From the NCBI RefSeq assembly GCF_004403945.1, contig NZ_SOHM01000036.1, forward strand, positions 62,001 to 126,000: a DNA stretch of 64,000 bases, given 5' to 3'. Numbering within the stretch: position 1 is the stretch's first letter; each line of letters begins with the position of its first letter. A model generated the notes under the pieces. That model was given only the letters and a program-made list of their open reading frames with translations, was not told the origin of the DNA and did no database searches. The DNA comes from Cryobacterium lactosi. Its GTDB lineage: Bacteria > Actinomycetota > Actinomycetes > Actinomycetales > Microbacteriaceae. Of this stretch, positions 1-64,000 are shown piece after piece. A program made the position numbers and the translations under genes.

Positions 1-65
1 CCAGGGCGCGCGTCCGGTGCGGGTCGCGATGATCGGGGGGTTCACCGCGGCTGGCCTCCCGACCA

Positions 66-812
66 TCAGGCGATCTTCAGCATGTATCCGGCACCGCGCA
101 CCGTGTGGATCATCGGCTCGCGCCCGGCATCCACCTTCTTGCGCAGGTAGGAGATGTAGATCTCCACGACCGAGGACTTGCCGCCGAAGTCGTAGCTCCA
201 GACCCGGTCCAGGATCTGGGCCTTGCTGAGCACCCTGCGCGGGTTGCGCATCAGGAAGCGCAGCAGTTCGAACTCGGTGGCGGTCAGTTCGATCTGTTCG
301 CCGGCGCGGAACACCTCGTAGCTGTCCTCGTCGAGGGTGAGGTCGCCCACGGTGATCCGGGGGTCGTTGGAGTCCGAGACGGCCATGGTGGAGCGGCGGA
401 TGAGTCCGCGCAGTCTCGCGACGACCTCCTCCAGGCTGAACGGTTTGGTGACGTAGTCGTCACCGCCGGCGGTGAGGCCCGCGATGCGGTCGTCGAGGGA
501 GTCCTTGGCGGTGAGGAAGAGCACCGGCGTCTCGTAGCCATCCGCCCGAACCCGCTGGAGCACCTGCAGGCCATCGATGTCGGGCAGCATGATGTCGAGC
601 ACGATGGCGTCCGGCCGGAACTCGCGCGCCAGGGTGATGGCCGCCCGGCCCTCGCCGGCCGTGCGGACCTCCCAGCCCTCGTAACGGAGGGCCATCGAGA
701 GCAGATCGGTCAGGGTGGGCTCGTCATCGACGACGAGGACCCGGATCGGGGATCCGTCGGCCTTGCGAAGGCGGGGTCCGTGGGCCGGCTGCTCGGTGGT
801 TCGTGTGCTCAT
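66..812 (-). CDS. OmpR/PhoB-family response regulator
   Basis: A 248-residue two-component response regulator. The N-terminal receiver domain has the acidic pair in VLVVDDE (D29/D30), the phospho-acceptor D73 in VLDIMLPD, and the conserved Lys in DDYVTKPF near residue 120. A C-terminal winged-helix DNA-binding domain (about 150-245) ends in VRGAGYML, typical of the family. I chose the ATG at 812 rather than the upstream in-frame ATG because the protein then begins just ahead of the receiver domain and a -10-like GATACT lies 7 nt upstream, which suggests a leaderless mRNA. The partner histidine kinase is probably just left of the window, since none is present here. The divergent ABC transporter is the likely target. 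Confidence 0.93.
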   Translation of the reverse strand: MSTRTTEQPAHGPRLRKADGSPIRVLVVDDEPTLTDLLSMALRYEGWEVRTAGEGRAAITLAREFRPDAIVLDIMLPDIDGLQVLQRVRADGYETPVLFLTAKDSLDDRIAGLTAGGDDYVTKPFSLEEVVARLRGLIRRSTMAVSDSNDPRITVGDLTLDEDSYEVFRAGEQIELTATEFELLRFLMRNPRRVLSKAQILDRVWSYDFGGKSSVVEIYISYLRKKVDAGREPMIHTVRGAGYMLKIA

Positions 813-819
813 GAATCGA

Positions 820-851
820 AGTATCCCTGCCTTTTCTATGAACGGGCTATG
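820..851 (-). promoter_or_regulatory. Putative promoter and autoregulatory box of the response regulator
   Basis: On the minus strand a -10-like GATACT (plus 820-825) precedes the start codon by 7 nt. Upstream of it two CATAG motifs (CTATG on the plus strand at 836-840 and 847-851) are 11 bp apart, the spacing of OmpR-family direct-repeat sites. They fall where the -35 element would be. The same motif recurs in the other orientation at 906-931. That the regulator binds here is inferred. Confidence 0.45.
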
Positions 852-905
852 TGCCGGCCAGGGGCGCCCTGAGAAGATCCTGCCCGGTCGCATCCTGGGC
901 AGATT

Positions 906-931
906 CATAGGCAGGCCATAGTGCGGCCATA
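906..931 (+). promoter_or_regulatory. Triple 11-bp direct repeat, candidate response-regulator site upstream of the ABC transporter
   Basis: CATA occurs at 906, 917 and 928, exactly 11 bp apart, within the units TTCATAG, GGCCATAG and GGCCATAA. OmpR/PhoB-type regulators bind such helical-turn-spaced direct repeats. The site lies about 64 bp upstream of the permease start at 995 and matches the boxes in front of the regulator gene itself. Confidence 0.45.
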
Positions 932-994
932 ACCGGGTTCCTTAACTTCAGAAACGAAAGGCGGGAACCTCCCTGCCACCGGAGTGGAGAATCG

Positions 995-2476
995 ATGTTT
1001 GTTACCTATCTGCGACGAGAGTTGGCGGGTCGCCGCAAGCAGACCGCCATCGTCGCCATCGGCATGGCCCTCGCCATCGCCCTGGTCATTATCGTCAACG
1101 CCGTCTCGAGCGGGGTGCAGCTGGCGCAGTCCACCGTGCTGGCCTCGGTGTACGGCGTCGGCACCGACATCACCGTCAGCGAGACGCCCACGGCGCCCAC
1201 CGAGGGCGAAGCGGGTGCCGGCGGCCCGCAGAACTTCGACTTCGGCGCGGATGACGGCGCCACGACCGACGGCACCACCACCGTCAGCCAGTCCAGGCTC
1301 TCCGTGGACCGGGGCACGACAGCCTTCGACGCCACGGCGCTGGACACGGTCAGCGGCATCGACAATGTCTCCGCCGCCGCCGCGACCCTGTCGCTGAGCA
1401 ACACCACGTTCGACGGCGCCCTGCCGGACTTCTCCGAAACCGGCGGAATGCCCACCGGTGGCGATGCCGCAGCCGGCGGAACACCGCCCAGCGGTGGCCC
1501 CGACGGCGCCGGCGGCAGCTCGTTCAGCGTCGATTCCTTCAGCGTGCTGGGCCTCGACCCGGCCGACGAAGCCGTCGGACCGCTCTCCACCGTGAGCCTG
1601 ACCGACGGTCGCAGCCTGGAGAGCAGCGACGCCGGCAGCAACGTCGCGGTTCTCGACGCCAGCTACGCCACCACCGCCGAGCTCGTCGTGGGCGACACCG
1701 TTGCCATCGCGGGCACCGACTTCACCGTCGTCGGCCTGGTCACGGCCTCCTCGGCGGATGCCGCCACCGCGTCCAACGTCTACATCCCGCTCGACGTGGC
1801 CCAGTCCCTCTCCGGCCTGACCGACCAGGTCACCGACATCTACGTGCAGGCGACCTCGTCCACCGACATCGAGCAGATCCAGGCCGATGTCGAAACCGCC
1901 CTGCCGGATGCGACGGTGCAGACCCAGTCCGACCTCGCGTCAAGTGTGTCCGGGTCGCTGTCCAGCGCCTCCGACCTGGTGAAGAACCTCGGTCTCTGGC
2001 TGTCGCTCATCGTGCTGGCCGCGGCGTTCCTGATCGCCATCCTGTTCACGATCTCCGGTGTCACCCGGCGCACCCGTGAATTCGGCACCCTCAAGGCGAT
2101 CGGCTGGTCGAACGGCCGGATCGTGCGCCAGGTGGCGGGCGAATCCCTCGTACAGGGCCTGATCGGCGGGGTCGTCGGCATCGCGGTCGGCCTGGCCGGC
2201 ATCCTGGTGATCAACCTCGTCGCACCCACCCTCACCGCGGGCGCGGCCACCACCGACACTGCAGGCCCCATGGGCATGCCCGGCGGAGGCGGCGGATTCG
2301 GTCAGGCTGCGGTGGAAGCCGCCACCTCCGACATCGTGCTGCAGGTGCCGGTGACCCTGTCGGTCATCCTCATCGCCGTCGGTCTCTCCGTGCTCGGCGG
2401 TCTGCTCGCCGGTGCCATCGGCGGCTGGCGTGCCTCGCGCCTGAGCCCCTCAGAAGCGCTGCGCAGCATCGCGTGA
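995..2476 (+). CDS. ABC transporter permease, MacB/FtsX type
   Basis: A 493-residue membrane subunit. One membrane segment lies near residues 18-40. A large Gly/Ser/Thr/Asp-rich extracytoplasmic domain (about 40-330) follows, and then three more segments near 335-360, 385-410 and 455-480. This is the MacB_PCD plus FtsX layout. The RTREFGTLKAIGW motif after the second segment is the FtsX-type coupling region. The extracytoplasmic part is rich in low-complexity Gly/Pro stretches (about 145-175). A GGAG-like ribosome site precedes the ATG. It pairs with the ATPase 36 nt downstream. Such systems usually export peptides or antibiotics or work by mechanotransmission; the substrate here is unknown. 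Confidence 0.9.
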   Translation: MFVTYLRRELAGRRKQTAIVAIGMALAIALVIIVNAVSSGVQLAQSTVLASVYGVGTDITVSETPTAPTEGEAGAGGPQNFDFGADDGATTDGTTTVSQSRLSVDRGTTAFDATALDTVSGIDNVSAAAATLSLSNTTFDGALPDFSETGGMPTGGDAAAGGTPPSGGPDGAGGSSFSVDSFSVLGLDPADEAVGPLSTVSLTDGRSLESSDAGSNVAVLDASYATTAELVVGDTVAIAGTDFTVVGLVTASSADAATASNVYIPLDVAQSLSGLTDQVTDIYVQATSSTDIEQIQADVETALPDATVQTQSDLASSVSGSLSSASDLVKNLGLWLSLIVLAAAFLIAILFTISGVTRRTREFGTLKAIGWSNGRIVRQVAGESLVQGLIGGVVGIAVGLAGILVINLVAPTLTAGAATTDTAGPMGMPGGGGGFGQAAVEAATSDIVLQVPVTLSVILIAVGLSVLGGLLAGAIGGWRASRLSPSEALRSIA

Positions 2477-2512
2477 TCCCCTCCGTCGAATTCATCCCAG
2501 AAGTGAGCTCCC

Positions 2513-3184
2513 ATGTATGAACTGACCGATGTCACCAAGAAATACGACCAGGGCAAGCACTCGGTCACGGCCCTGAACAAGGTCACCCTATCCATTCCGG
2601 ATGGCCAGATGGTCGCCATCCAGGGACCGACGGGCGGCGGCAAGTCCACGCTGCTGCAGATGCTCGGCGCCCTCGACAGGCCCACCGACGGCACTGTGCA
2701 GCTAGGTACATCTGATCTGTCCAAGCTCGGCCAGGGGCCGTTGGGTGAGATCCGCGCGCGCGAGATCGGCTTCGTGTTCCAGGGCTTCAACCTGATCCCC
2801 ACCCTCACCGCTCAGGAGAACGTGGAGACCGCGCTCGCGCCGTTGGGGGTTCCCTCGGCCGAACGCACCGCCAGGGCCGCGGCGGCGCTTGAGTCCGTCG
2901 GGCTCGGCGAACGCGGCAGCCACCTGCCGGCCGAGCTCTCCGGCGGCCAGCAGCAGCGCGTGGCGATAGCCCGCGCGCTGGTCAAGGAGCCGGCCGTGCT
3001 CCTGGCCGACGAACCGACCGGCAACCTGGACGAGCAGACCCGCGACGAGATCATGGACCTGCTCGAGGGGCTCTGGCGGGACCGCGGCCTGACCTTGATC
3101 GTGGTCACCCACGACAGTGCCGTGGCCAAGCGTGCCCAGCGCCGTCTCCTGATCAAGCAGGGCGTGGTCAAGGAGATCAGCTAA
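2513..3184 (+). CDS. ABC transporter ATP-binding protein, MacB/LolD type
   Basis: A 223-residue ATPase, the energy subunit for the permease just upstream. Walker A is GPTGGGKST (residues 38-46, Lys44), the signature is LSGGQQQR, and Walker B is VLLADEPTGNLDE. The H-loop is in VVTHDS. All catalytic elements are intact. The Gly at the usual Ser position of Walker A (GPTGGGKS) is a minor variation. It is co-directional with the permease 36 nt away, so they form one transcription unit, probably controlled by the divergent response regulator. Confidence 0.92.
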   Translation: MYELTDVTKKYDQGKHSVTALNKVTLSIPDGQMVAIQGPTGGGKSTLLQMLGALDRPTDGTVQLGTSDLSKLGQGPLGEIRAREIGFVFQGFNLIPTLTAQENVETALAPLGVPSAERTARAAAALESVGLGERGSHLPAELSGGQQQRVAIARALVKEPAVLLADEPTGNLDEQTRDEIMDLLEGLWRDRGLTLIVVTHDSAVAKRAQRRLLIKQGVVKEIS

Positions 3185-3222
3185 CCGCGCCGAACCGGTC
3201 ATCGACCGGTCCAGACGAGAGA

Positions 3223-3263
3223 TGGCCGGCGGAGTCCCGACGAGGGAGTCCACCGGCCACTTT
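3223..3263. terminator. Convergent (bidirectional) terminator hairpin
   Basis: Arms at 3223-3238 and 3244-3259 pair at 14 of 16 positions around a 5-nt loop, followed on the plus strand by CTTT. The hairpin sits between the converging ABC ATPase and GH43 genes. A smaller 7-bp hairpin (ACCGGTC/GACCGGT) lies at 3194-3210. Confidence 0.6.
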
Positions 3264-3265
3264 CG

Positions 3266-4273
3266 TCACCCGGGGAGACGCACAGACGGTCGGCCGTCGA
3301 TCCAGTCCAGGTCGAGCACACTCAGCCCGCGATAGACATAGGCGGGGTCCCAGGAGTGCAGAACGATCCGGCTCGGCGTCCCGGCCCCGCCGGCGCCCGG
3401 TGCGAAGACCAGGTCTTGGCCCCCGGGACCGAGGTAACGCTCGTTCGTACTGTCGGTGCTCAGAAGCGGTCGGGGGTCGCTCACGTACGGACCCACGATC
3501 GTCGAGGCCGTGGCGAAGCCCATGGCGTAACTCTCATCCGCGTAACTGTTTGCTGAGTAGAAGAGAACGTAGCGATCGTCGGGCCCGCGCACCAGCACCG
3601 GCGCCTCCACCACGTCGCCCTCCCAGCCCTGGGTCTGCTTGATCAGCTTCGTCGTGTCCCCGGTAACGGTGAGGCCGTCAGCGCTGAGCGGAGTGATCTG
3701 CAGCCAGGTGTCGAGGGCGCAGCAGTTTCCGTCGTTCTTCCACAGCACCCACCGGCTGCCGTCGAGGTCGACGAAGCTGCTCGCGTCGATGGCGCCGCCC
3801 TGGTCGATCGGACAGATCAACGGCGACGGGTCACCGACGAACGGACCCGTAGCCGCCGGAGCCGTGGCGACACCGATGCACTGCTTGCCGGAGGCCTTGT
3901 CTGCGGCGGTGAAGTACAGCAGAAACGTCCCATCGCCCCGGTCGCTCACATCCGGCGCCCAAGTCTTGCGCGTGTCCGCCCACTCGGGCAGCTCCGGGAA
4001 GACGTCGGTGTCCGCCACCTCCCACGAGTCGAGGTCGCTCGAGGTGGCGTATTGCACATTCGCGACCAGCGAATTGGTCGCGTATGCGTAGTAGGTGTCG
4101 TCCACAAGAAGCACGTCAGGATCGGCGAAGTCCTGATCGATCGCGAATGGTGCCGGTGAGACATCCAGCGCGGCGCCCGGCGCGGCGCCCGGTGTTGTGG
4201 CCGCGCATCCGCTCACGCCCAGGGCCAGCACCCCGGCCAGGAGCACAGACACGACGCCGCCCGGCGCGATCAC
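3266..4273 (-). CDS. Secreted GH43-family glycosidase lipoprotein
   Basis: A 335-residue exported enzyme. The first 23 residues are a lipoprotein signal with lipobox VSGC (Cys23). The mature part reads as a five-bladed GH43 beta-propeller: FADPDVLLVDDTYYAYAT holds the catalytic-base Asp, and GDVVEAPVLV holds a Glu in the position of the general acid. GH43 enzymes are typically arabinofuranosidases, arabinanases or xylosidases; the exact substrate cannot be read here. The GTG start at 4273 overlaps the stop of the permease by 4 nt (GTGA), so it is translationally coupled. As the last gene of a substrate-binding-protein/permease/permease/GH43 operon, it probably trims plant-type oligosaccharides at the cell surface. 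Confidence 0.85.
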   Translation of the reverse strand: MIAPGGVVSVLLAGVLALGVSGCAATTPGAAPGAALDVSPAPFAIDQDFADPDVLLVDDTYYAYATNSLVANVQYATSSDLDSWEVADTDVFPELPEWADTRKTWAPDVSDRGDGTFLLYFTAADKASGKQCIGVATAPAATGPFVGDPSPLICPIDQGGAIDASSFVDLDGSRWVLWKNDGNCCALDTWLQITPLSADGLTVTGDTTKLIKQTQGWEGDVVEAPVLVRGPDDRYVLFYSANSYADESYAMGFATASTIVGPYVSDPRPLLSTDSTNERYLGPGGQDLVFAPGAGGAGTPSRIVLHSWDPAYVYRGLSVLDLDWIDGRPSVRLPG

Positions 4274-5124
4274 CCTTTCACGCCCGAACTGGCCACGCTC
4301 TCCACGATTTGCTTCTGGACCAGGGAGAACAGGATCAGCACCGGCACCGACGCGAGGACCGCCCCGGCCATGACGATGCTGAAATGGGTGGAATAAGCGC
4401 CCTGAAGCTGGGACAGGCCGGGCTGCAGAGTGAGGTTCTCCGGGCTGAGCAGAACGTAGATGGGCCAGAGGAAATCGTTCCAGTTGCCGAGGAAGGTCAG
4501 GATGGCCAGGGTCGACAGCGCCGGTTTGGCCAGCGGCAGCAGGATTTGGAGGAAGATCCTGATATCCCCGGCGCCGTCGATTCGGGCGGCTTCCTCGATC
4601 TCGGTGGGAAGCCCGACGAAGAACTGACGCAGGAAGAAGATCCCGAATGCGCCCGCAGCCCCGGGAACCGATACCGCCCACAGGGTGTCCAGCCAACCGA
4701 GATTCTGCACGATCAGGTAGTTGGGGATGAGGAAGATCACGGGCGGCACCAGGAGGGTGCCGATGATCAGCCCGAAGATGAACTTCTTTCCCGCGAAGTC
4801 GAGCCGGGCCAGCGCGTAGGCACCCATCGAGGCCGTCACCAGCACGATGACTGTCTGGAACGTGGCCGCGACGAAACTGTTGGCCAGCCATCGGAAGATC
4901 GGCTGCTGCCCACTGGCCAGGGTGCGGTACGCGTCGGCGGAGAACGGGTTGGGCAGGATCGAATAGGGGTTGGAGATCACGTCGGAGTCTGTCTTGAACG
5001 AGGTGATCACGATCCAGATGAGGGGAAGGATGATCGTCAGGGCGATGATGATCAGCACGGCATACAGGGCACCACGGCGGAGGCGGGCGGGGCCCGACAC
5101 CCGCCGCACAGTGAGAGTAGTCAT
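4270..5124 (-). CDS. Carbohydrate ABC transporter permease, MalG-type (CUT1)
   Basis: A 284-residue inner-membrane permease with about six membrane segments. The cytoplasmic EAA loop reads EEAARIDGAGDIRIF, which docks the ATPase. It has the usual MalG-type length and C-terminus. It lies 9 nt after its partner permease and overlaps the GH43 gene by 4 nt. No ATPase gene is present in this operon. Confidence 0.93.
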   Translation of the reverse strand: MTTLTVRRVSGPARLRRGALYAVLIIIALTIILPLIWIVITSFKTDSDVISNPYSILPNPFSADAYRTLASGQQPIFRWLANSFVAATFQTVIVLVTASMGAYALARLDFAGKKFIFGLIIGTLLVPPVIFLIPNYLIVQNLGWLDTLWAVSVPGAAGAFGIFFLRQFFVGLPTEIEEAARIDGAGDIRIFLQILLPLAKPALSTLAILTFLGNWNDFLWPIYVLLSPENLTLQPGLSQLQGAYSTHFSIVMAGAVLASVPVLILFSLVQKQIVESVASSGVKG

Positions 5125-5133
5125 CGATGATCC

Positions 5134-6096
5134 TTAGAGTTTGTCCCGCTGGAGGCGGAAGTTGATCACGCTGATGATCGCCAGGAAGGCGAAGAGCACG
5201 TAGCTCATCGCCGCAGCCGCTGCCATGTTGTCCTGCGACAGGCCCTGGTCCGAGATGTACATGATCGCCGTGCGCGTCTGGTTGGCCGGCCCGCCTTTGG
5301 TGAGCAGGTAGGACTGGCCGAACATGTTCGCCGAGGCGAGGATGGTTGTGGTGCTGACGAAGAGCATCACCGGGCGCAGGCCCGGCAGGGTGACGTTCCA
5401 GAACTTGCGGATCGTTCCGGCACCATCGAGGGCTGCCGCCTCGTAGAGGTCGGTGTTGATGCCTTTGAGCCCGGCGAGCAGGATGACCGCGTTGAACCCG
5501 AGGGTCCACCACACGGTCACCCCCACCAGCGACACCCAGGCCCATGGCACATCCACTGTCCACGGGATGTCGGTCGGCAGACCCACCAGACCCAGGAGGT
5601 GATTGATCATGCCCGACTGCGTGTCGAGCATGTACTTCCAGATCACCCCGATCACCGCGGCGCCCAAGACGAACGGGGCGAAGAAGATCGCCCTGAACAC
5701 GGTTCCGCCGGCGATTTTCTGGTTCAGCAGCAGCGCGACGCCGAGCGGTATGACCAGAAGGAAGGGGACGCTCGCCACGGTGAAGATGCCGGTGGCACCC
5801 AGGCTCTGCCAGAAATCGCTGAAGAAGACCGACCCCGGCGTGATCAGGTCGATGTAGTTCTGGAGTCCGATGAAGGTCTGTTCGGTCTTGTACGGGCTCC
5901 AGTCTGTGACGCTGATCCAGATACCGAAGACCGCGGGCCAGACCACGAAGGTGGCGAAGAGGATCAGGAACGGAGCCAGGAAGGCATAGGCCGTGACGGT
6001 CCGCTTGCGGGCCGCCGGCCGCCCGACGCGTTCGCGCCGGGTGGCCGAGGGTTCGGGCACCACAGTGGTGGCGGACAGGGGTGCCAGGCTAGTCAC
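5134..6096 (-). CDS. Carbohydrate ABC transporter permease, MalF-type (CUT1)
   Basis: A 320-residue permease with six predicted membrane segments and the EAA loop YEAAALDGAGTIRKFW. It lacks the large extracytoplasmic loop of true maltose MalF, so it is of the short oligosaccharide-transporter type. Its ATG lies 8 nt inside the end of the binding-protein gene, which indicates translational coupling. It forms a heterodimer with the next permease. Confidence 0.93.
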   Translation of the reverse strand: MTSLAPLSATTVVPEPSATRRERVGRPAARKRTVTAYAFLAPFLILFATFVVWPAVFGIWISVTDWSPYKTEQTFIGLQNYIDLITPGSVFFSDFWQSLGATGIFTVASVPFLLVIPLGVALLLNQKIAGGTVFRAIFFAPFVLGAAVIGVIWKYMLDTQSGMINHLLGLVGLPTDIPWTVDVPWAWVSLVGVTVWWTLGFNAVILLAGLKGINTDLYEAAALDGAGTIRKFWNVTLPGLRPVMLFVSTTTILASANMFGQSYLLTKGGPANQTRTAIMYISDQGLSQDNMAAAAAMSYVLFAFLAIISVINFRLQRDKL

Positions 6097-7405
6097 CGTA
6101 CTTCGCCTCGTTCTGCTTCAGGATGGCGTCGGCCTGCTTGGCCGCGTCGTCGAGGGCGTCTTGGGCTGACTTCTTACCCGTCAGGGCCTCGTTGAGCGCG
6201 GTGGTGATGAGAGCGTTCGCGGCTGTGATGCCCGGTGCGCTGGTCTCGTAGTGCGCGTACGGCAGCTCATCGATGAACGTCTTCAGGTTGGGGTGCGCCT
6301 CGATCAGAGCCGGATCATTACGCACGTCGTTGGCCGCAGGCAACTCGCCGGTCTCGGCCCAGCCGGCCGAGTTCTCGTTCATCCACTTGACGAAGGTGGC
6401 CGCGGCAGAGGTCTTGTTCGCGTCCTGGCCCTTGTTGTTCATGAACATCCAGTGCGTCGAGCTCGACCAGACGGCCTTCTCGGTCCCGATCTGGGGCACC
6501 GCCGCGGCGGTCCAGTCGAGGGCGTCGAACGCCTCATTGGTGGTCTGCCAGACACCGTTCCAGTTGTAGGCGGTCTGACCCGAGAGCAGCCCCTTGATGT
6601 TGCCGTCCTGCGCCACGTTCGCCGGGCTGTAGCCCTGGTCGACCAGGTCGGTCATGTGCGTCAGCGCCTGAACGCCGGCTTCGGAGTTGAAGGTCGCCTT
6701 GGTCACATCGTCGTTGTACAGGTCACCACCGAACTGCCAGAGCAGGGACTGGAATTCGAAGGTGCCGGTGAAGACGTAGCCGTCGACCCACTCACCCTGG
6801 ATGCCGGCAGCCTTGAGGGCCTCCAACGCGGCCATGTAGCCGTCCTTGTCGGTGGGCACGACGGCGGGGTCGATGCCGGCGGATTTGAGGACGTCGTTGT
6901 TGACGTAGAGACCGAGAGGCGTCACGCTCCACGGGATCCCGTACTGGCTGCCGGAGTACGCGCCGGCGTCCATGAGGCCCTCGGGGAAGTCGTCTGCCGT
7001 GTATCCGAGGTCATCGATGATGGTGTCGGCTTCCAACAGCAGGCCCTGTGCCGCGTAGGTGGCGACGTCGTCACCGTGGGCCACGGCGACGTCGGGGCCC
7101 TTGCCTGCCTTGACGGCCAACGGCATCTTCTTGGAGATGTCGCCCCATTCCATGGGAACGTTCTTGACCACGATGTTCGGGTGCTCGGAGTTGAACTTCT
7201 CGACGAGTTTGGGGACAAGGACCGGAGCCGCGCCGCCGGTCCAGCCGTTCCAGAAGCTGATCGTCACCTCCGGGCCGGTGTAGTCGGCTCCGGAGACGAC
7301 GCCGCCACTGGAACTCGCACCTCCGCTGCCGCAGCCGGCGAGGGCCACTCCCATTCCGACCGCTAAGGTCACGGCGATTGCGCGACGCGCGAATCCTTCC
7401 TTCAT
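6089..7405 (-). CDS. Sugar ABC transporter substrate-binding lipoprotein (CUT1)
   Basis: A 438-residue extracellular solute-binding protein, family 1. The lipoprotein signal ends in the lipobox LAGC (Cys25). The sequence from about residue 45 (VTISFWNGWTGG) is typical of oligosaccharide binding proteins. I chose the ATG at 7405, preceded by GGAGAG at good spacing, over an in-frame ATG ten codons upstream. It is the first gene of the operon and is controlled by a promoter with a LacI-type operator between -35 and -10 (7522-7551). It should deliver glycan fragments, probably produced by the GH43 partner, to the two permeases. Confidence 0.93.
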   Translation of the reverse strand: MKEGFARRAIAVTLAVGMGVALAGCGSGGASSSGGVVSGADYTGPEVTISFWNGWTGGAAPVLVPKLVEKFNSEHPNIVVKNVPMEWGDISKKMPLAVKAGKGPDVAVAHGDDVATYAAQGLLLEADTIIDDLGYTADDFPEGLMDAGAYSGSQYGIPWSVTPLGLYVNNDVLKSAGIDPAVVPTDKDGYMAALEALKAAGIQGEWVDGYVFTGTFEFQSLLWQFGGDLYNDDVTKATFNSEAGVQALTHMTDLVDQGYSPANVAQDGNIKGLLSGQTAYNWNGVWQTTNEAFDALDWTAAAVPQIGTEKAVWSSSTHWMFMNNKGQDANKTSAAATFVKWMNENSAGWAETGELPAANDVRNDPALIEAHPNLKTFIDELPYAHYETSAPGITAANALITTALNEALTGKKSAQDALDDAAKQADAILKQNEAKYGD

Positions 7406-7521
7406 GGTGCTCTCCTTTGAGTAGTCGCCCGACACGGCGAAGTATGAGTCACATCAGCCAACGGACCGGGGATGCGTGCGTTCCGGACCGGCGTCTGAAA
7501 CCCGATGATGCGACGGGGACA

Positions 7522-7551
7522 AATTTACAGCGCTAGAAAGTGATCCGTCAA
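7522..7551 (-). promoter_or_regulatory. Promoter of the sugar importer operon with LacI-family operator
   Basis: On the minus strand a -35 TTGACG (plus 7546-7551) and a -10 TAAATT (plus 7522-7527) are 18 nt apart. The imperfect palindrome TTTACAGCGCTAGAAA (7524-7539, plus strand) fills most of the spacer and overlaps the -10. It shares the core TTTACAGCGCT with the site at 8714-8729. The adjacent LacI-type protein is the obvious ligand. Confidence 0.7.
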
Positions 7552-7644
7552 GCGTCATTTGTTTCACGAGCTACACCGGCACGACGGCTAGAGTCATGAA
7601 TGGAACCCGCACGGGCCCCCGAAGCGCCGACTCAAGGAGCAGCA

Positions 7645-8670
7645 ATGGCCGGAGTTCGACTCCAGGACGTCGCCGCTCATGCCGGCGTGTCGATGAAGAC
7701 CGTATCGAACGTGGTGCACGCGCATCCGAACGTGTCGGTCGCCATGCGCGAGCGTGTGCAACGCGCCATCGACGAACTCGGCTACCGGCCGAACGCACTC
7801 GGTAGGCGCCTGGCCACCGGACGCACCGGCCTGATCGCGCTCGCCTTCGCCGATGTGCGGTTGGCTTATTTCTCCGAGCTGGCGAGCCTGGTATCAGCGG
7901 CAGCGGCCTCGACGGGTGCCGGCTACAGGCTGCTGCTCGAGGAAACCTCCGGAACAATCGAAGGCGAACGGGCCGTCCTCTCGTCCAGTGAAGCCGGCCT
8001 CGTCGACGGCATGCTCTTCCAGCCCTCGATGATGACTTCCACCGAAGTGGCCCAGCGCCGCGGCGATATCCCGATGGTTCTGCTGGGCGAGGGCGCCGCG
8101 CCGATCGGCGTCGACCACGTGATGATCGACAACGTCGCCGCCGCCAACCGCGCCACCCGCCACATCAGCGCGCTCGGCCGCACCAGGATTGCTTTCGTGG
8201 GCCACGAGGAGGCCGGGCAATCGGCCACCTCCACCCAACGGCTGATCGGCTACCAACAGGGGCTCGAGGAGTCCGGACTGAACGTGGACATGTCCCTGCT
8301 CATCCCCACCCGTGCCATCGCTCCGGCCGAAGCGGCCCGCGCGGTGGGTGCGGCGCTGGACCGGGGCCTCCGATTCGACGGCCTGGTGTGCCGGGATGAC
8401 CTCGCCGCGATCGGCGCACTGCGCGCACTGCAAGAACGCGGGATCCGCATTCCAGACGATGTGGCCGTCGTGGGCTGGGACGACATCTCCTTCGCAGCGG
8501 TCACCTTCCCGAGCCTGACCACGATCGCCCCCGACATGCCCGCGCTGGCCAAGGTCGCCCTCGAAATGCTCGAGGAGCGCATCGCCGGGTACACCGGCCT
8601 GGGCCGTCACCGCCTGGTCGATTTCGACCTCGTCATCAGGGAAAGCGCGCCGGCGGCACCCCCGGCCTGA
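7645..8670 (+). CDS. LacI-family transcriptional repressor of the glycan locus
   Basis: A 341-residue regulator. Residues 4-50 are the LacI helix-turn-helix and hinge helix (VRLQDVAAHAGVSMKTVSNV). The remainder is a periplasmic-binding-protein-like sensor domain. I chose the ATG at 7645 because AAGGAG lies about 7 nt upstream and the DNA-binding domain begins at once; a longer form from 7600 adds 15 unlikely residues. It sits between the importer operon (divergent) and the GH2 gene (co-directional), each with a copy of the TTTACAGCGCT operator, so it probably represses both until an oligosaccharide inducer binds. Confidence 0.92.
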   Translation: MAGVRLQDVAAHAGVSMKTVSNVVHAHPNVSVAMRERVQRAIDELGYRPNALGRRLATGRTGLIALAFADVRLAYFSELASLVSAAAASTGAGYRLLLEETSGTIEGERAVLSSSEAGLVDGMLFQPSMMTSTEVAQRRGDIPMVLLGEGAAPIGVDHVMIDNVAAANRATRHISALGRTRIAFVGHEEAGQSATSTQRLIGYQQGLEESGLNVDMSLLIPTRAIAPAEAARAVGAALDRGLRFDGLVCRDDLAAIGALRALQERGIRIPDDVAVVGWDDISFAAVTFPSLTTIAPDMPALAKVALEMLEERIAGYTGLGRHRLVDFDLVIRESAPAAPPA

Positions 8671-8713
8671 GCCGGCCGCGAGGCCATTCGGTCCCCGACT
8701 TCAAGTATCCAGT

Positions 8714-8742
8714 TTTACAGCGCTGCAAATTCGGTGCATTAT
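8714..8742 (+). promoter_or_regulatory. LacI operator and promoter of the GH2 gene
   Basis: TTTACAGCGCTGCAAA (8714-8729) is a nearly perfect palindrome. Its first six bases also serve as a plausible -35 (TTTACA), 17 nt from CATTAT (8737-8742). With that -10, transcription would begin at about 8749, at the ATG at 8750. Confidence 0.65.
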
Positions 8743-8749
8743 GGGTGAC

Positions 8750-10621
8750 ATGAGTAGCAGCGTCGACCTCGAGCCCGCCGTCTTCCGCGCCAGCCAGCAG
8801 GACGGGCGCTACCCGCGCCCCCAGCTGGTGCGCCCGTCCTGGGCCGAGCTGTCCGGGGAGTGGGGCTTCGCCTTCGACGACGCCGACATCGGCCTGACTG
8901 CCCGGTGGTTTGCCGACCCGCAGTTCGACCGGAAGATCCAGGTTCCCTTCCCCTTCGAGTCGGCCGCGTCGGGCATCCAGGACACCGGATTTCACAAGGT
9001 GGCCTGGTATTCAAGGACCTTCGACGATATCGACCTGGCGGAGGCGGGCTTCTTCGCGGGTCAGCGCCTGCACGTGCGCTTCGGTGCGGTCGACTATCGC
9101 GCCAGCGTGTGGGTCGACGGAACCTTCCTCGGGCAGCACGAAGGCGGCCACACTCCGTTCAGCTTCGACATCACCGACGCCGTCGTGTCCGGTCTGTCAG
9201 AGCACACCATCGTGGTGCGGGCGGAGGACGATCCTCTCGACGTGACGCAGCCGCGCGGCAAGCAGGACTGGCGGGTGGATCCGCACTCCATTTGGTACCA
9301 CCGCACCAGCGGCATCTGGCAGCCGGTCTGGCTCGAATCCACGAACCCCCTTGCCGTCACACTCGTGCACTGGGTGCCCGACCTGCCCAACGCGAGCGTC
9401 CGGGTCCGGGTCGACCTCAGCCGCCGGCCCGCGCCCGGAACCACGGTCTCGCTCAGCCTCAGCTTCGACGGCGTCCCCCTGTCCGACACGACTGTCGCGG
9501 TGACCGCAACGACCCAGAGCTTCACACTCGCCGTCCCCGTTCAGATGAACGGCCAGGCTTACGAGGAACTGCTCTGGACCCCGGAGTCCCCACGGTTGAT
9601 CGACGCCACCCTGACCGTGCGCACCGGTTCCACCTCGCACGTGCAGGGCACGGCCGTCGACGTCGTGCACTCCTATCTCGGGCTTCGTTCCGCGGCCGTC
9701 GCCCGGGGCCGGTTTCTCCTGAACGACCGGCCCTACTATGTGCGATCGGTGCTGCAACAGGGTTACTGGCCCGAATCCCACCTCGCCAGCCCCTCGCCCG
9801 AGGCGCTGCGCAGGGATGTCGAGCTCATCAAGGAACTCGGCTTCAATGCGACCCGCGTGCACCAGAAGATCGAGGACCCTCGTTTCCTCTACTGGACCGA
9901 CCGGCTCGGTCTCCTGGTCTGGGGTGAGACCCCCGGGGCCTTCGAATTCGGCGCAACGGCTGTGCAGCGCATGTTGGCGGAATGGACCGAGGTCATCGAG
10001 CGCGACCTCTCCCATCCCTCCCTGGTGACCTGGGTACCGCTGAACGAAAGCTGGGGCGTGCAGCACATCGCCCACAACCCTGCCCAACAGAACTATGCGC
10101 GTGCCCTCGCGGCCCTCACCCGGACTCTGGATCCCTCCCGACCCGTGATCTCCAACGACGGCTGGGAGCACATCGACTCCGACATCCTGTCTGTTCACGA
10201 CTACGAATCGTCGGGTGACATCCTGCGAGAACGCTACAGCGACGAGCACGCCAAGCACGCCCTGCTTGGCGACCTCGGCCCCGCCGGCCGGCGCCTGCTG
10301 CTGCCCGGGCAGGAAATCGGGGAGCGACCGGTGATGCTCACCGAATTCGGCGGCATCTCGTTCGCCACGCAGTACACCGACAGCGATGCCTGGGGCTACT
10401 CGAGCGCGCAGACCGCAGACGATTTTCTCGAACGGATGGACGCCGTCGTTTCGGCCGTCCACACCAGTGCGTTCCTCGCCGGATTCTGCTACACCCAGCT
10501 CACCGACACTCTGCAGGAGACCAACGGGTTGCTGGATGAGAACCGGATGCCCAAGGCGCCGATGCGGCACCTACGTGCCATTGTCACGCAGAGTGCGCCC
10601 GCGACGCCCGCGCTCGACTAG
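8750..10621 (+). CDS. GH2-family beta-glycosidase
   Basis: A 623-residue cytoplasmic enzyme with the GH2 order: N-terminal sugar-binding jelly roll (about 30-190), an immunoglobulin-like domain (about 200-310) and a TIM barrel. The acid/base Glu433 is in VPLNESWG and the nucleophile Glu532 in MLTEFGG. Members are beta-galactosidases, glucuronidases or mannosidases; activity cannot be told from sequence alone. There is no signal peptide, so it should act on imported oligosaccharides. An ATG at 8741 is possible, but the promoter geometry favours a leaderless start at 8750. It is controlled by the LacI operator at 8714-8729. Confidence 0.9.
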   Translation: MSSSVDLEPAVFRASQQDGRYPRPQLVRPSWAELSGEWGFAFDDADIGLTARWFADPQFDRKIQVPFPFESAASGIQDTGFHKVAWYSRTFDDIDLAEAGFFAGQRLHVRFGAVDYRASVWVDGTFLGQHEGGHTPFSFDITDAVVSGLSEHTIVVRAEDDPLDVTQPRGKQDWRVDPHSIWYHRTSGIWQPVWLESTNPLAVTLVHWVPDLPNASVRVRVDLSRRPAPGTTVSLSLSFDGVPLSDTTVAVTATTQSFTLAVPVQMNGQAYEELLWTPESPRLIDATLTVRTGSTSHVQGTAVDVVHSYLGLRSAAVARGRFLLNDRPYYVRSVLQQGYWPESHLASPSPEALRRDVELIKELGFNATRVHQKIEDPRFLYWTDRLGLLVWGETPGAFEFGATAVQRMLAEWTEVIERDLSHPSLVTWVPLNESWGVQHIAHNPAQQNYARALAALTRTLDPSRPVISNDGWEHIDSDILSVHDYESSGDILRERYSDEHAKHALLGDLGPAGRRLLLPGQEIGERPVMLTEFGGISFATQYTDSDAWGYSSAQTADDFLERMDAVVSAVHTSAFLAGFCYTQLTDTLQETNGLLDENRMPKAPMRHLRAIVTQSAPATPALD

Positions 10622-10681
10622 ATCCGGCGCCCGGTCCTTCGTTATTCGGCCCGCCACGACAGCGGCGGCTCAGCGGTGCGG

Positions 10682-10687
10682 CAGAAT
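10682..10687 (+). promoter_or_regulatory. -10-like hexamer for the leaderless YqaJ-like gene
   Basis: CAGAAT followed by exactly 6 nt and the GTG start at 10694. The identical hexamer and spacing occur before the gene at 14945. Confidence 0.4.
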
Positions 10688-10693
10688 AGGCAG

Positions 10694-11395
10694 GTGCCCC
10701 ACAACCTGCTCGCCCTGTTCGACCTGGGCGAGGAGTCTGCCGAATTACTCGTACAGCAGCCCCCGGCGCCGGCCGCGCATTCCCACTTGTCGCGCATCGT
10801 GGCCGATTCCACCGACCGGGTCGCCTGGCTGCGGGCTCGCAGCCAGGGCATCACCGCCACGGATGTCGCCAAGCTCGCCACGGAGAAATCGGTGCACACC
10901 GCGGCCAGGGAGAAGATCAACGGCAGCGGTTTCAGCGGCAACCCGTACACCGATCACGGCCGCGCCAGGGAGCCGGAGATCGCGGCTTGGGTGCTGGCGA
11001 ACTACGGCATCGAACCGAGCACCAACCTGTTCCACGCGGCGGAGCAGCCCCGCCACCTGGCCACTCCCGACGGTCTGGGCCTTGCCGGCAACGGGGTGTT
11101 CGAGCTCGCCGAGATCAAGACCACCAGCAAGCCCTGGCGCAGCATCCCCCGCTCATACCTGCGTCAGATCTGGTGGCAGCAGTACGTGCTCGGCGCCGAC
11201 CGCACCCTGCTGGTGTGGGAGGAACACGACAACTTCGTGCCCCGCTCCGCCGTTCCCGAGTGCCGGTGGATCGACCGTGACGATGACCAGATCAGCATTC
11301 TGGTGGGATTCGCCGACCAGCTGATCGACCTGCTCAACCACCAGCGCGAACGTGAGCGCGCCGCCGGGCCGCCGCCCTACGACTACGGTCGCTGA
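10694..11395 (+). CDS. YqaJ/lambda-exonuclease-like PD-(D/E)XK nuclease
   Basis: A 233-residue protein resembling the YqaJ viral-recombinase fold. It has WLRARSQGITATDVAKLA, the entry motif of this family, then REPEIAAWVL, a Pro-Asp (TPDGLGL) and ELAEIKTTSK, which together supply the Glu, Asp and E-x-K catalytic residues. QIWWQQYVLGADRTLLVWEE is the usual closing helix-strand. No phage genes or Bet/RecT partner are nearby, so this seems a chromosomal, perhaps repair-related, member. A GTG at 10676 would add six residues; the CAGAAT hexamer 6 nt before 10694 supports the shorter form. Its end overlaps the convergent signal peptidase gene by 13 nt. Confidence 0.75.
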   Translation: MPHNLLALFDLGEESAELLVQQPPAPAAHSHLSRIVADSTDRVAWLRARSQGITATDVAKLATEKSVHTAAREKINGSGFSGNPYTDHGRAREPEIAAWVLANYGIEPSTNLFHAAEQPRHLATPDGLGLAGNGVFELAEIKTTSKPWRSIPRSYLRQIWWQQYVLGADRTLLVWEEHDNFVPRSAVPECRWIDRDDDQISILVGFADQLIDLLNHQRERERAAGPPPYDYGR

Positions 11396-11973
11396 ACCGC
11401 CGCGCGTCGTGACCGGGCGTCACCGATGCCTCCGACGATCATGAACCCCGCGTAGCCGAACAGCAGCGCGGCCCCTCCCGCCGTGACCCAACCCTTCGCC
11501 TGGCCGGAAATTGCGTTATTGACCAGCCCGATCAACGGCACCGAGTACCAGAGCCGGCCGCGCACCTGGGCGGCGCTGACCGCATCCGGGTCGGCAAGGC
11601 TGTTGTTGTCCCCCTTCAAGACGAAGCTGCGGTCGCCGTTCGCGGCGAGGGTGAGGCCGACGATCCTGTGGGTGATGACGGTGGGGTCACCGGATCGCAC
11701 CTGGTACGTGACGATGTCGCCGAGCGCGAGGTCATCCGCCGCCACCGCGCGGATGACGACCAGGGTGCCGGCCGGCAACCCCGGCTCCATCGAGCTCGTG
11801 AGAACGGTCAGCGGAATGGCGCCGGTGAGCCTCGGAAGAACGATGACCAGCAGCGCCAAGCCCAGAACGAGCAACAGGAGGCCGGCGCTCACGCCCTGGC
11901 CGATCCAGTGCCAGATTCCGGAGCCGGCCGTCCTAGTCGCGGAGGGAGCGCTTCGACCAAAATGCATACGCAT
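11383..11973 (-). CDS. SipW-type (ER/archaeal-type) signal peptidase I
   Basis: A 196-residue membrane protease with a long hydrophobic segment near residues 28-48 and another near 165-185. The nucleophile Ser61 is in LTSSMEPG, and a His102 (VITHRIVGL) occupies the place of the bacterial Lys, which marks the Ser-His ER/SipW class. GDNNSLADPDAV carries the conserved Asp region. It starts 1 nt after the stop of the lectin-domain gene and is the last gene of the operon. SipW enzymes process TasA/camelysin-like proteins, and the three proteins encoded just upstream have such non-standard signals. Confidence 0.88.
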   Translation of the reverse strand: MRMHFGRSAPSATRTAGSGIWHWIGQGVSAGLLLLVLGLALLVIVLPRLTGAIPLTVLTSSMEPGLPAGTLVVIRAVAADDLALGDIVTYQVRSGDPTVITHRIVGLTLAANGDRSFVLKGDNNSLADPDAVSAAQVRGRLWYSVPLIGLVNNAISGQAKGWVTAGGAALLFGYAGFMIVGGIGDARSRRAAVQRP

Positions 11974-11974
11974 G

Positions 11975-13261
11975 TCAGCCGCCGTTCGTGAGGGTGAAGA
12001 CCTGGTCCACTGAACCGTCGCAGGTGGCCACCTTCAGCTGGTTGTTGCCGTCGGCCGTGATTCCGCCGCCGATGTCGAGGCACTTGTTGTTGCGGTTGCG
12101 AAGGGTGACGGTTCCGCTGCCCGCCGTGACCGGGGTGACGGTCCACTGCTGGGCATAGACGTAGCTGTTGAATGGGCGCAGAATTGACCGGTCGAGGGTC
12201 GGACTATCCCAGAACAGTGTCGGCGCGTGCCGGCCGGCGACCCGGTAGTACGCCCCTGTTTGCGTGAATTTCCAGGACTGGTTGGTCCCTCCGTTGCAGG
12301 AATAGTCGATCAGCGCCGTGCCCGAGTCGGTACCGACGCCCTCGGCGTCAAGACAGAGCTGGGTAGCGGTGTTCCTGATTACGTACCAGCTCGACGTGCT
12401 CAGCCCTCCCGTCGTCAGGTTCGCCGATAGCGAAGCCGGTGACAGATCCACTGGAGTCGCCGCGTGGGCGGCACGCACGGTGTAGACGTACCCCTTTCCC
12501 ATGACCAGACCCGTATCGGTGAAGCTGAGCGAGGCCGCCGCAACCGAGCCCACGAGCACCGAGTCCCGGTAGATCTGGTACCCGGTCACGGCCACGGTGT
12601 CAGCGGGCGCGGACCAGGTGAACGTGATGCTCCGGTCGGTGTCACCCGTCTTCGTGGGCACGCCAGGGGTGAGGGTGTCGGCGACGGATTGGGCCGTGGT
12701 CGCGGTTACCGCGCTGGTCCAGCTGCCCTGGTTGGCAGCCGCCGAGGCCGTGGCTGTCACATCTCCGCCCACCAGAGCGAAGCGCTGCGACTGGCTCACC
12801 GAGCTGCGCACGCAATAGACGGCGTCGGCGTTAGGGGCAAGGGTGCCGGTGACGGCCCCAACGGTGAGCCAGGTCTTCCCGGTCGGCCCTGCCGCGGTCG
12901 CCGCCGCGGTGCAGAGCGCCGCGGATGCCACCGGCCACACGCGCACATCCGCCGCACCGGCGAGCGCTGTCGCCGCCTGCGCTCCGAAGCTCAAGGTGTA
13001 CGGCGCGGGAACGGTGCCGACATTGCGCACGGTGACCGGCGCGGTCGCGCTGAGCGCACCCGACGAGTAGATCCTGGTGAGGGCGCCAAGACCCGTCTGC
13101 TCGATCCTCAGGGTGCCGGCGGCAACGCTGCCCGCCACCGGTTTCTCCGGGGTGGTCCAGCTGGCGTTGGCGACCCCGGCGCCCGAAAGCGCCACCGCCA
13201 GGGCGGCGGCCAGCACGGCCAGACCGGCCGCGCCGGAACTGTGCTGTCTGATGCGAGGCAT
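11975..13261 (-). CDS. SipW-type exported protein with FnIII and ricin-type lectin domains
   Basis: A 428-residue secreted protein. The signal region (1-36) ends in ANASW, and the segment GSVAAGTLRIEQTG resembles the N-terminus of SipW-processed proteins. A TasA-like beta domain (about 37-200) is followed by a fibronectin type III domain (about 205-300, with ITFTWSAPADTVAVTGYQIY). A C-terminal ricin-type beta-trefoil (about 310-428) carries repeated Q-x-W-like motifs (NQSWKFTQTG, QQWTVTP, DQVFTLTNGG). The lectin should bind glycans outside the cell. I chose the ATG at 13261, 2 nt after the previous stop. It sits between two SipW-type partners, so it is probably part of a surface fibre or matrix. 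Confidence 0.8.
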   Translation of the reverse strand: MPRIRQHSSGAAGLAVLAAALAVALSGAGVANASWTTPEKPVAGSVAAGTLRIEQTGLGALTRIYSSGALSATAPVTVRNVGTVPAPYTLSFGAQAATALAGAADVRVWPVASAALCTAAATAAGPTGKTWLTVGAVTGTLAPNADAVYCVRSSVSQSQRFALVGGDVTATASAAANQGSWTSAVTATTAQSVADTLTPGVPTKTGDTDRSITFTWSAPADTVAVTGYQIYRDSVLVGSVAAASLSFTDTGLVMGKGYVYTVRAAHAATPVDLSPASLSANLTTGGLSTSSWYVIRNTATQLCLDAEGVGTDSGTALIDYSCNGGTNQSWKFTQTGAYYRVAGRHAPTLFWDSPTLDRSILRPFNSYVYAQQWTVTPVTAGSGTVTLRNRNNKCLDIGGGITADGNNQLKVATCDGSVDQVFTLTNGG

Positions 13262-13263
13262 TG

Positions 13264-13872
13264 CTAGTCCGCGATTCCGGTCAGGCGCAGACCGACATTG
13301 GCCGCGGACTGCCCCTGGCTCGTGGCCGGAGCCGCCAGCGGCAGTGTCACCGACACGCAGAGCACCTGCGGTGCACCCGCGCGCAGGATCACGCCTACCG
13401 GACCTGCAGTCTGAGCGGCGACGGAGCCGCTCCAGCCCGGCGCGACAGTGCCTGCGGTGCACGCGGCGGTTGATCCGGCCGCACCGATGCCGACCACCAG
13501 TGAAGTGGAGAGGTCGTTCGTGGGCGTGCCCGTGACGGTGAGCCCGGATACCCGGAGGGTGAGCGGGACATCTCCGGTGTTGCTGGCGGTCACCGCGCCG
13601 TACAAGGTCAGCCCCGGGTAGAGCGCTGTCGCGGGCAATGACAGCGCCGATACCGTCAGGTCGGCCGTTCCCGAGGTGATCACTGCGGCGGCAGGCGACG
13701 CAGCCGCACTGGCATTCAGGAACGCGGCGGTGCCCCCGATCTCCGACGTGGCGAGGAGGACCAGGGTCAACCCCGCGGCCGAGAGCACAGCCGGCCAGCG
13801 CAGGGCCGCCGAACGCATGCGCCCGCCGTGCCCGCCGGCAGCGTGCCTGGCTGACCTCCGCACCCGTTGCAT
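13264..13872 (-). CDS. SipW-type signal-peptide exported protein (TasA-like, unknown function)
   Basis: A 202-residue secreted protein. A hydrophobic segment near residues 28-45 is followed by GGTAAFLNASA and then ITSGTADLTVSAL, the layout of SipW-dependent substrates. The rest is a Thr/Ala/Gly/Val-rich beta-sandwich with Cys at two places (TAACTAGT, VLCVSV) that could form a disulphide. I chose the ATG at 13872, with GGAAGG about 8 nt upstream. The true function is not recognisable. A 5-bp hairpin (13896-13911) lies in the 69-nt gap to the preceding gene and could be a weak attenuator. Confidence 0.7.
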   Translation of the reverse strand: MQRVRRSARHAAGGHGGRMRSAALRWPAVLSAAGLTLVLLATSEIGGTAAFLNASAAASPAAAVITSGTADLTVSALSLPATALYPGLTLYGAVTASNTGDVPLTLRVSGLTVTGTPTNDLSTSLVVGIGAAGSTAACTAGTVAPGWSGSVAAQTAGPVGVILRAGAPQVLCVSVTLPLAAPATSQGQSAANVGLRLTGIAD

Positions 13873-13941
13873 TGCGACCATCCTTCCGCCACCCACGGGG
13901 TCTGGGCCCCGCAAACGGCTGCTCCTACCACCGATACACGA

Positions 13942-14514
13942 CTACTTCTGGGTGAGGGTGACGGCCAATGCGTTGAGGTTCACCGAGCCCAGCTTCGTGT
14001 CGTTCTCAAAACCGGCTGTCGTGCTCTTCGGGAAGGTGATGGTCACGGCCACCGAGATGTCCTGGGACACCCCCGCAGCGCCCGCCGTCACGGTGTACGG
14101 CGCCGACCCTGTGGAGATACCCGTTCCCGTCGCCGTCAGTGTGGCGGTCTTGGTCAGGTACGCGGCCAGCGCCACATCGGCCGGCGCGCTCGTGGAGGTC
14201 GCAAGGATGGACGCCGGGGTGATACCCAGGGTAGCCACGAGGTTGTCGCCGGTGGCGATGATGCTCATGGTCTTGCTGTAGACCAGCACATCGCCGGGGA
14301 CGACCTTGTATCCGGTCATGGTGGCGCGGGACGTGCTGCCATTGACGGTCCAGGAACCGGCGGTGCTGGAGGCGACGACCGAGAGGTTGCCCGCGGCGAT
14401 GGTGCCGGCATCGGTGTTCGCACTGGAATTCCACAGCGCGAAGGTGCCCGCGCCACCAAGGAGGAGCACGATGCCCACGGCACCGGCGATCCCGCCCTTC
14501 AAAAACTTGTTCAT
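13942..14514 (-). CDS. Alternate-type signal peptide exported protein (SipW substrate)
   Basis: A 190-residue exported protein. MNKFLKGGIAGAVGIVLLLG begins a signal whose end, GTFALWNSSAN, followed by AGTIAAGNLSVV, is the hallmark of the actinobacterial alternate-type signal / SipW-cognate family. The mature part is a Thr/Ser/Ala-rich beta domain without Cys. The ATG at 14514 has GAGGAAG just upstream; longer forms run through unlikely Arg-rich sequence. It is the first gene of the four-gene operon ending in the SipW peptidase. By analogy with TasA it may be a fibre or biofilm-matrix subunit; this is an inference from family and context. Confidence 0.82.
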   Translation of the reverse strand: MNKFLKGGIAGAVGIVLLLGGAGTFALWNSSANTDAGTIAAGNLSVVASSTAGSWTVNGSTSRATMTGYKVVPGDVLVYSKTMSIIATGDNLVATLGITPASILATSTSAPADVALAAYLTKTATLTATGTGISTGSAPYTVTAGAAGVSQDISVAVTITFPKSTTAGFENDTKLGSVNLNALAVTLTQK

Positions 14515-14944
14515 GATCTTCCTCTCGCGGCGCCCATGCCGGCGCCAAATCGTTGTCAGGAATCGGGACGGGCGTGACAAGGTGTGGGCAGCAAAAAGAC
14601 CTGCCTGACCGCGCCGGAAAACTCCGGCTGCCTGGGAGAGCTCGCTGTCGCAGCGGCGCCTGCTGGGGTTCGACTGCAGCGAGTGAGGTACCAGAGAAGG
14701 GCTGAACCATCAGATTCAGAGCTTCTCTTCCTTCCTCCAGCGTACGTTCGCGAGATCCCGCCGCCGCGAGCAGCCCGCCCCCAGCTGTGGGCACAACCGG
14801 GCATTTCGCACCCCCAGTGAGAGTCACAACTGCTTACCGGAGGGGCGGACCCGTCGATTGTCCCGGCGTACCGGCGCCGGGTGCGCACCTCGAACGGCCG
14901 CTGCGTCCCGACGCACAGTCGGCTCCGTGCCACAGAATAGGGTC
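14515..14944. other. 430-bp intergenic region between divergent genes
   Basis: No convincing gene. On the minus strand it is the 5' region of the SipW operon. It holds a perfect 6-bp stem, 4-nt loop hairpin at 14613-14628 (GCCGGA/TCCGGC). A widely spaced inverted repeat TTGTCA/TGACAA lies at 14553-14558 and 14575-14580. I compared it by eye with c-di-GMP and c-di-AMP riboswitch cores and saw no match. At the right end, CAGAAT (14933-14938) is the probable -10 of the oxidoreductase gene. Confidence 0.5.
14933..14938 (+). promoter_or_regulatory. -10-like hexamer for the leaderless oxidoreductase gene
   Basis: CAGAAT, 6 nt before the ATG at 14945; same hexamer and distance as before the gene at 10694. 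Confidence 0.4.
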
Positions 14945-15943
14945 ATGCCCATTTCCCCGGTACTGCCCACCCACATGCGCGCCCTCGTCATCGACCGCAC
15001 CGGCGGTCCCGAGGAATTACACCTCGCCGAGCTGCCGCTGCCCGCCGCGGTGAGCGACGAACTCCTCGTGCGTGTGGTGGCCGCCGGCATCAACCCCATC
15101 GACGCGAAGACCAGGGCCGGCTCCGGCGCCGCGCCCGCGATCGGCGGCTACCCCACGGTGCTCGGCAACGACTTCAGCGGCATCGTCGTGCGCGCTCCCT
15201 ACGACACCTTCCCGTTGCAGCCCGGCGACGCGGTGTACGGCATGGCCCGGCCGCCCCGCATCGCGGGCAGCTACGCCGAATACCTGGTGGTGTCGAGCCT
15301 GTCCGTGGCCCGCAAGCCCGTCGCCGTGAGTCACATCGAGGCCGCCGGCATCCCGCTGGCCGCCATGACCGCCTGGGGCATGGTGACCCTCGCCGGCGCG
15401 GCACCCGGCCAACGGATGCTCATCCACGCCGGCAGCGGCGGCGTCGGTCACTTCGCCGTGCAATTCGCCCGGCACCTGGGCGCCCACGTCACCGCGACGG
15501 GCTCCACCGCCTCGGTAGAGTTCCTGCACCGCCTTGGCGCGCACGAGGTGATCGACTACAGCACGACCCGGTTCGAAGAGACGCTCTCGGGCCTCGACAG
15601 CGTGATCGACCTGATCGGCAACGTGCACGACGCCACCGGTACCCGGTCGCTCGCGACGCTGCGGCCCGACGGCCTGCTCGTGAACGCCCCCACCGGCAGC
15701 TGGCCCACCATGCAGGCCGAGGCAGCCGCCGCCGGGGTGCGCGCGACTGGCTACAAGGTCGCCGCAGACGCCCGGGTGCTCGACACCATCACGGCGCTGA
15801 TCGACAACGGTAGCGTGCGGGTGAACATCGACTCAGTCTTCGACCTCGAAGAGGGCGCTGCCGCTCACCGGGCCCTCGAGGGTGGACACACCCGCGGCAA
15901 GATCGTGCTGCGGGTTTCCGACGCCGACGAAAGCGCGGCGTGA
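14945..15943 (+). CDS. MDR-family NADPH-dependent oxidoreductase (quinone oxidoreductase-like)
   Basis: A 332-residue medium-chain dehydrogenase/reductase. The N-terminal GroES-like domain (GGPEELHLAEL, GNDFSGIV) lacks the Cys/His zinc ligands, as in quinone oxidoreductases. The Rossmann domain has GSGGVGHFAVQFARHLGA at about residues 160-177. It probably reduces quinones or enals with NADPH. The ATG at 14945 is supported by the leaderless geometry. The gene overlaps the photolyase gene by 4 nt (GTGA), so the two are co-translated. Confidence 0.88.
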   Translation: MPISPVLPTHMRALVIDRTGGPEELHLAELPLPAAVSDELLVRVVAAGINPIDAKTRAGSGAAPAIGGYPTVLGNDFSGIVVRAPYDTFPLQPGDAVYGMARPPRIAGSYAEYLVVSSLSVARKPVAVSHIEAAGIPLAAMTAWGMVTLAGAAPGQRMLIHAGSGGVGHFAVQFARHLGAHVTATGSTASVEFLHRLGAHEVIDYSTTRFEETLSGLDSVIDLIGNVHDATGTRSLATLRPDGLLVNAPTGSWPTMQAEAAAAGVRATGYKVAADARVLDTITALIDNGSVRVNIDSVFDLEEGAAAHRALEGGHTRGKIVLRVSDADESAA

Positions 15944-17403
15944 GCGTGACCGGCGGGTCCGCTGCCTCCGGCCTGGCCTCGACAGGTACGGCCTCGACAG
16001 GCCCGGCCCCGGCCCATCCCGACGGGCCCTCGCTGGTCTGGCTGCGTGACGACCTGCGACTGGGCGACAACCCCGCCCTCACCGCGGCGCTCGAACGCGG
16101 CCGACCGATCGCCCTGGTCTACCTGCTCGACGAGGTCTCCCCCGGCATCCGCCCGCTCGGTGGTGCCGCGCGCTGGTGGCTGCACCAGAGCCTGGTCTCG
16201 CTCGCCGCCGACGCCGCGGCGCTCGGTGGCCGGCTGGTGCTGCGCCGCGGCGCGGCCGAGGCCGTGATCGGCGAACTCGTCGAGGAGCTCGGCGCCGGCG
16301 CTGTGTTCTGGAACCGCCGGTACGGTGCGGCAGAGCGCGAGGTGGACACTCGCATCAAGACCGGCCTCACCGACTCCGGCGTCGTGGCGCACAGCTTCGC
16401 CGGCTCGCTCCTGTTCGAACCGTGGACCATCCGCACCGGAGGCGGCACGCCGTACACGGTGTTCACCCCGTTCTGGCGGGCGTGCACCGCCGGGCCACCG
16501 CCGCGGGCGCCCTACCCGGCGCCGGCGGAGCTCACCGACGCCGCACCCGCTCTACCCGGTGACGACCTCGCGTCGTGGGAATTGCAGCCCAGCCACCCGG
16601 ACTGGGCCGGCGGCCTGCGCGAGGCCTGGACGCCCGGTGAGGCCGCCGCCCAGCAGCTGCTGGCGGCCTTCCTCGACGAGTCCCTGCCGAAGTACGGCAC
16701 CGAGCGCGACCTGCCCGCGCAGCAGGCCACCTCGAGGCTCTCGCCGTACCTGCGCTGGGGAGAGATCAGCCCGCACCAGATCTGGCACGCCACCGACATC
16801 GCCCGCCGCGGCCTCAGCGGCGCGGCCGCCACCAGCGCCACCCGTTTCCTCACCGAGGTGGGCTGGCGCGAATTCGCCTACCACGTGCTCTTCCACGCAC
16901 CCGATCTGGCCACCGCCAATCTGCGCCCCGGCTTCGACGCGTTCCCCTGGCCCCCGCTCGACAAGGTCGCACTCTCGGCCTGGCAGCAGGGCCGCACCGG
17001 CTTCCGTCTGGTGGATGCGGGCATGCGCGAGTTGTGGCGCACCGGCAGCATGCACAACCGGGTGCGCATGGTCACGGCGTCGTTCCTGATCAAGAACCTG
17101 CTCATCGACTGGCGCGAGGGCGAGAAATGGTTCTGGGACACCCTCGTCGACGCCGACCCGGCCAGCAACCCGTTCGGCTGGCAGTGGGTGGCCGGTTCCG
17201 GGGCGGATGCGGCGCCCTATTTCCGGGTGTTCAACCCCGAGCTGCAGGCGGACAAGTTCGACCCTGCCAACGAGTACGTGCGCCAGAACGTGCCGGAGTG
17301 GGGCACACCGTCGTACCCACAGCCCCTCGTCGACCTCGGCGAGACCCGGCGCGCCGCCCTGGCCGCCTACGAGCACGTAAAGGCCGCCCGCCCGTCCTCC
17401 TAG
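15940..17403 (+). CDS. phr: Deoxyribodipyrimidine photolyase (class I CPD photolyase)
   Basis: A 487-residue light-driven DNA repair enzyme. The N-terminal antenna domain starts at SLVWLRDDLRLGDNPAL (about residue 30). The C-terminal FAD domain has TSRLSPYLRWGEISP, TEVGWREFAYHVL, and the DNA/FAD-contact blocks around GMRELWRTGSMHNRVRM and NPFGWQWVAGSG. The Trp residues of the electron-transfer chain are present in these blocks. The first 25 residues are an Ala/Ser/Gly/Thr-rich extension encoded partly by two 15-bp repeats (15976-16005). A GTG start overlaps the preceding stop by 4 nt. It should repair cyclobutane dimers, fitting a UV-exposed lifestyle. Confidence 0.95.
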   Translation: MSVTGGSAASGLASTGTASTGPAPAHPDGPSLVWLRDDLRLGDNPALTAALERGRPIALVYLLDEVSPGIRPLGGAARWWLHQSLVSLAADAAALGGRLVLRRGAAEAVIGELVEELGAGAVFWNRRYGAAEREVDTRIKTGLTDSGVVAHSFAGSLLFEPWTIRTGGGTPYTVFTPFWRACTAGPPPRAPYPAPAELTDAAPALPGDDLASWELQPSHPDWAGGLREAWTPGEAAAQQLLAAFLDESLPKYGTERDLPAQQATSRLSPYLRWGEISPHQIWHATDIARRGLSGAAATSATRFLTEVGWREFAYHVLFHAPDLATANLRPGFDAFPWPPLDKVALSAWQQGRTGFRLVDAGMRELWRTGSMHNRVRMVTASFLIKNLLIDWREGEKWFWDTLVDADPASNPFGWQWVAGSGADAAPYFRVFNPELQADKFDPANEYVRQNVPEWGTPSYPQPLVDLGETRRAALAAYEHVKAARPSS

Positions 17404-17439
17404 TCCGCCGAGCCCGCCGAGCCCGTCGAGCCCGTCGAG
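17404..17439. repeat. Four 9-bp tandem units after the photolyase gene
   Basis: Units of the form YCCGYCGAG run from just after the stop codon to the left arm of the palindrome at 17441. They are non-coding. Confidence 0.6.
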
Positions 17440-17440
17440 C

Positions 17441-17503
17441 CCGCGAACTGTGAGTTAAGCACCGTAGTTCCGCGATTTTTGGTGCTTTTCTCACGGTTCG
17501 CGG
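17441..17503. repeat. 63-bp imperfect palindrome, family A copy 1
   Basis: Arms 17441-17463 and 17481-17503 pair at 20 of 23 positions around a 17-nt loop. The outer sequence is CCGCGAACTGTGAG. A clearly related copy is at 36297-36358 with the same loop length. Both follow the stop codon of a plus-strand gene and precede another plus-strand gene, so they could be terminators or a mobile palindromic repeat. Confidence 0.8.
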
Positions 17504-17567
17504 ATGGGTCGTCTGGGGTGTGCCCGCGGGCGGGGGCAGTGTCAGTGGCAGGTGAGACGATCTCATT

Positions 17568-19394
17568 ATGAGTAACCCCGACCAGGCAACACCGCCCGCT
17601 CCGGATGATGACCATTGCTCTCCGGAGTCCGCTCCACCTGGCAACACCCCGCCCGCCGTCTCCCCTGCCGAATCTCGGTCGATGCCAGCGGCCTCGGCCC
17701 AGCCGGCCGAGACTGCCCCGCCTGAACCCAGCTCGACTAAACCCGGCTCGACCGGACCAGGCTCGACTAAACCCGGCCCGGCCGAACCCGGCCCGACTGA
17801 ACCCGGCCCGACTGAACCCGGCCCGACTGAACCCGCTGATCGTGAGGCCTATGTTCCCAATCCAGCCCTGGACGAGTTGGTCTGTTCGGAGTTGGCCCGC
17901 CGCACCGCACTGATCGCGGCCGAGGCCCGGGCCATCGCCCACGCGCAGGCCCGGCAGGCCGAATTCCTTGTGGAGCTGCAGTGCTGGAGCGAGGACCCGC
18001 AGGTGTCTTCCCGGCTGCACGGCAACCCGGAAAGCATCCGGCTGGCCGACCTGGACGCGGCGACCCTCACCGAGGATCAGGCCCGCGCGGCCGCGTATGG
18101 CCGGTGGGAGGACCGGGAAGTGGCCCGCCGCACCATCGTGAGCGAGACCGCGTGCCTGCTCCGGATGCACGAACGCACGGTGGAACACCTGATGGAGCAG
18201 TCGCTCTGGCTCCTGTCGGCCCCCGCGACGTTCGAGGCGCTCTCCAGTGGTGAGATCAGCTACCGGCACGCCACCGTGCTCATCGACCAGATGCGCACCC
18301 TGCCCGCCGAAGACCAGGAAGCCTTCGAAGAGAAAGTCCTGCCGGACGCGAAACGACTCCCGGTCGCCCGATTCACCGACCGGGCCCGCCGACTCCGGGA
18401 ACGACTGCACCCGGAATCCATCGTGACCCGCACCACCAACGCCCTCGCCGAACGCCACAGCCGGTGGGAGGCGGCGCCGGACGGGATGGGCTGGTTGCAC
18501 TGGTACGGAACCGCGCACGACACCAAGGCCGCCTACGACCGGATCAACACCATGGCGACGAGCCTGAAGAAACTTGGCGACCCCACGCGGGCCGGCGCCG
18601 CGGCCGGAGAAGCCAGCGCACGGGCAGGCGCGGACGCGAGCGCGGCGACAGGCACGGAAGCGGGCGCGGTTGCGGGTGCTGAAGAGGACGCGGAGGAGCA
18701 GAAACGCACCCTCGACCAACTCCGCGCCGACATCACCCGCGCCCTGCTGCTGGACGGCATCACCCCGGACGGAATGGGCGCCGGGATCCGCGGCACGGTG
18801 ATGATCACCGTGCCCGTGCTCACCCTCCTCGGCCTGGACGAGGAACCCGCCACCCTCGAAGGGTACGGGCCGATATCCCCCGACGTCGCCCGGCAGATCG
18901 CCGGACACGCCCCGAGCTTCACCCGGCTGCTCACCCACCCGGAAACCGGCGTCGTGCTCTCGCTGGGCAAGACCCAGCACAAGAACACCAAAGCCATGAA
19001 GAAGTGGCTGCGGGTGCGCGACGAAACCTGCCGGTTCCCCGGCTGCTCAAGGCCCGCGGTGAAGTCCGACGTCGACCACACCGAAGACTGGGCCGGCGGC
19101 GGGAAGACCGACTGCGACAACCTCGCCCATCTCTGCGAACCGCACCACCGACTCAAGCACCTCTCGCAGTGGCAGGTGACCCAGGAACCGGGCGGGATTC
19201 TGCTCTGGACCTCCCCCGGCAAACGCGGCTACCGCACCGACCCGGCCAACCCCATGGGACCACCCCGACCCCAAGCACCGGTGGTGGGTCCCAAAACCCG
19301 GAAACGACCCGCAGAAGAGAGCTACCTGATGCCGCCGCGGCCCCGACCGACCCGTACACCGACACCACCGGTGCCCGAGAACCCGCCGTTCTAG
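17568..19394 (+). CDS. DUF222 / HNH endonuclease domain protein (13E12-type)
   Basis: A 608-residue protein of a family abundant in actinobacteria. The N-terminal 95 residues are disordered Pro/Ser/Thr/Glu-rich sequence with seven pentapeptide repeats (GPTEP-like, about 55-89). DUF222 spans roughly 100-430 and includes an Ala/Gly/Glu-rich insertion near 345-385. The C-terminal HNH nuclease (about 485-535) shows the Cys-x4-Cys knuckle CRFPGC, DVDHTEDW with the catalytic His, and HLCEPHHRLKH with the second metal site. All HNH residues are intact. The cellular role of this family is not established. The ATG at 17568 lacks a good ribosome site. Confidence 0.85.
   Translation: MSNPDQATPPAPDDDHCSPESAPPGNTPPAVSPAESRSMPAASAQPAETAPPEPSSTKPGSTGPGSTKPGPAEPGPTEPGPTEPGPTEPADREAYVPNPALDELVCSELARRTALIAAEARAIAHAQARQAEFLVELQCWSEDPQVSSRLHGNPESIRLADLDAATLTEDQARAAAYGRWEDREVARRTIVSETACLLRMHERTVEHLMEQSLWLLSAPATFEALSSGEISYRHATVLIDQMRTLPAEDQEAFEEKVLPDAKRLPVARFTDRARRLRERLHPESIVTRTTNALAERHSRWEAAPDGMGWLHWYGTAHDTKAAYDRINTMATSLKKLGDPTRAGAAAGEASARAGADASAATGTEAGAVAGAEEDAEEQKRTLDQLRADITRALLLDGITPDGMGAGIRGTVMITVPVLTLLGLDEEPATLEGYGPISPDVARQIAGHAPSFTRLLTHPETGVVLSLGKTQHKNTKAMKKWLRVRDETCRFPGCSRPAVKSDVDHTEDWAGGGKTDCDNLAHLCEPHHRLKHLSQWQVTQEPGGILLWTSPGKRGYRTDPANPMGPPRPQAPVVGPKTRKRPAEESYLMPPRPRPTRTPTPPVPENPPF
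17730..17834 (+). repeat. In-frame 15-bp tandem repeat (7 units) in the DUF222/HNH gene
   Basis: Seven 15-bp units with consensus GGCCCGACTGAACCC encode pentads such as GSTKP, GPAEP and GPTEP. The last three units are identical, which suggests recent expansion. Confidence 0.85.
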
Positions 19395-19541
19395 CCACAC
19401 ACGGGCACGTCACGAGATCTACTTCGACAGACCCAGCACAAGAACATAGGACGCGCTCAGCACAAGCACTTCGAGATGCGCAGCACACGTCGACAAGCTT
19501 GGCCAACGGAGATGCCCCACGCGTAGTCAGCTCTCGAATCG

Positions 19542-20138
19542 CTAGAGGGCGCGCTCCAGCACGTAGTCGTCTTCGTAACGCTCGCCCACCAGGAAGCGTT
19601 TGATGCCCACCTGTTCGAAGCCGTGCTTGCCGTAGAAACGGAGGGCACGCACGTTCTCCTGGTTCACCCCGAGCCAGGAGCCCGCCGCTCCGCGCTCCCG
19701 TGCGGCATCGAGCGTGGCCGCCATCAGGGCGGCGGCCGTGCCGCTTCCGTGCGCCTCGGCGCGCACGTAGCATTTGCTGAGTTCGGCGGTCGGGCGAATA
19801 CGAATCGCGGCGGCGGCATCCGCGTCGTGGGGCTCGCCGAAGACCAGCATCGTGTAGCCCAGCAGGAGTCCGCGTGGTTCCTCTCCGCCGGAGGCCTCAG
19901 CGACGAGGAGAAGTCGGTCGGGGTCGGCGAGGAAGGTCTCAAAGTTGGCCGGCGCGAGCACATGCGTGAGAAACGCGGCAATGGCGTCGGCGCTGGTGTG
20001 CGGCGGGCAGGCCAGGGCGAAGGTGGCGGCCGCCAGTTCGGCGAGCGCCGCGGCCTCATCGGGTCGGGCCGGGCGGATCGTCACCTGCCGATCCGGGCGA
20101 TCGGGCATGGGAGCTGGCGGGGTGGTCTCGGTCACCAT
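19542..20138 (-). CDS. GNAT-family N-acetyltransferase
   Basis: A 198-residue acetyltransferase. It begins VTIRPARPDEAAALAELA (about residue 20). The acetyl-CoA loop is in ELSKCYVRAEAHGSGTAAAL, where HGSGTA corresponds to the R/Q-x-x-G-x-G/A motif. NVRALRFYGKHGFEQVG is the conserved C-terminal motif. The substrate is unknown. The ATG at 20138 gives the complete fold; longer forms run into unrelated sequence. It stands alone, after the terminator of the glyoxylate operon. Confidence 0.88.
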   Translation of the reverse strand: MVTETTPPAPMPDRPDRQVTIRPARPDEAAALAELAAATFALACPPHTSADAIAAFLTHVLAPANFETFLADPDRLLLVAEASGGEEPRGLLLGYTMLVFGEPHDADAAAAIRIRPTAELSKCYVRAEAHGSGTAAALMAATLDAARERGAAGSWLGVNQENVRALRFYGKHGFEQVGIKRFLVGERYEDDYVLERAL

Positions 20139-20171
20139 CCCAGCTTCGCAGCAGGTTTCCCGGCGCGCAAA

Positions 20172-20199
20172 CGGCCCCGTCGGGGTGCCGACGGGGCCG
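20172..20199 (-). terminator. Terminator of the aceA-aceB operon
   Basis: A perfect 12-bp stem (20172-20183 with 20188-20199) and a 4-nt loop lie just beyond the aceB stop. On the minus strand it is followed by only a short T run, so it is a strong hairpin with a weak U tract. Confidence 0.65.
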
Positions 20200-20217
20200 A
20201 TTGTGTGTGCCGGGCGC

Positions 20218-21954
20218 CTACAGGTAGCGGGCGTATGCGGCGACGGTGAGGAAGGTCGGGAAATCGGCCTCGAGTGCCGAGGACCGGAACACTTCGAGGG
20301 CGTCGTCGAACCGGTCTCCGGTCGTGCGCGGCAGCGCCGCCATCTCCTCAGCGACCAGCCCGGCCACCCACTCCGCGTCGATCCGGCGGCCATCGTCGAG
20401 CACCGAATTGTCGTGGATCCACTGCCAGATCTGGGAGCGGGAGATCTCCGCCGTCGCGGCGTCCTCCATCAGGTTGTCGATGGCCGCCGCACCCACGCCG
20501 CGCAGCCAGGACTCGATGTACCGAAGAGCGATACGCACGTTGTCGCGCACCCCGGCCTCGGTGATCTGGCCACCGGCCGACGCCACATCCAGGAGGTCGG
20601 CAGCGGTGACATGCACCTCGTCCCTGGTGCGGTCCAGCTGGTTGGTCCGGTCGCCGAGCACGGCATCGAACTCGGCCCTGGCGGTGGGGATGAGGTCCGG
20701 ATGCGCCACCCAGGTGCCGTCGAAGCCGTCGCCGGCCTCCCTGCGCTTGTCGGCGGCAACCTGTTCCAGTGCTCGCTCGGTCACGGCCGGGTCGCGCCGG
20801 TTGGGGATGAAGGCGCTCATCCCACCGATCGCGTACGCGCCCCGTCGGTGACAGGTGGCCACGAGCAGCTCGGTGTACGACCGCATGAACGGCACCGTCA
20901 TGGTGATCTCCCTGCGGTCTGGCAGCACGAACCGGCGGCCCCTCGCGCGGAAGGTCTTGATGATGCTGAAGATGTAGTCCCACCGGCCGGCGTTCAGGCC
21001 CGCGCAGTGGTCACGCAGCTCGTAGAGGATCTCGTCCATTTCGAACGCGGCCTGGATGGTCTCGATCAGCACCGTGGCGCGGATGGTGCCGTGCCCGAGG
21101 TTCAGGTGGTCTTCGCTGTGGCTGAAGATGTCGTTCCACAGCCGCGCTTCGAGGTGGGTCTCCAGCTTGGGCAGGTAGAAGTACGGGCCGCTGCCGTTCT
21201 CAATCAGCTTGTGCGCGTTGTGGAACGCGTAGAGGCCGAAGTCCACCAGGCTGCCGGATGCCGGCATCCGTCGGTTGGCCCGGTCGACGAAGGTGAGGTT
21301 CTTCTCCACCAGGTGCCAACCGCGCGGCCGCATGACGATGGTCGGCGTGGACCCGGGCGTCGCACCATCCTGCCGGCCGGACGGGGCACCGGTGACCCGG
21401 TACGCCTTGCCATCAGGGCCGTCGTACGACAGCGTGCCACGCACGGCATCGATCAGGGTGAGCTGGCCCTCGATCACGTTGGCCCAGGTGGGGCTGGTGG
21501 CGTCCTCCTGGTCGGCCAGCCACACCGCCGCACCGGAGTTCAGCGCGTTGATGGCCATCTTGCGGTCGGTCGGTCCGGTGATCTCCACCCGGCGGTTCTG
21601 AAGGCCGGGGCCAGGCCCGGCCACCCGCCAGGAGGGATCATCCCGGATATGCGCGGTCTCGGGCAAGAAACGGGGGTCCCGGCCGTTCGCGGCATCCACC
21701 CGGGTCTGCAGTCGGGCGGCCAGCAGGTCGTGCCGGGTGCCGGCGAACCTGTCGTGCAGCTCGGCGAGGAACTCGAGGGCCGCCGGCGTGAGGACCTCGT
21801 CGTAACGGTCGCCGAGAGTTCCGGTGACCTCGAGGTGCGGGTGGATGGTGGCGAAGCTGCCGGTACTGGTCTCGCCGAACGCCCGGGCAGGGCGTGGGGC
21901 GCTCTGCGTGCGGGTCACGGGGCTCGGCGCCGTCGACAGCGGTGGTGTTGTCAT
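20218..21954 (-). CDS. aceB: Malate synthase A
   Basis: A 578-residue cytosolic enzyme that condenses glyoxylate with acetyl-CoA to malate, the second step of the glyoxylate shunt. Recognisable blocks are GPTDRKMAINALNSGA, WLADQEDATSPTW, the MRPRGWHL block (catalytic-Arg region) and PKLETHLEARLWNDIF, together with the C-terminal GTWVAHPDL, where the catalytic Asp region lies. Its length is usual for the A form. The ATG has AAGGAGAAC at good spacing. It lies 47 nt behind aceA on the same strand, so both form one operon ending at the hairpin at 20172-20199. Confidence 0.97.
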   Translation of the reverse strand: MTTPPLSTAPSPVTRTQSAPRPARAFGETSTGSFATIHPHLEVTGTLGDRYDEVLTPAALEFLAELHDRFAGTRHDLLAARLQTRVDAANGRDPRFLPETAHIRDDPSWRVAGPGPGLQNRRVEITGPTDRKMAINALNSGAAVWLADQEDATSPTWANVIEGQLTLIDAVRGTLSYDGPDGKAYRVTGAPSGRQDGATPGSTPTIVMRPRGWHLVEKNLTFVDRANRRMPASGSLVDFGLYAFHNAHKLIENGSGPYFYLPKLETHLEARLWNDIFSHSEDHLNLGHGTIRATVLIETIQAAFEMDEILYELRDHCAGLNAGRWDYIFSIIKTFRARGRRFVLPDRREITMTVPFMRSYTELLVATCHRRGAYAIGGMSAFIPNRRDPAVTERALEQVAADKRREAGDGFDGTWVAHPDLIPTARAEFDAVLGDRTNQLDRTRDEVHVTAADLLDVASAGGQITEAGVRDNVRIALRYIESWLRGVGAAAIDNLMEDAATAEISRSQIWQWIHDNSVLDDGRRIDAEWVAGLVAEEMAALPRTTGDRFDDALEVFRSSALEADFPTFLTVAAYARYL

Positions 21955-22001
21955 GATCGTGTTCTCCTTCGAAGCGATACGGATGTCTGTGGCGAGGCCG
22001 G

Positions 22002-23393
22002 TTAGAACTGCTCAGCCTCGGTGGAACCGGCCAGCGCGAGGGTGGCGCTGGTGGGGTTGAGCGCGGTGGCGATCCGGTCGAAGTAGCCGGTGCCCACCTC
22101 CCGCTGGTGGCGGGTGGCGGTGTAGCCGTCGGCCTCCGAGGCGAACTCGGCCTCCTGCAGGTCGACGTATGCGCTCATCTGACGCTCGGAGTAGTCCTTG
22201 GCCAGGGTGAACATGGAGTGGTTGAGGGCGTGGAAGCCGGCCAGCGTGATGAACTGGAACGCGTAACCGCAGGCGGCGAGTTCTTTTTGGAACACCGCGA
22301 TCTGCTCGTCGTTGAGGTGGGATTTCCAGTTGAACGACGGCGAGCAGTTGTAGGCGAGCTTTTTGCCGGGGAACTGGGCGTGGATCTCCTTGGCGAAGCG
22401 CTGGGCGAGTGCGAGGTCGGGCTCGCTGCTCTCCACCCAGAGCAGGTCGGCGTACGGCGCGTAGGCCAGGCCGCGGGCGATGACCACATCGGGTCCGTTC
22501 GCGGTGTCGTAGAACCCCTCGGCGGTGCGGGAACCGGTGAGGAATTCCCGGTCGCGCTCGTCGATGTCGCTCGTGATGAGGGTAGCCGCGAGCGAGTCGG
22601 TGCGCGCGATGATGATCGTGGGCACCCCCGCGACATCCGCCGCCAGCCGGGCCGCGTTGAGGGTACGGATGTGCTGACCGGTGGGCACGAGCACCTTGCC
22701 GCCCATGTGGCCGCACTTCTTCTCGCTGGCCAGCTGGTCTTCCCAGTGCACGCCCGCCGCGCCGGCCTCGATCATCGACGCCATCAGCTCATAGGCGTTC
22801 AGCGGGCCACCGAAGCCGGCCTCGGCGTCGGCCACGATCGGCGCCATCCAGTCGATGCCGGTGCCGTTGTTCGTGGCGTCGGCCCCGGATGCGACCGCTT
22901 CCGAGCCCTCGATCTGCCCGGCGCGCAGCAGCGCGTTGTTGATGCGCCGCACCACGGCGGGCACCGAGTTCGCCGGGTAGAGCGACTGGTCGGGGTAGGT
23001 CTGGCCGGACAGGTTGGCGTCGGCCGCGACCTGCCAACCGGACAGGTAGATGGCCTTGAGCCCGGCGCGCACCTGCTGCACGGCCTGGTTGCCGGTGAGG
23101 GCGCCGAGCGCGGCGACCCACTCCGGGTTCTCCGGGGTGCCGTTCTGGTGGATGAGCTCCCAGAGCTTCTCGGCGCCGCGGCGGGCCAGGGTGCGCTCTT
23201 CCCGCACCGCACCGCGCAGCGCGATTACGTCCTCGGCGGTGTAGTCGCGACGCACACCCTCCCAGCGCGGGTCGGCGGCCCACTCCAGGGCGAGTTCTGC
23301 GGCCGTCTGAGTCTGATCGCCGGGCCGGGCGCCGGTGGGGCCGGATTTGGGGGTGCCTGATGCGTTGTGTCCTGATGCGGCGGGGTGCGTCAT
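22002..23393 (-). CDS. aceA: Isocitrate lyase
   Basis: A 463-residue enzyme that cleaves isocitrate to glyoxylate and succinate, needed for growth on acetate or fatty acids. The active-site motif KKCGHMGG (Cys227), [18 protein letters not shown] and [11 protein letters not shown] are all present. GAGGAGAAC precedes the ATG at 23393; another in-frame ATG at 23417 lacks a ribosome site. Longer readings continue into the tandem array upstream and are not credible. It is divergent from the RamB-type regulator, with 14-bp tandem repeats between, a likely control region. Confidence 0.97.
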
Positions 23394-23418
23394 GGTGTTC
23401 TCCTCGGTCTGCGTCATT

Positions 23419-23488
23419 GCGGATCGTGCGGGGCGGATCGTGCGGGCCAAATAGTGCGGGCCAAATAGTGCGGGGCGGATCTGGTGTG
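23419..23488. repeat. 14-bp tandem array in the aceA-ramB intergenic region
   Basis: Five 14-bp units run head to tail: two GCGGATCGTGCGGG, two CCAAATAGTGCGGG, and a diverged GCGGATCTGGTGTG. They lie 26-95 bp upstream of aceA. The pairing of two unit types suggests duplicated binding sites, plausibly for the divergent RamB-type regulator. Confidence 0.8.
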
Positions 23489-23594
23489 TGCACCCACTCT
23501 GCGGCGCGCCATCGCCCGCACCCCTGGCTCGTTCCGAAGAAGAAATCCTGTTCTTCCGGTTGTGTGAACAATCGCCGCATGTGACCATGAGCAG

Positions 23595-25121
23595 ATGGTC
23601 ACCGTCGATCCCAGCTTCTCGTCCGCCGCCGCGCCCACCCGTCCGGCGCCTGCCCCGACCAGCACGCCCGGCGCCGCCGACCCGGGCGAAACCGGCCTCG
23701 ACGCGCTCACCCTCGGGCGTCGCATCCGGGATCGGCGGCACCGGCTCGGACTCACCCTTGACACCCTCGCCGCGGCCGTCGACCGGGCACCCTCGCAGAT
23801 CTCGATGATCGAGAACGGCAAACGTGAGCCGCGGCTGTCGATGCTGCGGCTGATCGCCGCGGCCCTGGACACCTCCGTCGACGAGCTGCTGCGCACCGAT
23901 GCGCCCACCCCGCGGGCGGCGCTGGAGATCGCCGTCGAACGGGCCCAGCGCGGGCCGGTATTCACGGCCCTCGGGCTGCCTCGGTTCCGGGTCGGCCCCG
24001 GCCAACCCGACGAGACCCTGCAGACCATCCTCACCCTGCACAACGAGATCGAACGGCTGCACCGGGAACGGGCGGCCACCCCGGAGGAGGCCAGGCGCGC
24101 CAATGCCCAGCTGCGCGCCGAGATGCGCGAGCGGGACAACTACTTCCCCGACCTCGAGGCGCAGGCGCTCGAACTGCTCACCGCCGTCGGGCATTCCGGC
24201 GGCCCGGTCTCGCACCAGGTGGTCGCCGACATGGCTGCCCACCTCGGCTTCTCGCTGCACTACGTCGGCGACCTGCCGCACTCCACCCGGTCGGTGACCG
24301 ACAAGCGCAACGGCCGAATTTACTTGCCCACCGAGCAGTCAGCGTCCCGCGACAGTCGCTCCCCGATCCTCCAAGCCTTCGCCAGCCACCTCTGCGGCCA
24401 CTCCGAACCGGAAAGTTACGCCGACTTTCTGCGACAGCGGGTGGAGACCAATTACTTAACCGCAGCCATCCTGTTGCCCGAAACCGACACCCTGCGCCTC
24501 TTGAACGACGCCAAAGCCGCCCGCCGGATCTCGCTCGAAGACCTGCGGGATGCCTTCTCGGTGTCCTACGAGACCGCCGCGCACCGCTTCACCAACCTGG
24601 CCACGGCCAGGCTGGGCATCCCGGTGCATTTCATGAAGGTGCACGAGTCCGGCACCATCATCAAGGCCTACGAGAACGACGACGTGCAGTTCCCCAGCGA
24701 CGCCCTCGGCGCCGTGGAGGGCTCCACGGTCTGTCGCAGCTGGACCGCTCGCACGGTCTTCGATGTGCCGGACCGGTTCAGCCCCTGGTACCAGTACACC
24801 GATACGCCGTCGGGCACCTTCTGGTGCACCTCACGCATCGAGAAGGCCAAGGAAGGCGACTACTCGGTGAGCGTCGGCGTGCCGTTCACGCACGTCAACT
24901 GGTTCCGCGGCCGGGAGACCACCAACCGTGCGGTGTCCAGCTGCCCGGATGAGTCCTGCTGCCGGCGGGCGCCCGACACGCTCTCCGGTCGGTGGGAGGG
25001 CCAGTCCTGGCCGGTGGCCCGCACCCCCACGAGTCTGCTCGCCGCCCTGCCAACGGGCACCTTTCCCGGTGTCGACCCCACTGAGGTCTACGAGTTCCTC
25101 GAGGCGCACTCCCCCGCCTGA
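23595..25121 (+). CDS. ramB: RamB-type transcriptional regulator of acetate metabolism
   Basis: A 508-residue regulator. The XRE helix-turn-helix lies near residues 36-95 ([20 protein letters not shown], then [18 protein letters not shown]). An ImmA/IrrE-like domain follows ([18 protein letters not shown], a degenerate metallopeptidase motif), and then the DUF2083 C-terminal domain with a [11 protein letters not shown] cysteine cluster. This is the architecture of RamB, which controls glyoxylate-shunt genes in Corynebacterium and Mycobacterium. Its position divergent from aceA agrees. The first 30 residues are Pro/Ala-rich. The start at 23595 has no clear ribosome site. Confidence 0.85.
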
Positions 25122-25179
25122 GGTGCCCGGCTCGCCCGCGCCGAGTTGATTCCTCGAGTTCGAGAGGATGCGGGCGGGG

Positions 25180-25641
25180 TCAGGCCGAGGCGCGGGCCAG
25201 GTCGGGCAGGCGGTGTAGGGCGTCCACGAGCGGGCCGAGCTCCGGCTCCTCCTCGGCGGCGGCCAGGGCGCCGGCGAGCGCGTCGTCGTAGACCGGGCGG
25301 GCCCGGGCCAGCAGTGCTTTGCCGGCCTCGGTGAGCTCGGTGTAGATGCCGCGCCGATCATCAGCGCAGAGGATGCGCGTGAGCAGCGCCCGGTCCTCCA
25401 ACCGGTTCACCAGGCGGGTCGTGGCACTGCTCGACAGCGCCGCGGCCCGCGCGAGCTGCTGCATCCGCATGTGCCAGCCGTGCTGGCGGCTGAGGGCATC
25501 CAGAACCGTGAACTCCACCACCGAGAGGTCGAAGCCGGCCTGCAGGGCGCGCTCCAGCACGGTCTCGATTCGGCCGTGCAGGGCGGCAAGGGTACGCCAG
25601 CCTTGCGCCCGAATCTCGACGGCGTCGTCTTCGATGCTCAT
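25180..25641 (-). CDS. MarR-family transcriptional regulator
   Basis: A 153-residue winged-helix regulator. QLARAAALSSSATTRLVNRL is the recognition helix region and TRILCADDRRGIYTELTEAG the wing. N- and C-terminal helices form the dimer interface. I chose the ATG at 25641, with GGGAG upstream, over a start 19 codons earlier. The DRR wing is canonical. An inverted repeat lies directly upstream (25676-25698). It is a single gene with no obvious target beyond itself. Confidence 0.88.
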   Translation of the reverse strand: MSIEDDAVEIRAQGWRTLAALHGRIETVLERALQAGFDLSVVEFTVLDALSRQHGWHMRMQQLARAAALSSSATTRLVNRLEDRALLTRILCADDRRGIYTELTEAGKALLARARPVYDDALAGALAAAEEEPELGPLVDALHRLPDLARASA

Positions 25642-25675
25642 CCGTGCTGCTCCCTCGACCCGACTCCAGCTAAAA

Positions 25676-25698
25676 ACGCAAGTACAACGCGCTTGCAA
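25676..25698 (-). promoter_or_regulatory. Candidate MarR operator
   Basis: GCAAG (25678-25682) and CTTGC (25692-25696) form a spaced inverted repeat within the 100 bp upstream of the MarR gene. MarR proteins often bind palindromes of this size in their own promoter. Confidence 0.4.
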
Positions 25699-25740
25699 CT
25701 ACCAGTCTAGGCAGCCCGGCGCCCACGGCCCAGCCGACTC

Positions 25741-26583
25741 TCACGACTCCCGGGTGATCTCCACCTTCACGAACAGCTGTGACCCGCCCGACCCGGCGTA
25801 GACACCGCGCAGCGGGGCGATGTCGTTATAGTCGCGGCCTCGGCCGACGCCCACGTGCCGGTCGCCGATGTCGATCAGGTTGGTGGGATCGTAGCCGCGC
25901 CACTCGCCGCAGAACCACTCCACCCAGGCGTGCGATTCCCCGGTGACGGTCTCCCCGATCAACGCGTCCGGTTTGGGGTGCAGGTAGCCGGAGACGTAGC
26001 GGGCCGGGATACCGACCGAGCGGAGCGCCCCGAGTGCCACATGCGTGATGTCCTGACAGACCCCGCGTTTGTCGGACCAGGCCTCGCGGGCATTGGTCTT
26101 CACACCGGTGACCCCCTGCACGTAGGCCATGTTCTCGCCCACGAACCGGCAGATCGCCAGCGCCGCGTCACACGGGTCAAGCCGGCCGGCGATTTCGGCG
26201 GCGCTTGCCACCACATCCTCCGGTGGCTCGGTGAGTGGCGTCTGCCAGGACTGTTCGACGGAGGAGGTCGACCTGGCCACCAGCGCCGCCAGGTCGTCCC
26301 AGGGCATCGGATGCAGCGGGTGCTCCCGTGGCGACACCTCCACGAGGCTGTTGGCGGTGAGGGTCAGCTCGGCATGCGGGGTGAGCACTTCGAACGACGA
26401 CACCCGGGTGCCCCAGTAGTCCACATAGTTGTGGTTGCTCGAGACCGGGCTGATGTCCAGGTTGGAGTACAACACGAACTGGTCCGGCGACGTGACGGGC
26501 AGCATCCGCGCCTCGTTGTACGACGTCGCGACCTCACCGTTGTACCGGTAGCCGGTGGTGTGCCGGATGCGCAGGCGTTTCAC
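25741..26583 (-). CDS. Transglutaminase-like cysteine peptidase family protein
   Basis: A 280-residue protein with an N-terminal bacterial transglutaminase beta domain (IRHTTGYRYNGEVATSYNEA) and a C-terminal transglutaminase core. The triad is visible: Cys in KRGVCQDITH, His in ESHAWVEWF and Asp in GYDPTNL. There is no signal peptide. The GTG start overlaps the alpha-E gene by 4 nt, so it is the last member of a three-gene operon. In this setting, such proteins are thought to act as peptidases or amide-bond-forming partners of the ATP-grasp protein; the substrate is unknown. Confidence 0.9.
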   Translation of the reverse strand: MKRLRIRHTTGYRYNGEVATSYNEARMLPVTSPDQFVLYSNLDISPVSSNHNYVDYWGTRVSSFEVLTPHAELTLTANSLVEVSPREHPLHPMPWDDLAALVARSTSSVEQSWQTPLTEPPEDVVASAAEIAGRLDPCDAALAICRFVGENMAYVQGVTGVKTNAREAWSDKRGVCQDITHVALGALRSVGIPARYVSGYLHPKPDALIGETVTGESHAWVEWFCGEWRGYDPTNLIDIGDRHVGVGRGRDYNDIAPLRGVYAGSGGSQLFVKVEITRES

Positions 26584-27509
26584 GATGCCTCTCCCGTCCA
26601 GGTGGGCACAGCGCTGGTGGGGAAGTACCGTTGCCCGATCGACTCCGACGCGGTGCTGGTGGCGTCCTGCACCATGTCCATGTGCCCGGGCAGGTCGTTC
26701 AGGATCTCCATGATCGGCCGGTATTCCAACTGGCTACGGATCTGGCCGAGCACCCGCTGGGACGACTCCGAGACACCCAACCGGTCGGTGCGCGGTTCCA
26801 GCTCCTGCAGGCACTGCTCCGCCCGCGAGATCGAGAAGACGATCGACCGCGGGAACAGCCGGTCGAGCAGCAGGAATTCGGCAGCGTTCCGGGCCGAGGG
26901 CACCCCGCGGTAGGTGCGCAGATATGACTCGTACGCCCCGCAGGAGCGCAGGATGGTCGTCCAGGACGGCCCGCTGTTCTCGGTCAGCGACCGGGTGGCC
27001 AGCAGTCGCGCGGTCATGTCTGCCTGCTCGAGGCTGCGGCCCAACGTGAAGAAGTGCCAGGCGTCGTCCCGGCTGGCGCTGGACTCCACGATCCCCACAG
27101 CCAGGGCCGCGCGTTCGCGCACCCAGCCGAAGAAGTCGTGGGTCTTGGCGCTGGCGATGTTCTTGGGCATCTTCGTGTAGGTGGTGTTCAGGCACTCCCA
27201 CAGCTCGGTCGACACGATCTCCCTAGCCCGCCGGGCGTTCTCCCTGGCGGCGCCGAGCGAGTACGCGATCGAGGCCGGATGCGTGCGGTCCGCCGCCAGG
27301 GTCGCGAGCACGTCCTTGCGGGTCAGCTCACGGTTGGGCGGCACCGGGCTGCCCATCAGGTGCAGCAGGGACCGGCAGGCGAGGTTCTCCTCGATCCACG
27401 GGTCCTCCAGCAGCAGCTGCAGGTGCACGTCCAGGATGCGGGCAGTGCCGTCGCTGCGTTCGATGTAACGGCCGATCCAGAACAGGCTCTCGGCGATGCG
27501 GCTCAGCAT
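26580..27509 (-). CDS. Alpha-E domain protein (DUF403)
   Basis: A 309-residue all-helical protein. MLSRIAESLFWIGRYIERSD is the typical start of the alpha-E family, and DGTARILDVHLQLLLED follows. The repeated Trp/Arg/Glu-rich helices are conserved in the family, whose biochemical role is uncertain. It is almost always encoded with a circularly permuted ATP-grasp protein and a transglutaminase, as here. Its start lies 7 nt inside the ATP-grasp gene. Confidence 0.92.
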   Translation of the reverse strand: MLSRIAESLFWIGRYIERSDGTARILDVHLQLLLEDPWIEENLACRSLLHLMGSPVPPNRELTRKDVLATLAADRTHPASIAYSLGAARENARRAREIVSTELWECLNTTYTKMPKNIASAKTHDFFGWVRERAALAVGIVESSASRDDAWHFFTLGRSLEQADMTARLLATRSLTENSGPSWTTILRSCGAYESYLRTYRGVPSARNAAEFLLLDRLFPRSIVFSISRAEQCLQELEPRTDRLGVSESSQRVLGQIRSQLEYRPIMEILNDLPGHMDMVQDATSTASESIGQRYFPTSAVPTWTGEAS

Positions 27510-29188
27510 TCGAGGATCCTTTCGGCTGGAGTGATGGTGTGTTGCTGTTGCTGTTGCTGTTCTTGATCCTGGTCGCCTCCCGGCGGGGTGTCCTGCGGGG
27601 AGTGGTCGACGATCCGGGTCGGGATGATCGAGATGGACTGGGTGTTCGCGGCCTGGTCGTTGACGAGACCCTGGATGTTGCGGGCCGAACCGCCACCGGT
27701 GTTGAAGTCGGGCTCGAGCCCGATCACCCAGGTGTCCTTCGACCCACCGCCCTGGCTGGAGTTCACCACGAGCTCACCCTCAGGCAGGGCCACCCGGGTG
27801 AGGCCGCCCGGCAGCACCCAGACATCCGACCCGTCGTTCACCGCGAACGGACGGAGGTCCGCATGACGGGGACGCATCCCGTCGTCGACGAGGGTGGGGA
27901 TTGTCGACAGCTGCACCACCGGCTGGGCGATCCAGCCGCGCGGATCCTTGAGCAGCTGCAGCCGCAGGGTCTCCAGCTCCGCCTTGGACGCTGCCGGCCC
28001 CACCACGAGGCCCTTGCCGCCCGAGCCGTCGACGGGCTTGACAACGAGTTCGTCGAGCCTGTCGAGCACCTCCTCCAGCGCCAGCGGGTCTTCGAGCCGC
28101 CAGGTGTCCACGTTGGGGATGATCGCGTCCTCGCCGAGGTAGTACTTGATCAGGTCGGGCAGGTAGGTGTACACCAGCTTGTCGTCGGCGACGCCGTTGC
28201 CGACGGCGTTGGCGATGGTCACGTTGCCCAGGCGTGCGGCCATCAGGATGCCCGGCGACCCCAACTGGGAGTCGGCACGGAACTGCAGTGGGTCCAGGAA
28301 CTCGTCGTCGACCCTGCGGTAGATCACGTCGACCCGGGTCGGGCCCGCCGTGGTGCGCATCCAGACCCGGCCGCCGGAGCAGAACAGGTCGCGGCCCTCG
28401 ACGAGCTCGACGCCCATCAGCCGGGCCAGCAGGGTGTGCTCGAAGTAGGCGGAGTTGAAGACGCCGGGGGTGAGCACCACGATGTTGGGGTCGTCGACGC
28501 CGGCCGGGGCCGAGGCACGCAGGGCCTGCAACAGCTTGTTCGGGTAGTCGCCCACCGGGCGCACCCGCATCGAGACGAACAGTTCGGGCAGGGTCTGCGC
28601 CATCACGCGCCGGTTGGAGATGACGTAGCTGACCCCGCTGGGCACCCGCACGTTGTCTTCGAGCACCCGCCAGGCGCCCACCTCGTCGCGGATCAGGTCG
28701 ATGCCGGACACCTGGATCCGCACATTGTTCGCCGACGTGATGCCCGCGGCCTGACGGTGGAAGTGCTTGGACGAGGTGATCAGGCCGGCGGGAATGACGC
28801 CGTCTCGCACCGCGGCCTGCGGGCCGTAGATGTCTGCCAGGAAGGCCTCCAGCGCGAGGACTCGCTGCTTGATGCCGGCCTCCACGTTCACCCATTCCGG
28901 CTGCTCGATCACCCGGGGCACGGCGTCGAGCGGGAACGGCCGCTCCTCGCCGGCGAAGTCGAACGTCACTCCCTGGGCCAGGTAGGAGCTGGCCAGGGCG
29001 TCGGTGCGCCCGCGCAGTTCCTCCTGGGTCATGCGGGCGAGCGCGTTGTAAACGTCCTTGTATGCCGCCCGGGTTTCCGTGGGCGAGAGCGACGACGGAT
29101 CCGGGAACATCTCGTCCCAGGCCGAAGTCGCGCCTCGCTCGCGGGGCGGTGCGGAGGTAGCGCCATAGCCACTGAAGAGGTCAACCAT
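27503..29188 (-). CDS. Circularly permuted ATP-grasp protein (DUF404/DUF407)
   Basis: A 561-residue enzyme expected to form an amide or peptide bond using ATP. Family blocks include GVTFDFAGEERPFPLD, VLEDNVRVPSGVSYVISNR, VVLTPGVFNSAYFEH and VVKPVDGSGGKGLVVGP, a glycine-rich ATP loop. The final 25 residues are Gln-rich (QDQEQQQQQQ), encoded by a short trinucleotide tract at about 27538-27562. It is the first gene of the operon with alpha-E and transglutaminase. Comparative studies have proposed that such operons make or modify a small peptide. Confidence 0.92.
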   Translation of the reverse strand: MVDLFSGYGATSAPPRERGATSAWDEMFPDPSSLSPTETRAAYKDVYNALARMTQEELRGRTDALASSYLAQGVTFDFAGEERPFPLDAVPRVIEQPEWVNVEAGIKQRVLALEAFLADIYGPQAAVRDGVIPAGLITSSKHFHRQAAGITSANNVRIQVSGIDLIRDEVGAWRVLEDNVRVPSGVSYVISNRRVMAQTLPELFVSMRVRPVGDYPNKLLQALRASAPAGVDDPNIVVLTPGVFNSAYFEHTLLARLMGVELVEGRDLFCSGGRVWMRTTAGPTRVDVIYRRVDDEFLDPLQFRADSQLGSPGILMAARLGNVTIANAVGNGVADDKLVYTYLPDLIKYYLGEDAIIPNVDTWRLEDPLALEEVLDRLDELVVKPVDGSGGKGLVVGPAASKAELETLRLQLLKDPRGWIAQPVVQLSTIPTLVDDGMRPRHADLRPFAVNDGSDVWVLPGGLTRVALPEGELVVNSSQGGGSKDTWVIGLEPDFNTGGGSARNIQGLVNDQAANTQSISIIPTRIVDHSPQDTPPGGDQDQEQQQQQQHTITPAERILEC

Positions 29189-29464
29189 GACTGGATGCTA
29201 GTCGCCCGGTGTTGCCGTTTTGTTTCCTGCTTGCGGCGCGTCCGGTGGTTCATCCCGGGTGCCCCGCCGCGCGCCGGACCGACCCATCTGTCGTCCCCAC
29301 CGTGCAATATGCATACACAATCATGTGAACAAGCGAGCCGTGCCCTGCAGATCTCCCGAAATCGGTGACAGACTGCGGCTTTTTTGCATACAGTTAGCAA
29401 AAGTCCGATTCTCTGCCGCACACGTCAGTTCACGTTCGGCCGCACCAACAAGATCCGAGCACTC

Positions 29465-31165
29465 ATGCGCGCTGTTGTATGGCCCCGATGGTTGGGGCTG
29501 CTGATCCTGCTGTCCCTGGTGGCCTGCCCAGTGATCATCACGTGGTCGCTGGCCGGACCCGACACCGCATTGCTGGGCTCGCTCTCGGAGCGACTGCCGT
29601 TTGCCGCGGCGGGCACCGTGGTTGCACCGATCCTGTCCGGTCTTCTGGGCGTGGGTTCAGGCCTGTTGGTCACGCGGCGCCGTGGCTGGGCCGACCAGCG
29701 GTTTCGTGCGCTGATTCTTGCCGGGGGCGCCGTATGCCTGCTCTGGTTGACGCTCGTGAGTGTCTTCTGGTTTGCGGTGCAGGGTGAGATCCTGCCGTTA
29801 CTGGCCGATGAGCCGGCTGCCCACGCCGGACTGGACACGCTGAACACCCTCCTCATTCCGTCCACCATCGCGGTGTTCGGCGGCGCGGTCGCCGTCGCCG
29901 TGCACGTCAGGGCGGCGACGCGGATCATGGTCACCGAGGGGCACGTGCAAACCGCCCGCAGTCGGGGGCTGCCCACCACCTGGCCGATCCTTCGCCGGGT
30001 GATCCGCCGCACGCTACCCGCAATCGTGGCCGTCCAGCTCGTCGAGTTCCTCGTGTTCTACGGTGGCTCGCTGACTGTCCAGGCCGCACTCGCCACACCG
30101 CTCCCGGCCGCCGACCTGCCCCCGCTGCTCCCCGCCGAAAGTCTGCCCATAGTGCTCGGGAGCATCCTGCTCGGCGCCGTCGGCTTCGTGATGGCCGGTG
30201 TCGCCCTCGCAACGAGCACCCCGGCACCCGTCGTCGACACGCTGCGGCGGACTTCGGCTGCGGACAGCGGGCTCGCCGCCCTGCTCGCCGTACCGGGAAT
30301 CACCTCACCACGGCCCAGCCCTCCCCGGCCCAGCCTCACCAAGCCCACCCTGGCCTCCACAGGTTTCCGGGCCGCTGATTTCCTCGACATCCGCGACCTG
30401 CGCACCCGCACGACCGGGGAAGGACTGCAGCGGGAGCCTCTGGACGGCGTCAGCCTCACGCTGCCGCGTGGGCAGACCCTTGCGGTCATCGGCGACGACC
30501 CGGACGGCACCTCGTTGCTCTGCCAGTCCATCGCCGGAATGCAGCACTTGAGGCACACCGCAATGTCAGGGTCTATCCTCTTCGACGGCATCGAACTCGT
30601 CGGGCTGCCAGAGCGGGACTTCCGGCACCTGCGTGGGCAGCGCATCGGGTTCCTGCCCGCGCCGGCTGCCGACCACTTCGACCCGAACGCCCGCATCGGG
30701 CAGCACCTCGTGACGCTGGTCACCCGCCGGACCGAAACGCCCCGATCCCAAGCCCGCTCGGCTGCCCTGGCGCTGATGGCCCAGGTCGGTCTCGACGATG
30801 CGGAGAAGGTGTTCGCGGCCTACCCCGGTGAGACGCCGACGGCGACCTGCCAGCGAGTGCTGCTCGCCGGTGCGCTGGTCGGCGGGCCGCAACTGGTCGT
30901 CGCCGACGATCCCACCAGGGGCTTCACCGCCGGTGATGAGGCAGAATTCCTCGACCTGCTGCACTCGCTGCAACAGGAGCGCGGCTTCACCCTCATCATC
31001 GTGTCCCCGAGGGTGGAGATCGCCGTACGATGCGACCGGGTCGCGATCATGAGCCATGGCGCCATCGTGGAATACGCGTCGGTTCCGGAGCTGCTGACCG
31101 CGCCCCAGCATCCGCACACCCAGCGGCTGGTCGCACGGGGCGCGCCGGAATCCAACGGCCCCTGA
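29465..31165 (+). CDS. Peptide-transport permease fused to a degenerate ABC ATPase
   Basis: A 566-residue fusion. Residues 1-285 are membrane-embedded and DppB-like, with VQTARSRGLPTTWPILRRVI matching the cytoplasmic EAA loop of dipeptide permeases. Residues from about 305 follow OppD/DppD closely, but each catalytic motif is altered. Walker A is GDDPDGTS (343-350, Lys lost), the Q-loop site reads FLPAP, the signature is replaced by PGETPTATCQR (about 454-464), Walker B is VVADDPT (Glu to Asp), and the H-loop is IVSPRV (His lost). The reading frame is intact, so this is a maintained pseudo-ATPase, not a decayed gene. The ATG at 29465 is my choice; a TTG at 29384 would extend it. No binding protein is nearby. 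Confidence 0.8.
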   Translation: MRAVVWPRWLGLLILLSLVACPVIITWSLAGPDTALLGSLSERLPFAAAGTVVAPILSGLLGVGSGLLVTRRRGWADQRFRALILAGGAVCLLWLTLVSVFWFAVQGEILPLLADEPAAHAGLDTLNTLLIPSTIAVFGGAVAVAVHVRAATRIMVTEGHVQTARSRGLPTTWPILRRVIRRTLPAIVAVQLVEFLVFYGGSLTVQAALATPLPAADLPPLLPAESLPIVLGSILLGAVGFVMAGVALATSTPAPVVDTLRRTSAADSGLAALLAVPGITSPRPSPPRPSLTKPTLASTGFRAADFLDIRDLRTRTTGEGLQREPLDGVSLTLPRGQTLAVIGDDPDGTSLLCQSIAGMQHLRHTAMSGSILFDGIELVGLPERDFRHLRGQRIGFLPAPAADHFDPNARIGQHLVTLVTRRTETPRSQARSAALALMAQVGLDDAEKVFAAYPGETPTATCQRVLLAGALVGGPQLVVADDPTRGFTAGDEAEFLDLLHSLQQERGFTLIIVSPRVEIAVRCDRVAIMSHGAIVEYASVPELLTAPQHPHTQRLVARGAPESNGP

Positions 31166-31216
31166 CGCTCACGGTCGCGCCCCGGTTCGAGCACGCCCGC
31201 GCGGCTCAAGAGCCGG

Positions 31217-31855
31217 TCAGGCGTCGCTGACGGCGTTGCGGGCGCCGAGGATGTGCGATCGCATGGCCGCTTCGGCCCAAATGGTGTCACCCGTGCGCAG
31301 AGCGGTCAGGATGTCGCGGTGCTGGTGGTTGCTCCGCGAGCGGTACAGCGCGCCGTGAGCGCGGAAGGCGGCCTCCATCAACGGCACCCGGGCAACTGAG
31401 GTGGTCAGGGCCATCAGCTGCGGACTGCGGGAGGCGGTGACCACGATGCGATGGAATTCGGCGTTGAGCCTGCCCAGTTCGGTGATTCCGAGCTCGTCTT
31501 CCGCCGTCACCAGGGGTTCCATGGCGTCGATGAGCACGCTGAGCATGGCGATTTCGTCAGGCGTGATCCGACTTGCGGCCAAGCCTGCGGCCCGGCTTTC
31601 GAGCCCGGCCCGCACGAAGTAGGTTTCGCGAACCTGTTCGATGGTCCACGGCACCACCTGGGCGCCGCGATTGGGAACGACGGTCACCAGTCCGGCCTCG
31701 TCGAGGCGGCGGAGCGCTTCCCGGATCGGGGTGCGGCTCACCCCGAGTTCCTCGGCCAGGGCCTGTTCCCTCAGCATCAGGCCGGAAACCAGTTCGCCGG
31801 AGAGGATGCGCGCGCGCAGGGTCAGATAGACCGTTTCCCCACCTGTTGACGCCAC
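31217..31855 (-). CDS. GntR-family regulator, FadR/FCD subfamily
   Basis: A 212-residue regulator. The winged helix at residues 5-70 contains LREQALAEELGVSRTPIREA. An all-helical FCD ligand domain follows (about 80-205) with Asp and His residues (NAEFHRIVV, SNHQHRDIL) that typically bind a metal and a small acid. A GTG start at 31855 has GAAGGGG upstream. It converges with the permease-ATPase fusion. Its target is unknown; TGCATACA copies at 29310 and 29385 upstream of that fusion are possible but unproven sites. Confidence 0.9.
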   Translation of the reverse strand: MASTGGETVYLTLRARILSGELVSGLMLREQALAEELGVSRTPIREALRRLDEAGLVTVVPNRGAQVVPWTIEQVRETYFVRAGLESRAAGLAASRITPDEIAMLSVLIDAMEPLVTAEDELGITELGRLNAEFHRIVVTASRSPQLMALTTSVARVPLMEAAFRAHGALYRSRSNHQHRDILTALRTGDTIWAEAAMRSHILGARNAVSDA

Positions 31856-32007
31856 GATTCCCCTTCTTCGCGACGGGCACTCCTGCCCGTGCTATCGAGC
31901 TTGACACAGTACGGCGGCCAACGGGGGCTGCCCTCGCCAAACCTCGCAGACTGCCCAGTACTGGGGTGACGCCGCCCCCGCCCTGCAAGCAAGAGGGCCG
32001 GGCACAC

Positions 32008-32034
32008 AAAAGGGCCCGTCTCGCGACGGGCCCC
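32008..32034 (-). terminator. Rho-independent terminator of the rplK-rplA operon
   Basis: A perfect 9-bp stem (32012-32020 with 32025-32033), a 4-nt loop and, on the minus strand, a TTTT run (plus 32008-32011). It begins 43 nt after the rplA stop. Confidence 0.88.
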
Positions 32035-32076
32035 TGTGTCGATGTGCGTTTCTTGCGAAACGCGCCAGCGAAATGC

Positions 32077-32766
32077 TTAGATGCTGTTCACATCGAGCGG
32101 GATGCCGGGACCGAACGTGGTCGACACGGCGCCCTTGGTGATGTAGCGGCCCTTGGAGGAGCTCGGCTTGAGGCGAACGATCTCCTCGAGTGCTGCGCCG
32201 ATGTTCTCGTTCAGCTGGTCGGCCGAGAACGAAGCCTTGCCAACGACGAAGTGCACGTTGGAGTGCTTGTCGACGCGGAATTCGATCTTTCCGCCCTTGA
32301 TGTCGGACACGGCCTTGGCGACGTCAGGCGTCACGGTTCCGGTCTTCGGGTTGGGCATGAGACCGCGCGGGCCGAGGACCTTACCGAGACGACCGACCTT
32401 GCCCATGAGCTCGGGGGTCGAGACGGCGGAGTCGAACGAGGTGTAGCCGGCGGCTACCTTCTCGATGAGCTCGTCGCCACCGACCTCGTCGGCGCCGGCA
32501 GCGATGGCTGCCTCAGCCGCGGGGCCCGTTGCGAAGACGATGACGCGGGCGGTCTTGCCGGTGCCGTGGGGAAGAATCACGGTGCCGCGGACCATCTGGT
32601 CTGCCTTGCGGGGGTCGACGCCGAGCTTGAGCGCGACCTCGACGGTGGAGTTGAACTTGACGGAGCCGGTCTCGCGAGCGAGGGTGACGGCTTCGGTGGG
32701 GGTGTAGAACTTATCGGCTTCGATCTTCTCGACCGCAGCGCGGTAGGCCTTTGACTTGGGTGCCAT
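32077..32766 (-). CDS. rplA: 50S ribosomal protein L1
   Basis: A 229-residue ribosomal protein that binds 23S rRNA at the L1 stalk and often represses its own operon. The start [20 protein letters not shown] and the central block [20 protein letters not shown] are diagnostic. AGGAGATTCAAA precedes the ATG at 32766; a longer form is not credible. It is 135 nt behind rplK and is closed by a strong terminator. Confidence 0.99.
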
Positions 32767-32901
32767 TTTGAATCTCCTGTAGATGCATGTGCTGAGAGCG
32801 TGGTTTTCGTGAGCCTGGCTGGCTCTTCCACTTGGTGCCAGTCGGCAGGTCGCTGAGACCATGCCTGTCGGCGGGTGTTCGACGAATCGAACGAAAGGGT
32901 G

Positions 32902-33333
32902 TTAGCCCTCGACCGTGATGCCCATGGAGCGAGCGGTTCCGGCGATGATCTTCGACGCGGCGTCGAGGTCATTGGCGTTGAGGTCAACCATCTTGGCCTC
33001 GGCGATTTCGCGAACCTGCGCCTTGGTGAGCTTGGCAACCTTGACGGTGTGCGGGGTTCCGCTGCCCTTGGCAACTCCTGCGGCCTTCTTGATGAGCTCC
33101 GCTGCGGGCGGGGTCTTCAGGATGAAGGTGAAGGAACGGTCGTCGTACACGGTGATCTCAACCGGGATGACGTTGCCGCGCTGGGATTCGGTCTGGGCGT
33201 TGTAGGCCTTGCAGAATTCCATGATGTTAACGCCGTGCTGACCCAGCGCCGGCCCGATGGGGGGTGCGGGGTTGGCGGCGCCGGCCTTGATCTGAAGCTT
33301 GATCAGACCAGTAACCTTCTTCTTCGGTGCCAT
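32902..33333 (-). CDS. rplK: 50S ribosomal protein L11
   Basis: A 143-residue protein of the GTPase-associated centre. [20 protein letters not shown] (N-terminal domain) and [12 protein letters not shown] (C-terminal rRNA-binding end) are diagnostic. Length is normal. It lies 99 nt behind nusG on the same strand in the conserved order secE-nusG-rplK-rplA. Confidence 0.99.
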
Positions 33334-33432
33334 GTTCTATTCCTTTTCAGTGATCGAACCCGGGATCGAGCTAGTCGAGATCCAGGTTCTCCCGCGTCCC
33401 CGGCATTTCCGGGGGGCGGTGGTTGGGGGAGG

Positions 33433-34401
33433 TTAAAGCTTGGTGACCTGGTCGAAGCTGAGCTCGACCGGGGTCTCGCGCTCGAAGAGCGACACGAGCA
33501 CGATGAGCTTGCCGCTCTCGGGCTTGATCTCGCTGATCGAACCGGGCAGGCCCGCGAACGAGCCTTCCTTGATCGTGATGGTCTCGCCGATTTCGTAGTC
33601 GATCTCGGCGGGCAGAACGCGCTGGGCGGCCTTGCCTGGGGCGCCGGACTTGGTGACCGGGACATCCTTGATCTCAACGAGGCCCTTGAGCATGCCGAAG
33701 GCTTCTTCGAAACGCAGCGGGGTGGGGTTGTGCGCGTTGCCCACGAAGCCGGTGACCCCGGGGGTGTGGCGCACGACAGACCAGCTGTCTTCGTTGAGGT
33801 CCATGCGCACCAGGACGTAGCCGGGGATGCGCACGCGGGTGACCATCTTGCGCTGGCCGTTCTTGATCTCGACGACGTCTTCCATCGGAACCTCGACCTG
33901 GTAGATGAAATCTTCCATGGCCATCGACTGCTTGCGGTTCTCGATGTTCGACTTCACGCGACGTTCGAAGCCGGCGTAGGAGTGGATGACGAACCACTTG
34001 CCGGGCTGGAAGCGCAGTTCCTTGCGGAAGGCTTCGTACGGGTCTTCCTCTTCGGCTTCAGCGTCGGCGTCGGTCTCGACGGATGCGTCCCCGTCGACCT
34101 CTTCCTCGTCTTCAACGGCTTCGACGGCGGCCTCGGCCTCGTCGGCGGAGTCGATGTCGAGGGCGTCTTCGACGATGGCGTCGGCCTCGGGGTCCGTGGA
34201 CTCGGCGAGGGCGTCCAGTGCGGCGTCGAGGTCGTCTTCGACGTCGGCGTTTTCGTCTTCAACGTGCAGGGCGACCTGCTCGGCGGCTTCGACCGACGTT
34301 TCGTCGGCGGCGAGGGTGTTGCCCTCCTGCGCCTCATCGTCGTTGGAGGACTGCTCGGCGGCGGTGGCCCAGTCGACGTCGTCGCGATTGGTCTCAGTCA
34401 C
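33433..34401 (-). CDS. nusG: Transcription termination/antitermination protein NusG
   Basis: A 322-residue NusG. Residues 1-130 are a very acidic, Asp/Glu/Ala-rich extension common in actinobacteria but absent from the 181-residue E. coli protein. The NGN domain follows (about 135-255, with [19 protein letters not shown]) and then the KOW domain (about 265-320, [18 protein letters not shown]). It links RNA polymerase to Rho or the ribosome. A GTG start at 34401 has AAGGA upstream. Confidence 0.98.
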
Positions 34402-34524
34402 TAAATATCAATCCTTCTTCTATTGCGTGGGCGTGAGGCTGCAGCGTTCTGATTACTGCCGTGGTGCGTGCTCACCGATCCACGTTTTTCATGATCAGTC
34501 TCGGTGCCGCTAGTGCGGCACGGG

Positions 34525-34797
34525 TCAACTGGGAGTGCCGAATACGTACGTGACGACGAGCGCGAACACCCAGTCGAGTGCCGATACCAGCGCCATCATG
34601 ATCACGACGAAAACCAGAACCACACCGGTGTAGCTGAGCAGTTCCTTGCGGGTCGGGGTGACGACCTTGCGGAGTTCGGCCAGGACCTGCTTGATAAACA
34701 GGGACACCCGAGCGAACGGACCGCGTTTGGTTTCGCGGGCCACTCTGGCGTTGGCGACGATTTCCTCGCTGGGTTCGTCGATAACTTTTCGGGCCAC
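34525..34797 (-). CDS. secE: Preprotein translocase subunit SecE
   Basis: A 90-residue protein with a charged N-terminus, the amphipathic helix FIKQVLAELRKVVTPTRKEL and one membrane segment (about 55-80). This is the single-span form usual in Gram-positives. It stabilises SecY in the translocon. GTG start. It lies between tRNA-Trp and nusG, the widely conserved arrangement. Confidence 0.98.
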   Translation of the reverse strand: MARKVIDEPSEEIVANARVARETKRGPFARVSLFIKQVLAELRKVVTPTRKELLSYTGVVLVFVVIMMALVSALDWVFALVVTYVFGTPS

Positions 34798-34840
34798 CTG
34801 TTACACCTTTCGTGGGCCGGCGGAAAGACCACCGACTTGC

Positions 34841-34912
34841 AGGGCGGACAGGACTCGAACCTGCAACCTGCGGTTTTGGAGACCGCTGCTCTACCAATTG
34901 AGCCACCACCCT
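34841..34912 (-). tRNA. tRNA-Trp (CCA)
   Basis: A 72-nt cloverleaf on the minus strand with acceptor AGGGTGG/CCGCCCT-type pairing, D arm GCTCAATTGGTAGAGC, anticodon CCA (plus 34877-34879) and T arm with GGTTCGAGTCC. CCA is not encoded. It lies just upstream of secE. Confidence 0.96.
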
Positions 34913-35070
34913 ATGAAGCGAAACCGTCAGGCGTCAATGCCGCCCAGGCTGGCCGAATGACCAAAATAGGCGCAAAAAAGCTTGGCAGATTTCAACTACC
35001 GGATCAAGTCTAGGTCACGGCGAAGGCCCTGTAAAGCCAGCACCCCTGTTCCCCGCACACGACGGCCCCG

Positions 35071-35076
35071 TATGCT
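35071..35076 (+). promoter_or_regulatory. -10 element of the leaderless aminotransferase gene
   Basis: TATGCT, 6 nt before the GTG start at 35083. The same hexamer and spacing precede the LacI gene at 56966. Confidence 0.5.
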
Positions 35077-35082
35077 CGTTAT

Positions 35083-36285
35083 GTGGCACACGACATCAAA
35101 CGGATCTCCACCAGAATCGGCTCCATTGCGGAGTCCGCAACCCTCAAAGTCGACGGCAAGGCCAAGGCGCTGCAGGCCGCCGGACGGCCGGTGATCAGCT
35201 TCGCCGCGGGCGAGCCGGACTTCCCGACCCCGCCGCACATCGTCGAGGCCGCGCTGGCCGCCGTGAAGGATCCGCGCAACCACCGGTACACGCCGGCAGC
35301 CGGCCTGCCGGAGTTGCGCGAAGCCATCGCAGCGAAGACGCTGCGCGACAGCGGCCTGGCCGTTCCGGCATCCCGGGTGCTCGTCACCAACGGTGGCAAG
35401 CAGGCCGTCTACCAGGCCTTCGCCACCCTGCTCGACCCGGGTGACGAGGTGCTGCTGCCCACCCCGTACTGGACCACGTACCCGGAGGCGATCCGCCTCG
35501 CCGGCGGCGTGCCTGTCGACGTGTTCGCCGGCAGCGACCAGGGCTACCTGGTCACCGTCGAGCAGCTCGAAGCCGCCCGCACCGACAAGACCAAGGTGCT
35601 GCTGTTCGTCTCCCCCTCCAACCCCACCGGCGCCGTCTACTCCGAGGACGAGACCCGCGCCATCGGCGAATGGGCCGAGGAACACGGGCTCTGGGTGATC
35701 AGCGATGAGATTTACCAGAACCTCACCTATGACGGGGTGCGCGCGGTCTCGATCGTCGAGGCCGTCCCCGCCCTGGCCGACCGCACCATCCTGGTCAACG
35801 GGGTCGCCAAGACCTACGCCATGACCGGCTGGCGCCTGGGCTGGATGGTGGGGCCGCAGGATGCGATCACGGCCGCGGCCAACCTGCAGTCGCACCTCAG
35901 CTCCAACGTGTCGAACATCTCCCAGCGCGCCGGCATCGCGGCGTTGAACGGACCGCAGGACGCCGCAGAAGCCATGCGGGTTGCGTTCGACCGCCGCCGC
36001 AAGCTCATCGTCGCCGAGCTCAACAAGATCCCCGGCATCCGCACGCCCACCCCGCAGGGGGCGTTCTACGTGTACCCCGACGTGACCGGTCTGCTCGGCC
36101 GCACCTGGGGCGGGGTCACCCCCACCACGTCGCTCGAGCTGGCCGACCTGATCCTGGATCAGGCCGAGGTCGCCGCGGTCCCCGGCGAGGCCTTCGGGCC
36201 GAGCGGCTTCCTCCGCCTGTCCTACGCTCTGGGCGACGATGCACTCCTGGAGGGCATCCGTCGCCTCCAGAAGCTGTTCTCCTAG
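35083..36285 (+). CDS. Pyridoxal-phosphate aminotransferase (aspartate aminotransferase-like)
   Basis: A 400-residue class I/II aminotransferase. Motifs are [12 protein letters not shown] near the start, [37 protein letters not shown] and [17 protein letters not shown], with the PLP lysine Lys243, plus a C-terminal GFLRLSYA, where Arg binds the substrate carboxylate. Such proteins next to tRNA-Trp/secE in actinobacteria are usually annotated as aspartate aminotransferase. GTG start with a TATGCT hexamer 6 nt upstream, so probably leaderless. Confidence 0.93.
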
Positions 36286-36296
36286 CCTTCGGGTCT

Positions 36297-36358
36297 CCGC
36301 GAACTGTGAGCTAAGCACCTCAACCCGCGAGTTTTCGGGGCTTAACTCACGGTTCGCG
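36297..36358. repeat. 62-bp imperfect palindrome, family A copy 2
   Basis: Arms at about 36298-36319 and 36337-36358 pair at 19 of 22 positions around a 17-nt loop. The left arm differs from copy 1 (17441) at one position in the first 23. It lies 11 bp after the aminotransferase stop. Confidence 0.8.
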
Positions 36359-36399
36359 TATCCACCGGGCGGTGGATGGGGACATCGACCGGAAAGGTG

Positions 36400-36428
36400 T
36401 TGCCCCGGGGCGGCTCTGGGGCGATTGT
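36400..36428 (+). promoter_or_regulatory. Promoter of the ABC-2 exporter operon
   Basis: TTGCCC (36400-36405), a 17-nt spacer, and GATTGT (36423-36428), 6 nt before the ATG at 36435. This fits a leaderless sigma-70-type promoter. Confidence 0.45.
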
Positions 36429-36434
36429 GGGTAC

Positions 36435-37331
36435 ATGACAACTCCACCTCCGGCCGTGCGTGTGGCGCGGCTGAGCAAGTCGTACGGCGCGTTCGACGCG
36501 GTCAACGACATCAGCTTCGACATCCGCGCCGGGGAGACCTTCGCGCTGCTCGGCCCGAACGGCGCGGGCAAGAGCAGCACTATCGAGATTCTCGAGGGCT
36601 ACCGCGACCGGTCGGAGGGTGACGTCACGGTGCTGGGCGAAGACCCCCAGCATGCCGGCCTGGACTGGAAGGCACGCATCGGCATCGTCCTGCAGTCCAG
36701 CGGCGAGAGCGGCAACGCCACGGTCATCGAGCAGCTGCGGCACTTCGCCGGCCTCTACCCCAACCCGCGATCGGTAGACGAAGTCCTCGCCGCGGTCGGG
36801 CTCGAGGAGAAGGCGAAGACCCGCATCCACAAGCTCTCCGGCGGGCAGCAACGGCGCGTGGATGTGGCGCTGGGCATTATCGGCCGGCCGGAACTGCTCT
36901 TCCTGGACGAGCCGACCACCGGCTTCGACCCCGAGGCCCGGCACCAGTTCTGGGATCTCATCCGCACCCTCAAGTCCGAGGGCACCACGATACTGCTGAC
37001 CACTCACAACCTCGACGAGGCTGCGGAGCTCAGTGACCGTGCAGGCATCATCGTCGGGGGCAAGCTCATCGACATCGGCACCATCGGCGAGCTCGGCGGC
37101 CCGGCCGCGCGCATCCCGGTGGTGCGCTGGCTGGATGCCGACGGGGCGGCACAGGAGTGCCGCACCGAGACGCCGGCCCGGCTGGTCGCCCAACTGGCCA
37201 GAGATCTCGGCGGCGAACCCGCCGAGCTGCAAATCATCAGGCCCAGCCTCGAAGACATCTACCTGGGCCTGGTGCGCGGTCACGCGGCCGGCACCACCAG
37301 CGCCACCGAAAGCACGGAGGTGCTCGCATGA
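36435..37331 (+). CDS. ABC-2 type exporter ATP-binding protein
   Basis: A 298-residue ATPase with Walker A GPNGAGKSS, signature LSGGQQRRVDVAL, Walker B LLFLDEPTTGFDPEA and H-loop LTTHNLDEA. The C-terminal extension is typical of drug or polyketide exporters (DrrA/CcmA type). The ATG at 36435 is chosen because the protein begins next to the ABC fold and a promoter fits. It overlaps its permease by 4 nt (ATGA). Confidence 0.94.
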   Translation: MTTPPPAVRVARLSKSYGAFDAVNDISFDIRAGETFALLGPNGAGKSSTIEILEGYRDRSEGDVTVLGEDPQHAGLDWKARIGIVLQSSGESGNATVIEQLRHFAGLYPNPRSVDEVLAAVGLEEKAKTRIHKLSGGQQRRVDVALGIIGRPELLFLDEPTTGFDPEARHQFWDLIRTLKSEGTTILLTTHNLDEAAELSDRAGIIVGGKLIDIGTIGELGGPAARIPVVRWLDADGAAQECRTETPARLVAQLARDLGGEPAELQIIRPSLEDIYLGLVRGHAAGTTSATESTEVLA

Positions 37332-38203
37332 GCGCGACGCTCACCCCGCAACCGCAGCGGCCTCGGCTCGCACAGCGCCGCACCACCAGGCACGGCATGT
37401 TGACCCTCGGCCTGGCCCGGGTGGGCTTCGAGATCAAGCTGTATTTCCGCTCCACCGACACGGTTTTCTTCACGTTCCTGTTCCCGTTCATCATGCTGGG
37501 CATCTTCACGGCCGCCTTCAGCGCCTCCGGCAACATCGGCACCAACCCGGACGGCTCCGGCGGCATCAGTGTGGGCGCGTACTACCTGCCAGGCATGCTG
37601 GCCGCCGGCATGCTGCTCTCCGGGCTGCAGAACCTCGCCATCGACATCGCCGGAGAGAAGGGTGACGGCACCCTCAAGCGGCTCGGCGGTACCCCGCTGT
37701 CACCGCTGAGCTACTTCATCGGCAAGATCGGCCAGGTGCTCGTCACGGGCATCCTGCAGGCCGTGCTGCTGCTCGTGGTGGCCAGGTTCGTCTTCGACAT
37801 CGCCCTGCCCACCGATCCGGAGAAATGGCTCACCTTCGCCTGGGTGTTCCTGCTCGGCGTGATCACCTGCGCTTTCCTGGGCATCGCCCTCTCGGCCCTG
37901 CCCCGGTCGGGCCGCAGCGCCTCGGCCGTCGTGATCCCGATCGTGCTGGTGCTGCAGTTCATCTCCGGCGTCTACCTGCAGTTCAACCAGCTCCCCGATT
38001 GGATGCAGAACGTCGCGGGCCTGTTCCCGCTCAAGTGGATGGCGCAGGGCATGCGGGCGGTGTTCCTGCCCGACAGCTTCGCCGTCCAGGAGCAGAACGG
38101 CGCCTGGGAGCTGGGCATGGTGGCGCTCGCGCTGCTGATCTGGCTGGTGGTGGGCCTGGTCGGCAGTAGGCTCACCTTCCGCTGGATCCGCAAGGACGCC
38201 TGA
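37328..38203 (+). CDS. ABC-2 type transporter permease
   Basis: A 291-residue membrane protein. About six membrane segments follow a cytoplasmic N-terminus of some 40 residues. KLYFRSTDTVFFTFLFPFIM and EKGDGTLKRLGGTPLSPLSY, the ABC-2 cytoplasmic loop motif, are diagnostic. Its ATG lies in the ATGA overlap with the ATPase. Together they should export a drug, lipid or peptide. The two-component genes directly downstream suggest envelope-stress control. Confidence 0.93.
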   Translation: MSATLTPQPQRPRLAQRRTTRHGMLTLGLARVGFEIKLYFRSTDTVFFTFLFPFIMLGIFTAAFSASGNIGTNPDGSGGISVGAYYLPGMLAAGMLLSGLQNLAIDIAGEKGDGTLKRLGGTPLSPLSYFIGKIGQVLVTGILQAVLLLVVARFVFDIALPTDPEKWLTFAWVFLLGVITCAFLGIALSALPRSGRSASAVVIPIVLVLQFISGVYLQFNQLPDWMQNVAGLFPLKWMAQGMRAVFLPDSFAVQEQNGAWELGMVALALLIWLVVGLVGSRLTFRWIRKDA

Positions 38204-38231
38204 TGCGCCGGGGGCATGGGATGCTTAGCGC

Positions 38232-39512
38232 ATGAATGCCAGGCGGTGGTGGGACCTGATCGTGGTCGGGTCCCTCCTCGTTCTGGTTCTCATCACGCTG
38301 GACGGCACGGCGTCCGGCCCCGCCGCTCACGTCGGCGCGGTGCTCGCACTCGCGACGATCGGTCTCGCCTACCTGGTCTGGGGCCGGCGGATGCTCCGCT
38401 CACCGAACGCGTCGGGAAGCGCCGGCGACTCCGGGTTCGACCTCGTGGCGTTCCCCGTGTCCGCCCGGCTGTTCCAGGTCACCCTGATCGTCGCGTGCGG
38501 TGCTGCCGCGGCGTTCGACCCGAGCCTGGCCACCGCGCAGACGCTGGCATTTCCGATCCTCTGGGCCTTGGCGCCGTCGTTCTCCGGCGCCGTCGTCCTG
38601 AGCGCCCTGCTGGCCTTCTCTGCCGGCCTGGGCCTGTGGGTCGGCATGGGGCGCACCAGTGACGCGGCCGTTCAGGCCGCCGCGATCGAGTCGATCTCCT
38701 TCGTCTTCGCCCTGGCGATGGGCACCTGGATCACTCGCATCGCCGACGCCGGCACCGCCCAGCGACGGCTGGTGGAGAAGCTCACCGCCGCGCAGGAGGA
38801 ACTCGCCGTCCTGCACCGCGATGCCGGCAGCTCGGCCGAGCGGGAGCGCCTGGCCCGCGAGATCCACGACACCATCGCGCAGAGCCTCACCAGCCTGGTC
38901 ATGCTCACCCAGCGCGGCCGCTCCGAGCTGGCCGCCCTGCCCGGCGACACCTCCGCCGTGGCCGACAGCCTCGACCTGATCGAGTCGACCGGGCGCGAGG
39001 CCCTCACCGAGGCCCGCGCGCTCGTGGCGTCGATGTCGCCGGTGCGAGCCGCCGACGGCGACCTCGCCCACACCGTGACCCGGCTCGCGGAACGCTTCGA
39101 ACGGGAGACCGGGATCCAGGTGACGCTGGGCCTCGACGGCCTGGGCGGGGCCGGCACGCTGGATCGCGCCCTCGAGGTGGTGCTGTTGCGCTGCGCTCAG
39201 GAGGGTCTGGCCAATGTGCGCAAACACTCCAGGGCCGACGTCGCCCGCATTACCATCGACCGCACGGCCGATGAGGTCACCCTCACGGTCGCCGACAACG
39301 GCCAGGGCCTGGGCGGGTACCGTCCGGAGTCCGAAAACGGCTTCGGCCTGGCAGGCATGCGCGACAGGGTCGGCCTGGTCGGCGGCAGGCTCGAGGCGGC
39401 CGACGCCACGACCGGAACCGGCACGGTGCTTCGAGTGATGCTGCCGACGCCAGTGCCGGTAGCGATGCCCGTGCCCGGGCTCCTGCCGGCCACCCCCGGT
39501 GGGCGCGGATGA
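38232..39512 (+). CDS. Sensor histidine kinase, NarL/DesK (HisKA_3) type
   Basis: A 426-residue kinase. The first 170 residues hold about six membrane segments. The phospho-acceptor His212 is in REIHDTIAQSLTSLV. The ATPase domain has RCAQEGLANVRKHS (N-box), VADNGQGL (G1) and NGFGLAGMRDRVGLVGG (G2). A hexamer GATGCT lies 6 nt upstream of the ATG at 38232. Its stop overlaps the response-regulator start by 4 nt. It probably regulates the ABC-2 exporter just upstream. Confidence 0.94.
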   Translation: MNARRWWDLIVVGSLLVLVLITLDGTASGPAAHVGAVLALATIGLAYLVWGRRMLRSPNASGSAGDSGFDLVAFPVSARLFQVTLIVACGAAAAFDPSLATAQTLAFPILWALAPSFSGAVVLSALLAFSAGLGLWVGMGRTSDAAVQAAAIESISFVFALAMGTWITRIADAGTAQRRLVEKLTAAQEELAVLHRDAGSSAERERLAREIHDTIAQSLTSLVMLTQRGRSELAALPGDTSAVADSLDLIESTGREALTEARALVASMSPVRAADGDLAHTVTRLAERFERETGIQVTLGLDGLGGAGTLDRALEVVLLRCAQEGLANVRKHSRADVARITIDRTADEVTLTVADNGQGLGGYRPESENGFGLAGMRDRVGLVGGRLEAADATTGTGTVLRVMLPTPVPVAMPVPGLLPATPGGRG

Positions 39513-40132
39513 TCCGGGTTCTGGTCGCCGACGACCATCCGATCGTGCGCGGCGGCATTGTGGGCCTGCTCGGCGCCGCCGCCGACATCGAGGTGGTCGG
39601 TGAGGCCGCCGACGGCGTCGCCGCGGTACGGCTGGCCGAAGAACTGCGCCCGGACCTGGTGCTGATGGACCTGCGGATGCCGCACCTGGACGGCGCCGCG
39701 GCCACGGCTCAGATCCTGGCGCACAACCCGGCCACCCGGGTGCTGATCCTCACCACCTACGAGTCCGACGACCAGATCCTCGGCGCCATCGCCGCCGGGG
39801 CCAGCGGCTACCTGCTCAAGGCCGCGCCCCAGGCCGAGATCATCGAGGGCGTGCGCTCGGTCTACGGCGGCCAGACCGTGCTGGCCCCGGTCATCGCCGC
39901 CAAGCTGGTGCAACGGGTGCGCGCGGATGCGACGCCGGCGCCCAGGCTGTCGGCCCGCGAACTGCAGGTGCTGCGCCTGGTGGCGGCAGGCGAGAGCAAC
40001 CCGCAGATCGCCAGGTCGCTCTTCATCGGCGAAGCCACCGTGAAGACCCACCTGCTGCACGTGTTCGACAAGCTCGGGGTGAGTGACCGCACCCGCGCGG
40101 TCACCCTGGCGATGGAACTGCGCCTGCTCTAG
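39509..40132 (+). CDS. LuxR/NarL-family response regulator
   Basis: A 207-residue regulator. The receiver domain has VADDHP (D8/D9), phospho-acceptor Asp54 in LVLMDLRMP, and Lys near residue 102 in YLLKAAP. A C-terminal LuxR helix-turn-helix contains ARELQVLRLVAAGESNPQIA and GEATVKTHLLHVFDKLG. It is co-translated with the kinase through ATGA. The gene is followed by two palindromic repeats rather than another gene. Confidence 0.95.
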   Translation: MIRVLVADDHPIVRGGIVGLLGAAADIEVVGEAADGVAAVRLAEELRPDLVLMDLRMPHLDGAAATAQILAHNPATRVLILTTYESDDQILGAIAAGASGYLLKAAPQAEIIEGVRSVYGGQTVLAPVIAAKLVQRVRADATPAPRLSARELQVLRLVAAGESNPQIARSLFIGEATVKTHLLHVFDKLGVSDRTRAVTLAMELRLL

Positions 40133-40180
40133 CCCGCTCATCCCCGCCCGTTGCCCGCCGGGAGCGCCGGACACGATCTC

Positions 40181-40240
40181 GCGAGAAGACACTTGGGGCC
40201 AGTCGGAGGGCTCTGCAACTGGCCCCAACTGTCCTCTCGC
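40181..40240. repeat. 60-bp palindrome, family B copy 1
   Basis: Arms 40181-40203 and 40218-40240 pair at 21 of 23 positions around a 14-nt loop. The outer sequence is GCGAGAAGACA, the inner GGGGCCAGT. It lies 48 bp after the response-regulator stop. Confidence 0.85.
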
Positions 40241-40254
40241 CGGCGGCGTCGCTC

Positions 40255-40312
40255 GCGAGAAGGCACTGTGGGGTAGTCCGGGGCTCCACAACTGGCCTTA
40301 AATGCCCTCTCG
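40255..40312. repeat. 58-bp palindrome, family B copy 2 (diverged)
   Basis: Arms begin GCGAGAAGGCAC and end GCCCTCTCG, with roughly 15 of 22 pairs. It aligns along its length to copy 1, 14 bp away, so the two are tandem members of one family. It sits between the convergent regulator and murB genes. Confidence 0.75.
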
Positions 40313-40351
40313 GCGGCAGCCTTGTGAGCGGGCAGCGCGGCAGCCTGGCTG

Positions 40352-41587
40352 CTAGACCAGCGAGAAGCCCACGAAGACGGGCTCGGGGTGCAGGATGACA
40401 CCGAAGTCGGCCTGTACCCGCTGCTGCACAAAACGGGCCAGCTGGCCGATCTCGTCGGCGGTGGCCCCGCCGGTGTTGGTGATGGCCAGTGTGTGCTTGC
40501 TCGAGATCGCTGCGGCGGAGCCGGGCAGTCTGAAGCCGCGCTGGATGCCGGAGTGCTCGATCAGCCAGGCGGCGCTGAGCTTCACGGTGCGCAGGACCTC
40601 CGCGCCCGGCATCGGTCCAACCCCGGCGTACTCGTCGAGCGGGATCACCCGGTCGGGCAGGTCGATCTCGGCCTGCTTCCAGCGCGGGGCGTCGGCGGGC
40701 AGCGAGCGGGCGAAGCTCTCGGTCACGATCGGGTTGGTGAAGAACGACCCGGCGCTGAAGGTGTCGGGGTCGGCGTCGTTGAGCACCATGCCCTTGCTCG
40801 CCCGCAGCTCGAGCACGCTCCGGCGCAGGTCGGCCAGCGGTACCCGGTCGCCCAGCTGCACACCGAGGGCCTGGGCCAGCTGCGGGTAGGTCACCGGCCG
40901 GCTCAGGGCGCTGCCGAGCACGGCGGCCTGCGGCGACATGTCGTGCAGGTCCAGTTCGATGGCCAGCACCACACCTCGGCGACCCTGCTTGAGCACGGAG
41001 GTGCGGTAGCCCAGCCCGAGCTCGGCGGCGCTGAGGTGCTCCACCTCGCCGGATTCGTAGTCGAGGAAGTCGATGGCGGCCAGGCTGCTGGCCAGTTCCT
41101 GGCCGTAGGCGCCGATGTTCTGCACCGGGGCGGCGCCGCTGGTGCCCGGGATGCCGGAGAGCGCTTCGATGCCGGCCCAGCCGTTGGCCACGGTGAGCGC
41201 GACGAGGTCATCCCACGGTTCACCGGCCTGCACACGGATCCGCACGGCCCGCCCGTCGACATCTCCGCCGACACCCCCGTCGGTACCCGGCGCGGTCACG
41301 GCCTCGCTCGCGGGCGCGGTCGTCCGCTCTGGAGCCGGAGCAAGCACCTGCACACCGCGGGTGCACACCCGGATGACGGTGCCGTCGAAGCCGGCGTCGG
41401 CCGCGACAGTGTTCGAGCCGCCGCCCAGCAGCATCCACGGCTCGTCGGACGCCCAGGCGTCGAGGGCGGCCTGGATCAGGCCGGCTTCGTCGCCGGGTGC
41501 CACCAGGTGCGCCGGAGCGCCGCCGACACGCAGTGTGGTCAGTTCGGCCAGGGTCACGGGCGCCGGAACAGGCACGGGCTCGGTCAT
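40352..41587 (-). CDS. murB: UDP-N-acetylmuramate dehydrogenase (MurB)
   Basis: A 411-residue FAD enzyme that reduces UDP-GlcNAc-enolpyruvate to UDP-MurNAc in peptidoglycan synthesis. Blocks: TTLRVGGAPAHLVAP, WMLLGGGSNTVAADAGFDG, GIEALSGIPGTSGAAPVQNIGAYGQE (the FAD/substrate region, split here), SAGSFFTNPIV with the catalytic Ser, and LPGSAAAISSKHTLAITNTG. It carries an extra, low-complexity stretch near residues 83-115 (PERTTAPASEAVT and Gly/Asp-rich sequence), longer than typical MurB. It lies 7 nt behind the MaoC gene. Confidence 0.95.
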   Translation of the reverse strand: MTEPVPVPAPVTLAELTTLRVGGAPAHLVAPGDEAGLIQAALDAWASDEPWMLLGGGSNTVAADAGFDGTVIRVCTRGVQVLAPAPERTTAPASEAVTAPGTDGGVGGDVDGRAVRIRVQAGEPWDDLVALTVANGWAGIEALSGIPGTSGAAPVQNIGAYGQELASSLAAIDFLDYESGEVEHLSAAELGLGYRTSVLKQGRRGVVLAIELDLHDMSPQAAVLGSALSRPVTYPQLAQALGVQLGDRVPLADLRRSVLELRASKGMVLNDADPDTFSAGSFFTNPIVTESFARSLPADAPRWKQAEIDLPDRVIPLDEYAGVGPMPGAEVLRTVKLSAAWLIEHSGIQRGFRLPGSAAAISSKHTLAITNTGGATADEIGQLARFVQQRVQADFGVILHPEPVFVGFSLV

Positions 41588-41594
41588 GACAGCC

Positions 41595-42035
41595 CTAGAC
41601 CAGGGAGACGCGCGCCTGCGCCTTGCCGAGAACGGTGACCGAGTTGAAGGTCACGGTGAGGTCGATCCGGGCCACCCCGGCGTCGGCGTCCAGCGCTCCC
41701 ACCTTGGCGACCACGGTCACGACGGCGCCGAGGTCGGGGTCGACCGGCACCGGCCGGGTGAACCGTACCTGGTAGTCGAGCACCCGGGCGGAGTCGCCGG
41801 CCCAGTCCACGACAGGCTGGATGGCCAGGCCCATGGTGAGCATGCCGTGCGCGAGCACACCGGGCAGCCCCACCGCGTGGGCCACGTCGTCGCGGTAGTG
41901 GATGGGGTTGAAGTCGCCGGAGGCGCCCGCGTATCGAACGAGGGAGTCCCGGGTCAGCGGGAAGCTGCTCTCCGCGACGATGTCACCCACCGTGAGGGTG
42001 TCCAAGGCGGGCGTGACGGGTGCGCTGATGGTCAT
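41595..42035 (-). CDS. MaoC-family dehydratase (HadB-like)
   Basis: A 146-residue hot-dog hydratase. YAGASGDFNPIHYRDDVAHA contains the catalytic Asp and His, and GVLAHGMLTMGL is the second signature. In mycobacteria, HadB works with HadA or HadC in fatty-acid elongation; here the two MaoC genes overlap by 4 nt and probably form a heterodimer. The block MaoC-MaoC-murB near secE is common in actinobacteria. Confidence 0.9.
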   Translation of the reverse strand: MTISAPVTPALDTLTVGDIVAESSFPLTRDSLVRYAGASGDFNPIHYRDDVAHAVGLPGVLAHGMLTMGLAIQPVVDWAGDSARVLDYQVRFTRPVPVDPDLGAVVTVVAKVGALDADAGVARIDLTVTFNSVTVLGKAQARVSLV

Positions 42036-42478
42036 TCGTCTCCCCTGACGACAAGGGTGGAGGTAGCGGTGACGACGTGGGCGCCGGTGGCGTCGACGAC
42101 TGTCGACTCCGCGGTGACCATCGAGTGACCGCCGAGGCTCTTCACGCTGGCGACGCGAAGCGTTGCGGTGAGTTCGTCGCCGGCCACGATCGGGCGGCTG
42201 TAGCTGAAGCGCTGGTCGCCGTGCACCACCCGGGTGAAATCGATGCCGGCGTCGGGTTCGGCCAGGAGCTGGGCGAGCGTCGCCTCCTGCACCACGACGG
42301 CGAACGTGGGCGGCGCGACGATGTCGCTGTGCCCGGCGGCGCGGGCGGCGTCAGGGTCGAAGTTGATCGGGTTGGTCGCGAAGACTGCACGCGAGAATTC
42401 GCGCACCTTCTCCCGGCCGACGAGATACGGCGGCACGGCGGGAAAGACCCGGCCCTGGATTGCTGGATTCACGGACAC
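42032..42478 (-). CDS. MaoC N-terminal-type dehydratase (HadA-like)
   Basis: A 148-residue hot-dog protein of the FAS1 dehydratase region type. VGREKVREFSRAVFATNPIN and IVAPPTFAVVV are typical, and VVHGDQRFSYSRPIVAGDEL closes the fold. It lacks the His of the catalytic pair seen in its partner, as expected for the structural subunit. I chose GTG at 42478: TACACT lies 6 nt upstream, indicating a leaderless start, while longer forms run into unlikely sequence. Confidence 0.85.
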   Translation of the reverse strand: MSVNPAIQGRVFPAVPPYLVGREKVREFSRAVFATNPINFDPDAARAAGHSDIVAPPTFAVVVQEATLAQLLAEPDAGIDFTRVVHGDQRFSYSRPIVAGDELTATLRVASVKSLGGHSMVTAESTVVDATGAHVVTATSTLVVRGDE

Positions 42479-42484
42479 GTACCG

Positions 42485-42490
42485 AGTGTA
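42485..42490 (-). promoter_or_regulatory. -10 element of the leaderless MaoC gene
   Basis: TACACT on the minus strand, 6 nt before the GTG at 42478. Confidence 0.4.
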
Positions 42491-42553
42491 CTTGCGCCAC
42501 GCAAGCGGGCGCTGGCCGGGCGGCGCCCGCTCGGCATGTAGCGGCCGGCAGAA

Positions 42554-42582
42554 TTGTCCAGAAGGTGAGGTTAAGGCAGACT
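42554..42582 (+). promoter_or_regulatory. Promoter of the GNAT gene
   Basis: TTGTCC (42554-42559), a 17-nt spacer, and CAGACT (42577-42582), 7 nt before the GTG start at 42590. Confidence 0.5.
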
Positions 42583-42589
42583 TGGCCCA

Positions 42590-43066
42590 GTGGATTACGT
42601 ACAGGTCGCACTGACCGCCCCTGAGGTTGCCCCCTTGCTCACCGGCCTGCGCCAGGAGTACGACGCCCGGTACGGGCAGGGCGCCGGCGAGTCGGTTCTG
42701 GATGTCGACGCGGGCGAGTTCGACGGGCCGACCGGCGCTTTTGTGGTGCTGCTCGATGAGGGCACCACGGTTGCCGGCGGCGGCATCCGTCGCATCGACG
42801 ACACTGTCGTGGAGATCAAGCGGATGTGGACCAACCCCGACTACCGCCGTCAGGGCTACGCCAGCCGGCTGCTGCGCGAGCTCGCCGGCCTGGCCCGCCA
42901 GCTCGGCTATCAGCGGGTGCGGCTCGAAACCGGCTACGCCCAGCCCGAGGCGTTGGCGCTGTACCGGCGGCTGGGGTTCGTGCAGATCGACAGCTACGGC
43001 CCGTATGAGAACGCCACAGCTTTCGAGCTGAGCCTGGACGACGTCACGACGAAGCCCCGCCACTGA
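42590..43066 (+). CDS. GNAT-family N-acetyltransferase
   Basis: A 158-residue acetyltransferase. VVEIKRMWTNPDYRRQGYAS, with the acetyl-CoA motif RRQGYA, and ALYRRLGFVQIDSYGPY are characteristic. GTG start with a well-spaced promoter directly upstream and no ribosome site. It is a single gene. The substrate is unknown, though the family often modifies amino acids or small amines. Confidence 0.9.
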   Translation: MDYVQVALTAPEVAPLLTGLRQEYDARYGQGAGESVLDVDAGEFDGPTGAFVVLLDEGTTVAGGGIRRIDDTVVEIKRMWTNPDYRRQGYASRLLRELAGLARQLGYQRVRLETGYAQPEALALYRRLGFVQIDSYGPYENATAFELSLDDVTTKPRH

Positions 43067-43106
43067 CGGCAGCCAGGGCCGGCAGGGACGGGGCTTGCGG
43101 GAGGAC

Positions 43107-43946
43107 TTAGACGGACGGGATGACCAGTCCGCCCCAGGTCTCTTCCATGTAGGCCGCGGTCTCGTCGGAGAGCAGCAGCTCCTTGAGCTTGACGATGCGC
43201 GGGTCGTTCTCGAGCTCCGGCGTGGTCGCCAGCACGTTGGCGTACGGGCTGTCGGAGCCCTCGATCAGGATCGCCTGGTCGGCGGTGAGGCCGGCCGGCA
43301 GTGCGAACGAGATGGTGACGAACGCGGCGTCGACATCCTGCACGGCCTGCGGCAGGGTGGCGTTCTCGATCTCCCGGAACTCGTACTTGTTGGGGTTGTC
43401 GGTGATGTCGGCGAGCGACGTCGGCTCATCCGTGGTCTCGATCAGGCCTTCGCCGGCGAGGATCTTGAGCGCGCGGCCCTCGTTCGTCGGGTCGTTCGGG
43501 ATGGCGATGGTGGCGCCGTCCTTGAGGTCGTCGAGGGACTTCACGGTGTTGCTGTAGAACGCGGCGCTGGGCAGGTAGATCTCGCCGACGCTGACCAGGT
43601 TGCCGCCGGCCTGCGTGTTGTAGGTCTCGAGGAACGTGGCGTTCTGGAACAGGTTCGCGTCGATCGACCCGTCGGACAGCGCCACGTTGGGCGTGTTGTA
43701 GTCGGTGAACTCCTGGAACTTGATGTCCAGACCCGCGTCGGCGGCGAGGTTGTCCTGCACGAACTTGAGGATGTCGCCGGCCGGGGTGGCCAGGGCGCCC
43801 ACGGTGACCGTGCCGAGGTCGTCGCCGGCGGCTCCGGTAGTGGCGGCGGGCTCGTCGGCCGTTCCCGCGCAAGCGGTGAGGGCGAAGACGGCCCAGAGGG
43901 CAACGGCGGCACCAGCAAGGCGCGTGCGGCGGGTGGTGAACTGCAT
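43107..43946 (-). CDS. metQ: Methionine ABC transporter substrate-binding lipoprotein (MetQ/NlpA)
   Basis: A 279-residue lipoprotein with lipobox LTAC (Cys26). GTVTVGALATPAGDILKFVQ, KFQEFTDYNTPNVALSDGSI and ANLFQNATFLETYN are NlpA-family blocks. The ATG at 43946 has an AGAAGAG ribosome site; a longer form is unlikely. It is the third gene of metN-metI-metQ and should capture methionine outside the membrane. Confidence 0.93.
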   Translation of the reverse strand: MQFTTRRTRLAGAAVALWAVFALTACAGTADEPAATTGAAGDDLGTVTVGALATPAGDILKFVQDNLAADAGLDIKFQEFTDYNTPNVALSDGSIDANLFQNATFLETYNTQAGGNLVSVGEIYLPSAAFYSNTVKSLDDLKDGATIAIPNDPTNEGRALKILAGEGLIETTDEPTSLADITDNPNKYEFREIENATLPQAVQDVDAAFVTISFALPAGLTADQAILIEGSDSPYANVLATTPELENDPRIVKLKELLLSDETAAYMEETWGGLVIPSV

Positions 43947-44027
43947 GGGCGGACTCTTCTCGTGGGGTGGGGTGGTGGCCACGCCGTCATGCTGACTTCG
44001 ACGCGGTCGGGTGGGGACTGGGGTGGG

Positions 44028-44792
44028 TCAGGCGCCGGTGATGACGCTTTCGCGCAGGGCCGGCAGGATCTTCTCGGCGCGGGCGGGCCGCGACTTGTGC
44101 GCGAAGCGCCGGGCCAGCAACGTCGCCAACCCCTGCAGCACCATCACGATCACGAAGATCACGATGATCACGGCGACCATGTGGATGGTGCTGTAGCGCT
44201 GGTAGCCGTAGCGCACGGCCACGTCACCCAGGCCGCCGCCGGCGACGGTCCCGACCATGGCCGAGAAGTTGATGATCGACGTCACCGTGGTGGACAGACC
44301 CAGGATCATCGGCGAGAGCGCCTCGGGCACCAGCACCTTGGACACGATCTGCCAGCGGGTGGCCCCGAGCGACTCAGCCGCCTCGATCAGGCCGGTGTCG
44401 ACTTCCTTGATCGCGATCTCCACCATCCGGGCGAAGAACGGGATCGCCACGACGGCCAGCGGCACGATCGCGGCGGTGGGGCCGATGAAGGTGCCCACGA
44501 CGAGCCTGGTGAACGGGATCAGGGCCACCATCAGGATGATGAACGGCACGCTGCGGCCGAGGTTGACGATGAACTCGAGCACCCGGTTGACCACCCGGCC
44601 CAAGCGGCGGGAGCCGAACGGGCTCTCGAACAGGCCGCCGGCTTCGGTGCCGACGAGCACGATGCCCAGCGGCAGGCCCACGAGGATGGTGATGAGCAGC
44701 GAAACGCCCACCATATAGAGGGTCTGCCCGGTGCCGACGAGCAGCACCTGGAACAGGCCGGACCAGAAGTCGGGTGCGGATGGATCGATCAT
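44028..44792 (-). CDS. metI: Methionine ABC transporter permease (MetI)
   Basis: A 254-residue permease with about five membrane segments. The cytoplasmic coupling loop reads TGLIEAAESLGATRWQIVSK. LGRSVPFIILMVALIPFTR is typical of MetI. It lies 3 nt behind metN. The first 25 residues contain the start of the first span. Confidence 0.94.
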   Translation of the reverse strand: MIDPSAPDFWSGLFQVLLVGTGQTLYMVGVSLLITILVGLPLGIVLVGTEAGGLFESPFGSRRLGRVVNRVLEFIVNLGRSVPFIILMVALIPFTRLVVGTFIGPTAAIVPLAVVAIPFFARMVEIAIKEVDTGLIEAAESLGATRWQIVSKVLVPEALSPMILGLSTTVTSIINFSAMVGTVAGGGLGDVAVRYGYQRYSTIHMVAVIIVIFVIVMVLQGLATLLARRFAHKSRPARAEKILPALRESVITGA

Positions 44793-44795
44793 AAG

Positions 44796-45782
44796 TTACT
44801 CCCCCACGATTTCGACGAGCATGCCCTGGCTGCGGAGGTCGCGGATCGGCGCGGCATTGCCCGCCGGGCTACCCGGCAGCGCCAGGCGGGTGCGGCCGGC
44901 CTGATTGCCGCCGATGGTCTCGATGGCGGCGCCGAGGATCGACACGTCCAGACCGTAGGTGCGGGCCAGCTGGGCGATCACGGGGCGGTCGGCGGAGCCG
45001 CCGCTGAAGGTGATGTCGATGACGGTGTCGCCCGGCAGCGACGGTACGGCGCCGAGCGGGAAGAGTTCGTGGGCGAGGCGGGACCCGGCGGTGGAGATCA
45101 GCGAGACGATGCGGCCCTGCTCGACGATCCGGCCGCCCTCGATCAGCGCGGCGGAGTCGCAGATGCGCTTGACCACATCCATCTCGTGCGTGATCAGCAG
45201 CACGGTGAGGCCCAGGTCGGTGTTGATCTTCTTGACCAGGTCGAGGATCGACCGGGTGGTTTCGGGGTCGAGGGCGCTGGTGGCCTCGTCGGAGAGCAGC
45301 ACCTTGGGGCTGCCGGCCAGTGCCCGGGCGATGCCCACCCGCTGCTTCTGGCCGCCGGAGAGTTCGGCGGGGTAGGCCCCGGCCTTGTCGGCCAGGCCGA
45401 CCAGGTCGAGGATCTCCAGGGCCCGGCGTCGGCGGGCGTCGCCGTCCACGCCGATGATCTCCAGGCCCAGCTCCACGTTCCCGCGCACCGTGCGGCCCTG
45501 CAACAGGTTGAAGTGTTGGAAGACCATGCCGATCTTGCGGCGGGCCCGACGCAGGTCGGCCGGCGTGAGCGCGGTGAGCTCGTCGCCGTCCACGGTCACC
45601 GTGCCGGTATCCGGCCGTTCGAGCAGGTTGACGGCACGGATGAGGGTGCTCTTGCCTGCGCCGCTCTGCCCGATGACGCCGTAGATCTCGCCCTCGGCCA
45701 CCTCCAGCGAGACATCCTGCAGGGCCGCGGTGACGGTGCCGCCTGAGCGGAATGTCTTGGAGACGTGCTGTACGGAGATCAC
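44796..45782 (-). CDS. metN: Methionine ABC transporter ATP-binding protein (MetN)
   Basis: A 328-residue ATPase. Walker A GQSGAGKST, signature LSGGQKQRVGIARAL, Walker B VLLSDEATSALDP and H-loop ITHEMDVV are intact. The C-terminal NIL domain (about 255-328), which senses methionine and inhibits transport, is present. GTG start at 45782 with AGGACC upstream; long N-terminal extensions read through neighbouring promoter DNA and are not credible. First gene of the operon. Confidence 0.95.
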   Translation of the reverse strand: MISVQHVSKTFRSGGTVTAALQDVSLEVAEGEIYGVIGQSGAGKSTLIRAVNLLERPDTGTVTVDGDELTALTPADLRRARRKIGMVFQHFNLLQGRTVRGNVELGLEIIGVDGDARRRRALEILDLVGLADKAGAYPAELSGGQKQRVGIARALAGSPKVLLSDEATSALDPETTRSILDLVKKINTDLGLTVLLITHEMDVVKRICDSAALIEGGRIVEQGRIVSLISTAGSRLAHELFPLGAVPSLPGDTVIDITFSGGSADRPVIAQLARTYGLDVSILGAAIETIGGNQAGRTRLALPGSPAGNAAPIRDLRSQGMLVEIVGE

Positions 45783-45833
45783 GGGGGTCCTGAGGTTCTG
45801 GCCGAGCTGTGCGAGCGGCGGTGTCGGGCGGCC

Positions 45834-45862
45834 TTCTACCGCAGTCCTTCCGAGTGTGTCAA
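45834..45862 (-). promoter_or_regulatory. Promoter of metNIQ
   Basis: On the minus strand TTGACA (plus 45857-45862), a 17-nt spacer, and GTAGAA (plus 45834-45839). The resulting leader is about 50 nt, too short for a SAM riboswitch. Confidence 0.6.
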
Positions 45863-45956
45863 TCGCAACGCCGTCGGCCAAATCACTGTGACGAAATGCG
45901 TCACCTGACCCCCGGAAGCCACACCGACCCGCTACGAGGGATAACGTTGACTCGTT

Positions 45957-46511
45957 ATGCATAACAAATTGACCCCACACCCCGATCTTCCGATCGACCT
46001 GCCCACGGCCGAACGCCTCGCCAAGGCCGTCGAGCACTACGGCGAGTCCACCGTCGTCGACCACTCCGTCGCCTTGATGCGCGGCAAGAACGCCGGCAAG
46101 GACTTCCTCCTCTATGTGGGCGGCCGGCACGCGCTCGGCATCCTCGAGGGAGCGCCGGCGCTGTACTGGCCCGAGCTGTGGGGCGCCCGCGCCCTGCTGC
46201 ACGTCTGGAACGACTCTGCGGCCCCGTACGTGGTCGTCGGCCTGAACAACGAGGCCTGGCGCATCCGCGAGATGTGCGCGAAGGTCGTCATGCTTCGGAA
46301 GCTCGATGTAGCGCCCAAGCTCGTGAAGGCCACCACCGACGAGGTGCCCCGCGTGCGGGTCGCCGCCCTCAACGCCCTCGCCCTGCAGGGTCGCGAACAG
46401 GACATCCCCACCATCGTGGTTCGCCTGCGCGACCCCGACAAGGATGTGCGCCGCGCCGCCCAGCAGGCCCGCGACGCCATCGCGACCCGGCTCAACCTTC
46501 CCAAGGAGTAA
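45957..46511 (+). CDS. HEAT-repeat domain protein
   Basis: A 184-residue soluble protein. The C-terminal half contains two or three HEAT/PBS-lyase-like repeats (WRIREMCAKVVMLRKLDVAP, VPRVRVAALNALALQGR, DPDKDVRRAAQQARDAIA). These make a protein-binding solenoid. The N-terminal part has no recognised domain. It lies directly upstream of the SGNH hydrolase. The role is unknown. Confidence 0.8.
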   Translation: MHNKLTPHPDLPIDLPTAERLAKAVEHYGESTVVDHSVALMRGKNAGKDFLLYVGGRHALGILEGAPALYWPELWGARALLHVWNDSAAPYVVVGLNNEAWRIREMCAKVVMLRKLDVAPKLVKATTDEVPRVRVAALNALALQGREQDIPTIVVRLRDPDKDVRRAAQQARDAIATRLNLPKE

Positions 46512-46580
46512 CCCACGAACGCCATCGCCGCTTCGCACCAGGACACCCCGCACCGGAGCACGCAGCCGTACCGCCGCTTT

Positions 46581-47327
46581 GTGGCGATCGGCGACAGCTT
46601 CACCGAGGGCGTCGGTGACGACCTGCCCGACGGCCAGGTGCGCGGCTGGGCCGACCTTGTCGCGCTCGGGCTGGCCGCGGCGGCCCCCGAGCCGGTCTCG
46701 TACGCGAACCTCGCCATCCGCGGCAAGCTGCTCGGCCCGATCGTGAACGACCAGCTGGAGCCGGCGCTGGCGCTGAAGCCCGACCTGCTCACCGTCTGCG
46801 GTGGCGGCAACGACATGATGCGCCCCCGGGTGGAGATCTCCTACGTCGTCGACCTGCTCGACAGGGTCGTCGATCGGGCGGTGGCCGACGGCATCCACGT
46901 TGTGGTGCTCAGCGGCGGCAATCCGTCCAGGCACCTGCCGTTGGGTTCGTTGATGCAGAAGCGCGGCGACAGGCTCGCCGAGGCCGCCAGGGACACCTTC
47001 GGCAAGCCCGGCGTTACCCTGGTGGACAACTGGATCGACACCGAGCTGATGAACAGCCGGTTCTGGTCGGCCGACAAGCTGCACCTGAACGCCTGCGGGC
47101 ACACCCGCGTGGCGATCAACGTGCTCAAGGCCCTCGATGTGCCGATTCCGGCCGGCTGGGGACAGGGACAGGCGGGCGAAGCACCGCCCAGGGAACGCAT
47201 CCAGGACACCGCCGCCTACTATGCCGCCTACGTGTTGCCGTGGATCGGCCGCCGGCTCACCGGCCGGTCGTCCGGCGACGGACGGCCGCCCAAGCGCCCC
47301 GAACTCACCGTCGTCGAGACACCGTAG
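46581..47327 (+). CDS. SGNH/GDSL-type hydrolase (start uncertain)
   Basis: A 248-residue esterase/lipase-type enzyme. The nucleophile Ser is in AIGDSFTEG, the oxyanion Asn in CGGGNDMM, and the catalytic Asp/His in DKLHLNACGH. With the GTG at 46581 the protein begins inside the first beta-strand. The same open frame extends back to 46515, where an ACG codon lies 8 nt after AAGGAG, exactly where an ATG would be expected; that form would have 270 residues. So the natural start may be ACG (46515) or have been lost by mutation. Cytoplasmic, no signal peptide. Confidence 0.85.
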   Translation: MAIGDSFTEGVGDDLPDGQVRGWADLVALGLAAAAPEPVSYANLAIRGKLLGPIVNDQLEPALALKPDLLTVCGGGNDMMRPRVEISYVVDLLDRVVDRAVADGIHVVVLSGGNPSRHLPLGSLMQKRGDRLAEAARDTFGKPGVTLVDNWIDTELMNSRFWSADKLHLNACGHTRVAINVLKALDVPIPAGWGQGQAGEAPPRERIQDTAAYYAAYVLPWIGRRLTGRSSGDGRPPKRPELTVVETP

Positions 47328-47351
47328 CCGCACGTCGGCCCGGCGGTTCTC

Positions 47352-48056
47352 TCAGCGTGTCGCCGCGACCTGCCCGGCGAGGTAGCCGCCGAATCCGCCC
47401 GGCACCCGGCCGCGCAGCCGACCGGAGGTGAGCACCGGGATGAGCGCGGTGCGGCACTCGCGAGCGCCGATGCGGCGAAGCGCCGCCACCAACAGCACGT
47501 CCTCGTCTGAGTCCACGTCGCTGAACCCGTTCGCCTGCAAGTAACGGTCGGCGCGCACGCCCAGGTTGGCGCCGTGCACGTGCGGATGCCCGTCGACCAG
47601 GGTGTGCGAGTCGTGCCAGCGGGCCCGCTCCGGCACCGCAAGCTCCTCGTCGGGCAGCACGGTGCCGAGCACCAGCTCGGTGCCCGCCTGGGCCAGGGCC
47701 AGTTGCACCGCCAGCCATCGCCGGGGAACCGCGGAGTCGGCATCCGTCGTCGCCACCCAGGTGCTGCCGTCCGCTCCGGCGGTCAGCAGATGGGCCACGC
47801 CCTCCCGCCGGGCGGATCCCACCGACCCGGCCTCGCTCTCCAGGGCACCGAACTGCGGCCATCGCGCCACGACATCGGCCGAGCCGTCGGTGCAGCGGTC
47901 GAGCACCACGACGACCGACATGGTCGGGGCGTCGGCGCCGAACTCGTCCCGCACGGCCTGCACGGCATCGGCCAGAGCCGCCAGGCACCGCGGCAACCGG
48001 CTCTCCTCGTTGCGGGCCGGTATCACCACGATGAGCCGGTCGATGCGGCGAGTCAC
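47352..48056 (-). CDS. Family 2 glycosyltransferase
   Basis: A 234-residue GT-A enzyme. LIVVIPARNEESRLPRCLAA is the nucleotide-binding start; STWVATTDADSAVPRRWLA includes the metal-binding DAD (DxD) motif. Its start overlaps the PIG-L/methyltransferase gene by 4 nt, so it is the last gene of the three-gene operon. There are no clear membrane segments. The acceptor is unknown. Confidence 0.88.
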   Translation of the reverse strand: MTRRIDRLIVVIPARNEESRLPRCLAALADAVQAVRDEFGADAPTMSVVVVLDRCTDGSADVVARWPQFGALESEAGSVGSARREGVAHLLTAGADGSTWVATTDADSAVPRRWLAVQLALAQAGTELVLGTVLPDEELAVPERARWHDSHTLVDGHPHVHGANLGVRADRYLQANGFSDVDSDEDVLLVAALRRIGARECRTALIPVLTSGRLRGRVPGGFGGYLAGQVAATR

Positions 48057-49522
48057 GGGACCAGCCCTTCCCGCTGGGCCACGGAGGGGGCCGGGCCGTG
48101 CTCGTAGACCTCCAGCACGAAGTCCCTTTCGAGGTGCTGCACGGTGCGTTCAAGTCCGGGTAGGGCGGCGAGCGCCGCGTGCACCTCGTCGCCGCCGAGC
48201 GGGTATTCGCCCACCGGATGCCGCCAGTGGCACGCCACCAGCGTGCCGTTGGGGCGTAGGCTCTGCCGGCAGCGCTCGAGCAGAACGGCCAGGTCTGCCG
48301 GCGAGCAGTAGTAGCCGATCTCGGACAACACCACCAGGTCGAAGGTGCCCGCCGGCCATTCCCCGGGCAGGGCCCGCCGCTCCACCCGCACGCCGGGCAG
48401 GCCGATGAGTCGCTCTCGGGCCACGGTGAGCGCCTGCTCGTTGATGTCGGTGGCGAGCAGGGTGTCTGAGCGGTCGGCGAGGTCCCGGCTGAGCACACCG
48501 ATGGAACAGCCCAGCTCGAGGGCGGCACTGTACCGCGGCAGGGGCAGCGCCGCGAGGGTGAGCGCGCGCTTGCGGGCCTCGTACCACCGGGTCTCAAAGC
48601 CCCAGGGATCCCTCGAGCCGGCGTAGAAGTCGTCGAAGAACCCGGCGGACAGGCTCTGCGGCGCCGCGGCATCCGTCGTGCTCGGCGTGCTGGTCGGCTT
48701 GCTGCCGTGCGAGGCGTCGTCGTGTGGGCCGTGCGCCGGCTCGTCGGCGGCGCCGATGAAGAGCTCCCGGGGTCGTTCGAAATGGGCGGCGAAGCCCGGT
48801 TGCACGATCGCCTCGTCTCCAGGCCGGTCGGACAGCGGTTGCACCTGACTCGTGTGGGCCGCCATCGCGGCGTTCTTGCGTTGCCGCGCCGCCGCGTCCA
48901 GCTCGAGGCTCCACAGCCCCGTGCCGTGCCCGGTGGGCCACACCGGATCCTCGGGCGAGGACCAATGCCACGCCCAGATCGGGTACTCGAGCAGCCTGGC
49001 GCCGGTGCGGGCCGCGACGAGCGCCGCCACCTCGCCCGCGGCCGCGTGGTCGGGATGCCCGTCCAGCCGCCAGGGGGTGACAACCCAGGTGGCGCCGGCG
49101 GTCTCGGCACCGGTCAGCTCCGCCACCTCGGCCGCGAGCGCTTCCTCCAGACTGTTCCGGTGCTGGGACAGGTCGCCGTCGGGCAGGTCGAGCAGGCGCA
49201 CCACCGCCGCCGCCGCCAGCGCTCGCACCGCGTTCACCATCTCCACCCGGCGCACGGCCACCAGATCCGCCGGGGTGAGGGTGGGCGACCGCGGGTGCGA
49301 CGCCTCACCGTTCGTGGCCAGGATCACCGTGATGCCCAGCCCGAGCTGCCCGGCGACCGCGATCAGACCGCCCGCGCCGAGCGACTCGTCATCGGGGTGC
49401 GCGGCCACAACGATCAGACGGCCGCAGTCCGCCAGGGCCAACGGCCGGATGCGGGAAGACCAATCGGCGTCGTGCCACACGTGTTCGCTCGTGCCGCCGC
49501 TGTGATGAGTGAAGGTCACCAT
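48053..49522 (-). CDS. PIG-L deacetylase fused to SAM-dependent methyltransferase
   Basis: A 489-residue fusion. The N-terminal PIG-L/LmbE deacetylase (about 30-245) has the zinc motif VVAAHPDDESLG and the second site LDGHPDHAAAG. After a linker rich in Ser/Thr/Asp, residues 285-480 form a NodS-like methyltransferase with LELGCSIGVLSRDLA and FDLVVLSEIGYY. PIG-L enzymes deacetylate N-acetyl sugars. A fused methyltransferase suggests that a sugar or sugar lipid is deacetylated and then methylated. It overlaps the acyl-CoA dehydrogenase gene by 7 nt and the glycosyltransferase by 4 nt. Confidence 0.9.
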   Translation of the reverse strand: MVTFTHHSGGTSEHVWHDADWSSRIRPLALADCGRLIVVAAHPDDESLGAGGLIAVAGQLGLGITVILATNGEASHPRSPTLTPADLVAVRRVEMVNAVRALAAAAVVRLLDLPDGDLSQHRNSLEEALAAEVAELTGAETAGATWVVTPWRLDGHPDHAAAGEVAALVAARTGARLLEYPIWAWHWSSPEDPVWPTGHGTGLWSLELDAAARQRKNAAMAAHTSQVQPLSDRPGDEAIVQPGFAAHFERPRELFIGAADEPAHGPHDDASHGSKPTSTPSTTDAAAPQSLSAGFFDDFYAGSRDPWGFETRWYEARKRALTLAALPLPRYSAALELGCSIGVLSRDLADRSDTLLATDINEQALTVARERLIGLPGVRVERRALPGEWPAGTFDLVVLSEIGYYCSPADLAVLLERCRQSLRPNGTLVACHWRHPVGEYPLGGDEVHAALAALPGLERTVQHLERDFVLEVYEHGPAPSVAQREGLVP

Positions 49523-50712
49523 GACGGCGCCTCCTCCGCGACCAGGCGACTGCCGAGCGCGGCGTCGTCCCGCTCGGCGTGGTGCTGACGGATATACAGG
49601 CTGAGGTCGGCCACCCGGCGGGAGTGCCGGGCGTCCAGAGCGAGCGGGGCCGGTCCGAGCGCGTGCCCGACCCTGGAGAGCACCTCGTCCACGGTGCGCG
49701 CGACGAGCCCGCGCACCCGGGCAGCCAACAGCGCGCCGGCTTCACCGACGGCCTCGCCCCTGTCGATCGCCCCGGCGGCGTCGAACAGGGCCGCGCCCGC
49801 ACCCACGAGCGCCAGGTCCACCGCGCCCAGGTGGGCCAGCAGGATCTGGTCGGGTTCCCGCCCGCCGGTGGCCGACCGCTGTGCGGCGGCGGTGCGCAGC
49901 TGCCTCGCCACGCCCACGGCGCCGCCGAACCAGCACGCCGCCACCTGGATACCGCCCCAACTGAACCCGGGCCGGGTGAGGTACCACCCGTCGTCTCCGA
50001 CGGGCCGCGCGGCAACACCGGCGAAGTCCACCGGGCCGCTGGTCACCTCGACGAGTCCCGTGGCGAACCAGGCGTCCTCCCGCACCGTGATGCCAGGGTC
50101 GGCCAGGTCAACGGCGAAGAGCCGCCGCCGGGCCGGCTCCACGCCCGCCGTCGTGGTGTGTGCGGTGACCAGGGCGTGGCTGAGCGACCCGGCCAGCGAG
50201 CACCAGGGCTTCCGACCGCTCAGCCTCCAGCCGGCCGGGGTGCTGACGGCGTCGACCCGTTGGCCTGTGCCCTCCGCCGCGAAGACACCCCAGCTGGTCG
50301 AGGCTGGGTTCGTCGGGACGGGGCTGGCGAGGATCGTGCTGGCGGGGACCGTGCCGGCCGGGACAGTGCCGGCCGGGACGGGGCTGGTCAGAAGCGTGTC
50401 GGCCGATCCCTGGGCCTGCTGCAGAATCGCGAGGGCATCCGTGTGCGCCTCGAGCACTCTGGCGGCGGTGAGGTCGGCCGCGGCCACAGTGGCCAGGGCG
50501 TCGAACAGGGTGACGGTGTGGCCGGAGCCGGGCTGCGGCAGGCCGGCGGCCTCGGCCACAGCGAACCGGATGGCCCGCTCTGCGTTGCCGTCCACCGCCC
50601 AGGCCGCCTCGGCGAGGTGCGCCAGCCGCCCGAGATCCTCCGGCCGCCGGGATCCGCGACTCCCGCTCACTCCCCCGACGATGACCGCCGCGGGGCCTGG
50701 CTGTGTCGTCAT
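49516..50712 (-). CDS. Acyl-CoA dehydrogenase-like protein
   Basis: A 398-residue protein of the acyl-CoA dehydrogenase fold. SGRKPWCSLAGSLSHALVT matches the FAD/beta-sheet segment, and GFSWGGIQVAACWFGGAVGV the C-terminal helices. The region around residues 105-135 is a repeat of five-residue units (TVPAG, TVPAS, TILAS, PVPTN) from a 15-bp tandem array. I cannot assign the catalytic Glu with certainty, so the protein may be a diverged family member. The ATG at 50712 has GGGAG upstream; longer forms are unlikely. First gene of the operon. Confidence 0.78.
   Translation of the reverse strand: MTTQPGPAAVIVGGVSGSRGSRRPEDLGRLAHLAEAAWAVDGNAERAIRFAVAEAAGLPQPGSGHTVTLFDALATVAAADLTAARVLEAHTDALAILQQAQGSADTLLTSPVPAGTVPAGTVPASTILASPVPTNPASTSWGVFAAEGTGQRVDAVSTPAGWRLSGRKPWCSLAGSLSHALVTAHTTTAGVEPARRRLFAVDLADPGITVREDAWFATGLVEVTSGPVDFAGVAARPVGDDGWYLTRPGFSWGGIQVAACWFGGAVGVARQLRTAAAQRSATGGREPDQILLAHLGAVDLALVGAGAALFDAAGAIDRGEAVGEAGALLAARVRGLVARTVDEVLSRVGHALGPAPLALDARHSRRVADLSLYIRQHHAERDDAALGSRLVAEEAPSW
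50312..50386 (-). repeat. In-frame 15-bp tandem repeat (5 units) in the acyl-CoA dehydrogenase gene
   Basis: Five 15-bp units such as GCCGGGACAGTGCCG (plus strand) encode consecutive pentads rich in Val, Pro, Ala and Thr. It lies between the N-terminal helical domain and the beta domain. Confidence 0.8.
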
Positions 50713-50859
50713 GGCTCTCCCAAGTTCCGGCGCGGCGGTTGTCCGGCGTCCCCGATGCCGCCATGCGCCTCTCGTGTCTGAATATCCTGCCAAAAAACGC
50801 ACCGCGCGGCGCAGATATCCACGCCCGACTCCTTACGAAGCCGGGAAATCCGGGTTAGT

Positions 50860-50878
50860 ATCCCCCCATACGGGGGTG
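50860..50878. promoter_or_regulatory. CsoR-like inverted repeat
   Basis: CCCCC-ATAC-GGGGG flanked by TAT and TGT resembles the G-tract palindromes bound by copper sensors of the CsoR family. No copper gene or CsoR gene lies nearby, so its role is open. Confidence 0.35.
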
Positions 50879-51103
50879 TTCCCCGAAGTGTGGCCCTGAG
50901 GCACCGTTGATAGGGCCTGACCGAGGTCACACCAGAAGCATCTCCGCATGGGGCGGGCCGTCATCGGGGTGGCCTGCCCCTTCCCCTGCCCGCTGGTGCT
51001 CTGCGCACTGGTGCCGTTGCGCTGAGCGACCGGCCCCGCGCCGGGTGCCGTCCGAGGGCTCCTCGGCGAGCGCGGCATCCGTCCGTGCGACCATTTCGCG
51101 CCG

Positions 51104-51163
51104 GGCGGGGTACGCGCCGGTAGGCGGGTGGCGCGCCACCCGCCTACCGGCGCCTACCCCGCC
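51104..51163. repeat. 60-bp near-perfect palindrome without a loop
   Basis: The core 51114-51153 is a perfect 40-bp palindrome centred on 51133/51134 (GCGCCGGTAGGCGGGTGGCG and its complement). A single mismatch separates it from nine more pairs, giving 29 of 30 paired positions. It is downstream of the GH3 stop. There is no T run. Confidence 0.9.
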
Positions 51164-51242
51164 TACCTCGCGCGGCGCACCACCCACGCGCGGCGCACCC
51201 CCACCGGGCCGGCACCACCCGGCCGGCGCTAGGCCGCCGCCG

Positions 51243-53579
51243 CTAGACCGGCACCGGCGCGGTCCCCCGCGACGGCTCCGCCATCTTCTCGGCCGCGCTC
51301 AGCACCAGGCGGCCATCCGCCAGGGTCACCCGGTGCACGGCCCCGGTGATGGTGATGCCGGTCTCGGTCTGCTTGTCCGCGCACGAACCACCCACCCACA
51401 GGTCGACCCGGCCCGCCTCGACGATGCGCTCGTGGCGCAGGCCGGTGAACGCCAGCCGGGCCGTCGGAACCTCGAAGCGCACCACGGCCTCCTCGCCGGG
51501 CTCGAGCGTCACGCGGTGGTAGCCGAGCAGCTGAGCGACGGGCCGGGTGATGCTGGCATGCACATCCCGCGCATAGAGCTGCACGAGGTCGGTGCCGGTC
51601 CGCTCGCCGGTGTTGCGGACGCGCACACTCGCCGAGAACGTGCCGCCGGCCGCGACCTCGGTGTCGGCCGCCAATCCGGTGCGCTCGAAAGTGGTGTAGC
51701 TCAGCCCGTGCCCGAACGGAAGCACCGGGGTGCTGTCGACGCTGGTCACTTCCGACGGACCACCCAGGATCGGGTGCAGGTAGGAATAGGGCTGCGCGCC
51801 GGCAGAGCGCGGCAGCGACACGGGCAGGTGCCCGGTGGGCGTGACCGCGCCGGAGAGCACCGAGGCGATCGCCACCCCGCCTTCCTCGCCGGGGAAGAAC
51901 GCCTGCAGCACGGCAGCGGGTGCGTTGGGGCCGTCAATGGCCCACGCCACGGCGTAGGGGCGACCGGTCATCAGCACCATCACCACGGGAGTGCCGGAGG
52001 CCACGACGGCCTCCACCAGCTCACGTTGCAGGCCGGGCAGCTCGAGGCTTTCCACATCGTTGCCCTCGCCCACGGTGCCGCGACCGAACAGGCCGGCCCG
52101 ATCGCCCACAACGACCACGGCCACATCCGCGGTGCGAGCCGTCTCGACGGCCGCGGCGATCGCCGAGTCGTCAGAACCTTCCACCTCGCAGCCAGGGGCG
52201 AACACGATCTGGGCCGACGGGAACTCCGTCGCCAGCGCCTCCAGCACCGTAGGCATGTCCAGCTCGGCCGGCACATCCGGATGGTGGGCGAGCACATGGT
52301 TCACGAAGGAGTAACAGCCCATCAGGGCCTCGGTCGAGTCGGCGTTCGGGCCGAGCACCGCGATGGTGCCCGGGCCCCGGTCGCCGGTGCCCCGGAGCGG
52401 CAGCACCCCGTCATTGGTCAGCAGGATCAGCGATTCCTCGGCCAGCACGCGCGCCACCCGCCGGTGCTCGGGCGTGTCGAGGTCGATCTCGGTGGGCGCC
52501 ATGGTGAAGGTCTCATCGAGCAGGCCCAGGTCCTCCTTCTGCGACAACACCCGCAGCACGGCCCGGTCGATCAGCGCGACATCCGTGAGCCCGGCCCGCA
52601 CCCGTTCGGCCAGGGGCGCCAGGAACGCGTCGCCGGTGGGCAATTCCACATCGATCCCGGCGGTGAGGGCGAGGTCAGCCGCCTCGCCCCGGTCGGCGGC
52701 CACGGCGTGCATCAGCTGCAGGAACGCCACCGAGAAGTAGTCAGAAACGACAACGCCGTCAAAGCCCCACCGGTCGCGCAAAATCTCGGTGAGGTACTCC
52801 GGGGTGGCGCCGACGGGCGCTCCGTCGATCTCGGCGTACGAGTTCATCACCGAACGCACCCCGCCGTCGAGCACCGCCATTTCGAACGGGGGCAGGAACA
52901 CGTCGTTGATCTCGCGCATACCGGCGTGCACCGGGGCGTGGTTCCGGCCGGCCTGCGTAGCCGAATAGCCCACGAAATGCTTGAGGGTCGCGTGCACCCC
53001 CGCCGCCTGAAGGCCGGTGACATAGGCGGTGCCGATGGTGCCGACCACATAGGGGTCCTCGGCGATGCACTCGTCGACCCGGCCCCACCGTGGGTCCCGG
53101 ATCACGTCGAGCACCGGAGCGAGCCCCTGGTGGATGCCGAGCTGCTTCATCGATCCGCCGATGAGGAGGCCCATCTCCTCCACCAGCGCAGGATCGAAGG
53201 CGGCTCCCCAGGCGAGCGGTGTCGGGAAGGTCGCCGCTTTCCACGCCGCGAGTCCGGTCAGGCACTCCTCGTGCACGATGGCCGGGATGCCGAGCCGGGT
53301 CTCCGACGCGAGGCGACGCTGCTCGGTCCACAACCACTCGGCTCGCTCCACGGGATCGACCGGCCGGGTGCCGTACACCCGGGTGAGGTGGCCGAGCCCG
53401 TGCAGAGTGGCCTCGTCGTATTTCGTCGAGGTGGCCATTTCACCGGCGAGCGGGGCGACGACCTCGCCGCCCTGGTCCACCCAATAGCCCACCATCTGGG
53501 CGAGTTTCTCTTCGAGGGTCATCCGGGCATGCAACTCGCGCACGCGTTGAGATGCCGCAGGCAGTTCTGGGAAAGTCAC
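51243..53579 (-). CDS. GH3-family beta-glycosidase
   Basis: A 778-residue enzyme. The N-terminal GH3 barrel (about 20-310) carries KHFVGYSATQAGRNHAP and the nucleophile Asp280 in GVVVSDYF. The alpha/beta domain lies at about 370-590, and a C-terminal FnIII-like domain at about 660-745 (SASVRVRNTGERTGTDLVQL). Such enzymes remove beta-linked glucose or xylose from oligosaccharides. There is no signal peptide, so it is probably cytoplasmic. It is the last gene of the operon SBP-permease-permease-GH3, next to a LacI regulator. Confidence 0.93.
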   Translation of the reverse strand: MTFPELPAASQRVRELHARMTLEEKLAQMVGYWVDQGGEVVAPLAGEMATSTKYDEATLHGLGHLTRVYGTRPVDPVERAEWLWTEQRRLASETRLGIPAIVHEECLTGLAAWKAATFPTPLAWGAAFDPALVEEMGLLIGGSMKQLGIHQGLAPVLDVIRDPRWGRVDECIAEDPYVVGTIGTAYVTGLQAAGVHATLKHFVGYSATQAGRNHAPVHAGMREINDVFLPPFEMAVLDGGVRSVMNSYAEIDGAPVGATPEYLTEILRDRWGFDGVVVSDYFSVAFLQLMHAVAADRGEAADLALTAGIDVELPTGDAFLAPLAERVRAGLTDVALIDRAVLRVLSQKEDLGLLDETFTMAPTEIDLDTPEHRRVARVLAEESLILLTNDGVLPLRGTGDRGPGTIAVLGPNADSTEALMGCYSFVNHVLAHHPDVPAELDMPTVLEALATEFPSAQIVFAPGCEVEGSDDSAIAAAVETARTADVAVVVVGDRAGLFGRGTVGEGNDVESLELPGLQRELVEAVVASGTPVVMVLMTGRPYAVAWAIDGPNAPAAVLQAFFPGEEGGVAIASVLSGAVTPTGHLPVSLPRSAGAQPYSYLHPILGGPSEVTSVDSTPVLPFGHGLSYTTFERTGLAADTEVAAGGTFSASVRVRNTGERTGTDLVQLYARDVHASITRPVAQLLGYHRVTLEPGEEAVVRFEVPTARLAFTGLRHERIVEAGRVDLWVGGSCADKQTETGITITGAVHRVTLADGRLVLSAAEKMAEPSRGTAPVPV

Positions 53580-53639
53580 AACAATCTCTTTCTACTTCTT
53601 CTATGTCGACGAATCAGGCTGCGCGCGGCGGGCAGCCGA

Positions 53640-54524
53640 TCAACCCTTGACCGCGCCGGTCAGCCCGCCCACGATGCGGCGTTCGAACAGGGCGAAGAAC
53701 ACCAGCGCGGGAATCATGGACAGCGAGGTGAAGGCCAGAACCTTCGCAGTATCCACCGAATACTGCGAGGCGAACGATTGCACGCCCAGCGGGAGGGTGA
53801 ACACGGCGTCGTTGTTCAGGATGAACAGCGGCAACAGGTAGCTGTTCCAGCTGGCGATGAAGGCCAGGATGCCCACCGTGATGACACCGGGCATGGCCAG
53901 CGGCACGATCATCCGCCAGAAGAAGCCGAGCCGGCTGCAGCCGTCGATGAAGGCGGCCTCCTGGATCTCATCGGGGATGGCCTTGAGGAACGGCACCAGG
54001 ATGATGATGGTCGTGGGCAACGCGAACGCGATCTGCGGCAGGATGACGCCGCCGAGCGAGTTCATCAGGCCCAGGTTCTTCACCACCAGGTAGAGCGGGG
54101 TGATGGCCACGGTCATGGGGAACATCAGGCCGGCCGCGAAGGTGGCGTAAAGGATGCCGCGGCCACGGAACCTGTACCGGGCCAGCACATAGCTGGCCAT
54201 CAGGCCGAGCACCACCACACCCAACGTGGTGGCGAAGCCGGCGATCAGGGAGTTGCCCACCAGCCGCCAGAAGGTGCCGCCGGTCAGGACATCGAGGTAG
54301 TTGCCGATGTTCCAGACGCTCGGCCAGCCGGACGGGTCGGTGGTGATCTGGGCGTTGGTGCGGAACCCGCCGATGATGATGAACAACACCGGGGCGAGCA
54401 TCAGTCCGATCACCAGAACGGCGACGACGTAGGCGACGGGAGTGCCCCAACGCCGGCTGGTCTTGATCGGGGCCGGCGGATTGGCCGGCGGCAGCGCCAC
54501 AGCGGGCGTGGTGAGCGCGGTCAT
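53640..54524 (-). CDS. Carbohydrate ABC transporter permease, MalG-type (second CUT1 locus)
   Basis: A 294-residue permease with about six spans. Its EAA loop is DEIQEAAFIDGCSRLGFFWR, with Cys at a position usually Ala. Residues 60-85 begin the extracytoplasmic part. Its ATG overlaps the partner permease by 4 nt. The next gene, GH3, follows after 60 nt. Confidence 0.93.
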   Translation of the reverse strand: MTALTTPAVALPPANPPAPIKTSRRWGTPVAYVVAVLVIGLMLAPVLFIIIGGFRTNAQITTDPSGWPSVWNIGNYLDVLTGGTFWRLVGNSLIAGFATTLGVVVLGLMASYVLARYRFRGRGILYATFAAGLMFPMTVAITPLYLVVKNLGLMNSLGGVILPQIAFALPTTIIILVPFLKAIPDEIQEAAFIDGCSRLGFFWRMIVPLAMPGVITVGILAFIASWNSYLLPLFILNNDAVFTLPLGVQSFASQYSVDTAKVLAFTSLSMIPALVFFALFERRIVGGLTGAVKG

Positions 54525-55537
54525 GTGCTCTTCCCCTTTCCAGTGATTGCGCCCTCGGTGTCCCGGCTCAGCACGAAGCGCTGGTAGATCAGCGCGACGA
54601 CGAGCGAGATCAGGAAGAGCACGACGGCCACGGCGTTTCCGTAGCCGTAGTTGCCGGCGTTCCGGCCGTTGGCGACGAGGTAGGTCGCCATGGTCGACGT
54701 TCCCGCGGTGGAGGCGATGTACTGGCCCCAGATGATGTAAACGAGGTCGAAGAGTTGCAGGGCGCCGATGATCGACAGGAACGCCCAGATGCGCAGCGTG
54801 GGTGCCAGGAGCGGCAGCGTGATGTGCCGTTGGATCTGCCAGAACGAGGCGCCGTCGATGGCCGCGGCCTCCGGCAGTTCCTCCGGGATGCCCTGCAGGC
54901 CGGCGAGGAAGAGGATGACGGCGAAGCCGACGTACTTCCAGGTGATGATCACCATGAGGGTCCAGATGGCGATGTCCGGGTTGGACAGCCAGTCCTGGCT
55001 GAATGCACCAAGGCCGAGCTTCTCCAACATGCCGTTGACGGCGCCGTTGGACGCCAGCATCAGGCTCCAGCCGGTGCCGACGACAACTTCGGAGATCACG
55101 TAGGGCACGAAGATGAGCACCCGGATGAGCGACTGCCCACGGAGTTTCCGGTTCAGGAGCAGCGCGAGGAGGATCGCGACGGGCCCCTGGAGCACGAGGG
55201 AGAGCACAACGATGACGCCGTTGTGGGTGAGGGCCTCCTGGAACGTGGGGTCCTGGATGATCGTGATGTAGTTGCGGAACCCGACGAAGTCAGTGGGCGG
55301 GCCGTAGCCCTGCCAGCTGAAGAAACCGTAGTACGCCGCCATCACGACGGGGAAGATCACGAAGCCGAGGAAGACGATGAGCGCTGGACCGACGAGGACC
55401 GCGATCTCGACCCTGGCCCCGACCGGACTGCTGCGGCGGCGTCGCCGCACGGGCGGGGCCACGGGCGTAGTGCCCGTGTCCCCGCCGTTCGCGAGATCCA
55501 CCTCTAATCGCGTCGAAGTATTCTCGCGAACTGACAT
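54521..55537 (-). CDS. Carbohydrate ABC transporter permease, MalF-type (second CUT1 locus)
   Basis: A 338-residue permease with an Arg-rich cytoplasmic N-terminus (RRRRRSSPVG near 33), about six spans and an EAA loop PEAAAIDGASFWQIQR. The ATG at 55537 begins after the binding-protein gene (8 nt gap); longer readings run through that gene in another frame. Short-loop type. Confidence 0.93.
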   Translation of the reverse strand: MSVRENTSTRLEVDLANGGDTGTTPVAPPVRRRRRSSPVGARVEIAVLVGPALIVFLGFVIFPVVMAAYYGFFSWQGYGPPTDFVGFRNYITIIQDPTFQEALTHNGVIVVLSLVLQGPVAILLALLLNRKLRGQSLIRVLIFVPYVISEVVVGTGWSLMLASNGAVNGMLEKLGLGAFSQDWLSNPDIAIWTLMVIITWKYVGFAVILFLAGLQGIPEELPEAAAIDGASFWQIQRHITLPLLAPTLRIWAFLSIIGALQLFDLVYIIWGQYIASTAGTSTMATYLVANGRNAGNYGYGNAVAVVLFLISLVVALIYQRFVLSRDTEGAITGKGKST

Positions 55538-55545
55538 GAGAGTGC

Positions 55546-56850
55546 CTAGGCCTTCTTGGCCGCGTCGTTGACGGCCTGGATCAGCTGCTCCGGGCTGCCC
55601 TTGCCGGCGAGCAGGTCGACCACGCCGACGTTCAGCGCGTTTCCGACGTTCTGGCCGTAGACGGTGTCCAACCACTGCGAGACGTACGGGGCCGCGTTGT
55701 AGGCCGCGATGATCTCCTTGAGGTAGGGCTCGGTGACGGCTTCCTGGGCCACGGTGTTCACCGGCGGGGCGTTGAAGGCCGCGTAGTACTCCTTCTGCAC
55801 GTCGGAGCTGCCGATGTAGTTGAGGAAGTCGAGGCATTCTGCGGGGGCGTCGACCGAGCAGGAGTAGCCATCCACGCCACCGAGGATCGAGCCGGGCTCG
55901 CCCTCGCCGCCGTCGATCTCGGGGAACGGGAACCAGGACAGGTCGGCCAGCGGCTTCTCGTCCGGGGTCAGGGAGGCGATCACGCCGGGGTTCCAGGCGC
56001 CCATGAGTTCCATGGCTGCCTGGTGGTTGGCGACCAGGCCGGCGGAGCTGCCGGCGCCCTGCTGGGCGGCGGTGGTCAGGAAGCCCTGGTTGTAGGGCTC
56101 GGTGGCGGCGAAGCTTTCGAGGTCTTCGCCGGCCTTGATCCAGCAGTCGTCCGAGAAGTCCTTGGTGTCTGCGGCCTCGGCCAGCACGTCGGGGCTGCAT
56201 TCGCGCAGGGCGAAGAAGTAGAACCAGTGCGCGGCCGGCCAGGCGTCCTTAGCGCCGAGCGCGATCGGGGCGACGCCGGTGGTCTTGAGCTTCTCGACGG
56301 CGGTTTCGAGGTCGGTGATCGTGGCCGGCGCCTCGGTGATGCCCGCGGCGGTGAACAGGTCCTGGCTGTAGAAGATGCCGCCGGGGAGCACGGCGACCGG
56401 CATTGCGTAGATCTTGTCCTCGAGGCTGTTCGCGATGAACGAGCCGTTGGGGATCTCTTCCTTCACCTGGTCGGAGATGCCATCGGTGATGTCCATCAGC
56501 TGGCCGGCGGCGACCATCGCGGCCATCTTGCCGCCGCCGCGCTGCAGGAAGATGTCGGGTGCGTCGCCGGAGTTCAGCGCGGTCTGGAGCTTGCCGTCCA
56601 GGTCTTCGTTCTGGATCGCCTGCACGTCGATGGTGACGCCGGGGTTGTCGGCTTCGAAGTCGGCGACGGTCTTGTCCCAGAATTCCTGGCCGGGGCCGGT
56701 CGTGGAGTTCTGCCAGAGGCTCATCGTGACGTCGCCCCCGGCGGACGCATCGCCCGTATCGGTACTACAGGCCGACAGGCCCATGGCGCTGAGGCCCAGG
56801 ACCATGGTTCCGGCGAAGATTCTCTTCGCCGTGGTGTGGTTCACCTTCAT
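55546..56850 (-). CDS. Sugar ABC transporter substrate-binding lipoprotein (second CUT1 locus)
   Basis: A 434-residue solute-binding protein with lipobox LSAC (Cys28). VTMSLWQNSTTGPGQEFWDK begins the mature fold, and FLQRGGGKMAAMVAAGQLMD is a family-1 block. The ATG at 56850 has AAGG upstream. First gene of the operon and divergent from the LacI regulator at 56966. It should feed glycosides to the GH3 enzyme. Confidence 0.93.
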   Translation of the reverse strand: MKVNHTTAKRIFAGTMVLGLSAMGLSACSTDTGDASAGGDVTMSLWQNSTTGPGQEFWDKTVADFEADNPGVTIDVQAIQNEDLDGKLQTALNSGDAPDIFLQRGGGKMAAMVAAGQLMDITDGISDQVKEEIPNGSFIANSLEDKIYAMPVAVLPGGIFYSQDLFTAAGITEAPATITDLETAVEKLKTTGVAPIALGAKDAWPAAHWFYFFALRECSPDVLAEAADTKDFSDDCWIKAGEDLESFAATEPYNQGFLTTAAQQGAGSSAGLVANHQAAMELMGAWNPGVIASLTPDEKPLADLSWFPFPEIDGGEGEPGSILGGVDGYSCSVDAPAECLDFLNYIGSSDVQKEYYAAFNAPPVNTVAQEAVTEPYLKEIIAAYNAAPYVSQWLDTVYGQNVGNALNVGVVDLLAGKGSPEQLIQAVNDAAKKA

Positions 56851-56922
56851 TGGTTCAACCTTTTTCTCTTCGTTGAGGTGGTGGGGAATTGCCTCAGTGT
56901 CACAGCGGGAAAAAGAAGTGTC

Positions 56923-56959
56923 AAACGTTTTCGAAATCAGTTTCCAAGTCGCCTATGCT
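56923..56959. promoter_or_regulatory. Divergent control region: LacI operator and -10 of the LacI gene
   Basis: Two overlapping 8-bp palindromes, AAACGTTT (56923-56930) and TTTCGAAA (56929-56936), form a candidate LacI-type operator. It overlaps the place of the -35 for the LacI gene. Its -10, TATGCT (56954-56959), lies 6 nt before the ATG at 56966. Confidence 0.5.
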
Positions 56960-56965
56960 GAACCC

Positions 56966-57967
56966 ATGTCTCCCCGTGCCACGATCCACGATGTCGCCGC
57001 CGCCGCCGGCGTTTCTGTGGCGACGGTCTCCAAGGCGGTCAACGGCCGGTACGGAATTTCGGCGGCGACCACGGCCCGGGTGCTGGACGTAGTGCAGCAG
57101 CTGGGCTATGAGTCGAGTCTCGTGGCCAGCAGCATGCGGTCGCGCCGCACCAGCGTCATCGGCATCCTGGTGGCCGACTTCGAACCGTTCAGCGCGGAGA
57201 TCCTCAAGGGCGTCGGGGTCGCCCTGGCGGATTCCCGCTACGACCTGCTGGCCTACAGCGGCTCCCGGCAGCGGGAGACCAACGGCTGGGAGCGGCGCTC
57301 GCTGAGCCGGTTGAGCGGCACGCTGATCGACGGCGCCATCATGGTCACTCCCACGGTCGACACGACCTCCGCGGAGATCCCGGTCGTGGCCATCGATCCG
57401 CACACCGGCCGGGCTGACCTGCCGACGGTGGAGTCAGACAGCTTCGGCGGCGCGCTGCAGGCCACCCGCTACCTCATCGAGCTCGGCCACCGGCGGATCG
57501 GTTTCGTGGCCGGGCGCCCCGACCTGCGCAGCGCCTCCCTGCGTGAGGCGGGCTACCGGCAGGCGTTGGCGGATGCGGGCATCCAGTTCAACCCCGCCCT
57601 GGTGCGGGTGGGAATGTACAAGCGCGAGACGGCCAAGGCACCCGCCGCGTCGCTCTTGTCGATGACGGACCGCCCGACGGCGGTGTTCGCCGCCAACGAC
57701 CTCTCGGCGATCGCGATCATCCAGGTCGCCGCGGAGCTCGGTCTCGAAGTGCCCGGCGACCTCTCGGTGATCGGCTTCGACGACATCCCGGAGGCCTCGC
57801 AGATGAACCCGGCGCTGACCACCATCCGGCAGCCGATGAAAAGGCTCGGTGCCACCGCTGCGGGGATGCTCGTCTCCCTGCTCAACGGCGAGACGCTGCC
57901 GCAGAACCACATTCGGCTGCCCACCGGGCTCGTGCGCCGGGCGACCACGGCGCCGCCCCGAGTCTGA
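56966..57967 (+). CDS. LacI-family transcriptional regulator (second glycan locus)
   Basis: A 333-residue regulator. ATIHDVAAAAGVSVATVSKA is the helix-turn-helix and VLDVVQQLGYESSLVASSM the hinge. The ligand domain ends in DDIPEASQMNPALTTIRQP. The ATG at 56966 is 6 nt behind TATGCT, so the mRNA is probably leaderless. It is divergent from the CUT1-GH3 operon, which it likely represses, and is followed by the Gfo/Idh gene. Confidence 0.92.
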   Translation: MSPRATIHDVAAAAGVSVATVSKAVNGRYGISAATTARVLDVVQQLGYESSLVASSMRSRRTSVIGILVADFEPFSAEILKGVGVALADSRYDLLAYSGSRQRETNGWERRSLSRLSGTLIDGAIMVTPTVDTTSAEIPVVAIDPHTGRADLPTVESDSFGGALQATRYLIELGHRRIGFVAGRPDLRSASLREAGYRQALADAGIQFNPALVRVGMYKRETAKAPAASLLSMTDRPTAVFAANDLSAIAIIQVAAELGLEVPGDLSVIGFDDIPEASQMNPALTTIRQPMKRLGATAAGMLVSLLNGETLPQNHIRLPTGLVRRATTAPPRV

Positions 57968-58006
57968 CCGGTACCACCTGCGCACCATCATCGAGAGGGG
58001 CCTGTT

Positions 58007-59140
58007 GTGGGTGAACCGCACACCAGCCGGGACGTGACACCGCACCGGGTGGGCATCGTGGGCCTCGGCGTCATCTCCGCGGCCTATCTCCAGACGCTAG
58101 CGGCCACCGACGCGGTGGTCGTCACGGCCGTGGCCGACCTCGACCAGGGCCGGGCACGGTCGGTCGCGGCGGCACTGCCGGCCGCACGCGCGATGACGGT
58201 GGCCGACCTGCTCGCCGGCGACGAGGTCGACACCGTGTTGAACCTGACCACCCCGGCCGCGCACGCCGAGATCGCGCTCGGGGCCATCAGCCAGGGCAAG
58301 CAGGTCTACGGCGAGAAACCGCTGGCCGTGACCCTGGCCGAGGGCAGGAGCATGCTCGCCGCGGCCGCCCACGCGGGCGTGCGGGTCGGGTCCGCCCCGG
58401 ACACCGTGCTGGGCACCGGCATCCAGACCGCCAGAGCCGCGATCGACGACGGACTGATCGGCCGCCCGGTTGCGGCCTCGGCCGTCATGGTCTCGCCCGG
58501 GCACGAGTTCTGGCATCCGAATCCGGATTTCTACTACCGCGAGGGTGGCGGCCCGCTCTTCGACATGGGCCCGTACTACCTCACGGCGCTGGTCCACCTG
58601 CTCGGCCCGATCCGCTCGGTGACCGGCGCGTCCAGCCGGCCTTCGGACCACCGGGTGATCCGCACCGGGCCGCGGGCCGGCGAAGCTATCCCGGTTCTTG
58701 TCGACACCCATGTCACCGGGGTGCTCGAACACGTCAGCGGCGCCCTGTCGACGATCACGATGAGCTTCGACTCCCCCGCCACCGTGGCCTCGCCGATCGA
58801 GGTGCACGGCACCCTGGGCACCCTCGACGTGGGCGACCCGAACACCTTCGACGGCCCCGTTCGCCACCGGCGGGTGAACGATGGCGGCTTCCACCTGCTC
58901 GACCCGTTGGGCGGCTACGTCGACGGCGCCCGCGGCATCGGCCTCCTCGACCTGATCCGCACGCCGCCCCGCCACACCGCCCGCGCCACCGGGGAGCTCG
59001 CTCTGCACGTGCTCGATGCCATGGAGTCGCTGCAGCGCGCCGCGACGGAGGGTCACCGGGTCGACCTCACGACGGATGCCGACCGCCCCGCCCCGGTGCC
59101 GCTGACGCCCCGCGCCGAGTGGCTCGCGACCGGAGCCTAA
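58007..59140 (+). CDS. Gfo/Idh/MocA-family oxidoreductase
   Basis: A 377-residue NAD(P)-dependent sugar dehydrogenase-type protein. The Rossmann domain starts with VGIVGLGVISAAYLQTL; GEKPLAVTLAEG is the conserved EKP motif. The C-terminal domain contains GGGPLFDMGPYYLTALVHLL, with Asp and Tyr of the active-site region. GTG start with GAGAGGGG upstream. It lies 39 nt behind the LacI gene, so probably in one transcript. It may oxidise a sugar taken up by the adjacent importer. Confidence 0.92.
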   Translation: MGEPHTSRDVTPHRVGIVGLGVISAAYLQTLAATDAVVVTAVADLDQGRARSVAAALPAARAMTVADLLAGDEVDTVLNLTTPAAHAEIALGAISQGKQVYGEKPLAVTLAEGRSMLAAAAHAGVRVGSAPDTVLGTGIQTARAAIDDGLIGRPVAASAVMVSPGHEFWHPNPDFYYREGGGPLFDMGPYYLTALVHLLGPIRSVTGASSRPSDHRVIRTGPRAGEAIPVLVDTHVTGVLEHVSGALSTITMSFDSPATVASPIEVHGTLGTLDVGDPNTFDGPVRHRRVNDGGFHLLDPLGGYVDGARGIGLLDLIRTPPRHTARATGELALHVLDAMESLQRAATEGHRVDLTTDADRPAPVPLTPRAEWLATGA

Positions 59141-59187
59141 CCAACTAGAAAATGCCGGGGCCGTGGGAGCCGGGGCTCGGCGCGCGC

Positions 59188-59223
59188 AAAAAAAGGCCCG
59201 AATCTTCGTGAGAAGTTCGGGCC
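59188..59223 (-). terminator. Rho-independent terminator of the tRNA-Thr/tRNA-Met transcript
   Basis: GGCCCGAA (59195-59202) pairs with TTCGGGCC (59216-59223), with an inner CTTC/GAAG stem. On the minus strand it is followed by seven T residues (plus 59188-59194). It lies 5 nt beyond tRNA-Met. Confidence 0.9.
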
Positions 59224-59228
59224 GTGTG

Positions 59229-59302
59229 TAGCGGGAGCGGGAATTGAACCCGCGACACCACGATTATGAGCCGTGTGCTCTAACCAACTGAGCTACCCCG
59301 CC
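59229..59302 (-). tRNA. tRNA-Met (CAT), elongator type
   Basis: A 74-nt cloverleaf on the minus strand: acceptor GGCGGGG, D arm AGCTCAGTTGGTTAGAGC, anticodon CAT (plus 59266-59268) in CTCATAA, T arm GCGGGTTCAATTCCCGC. It closely resembles actinobacterial elongator tRNA-Met. A tRNA-Ile with modified CAT cannot be excluded. The G1-U72 wobble pair is odd. Confidence 0.92.
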
Positions 59303-59333
59303 TTAGACCTTCAGAGCCTAGCTCTCAAGCCTG

Positions 59334-59405
<72 letters not shown>

Positions 59406-59458
59406 AAAACTTCAAACTTCTGAAGTTGAACCGTGCTTTTGGCAACCGGTAAACATTA

Positions 59459-61414
59459 TCACCTCGCGAGACCCGTCGGCGACACAGGGTGGGCATCCGG
59501 GCCGATTATGACGCCCGGAAGGGTCCAGGCCGTGAAGGATGCGCCCGTGGCGACCAGCCGAACGCCGGCTGCGGAGACCGTGCAGGCAGCCGTTCCGACC
59601 TCGGGCCGGAGCTCGCCGGTGAGGCCGCCGACGGGCAGCACCCAGCCCGGCAGGGTCACCTCGGCGGCGGCACGGGTCGCCAGCAGCAGCACCGACTCCA
59701 GCTCGGTCTCGCGCACGTAGACGAGCGCATCCTCGCCAACGTGCAACCAGCGCAGCCCGCCCGTGCTGAGCGCCTCATGGGCGCGGCGGAGGCCGATGAG
59801 CGTCGAATACAAGTCGATGGTCGCGGCAACATCCGGCTCGGCCGCACTGGCCCACGGCATCGGGGTGCGGGAGTGTTCACCGTCGATGCCGACCAGGCCG
59901 AACTCGTCGCCGGCGAAAACCACGGGGATGCCCGGCAGGGTCACCGAGAGGCCCACGGCCACCGGCACAGTCTCGGCGTCGGCGTGGCTGCGGAACCGGG
60001 CCGTGTCGTGGGTGTCCAGGGCGTTCATGGTGGCCAGGCGGGTGCGCCAGGGGAAACCGGCGGCGAACCGGGTGTGCGCGCGGTGGAACTGCTCGCCGGT
60101 GTGCGCCGGGATGCTGCCGAGCGGCAGGCCGAAGAATGACGGAACCGGGTCGGGCCGGCAGAGCCACGACCAGAGCGGCCGGGTGAAGTTGGCGTAGGTC
60201 ATCGCACCGTGCCACGCGTCGCCCTGGAAGTCGGCCGAGGCGTCGTTGGTGAACTCGCCGAGCAGGATGGTGTCGGGGTTCACCTCGATCATGGTGCGGC
60301 GGATGGTCTGCCGTACGTCGGCGTTGAGGTCCTCGTCGCCGAGACGGCCGGTCATGTTCGCCACGTCGATGCGCCAACCGTCCAGGTTGAACGGCGCCTC
60401 GAGCCACCGGGCCACCACCGAGTCGGGACCGTCGATGAACCGGCGGCGGAGTTCAGTTGAGCCCCAGTTGAACTTGGGTAGCTCGGGCACGCCCAGCCAG
60501 GACATGTAGTCGCTCTGTTCGGGATCGAGCCAGTAATAGAAGGCGCTCTCCGGAGCCGCCGGGGTGAGATGCGCGGCCTGGAACCACTCGTGACCGTCAC
60601 CGGAGTGGTTGGACGTGAGGTCGCCGATCACCTTGAGCCCGCGGGCGTGGGCGGCCTCGACAAGCCGGATCAGCGCCGCGTCGCCGCCGAGCAACGGGTC
60701 GACCTCGGTGAAGCCGGCCGCGTCGTACCGGTGGTTGGAGCGGCCGGGGAACACCGGGGTGAGGTAGAGCAGGGTCACGCAGAGACGCTCGAGGTGGTCG
60801 AGGTGCTCGGTAATGCCGTCGAGGTCGCCGCCGTAGAACTGGTGCGACCGGCCCGGCGGGAGCTGGTCGACGGCGTCGCCCCACTCGGCGGGCATCGCCC
60901 AGTCCGGCGCCTCGCGGTGATCGGCGGCGGCGGAGCGCGCGAACCGGTCGGGGAAGACCTGGTACATCACGCTGGTCGCGGCCCAGTCCGGCGGGGCCGG
61001 ATGGGCGACGAGCTTGAAGTCCTCCGCGTCGAGGGTTTCGATGTCGTGCAGCCCGCTGGCGTTCAGCCACCAGTGCGCGCCGTCGGCCATGCTGAGCAGG
61101 AACCTGTAGCCGTGCACCGGGTTCTCCACCACGAGGTCGGCGGCCCACCAGGCGTAGCCGGCCTCGACCTGCCCGGCGCTGCCGACCGGCCGGGCGTCGC
61201 CGAAGCGCGGTTCCTGGTCGGGATTGGAGCGGGTGCGCACCATCGCCACGTCCCCGAACGCGAGCGGGATGCGCACCCGCACGGTGACGGTGCCGCCGAG
61301 GACCGGCGCCTGGGTGGAGACGTACAGCGGGGAGCCGTCATGGTGCGGGAGCAGGTGGTGAGGGAGCGGGTGGAACGGGAGCGGGTGGAACGGGAGCGGC
61401 TGGTGCGGGAGCAT
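59459..61414 (-). CDS. GH13-family alpha-glucanase (neopullulanase/alpha-glucosidase type)
   Basis: A 651-residue enzyme. An N-terminal beta domain (about 30-130) precedes the GH13 barrel. Region I is DLTSNHSG, region II GWRIDVANM with nucleophile Asp350, region III LLGEFTN with the acid/base Glu, and region IV NALDTHD. It should hydrolyse alpha-1,4-linked maltodextrins. There is no signal peptide. The first 25 residues are five PLPFH-like pentads coded by a 15-bp tandem array that includes the start codon. It is the third gene after the MalF and MalG permeases, so it probably degrades imported maltodextrin. Confidence 0.92.
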   Translation of the reverse strand: MLPHQPLPFHPLPFHPLPHHLLPHHDGSPLYVSTQAPVLGGTVTVRVRIPLAFGDVAMVRTRSNPDQEPRFGDARPVGSAGQVEAGYAWWAADLVVENPVHGYRFLLSMADGAHWWLNASGLHDIETLDAEDFKLVAHPAPPDWAATSVMYQVFPDRFARSAAADHREAPDWAMPAEWGDAVDQLPPGRSHQFYGGDLDGITEHLDHLERLCVTLLYLTPVFPGRSNHRYDAAGFTEVDPLLGGDAALIRLVEAAHARGLKVIGDLTSNHSGDGHEWFQAAHLTPAAPESAFYYWLDPEQSDYMSWLGVPELPKFNWGSTELRRRFIDGPDSVVARWLEAPFNLDGWRIDVANMTGRLGDEDLNADVRQTIRRTMIEVNPDTILLGEFTNDASADFQGDAWHGAMTYANFTRPLWSWLCRPDPVPSFFGLPLGSIPAHTGEQFHRAHTRFAAGFPWRTRLATMNALDTHDTARFRSHADAETVPVAVGLSVTLPGIPVVFAGDEFGLVGIDGEHSRTPMPWASAAEPDVAATIDLYSTLIGLRRAHEALSTGGLRWLHVGEDALVYVRETELESVLLLATRAAAEVTLPGWVLPVGGLTGELRPEVGTAACTVSAAGVRLVATGASFTAWTLPGVIIGPDAHPVSPTGLAR

Positions 61415-61415
61415 C
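61341..61415 (-). repeat. 15-bp tandem array (5 units) at the 5' end of the GH13 gene
   Basis: Five 15-bp units, for example TGGAACGGGAGCGGG (plus strand), run from 61341 to 61415. They encode pentads PLPFH, PLPFH, PLPHH and LLPHH. The ATG at 61414 lies in the last unit, so changes in unit number alter the N-terminus but not the frame. Confidence 0.85.
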
Positions 61416-61422
61416 GGGTAAG

Positions 61423-62337
61423 TTACTTGACCGATCCGGCCGTCAGACCGCCCACGATGTACTTCTGCAACCAGAGGAACAGCGCCATCACGGGCAGGGC
61501 CGCGAGCACGGCACCGGCTGCGAAGACCGAGTAGTTGCTCGAGAATTCCTGCGACACGAACTGGTACAGGCCCACCGCCAGGGTCTGCTTCTCCGGGGTG
61601 ATCAGCACGATGCTCGCGATCACGAACTCGTTCGTGGTGCCCACGAACGACAGCAGCCCGACCACCGCAAGGATGGGCGCGACCAGCCGCAGGATGATGG
61701 TGAAGAAGATCCGGGCGTGGCCGGCGCCGTCGAGCTTGGCAGCCTCGTCGATGGAGGCCGGGATCGTGTTGAAGAAGCCGTACATCAGGTACGTGTTCAC
61801 ACCGAGCGCGCCGCCGAGGTAGACCATGATCAGGCCGATCTGGGTGTCGAGGCCGATGGCCGGGAAGATGTCCGAGATGCCGTTGAGCAGCAGGAAGATC
61901 GCCACGACGGCCAACAGCTGCGGGAACATCTGCACGAGCACGAGCATCAGCAGGCCGGCGCGACGGCCGACGAAACGCATCCGGGAGAAGGAGTACGCGG
62001 CCAGGGCGCCGAGGAACACGGTGCCGGCGGAGGTGATGCCGCCGATCAGCAGGGTGTTGCCGTACCAGGCCGCGTACGGCTGCTGCGGCAGGTTGAACAG
62101 GGTGACGTAACTGCCGATGTCGATCTGGCTGAACAGGCCGTTCGCGGTGATCAGGGTTCCGCCGGGGTGCAGCGACGCCGAGAGCACGTAGAGCAGCGGA
62201 AAGGCGGAGAAGATCACCATGACGGCGCCGACCAGGTGGCGCCAGCCGGTGGCGCGGAACCAGCGGCCGAAGTTGAACGGGTGCTTCACGGGGATGTAGT
62301 CCGTACCGCTCGGGGCTGCGATAGTCGTGGTCGCCAT
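61423..62337 (-). CDS. Maltose/maltodextrin-type ABC permease (MalG-like)
   Basis: A 304-residue permease with about six spans and an EAA loop IDEAAKLDGAGHARIFF. The sequence around LVLVQMFPQLLAVVAIFLLL is typical of MalG. It begins 1 nt after the MalF-type gene. It is followed by the GH13 enzyme after 8 nt. The match to maltose-type systems rests on the long MalF partner and the GH13 context. Confidence 0.9.
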   Translation of the reverse strand: MATTTIAAPSGTDYIPVKHPFNFGRWFRATGWRHLVGAVMVIFSAFPLLYVLSASLHPGGTLITANGLFSQIDIGSYVTLFNLPQQPYAAWYGNTLLIGGITSAGTVFLGALAAYSFSRMRFVGRRAGLLMLVLVQMFPQLLAVVAIFLLLNGISDIFPAIGLDTQIGLIMVYLGGALGVNTYLMYGFFNTIPASIDEAAKLDGAGHARIFFTIILRLVAPILAVVGLLSFVGTTNEFVIASIVLITPEKQTLAVGLYQFVSQEFSSNYSVFAAGAVLAALPVMALFLWLQKYIVGGLTAGSVK

Positions 62338-62338
62338 C

Positions 62339-63964
62339 TCAGTTCAACTCCTCTAGTGCCTTGGTCTGTCTGAAGCTGATGATCGACACGAGCGCGACCA
62401 ACACGAAGATCAGGATCGAGAACGCGCTGGCCAGCCCGTAGTCGCGGTTGGCGCCGACGAAGGCCACCTTGTAGACCATCGAGATCAGGATGTCGGTGGC
62501 CCCGACGTTCACCCCCGCCGTCACGTCACGGGGCCCGCCGTTGGTGAGCATGTAGATGAGGTTGAAGTTGTTGAAGTTGAACGCGAACGAGGCGATCAAC
62601 AGCGGCGAGACCGAGACGAGCAGCAGCGGCAGCTTGATCAGCCTGAACACCTGCCAGGGTCGGGCGCCGTCCACGGTGGCGGCTTCCTGAAGCTCACCGG
62701 GGATGGACTGCAGCGCGCCGGTGCAGACCAGGAACATATAGGGGAAGCCCAGCCAGAGGTTGACGAAGATGATGCTGAACTTGGCCAGCCACTCGTTGGT
62801 GAGCCAGGGGATCTCTGCCCCGCCGAAGAGGACCTGGTTGATGAAGCCGAACTGCGGGTTGAGCATGCCGGCCCAGACCAGGGCGGAGAGGAACGCCGGG
62901 AACGCGTAGGGCAGGATCATGACGACGCGGTAGACATTGCGGCCGCGCATCCTCAGGTCGTTGAACACGATGGCCAGGAACAGGCCGAGGGCGAACGTGG
63001 TGGCCACCGAGAGGAACGCGAAGGCGAAGGTCCACAGGGTCACGCTGATCAGCGGGCCGCGGATGGAGTCGGTGCCGAAGGCCTTGGCGAAGTTGGCCAG
63101 GCCCACCTCGACCTTCCAGCCGGGCTGCAGGTCGGCGCCGTCTTCGGCGACGAACGAGCCCTGGGAGGGGTCTTCGGTGTAGACGACGCCGGTGCTGGCG
63201 TCGGTCATGGTGCCGGCGGCCTCGTCGTAGACCAGATCGGAGAGATAGAGGTAGGCCGCGGAACCGTCGGGGGTGCGGAGGCTGCCGTCATTGGGGTCGT
63301 CCGAGACGGGCACGGCCAGGGCGGCGATGGCCTCCTGGTTGTTCACGATTTCGGCGAAGTTCAGCGCAGTGTAGCCGGGCAGGCCGATGGCCTGGCCGGA
63401 GGCATCCGTTTCGGCGTTGTTGACCTCGGTCAGCGGCGAGTCCGGGTTGCCGACGCTGATCTCGCCGTCGGGGTCGGTGACCAGGAAGCTGTAGGCGCCG
63501 GCCTGCTCGAGCACGGTGAGGGCGTAGCTGGGCGAATCCGGCACCCGCTCCTGCGAGGAGAGGATCAGCGAGTTGACAGCGTCTTCTTTGTTGCTGTTGT
63601 GGCCGGTGCCGTAGTTGGTGAAGGCGATGTAACCGGAGTATCCGACGACGAAGATCTGGAAGATGAGAAGGAAGATCAGGCCGGGGGTGAGGTACTTGGC
63701 CGGCAGGCCCTTGACCCGGAAGTAGACCCAGTTGACGACGATGGTGACCAGCAGAACCAGGCTGAAGACCAGCCAGTCCTGCTTCATGAACAGCACGAAC
63801 AGCGCGTAGACGCTGATCGCGTCGACGATGCCGAGCAGCAACACCTTGACCAGCAGCACCTTGATGCCGGCGGATGCGGCCTCAGCGATGCGGCTCGCCT
63901 GCCGTTCTTTCTTGGCCGCGACGATCTGGGCCCGATCGCGCTCGGTTCCGGGGGTAGTCATCAT
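62339..63964 (-). CDS. Maltose/maltodextrin-type ABC permease (MalF-like)
   Basis: A 541-residue permease. Two or three N-terminal spans (about 30-125) are followed by a large extracytoplasmic loop (about 128-285) as in E. coli MalF P2, which contacts the binding protein. The remaining spans contain the EAA loop QEAATVDGARPWQVFR. The first codon is one of two adjacent ATGs. The gene is complete, and its substrate-binding protein is probably just beyond the right edge. No ATPase is encoded nearby. Confidence 0.92.
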   Translation of the reverse strand: MMTTPGTERDRAQIVAAKKERQASRIAEAASAGIKVLLVKVLLLGIVDAISVYALFVLFMKQDWLVFSLVLLVTIVVNWVYFRVKGLPAKYLTPGLIFLLIFQIFVVGYSGYIAFTNYGTGHNSNKEDAVNSLILSSQERVPDSPSYALTVLEQAGAYSFLVTDPDGEISVGNPDSPLTEVNNAETDASGQAIGLPGYTALNFAEIVNNQEAIAALAVPVSDDPNDGSLRTPDGSAAYLYLSDLVYDEAAGTMTDASTGVVYTEDPSQGSFVAEDGADLQPGWKVEVGLANFAKAFGTDSIRGPLISVTLWTFAFAFLSVATTFALGLFLAIVFNDLRMRGRNVYRVVMILPYAFPAFLSALVWAGMLNPQFGFINQVLFGGAEIPWLTNEWLAKFSIIFVNLWLGFPYMFLVCTGALQSIPGELQEAATVDGARPWQVFRLIKLPLLLVSVSPLLIASFAFNFNNFNLIYMLTNGGPRDVTAGVNVGATDILISMVYKVAFVGANRDYGLASAFSILIFVLVALVSIISFRQTKALEELN

Positions 63965-64000
63965 TGTCTGCTCTCTAGCGCGCCTGCCGGCGGAGTTGCG

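Follow-up and report, generated by a model that had tools for sequence, protein, structure and literature searches.

A degenerate ABC nucleotide-binding domain retained across Cryobacterium and in some genomes fused to a DppB-like permease half: a putative pseudo-ATPase with a proposed binding role

The gene at positions 29465-31165 of the window, the 64,000-nucleotide stretch of Cryobacterium lactosi DNA analysed here, joins a DppB-like permease half to a nucleotide-binding domain (NBD) of the OppD/DppD type in which the catalytic motifs have been replaced. No part of ABC transporters is better conserved than the NBD. Relatives with such losses are found in most genomes of Cryobacterium, a genus of cold-living bacteria. 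We favor the explanation, with a probability of roughly 0.55, that the protein is a pseudo-ATPase: its ABC motor domain would have given up the use of ATP in the genus ancestor and been retained to bind something else. Our best reading of the product is a non-ATPase subunit for protein interaction that has been neofunctionalised; slow decay is the main rival.

The gene is open on the forward strand, as the initial annotation had it, and codes for 566 aa. Pfam matches to the product were BPD_transp_1 at residues 62-243 and ABC_tran at residues 326-484, both above the curated cut-off. The features of the gene and its surroundings are given below; replaced catalytic residues were assigned by comparison with functional relatives. 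G and L numbers are our handles for genomes and loci.

29310-29317, no strand: operator-like palindrome 1, TGCATACA, one of a pair found at GntR-linked loci
29385-29392, no strand: operator-like palindrome 2, TGCATACA, 75 bp from the first and ending 72 bp before the start codon
29465-31165, + strand: whole gene, DppB-like permease half and putatively ATP-dead NBD, 566 aa, stop included
29465-30214, + strand: DppB-like permease half, residues 1-250, matching Pfam BPD_transp_1, with seven helices in a low-confidence model
29933-29974, + strand: EAA coupling-loop region, residues 157-170, TEGHVQTARSRGLP, among the better-conserved stretches of the permease
30215-30352, + strand: linker rich in Pro, Ser and Ala, block conservation 0.26-0.50
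30353-31162, + strand: pseudo-NBD, residues 297-566, by ABC_tran match and fold match
30353-30370, + strand: new motif [PA]SxxFR, here ASTGFR, residues 297-302, preceding NBD strand 1
30491-30514, + strand: former Walker A, GDDPDGTS, with Lys replaced by T349
30659-30661, + strand: former Q-loop Gln, now A399
30833-30847, + strand: former signature motif, TPTAT, residues 457-461
30908-30910, + strand: former Walker B catalytic Glu, now D482
31007-31009, + strand: former H-loop His, now P515
31217-31855, - strand: convergent FCD-type GntR protein, a candidate regulator (Pfam GntR 3e-19, FCD 2e-21)

The best NCBIfam matches of the permease half are the B-type permeases Opp2B, NikB and Opp1B. When four sequences were searched with an HMM built from six fused permease halves, the DppB-like gene 1 of G016 scored 63.6 bits and the DppC half of the same locus -5.7 bits; by these profile scores the permease half of the window is DppB-like, not DppC-like. 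The fused gene is a single open frame in all 11 genomes that carry it, and its linker differs in length among them without the frame ever being broken. Block conservation of the permease across these 11 genes is 0.84 at residues 1-12 and 61-72 and 0.80 at residues 157-168; of the remaining blocks up to residue 240, one reaches 0.78 and the others 0.60-0.73.

That every catalytic motif is replaced, the central claim of the initial annotation, was borne out by comparison with functional relatives: Walker A Lys is changed to Thr, Q-loop Gln to Ala, S-G-G of the signature to P-T-A (residues 458-460), Walker B Glu to Asp, which is a conservative change, and H-loop His to Pro. A search for homologues sharing these losses, proposed at the same time, found them common to the relatives. 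Walker A Lys and Q-loop Gln were each kept in 0/42 full-length pseudo-NBDs and in 30/30 functional references. The second signature Gly is likewise gone from all 42, and the first is kept in one of them (G052). The uniform loss of Lys, Gln and this second Gly goes beyond what chance would give. Walker B Glu was lost in 33 copies and kept in nine, and H-loop His was lost in 41 and kept in one. Counting six catalytic residues per copy, 32 of the 42 pseudo-NBDs keep none, nine keep one and a single copy (G056) keeps two; all six are kept in each of the 30 functional reference NBDs. We infer that the NBD of the window cannot bind ATP in the ABC fashion or drive transport. Annotation as an ABC ATP-binding protein, a Pfam ABC_tran match included, can cover proteins unable to use ATP in this way.

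Structure models agree with the earlier view that the OppD fold is kept. AlphaFold, given an alignment of 19 sequences of which five were full-length, modeled the NBD of the window mostly at pLDDT 72-95 and the permease half at about 42-67 per ten-residue block. The top VIA-align match of the NBD model was Mycobacterium tuberculosis DppD (8wd9_D; Z 33.1, rmsd 1.6 over 255 residues), a result that covers residues 304-566 only and barely tests the permease half. Foldseek placed Escherichia coli OppD (8z21_C, E 1.3e-22) first for the window model. For C. flavum, the model of the 319-aa stand-alone protein has a mean pLDDT of 82.4, with residues 18-52 below 50; the PSxxFR motif sits within this stretch, just before strand 1. 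Judging from this model, the PSxxFR segment probably lies in a disordered stretch ahead of the fold. Short linear motifs often occur in low-confidence stretches of models.

The 48 pseudo-NBDs (42 full-length, three shortened and three diverged syntenic copies) group as a single clade apart from 30 functional NBDs (100/100); nested within it, the 11 fused NBDs are a clade of their own (100/100). Since all copies belong to one clade with shared losses, the catalytic loss looks ancestral and single. The tree, together with the remnant of a DppC tail between both parts in G060, suggests two or more origins of the DppB-NBD architecture, one in the fused clade and another in G060. Horizontal acquisition is not needed to explain the family, the locus being syntenic and all copies falling in one clade.

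Relatives outside the genus were sought in two ways. The first search scored six candidates per genome in 398 genomes of 85 genera of the bacterial family to which Cryobacterium belongs, at least ten of these genomes being Cryobacterium. Among the matches listed, those from outside Cryobacterium score at most 306 bits and start at model position 7 or later, past PSxxFR; in each of the 12 whose sequences were read, Walker A, SGGM and ADEP are intact. A scan of 84,980 species, which used the new motif and one other peptide as probes and so misses degenerate NBDs with neither, confirmed 152 relatives and kept 80, of which 25 are degenerate and all titled Cryobacterium. Among the other kept loci, 52 of the 80 are intact by pattern and three are "mixed": Walker A is intact in them and the signature reads SGGL or SGGI. 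The PSxxFR motif, the loss of the Walker A Lys, the Q-loop Gln and SGG, and membership in a single clade were found together in the Cryobacterium pseudo-NBDs.

The pseudo-NBD occurs at the same site in 46 of 57 Cryobacterium genomes and the fusion is common to 11, so that we reject a sequencing error or a private pseudogene. The DppB-NBD fusion was found in G000, G007, G004, G024, G002, G023, G066, G062, G071, G040 and G052. G016 and G056 have DppB followed by a DppC-NBD fusion, and G060 has DppB, a DppC tail and the NBD joined in one frame. In G017, DppB carries a weaker DppC-tail match and the NBD lies in another frame. The NBD stands alone in 17 flavum-clade genomes, and alone next to the GntR gene in seven others (G044, G008, G058, G012, G064, G059 and G046). 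It is shortened in frame in G042, G065 and G019, which have lost about 50 residues that follow the hairpin and precede the C-terminal strands; these two elements are retained, as are the motif and the P-loop region. Four genomes (G045, G051, G041 and G005) have a diverged syntenic copy and a second copy elsewhere; those of G005 are truncated or frame-shifted, leaving only broken ones. The second copies in G045, G051 and G041 are a duplication of an ATP-dead gene, and at L075, L077 and L078 of these genomes the second copy outscores the syntenic one on the family model.

No permease was found at the locus in 31 of the 46 genomes with a pseudo-NBD, a count that includes L028 and L087, whose weak permease hits (E 0.0035 and 0.009, below 75 aa) lie away from the NBD gene and were treated as chance. 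By gene content, the permease part is dispensable, being fused as DppB-NBD in 11 genomes and absent in these 31. The gene itself is also dispensable, because nine of the 57 genomes (G047, G048, G054, G003, G055, G021, G006, G022 and G011) were without it at the locus and G005 has only its broken copies. G001 and G067, whose ramB matches are only 52% identical, stand outside the present and absent counts. Taken across dozens of species, the stages of DppB with DppC-NBD, DppB-NBD, NBD alone, NBD shortened in the middle and absence offer a natural series for how a motor domain becomes a pseudoenzyme and for what keeps a dead NBD alive.

Such a series could also be read as a relic in slow, genus-wide decay: a former GntR-regulated peptide importer that lost its motor first, is shedding its permease and is held by weak residual constraint with no present function. 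The signs of decay among the 57 genomes are nine without the gene, one broken (G005) and three shortened in frame (G042, G065 and G019), to which repeated loss of the permease can be added; in G011, which has lost the gene, one palindrome is still at the site. The initial annotation had named intact-motif homologues, with this copy decaying in relatives, as the outcome that would make it a pseudogene. The decay was seen in part, in the nine genomes without the gene and in G005; no copy with intact motifs was present among the 48 Cryobacterium pseudo-NBDs read.

Selection on the frame bears on this rival from both sides. Pairwise dN/dS (NG86 with Jukes-Cantor correction) was 0.12-0.54 for the NBD in 24 close pairs and 0.28-0.50 for the permease half in the fused clade. 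In the dN/dS test called for at the outset, the observed value was lower than all 300 values obtained by shuffling the same substitutions, in 20/20 comparisons (14 NBD, six permease); the weakest case was the permease half of G000-G007, with 0.50 against a lowest shuffle of 0.51. Functional NBD orthologues gave 0.012-0.079 in seven of the same species pairs (G062-G071, with 44% identity and not orthologous, was left out), so that the pseudo-NBD values are about 3 to 25 times higher. Nine neighbour genes of G000-G007 gave 0.02-0.10, also below the pseudo-NBD gene; an aspC value of 2.5 for L022-L064 was left out, aspC of G066 being split between frames. Therefore, the gene is under purifying selection, though a relaxed one, and clearly less constrained than a working NBD. 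The raised dN/dS relative to functional NBDs and neighbours speaks for slow decay. Against it stand the values below every shuffle and the frames that remain open through deep divergence. The earlier claim that the gene is maintained is supported on several grounds: relatives have open frames, dN/dS stays well under 1, and a palindrome pair is conserved upstream. As for the marks of a pseudogene, the frame of the window is not broken and dN/dS is not near 1 in those 20 comparisons. We consider slow decay, the strongest of the rivals, unlikely on balance.

Region by region, we compared conservation in 42 pseudo-NBDs and 30 functional NBDs, leaving out the three shortened and the three diverged syntenic copies. 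Conservation is lower in the pseudo-NBDs at Walker A (0.63 vs 0.91), the Q-loop (0.56 vs 0.73), the signature (0.59 vs 0.88), Walker B (0.73 vs 0.91) and the D-loop (0.49 vs 0.96). It is higher in strand 1 (0.83 vs 0.64), in the SGSILFxGxELVG hairpin (0.79 vs 0.67) and in the N-terminal motif (0.80 vs 0.26), the last value coming from columns 301-305 only, as functional NBDs are gapped at 297-300. Because the functional references span more genera than the pseudo-NBD set, their breadth accounts for part of the gain seen at the motif, though not for the drop at the catalytic motifs. We detected [PA]SxxFR in 48/48 pseudo-NBDs (Phe is Tyr in G060) and in 0/88 functional NBDs within the 75 residues before Walker A, using a short pattern with a positive control; the 88 were selected from 113 loci by their intact Walker A. 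In the mSNLdP stretch after the Q-loop, mSN is conserved in functional NBDs and lost in pseudo-NBDs; the residues of E. coli DppD that contact DppB presumably fall in this stretch. As far as sequence conservation can tell, constraint has moved off the catalytic motifs and onto the new PSxxFR segment. That PSxxFR and strand 1 are more conserved than in working NBDs speaks against slow decay. Because the parts that touch ATP and the permease were lost, and the new motif and a beta subdomain were kept, the gene looks like one for a binding protein.

The site has a recurrent layout, with ramB on one side, often an adjoining ATP-grasp/alpha-E/transglutaminase operon, often a convergent GntR gene, and then rplA, rplK and nusG. 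The names ramB, rplA, rplK, nusG, aspC and aceA were read off translations, and the names ATP-grasp, alpha-E, transglutaminase and GntR come from Pfam domain matches. Two copies of a palindrome with the consensus TGYATRCA lie upstream of the gene. The pair, 65-77 bp apart, was found at 26 of the 29 loci that have both a pseudo-NBD and a GntR neighbour (G016 and G065 have one palindrome, G019 none), a degree of retention that again argues against slow decay. An exact-pattern search with 60-75 bases between the copies found a direct pair in 11 of the 57 genomes and an inverted one in 13. In these 24 it occurs at one place per genome, always at the pseudo-NBD locus, and control patterns gave 0; exact patterns miss the form that the pair takes in G007 and G046. 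The TGCATACA pair of the window, 75 bp apart, unique in the genome and, next to an FCD-GntR gene, common to much of the genus, is a candidate looping operator. Among the 57 genomes searched, the pair is absent from the 17 of the flavum clade, which also lack the GntR neighbour, and no palindromes accompany the second copies of G045, G051 and G041; both absences count against the preferred reading. It is unlikely that the palindromes serve the divergent ATP-grasp operon, as G017 has the pair with no ATP-grasp gene at the site. G048 and G054 show the reverse, keeping ATP-grasp and GntR with neither palindrome; the pair therefore goes with the pseudo-transporter and not with the ATP-grasp operon. 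These associations suggest that the FCD-GntR protein may bind the palindromes and control the gene.

A receptor role was also raised in the initial annotation. In this view the protein would sit in the membrane as a receptor or sensor of transport, with peptide sensed by the permease half and the signal relayed by the dead NBD, for example to the GntR neighbour. The upstream palindromes and the FCD-GntR neighbour would fit such a role, as would a membrane half kept under purifying selection in the fused clade (permease dN/dS 0.28-0.50). We regard it as improbable: 31 of the 46 genomes with the NBD lack a permease at the locus, and the GntR neighbour is missing in the 17 genomes of the flavum clade, which do have the NBD.

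Each ATP site of an ABC transporter is built from two NBDs, one giving its Walker A and its partner the signature. Since both are lost from this chain, neither ATP site would be canonical with a partner NBD, and the one consensus composite site that an asymmetric transporter needs is not possible. An asymmetric importer, in which the fusion pairs with a functional ATPase, had been proposed in the initial annotation; despite the conserved coupling-loop region of the DppB-like half (0.80 in block 157-168) and the many intact Dpp/Opp-type NBDs of Cryobacterium genomes, we consider it very improbable, because neither site could form, mSN of mSNLdP is lost, the flanking genes are ATP-grasp and GntR and not DppC, DppF or a binding protein, 31 of 46 genomes have no permease beside the NBD and three NBDs have lost part of their middle in frame.

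ATP-driven asymmetry being unlikely and mSN being lost too, we read the protein as a non-ATPase adaptor. In the preferred reading, that of a pseudo-ATPase kept for binding, ATP use would have been lost in the Cryobacterium ancestor and the NBD retained while the permease was fused, trimmed or lost. PSxxFR and the beta subdomain may dock a partner protein, and the convergent FCD-GntR protein may control expression via the palindrome pair. In the lineage of the window the DppB-like half could act as the tether to the membrane, and through its conserved coupling loop it might also dock onto parts of intact Dpp/Opp importers. As a guess, we take subunits of the canonical peptide importers to be the likeliest partners; the adaptor would hold them back or sequester them. 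The full combination of an ABC motor domain converted within one genus into an adaptor recognised via the short linear motif PSxxFR, with its own GntR switch, a genome-unique double operator and transporter halves repeatedly shed or re-fused while the adaptor stayed, is tentative, and we would put it at somewhat less than even odds.

The OppD/DppD-type ATPases M. tuberculosis DppD (8wd9), E. coli OppD (8z21) and DppD (8z1w) have the same fold as the pseudo-NBD over 255-264 residues at 23-30% identity; in the pseudo-NBD the ATP-binding and hydrolysis motifs are replaced and an N-terminal motif is new. Its match to DppD stops near DppD residue 265, before the Fe-S cysteines at 284-315 described in PMC12136057. 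According to the same paper, DppB contacts DppD in E. coli and both ATPases carry ATP-binding and hydrolysis motifs (PMC12136057). The window likewise ties a DppB-like half to a DppD-like NBD. In contrast to E. coli DppABCDF, the fused gene has no adjoining second NBD, DppC or binding-protein gene; a DppF gene is also absent beside it, its flanks being ATP-grasp and GntR genes. The review PMC7756269 describes the composite ATP site of ABC proteins as shared by two NBDs, and heterodimeric or full-length ABC proteins with a degenerate site as having changes in the signature and Walker B, being retained in evolution and presumed to have a new role; one consensus site per pair remains in these, and several degenerate sites still hold ATP (PMC7756269). 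The signature and Walker B changes of the pseudo-NBD are similar, but here the Walker A Lys, the Q-loop Gln and the signature are lost in one polypeptide, often with no permease. DppC-DppD fusions have the same order, with the permease N-terminal to a DppD-type NBD. Intact ones occur at L095, in the window's own genome, and at L035, and G016 and G056 have the same architecture with a dead NBD; the window differs in that its fused half is DppB-like and its NBD dead. Neither a stand-alone or permease-fused NBD family with these losses nor the pseudo-NBD locus in Cryobacterium was found described in the open-licence literature, and within that scope the earlier remark that no such family is described stands.

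Several loci have features of their own. Flavum-clade loci (L026, L029, L032 and others) have no GntR gene and no ATP-grasp operon, and seven loci of this clade share a different conserved upstream element around AAACAAACCGGTACG. An operon with a downstream aldehyde dehydrogenase was considered for this clade and rejected, as the spacing varies and the enzyme is not always the same. In G042 (L197, 9387-11561) ATP-grasp and transglutaminase match in fragments only, and the alpha-E gene between them matches in full; from these fragmentary matches the ATP-grasp operon seems to be decaying there too. In G066 (L064, 1378-2574 and 8385-9997) and G045 (L212, 255-1737 and 3755-5360), conserved neighbours (aspC, ATP-grasp and ramB) lie in separate pieces, apparently split between frames, perhaps because of indel errors in these assemblies. 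In the window itself, the ATP-grasp protein encoded at 27503-29188 has a stretch rich in Gln, QDQEQQQQQQQH, towards its C-terminus and near the overlap with the alpha-E gene.
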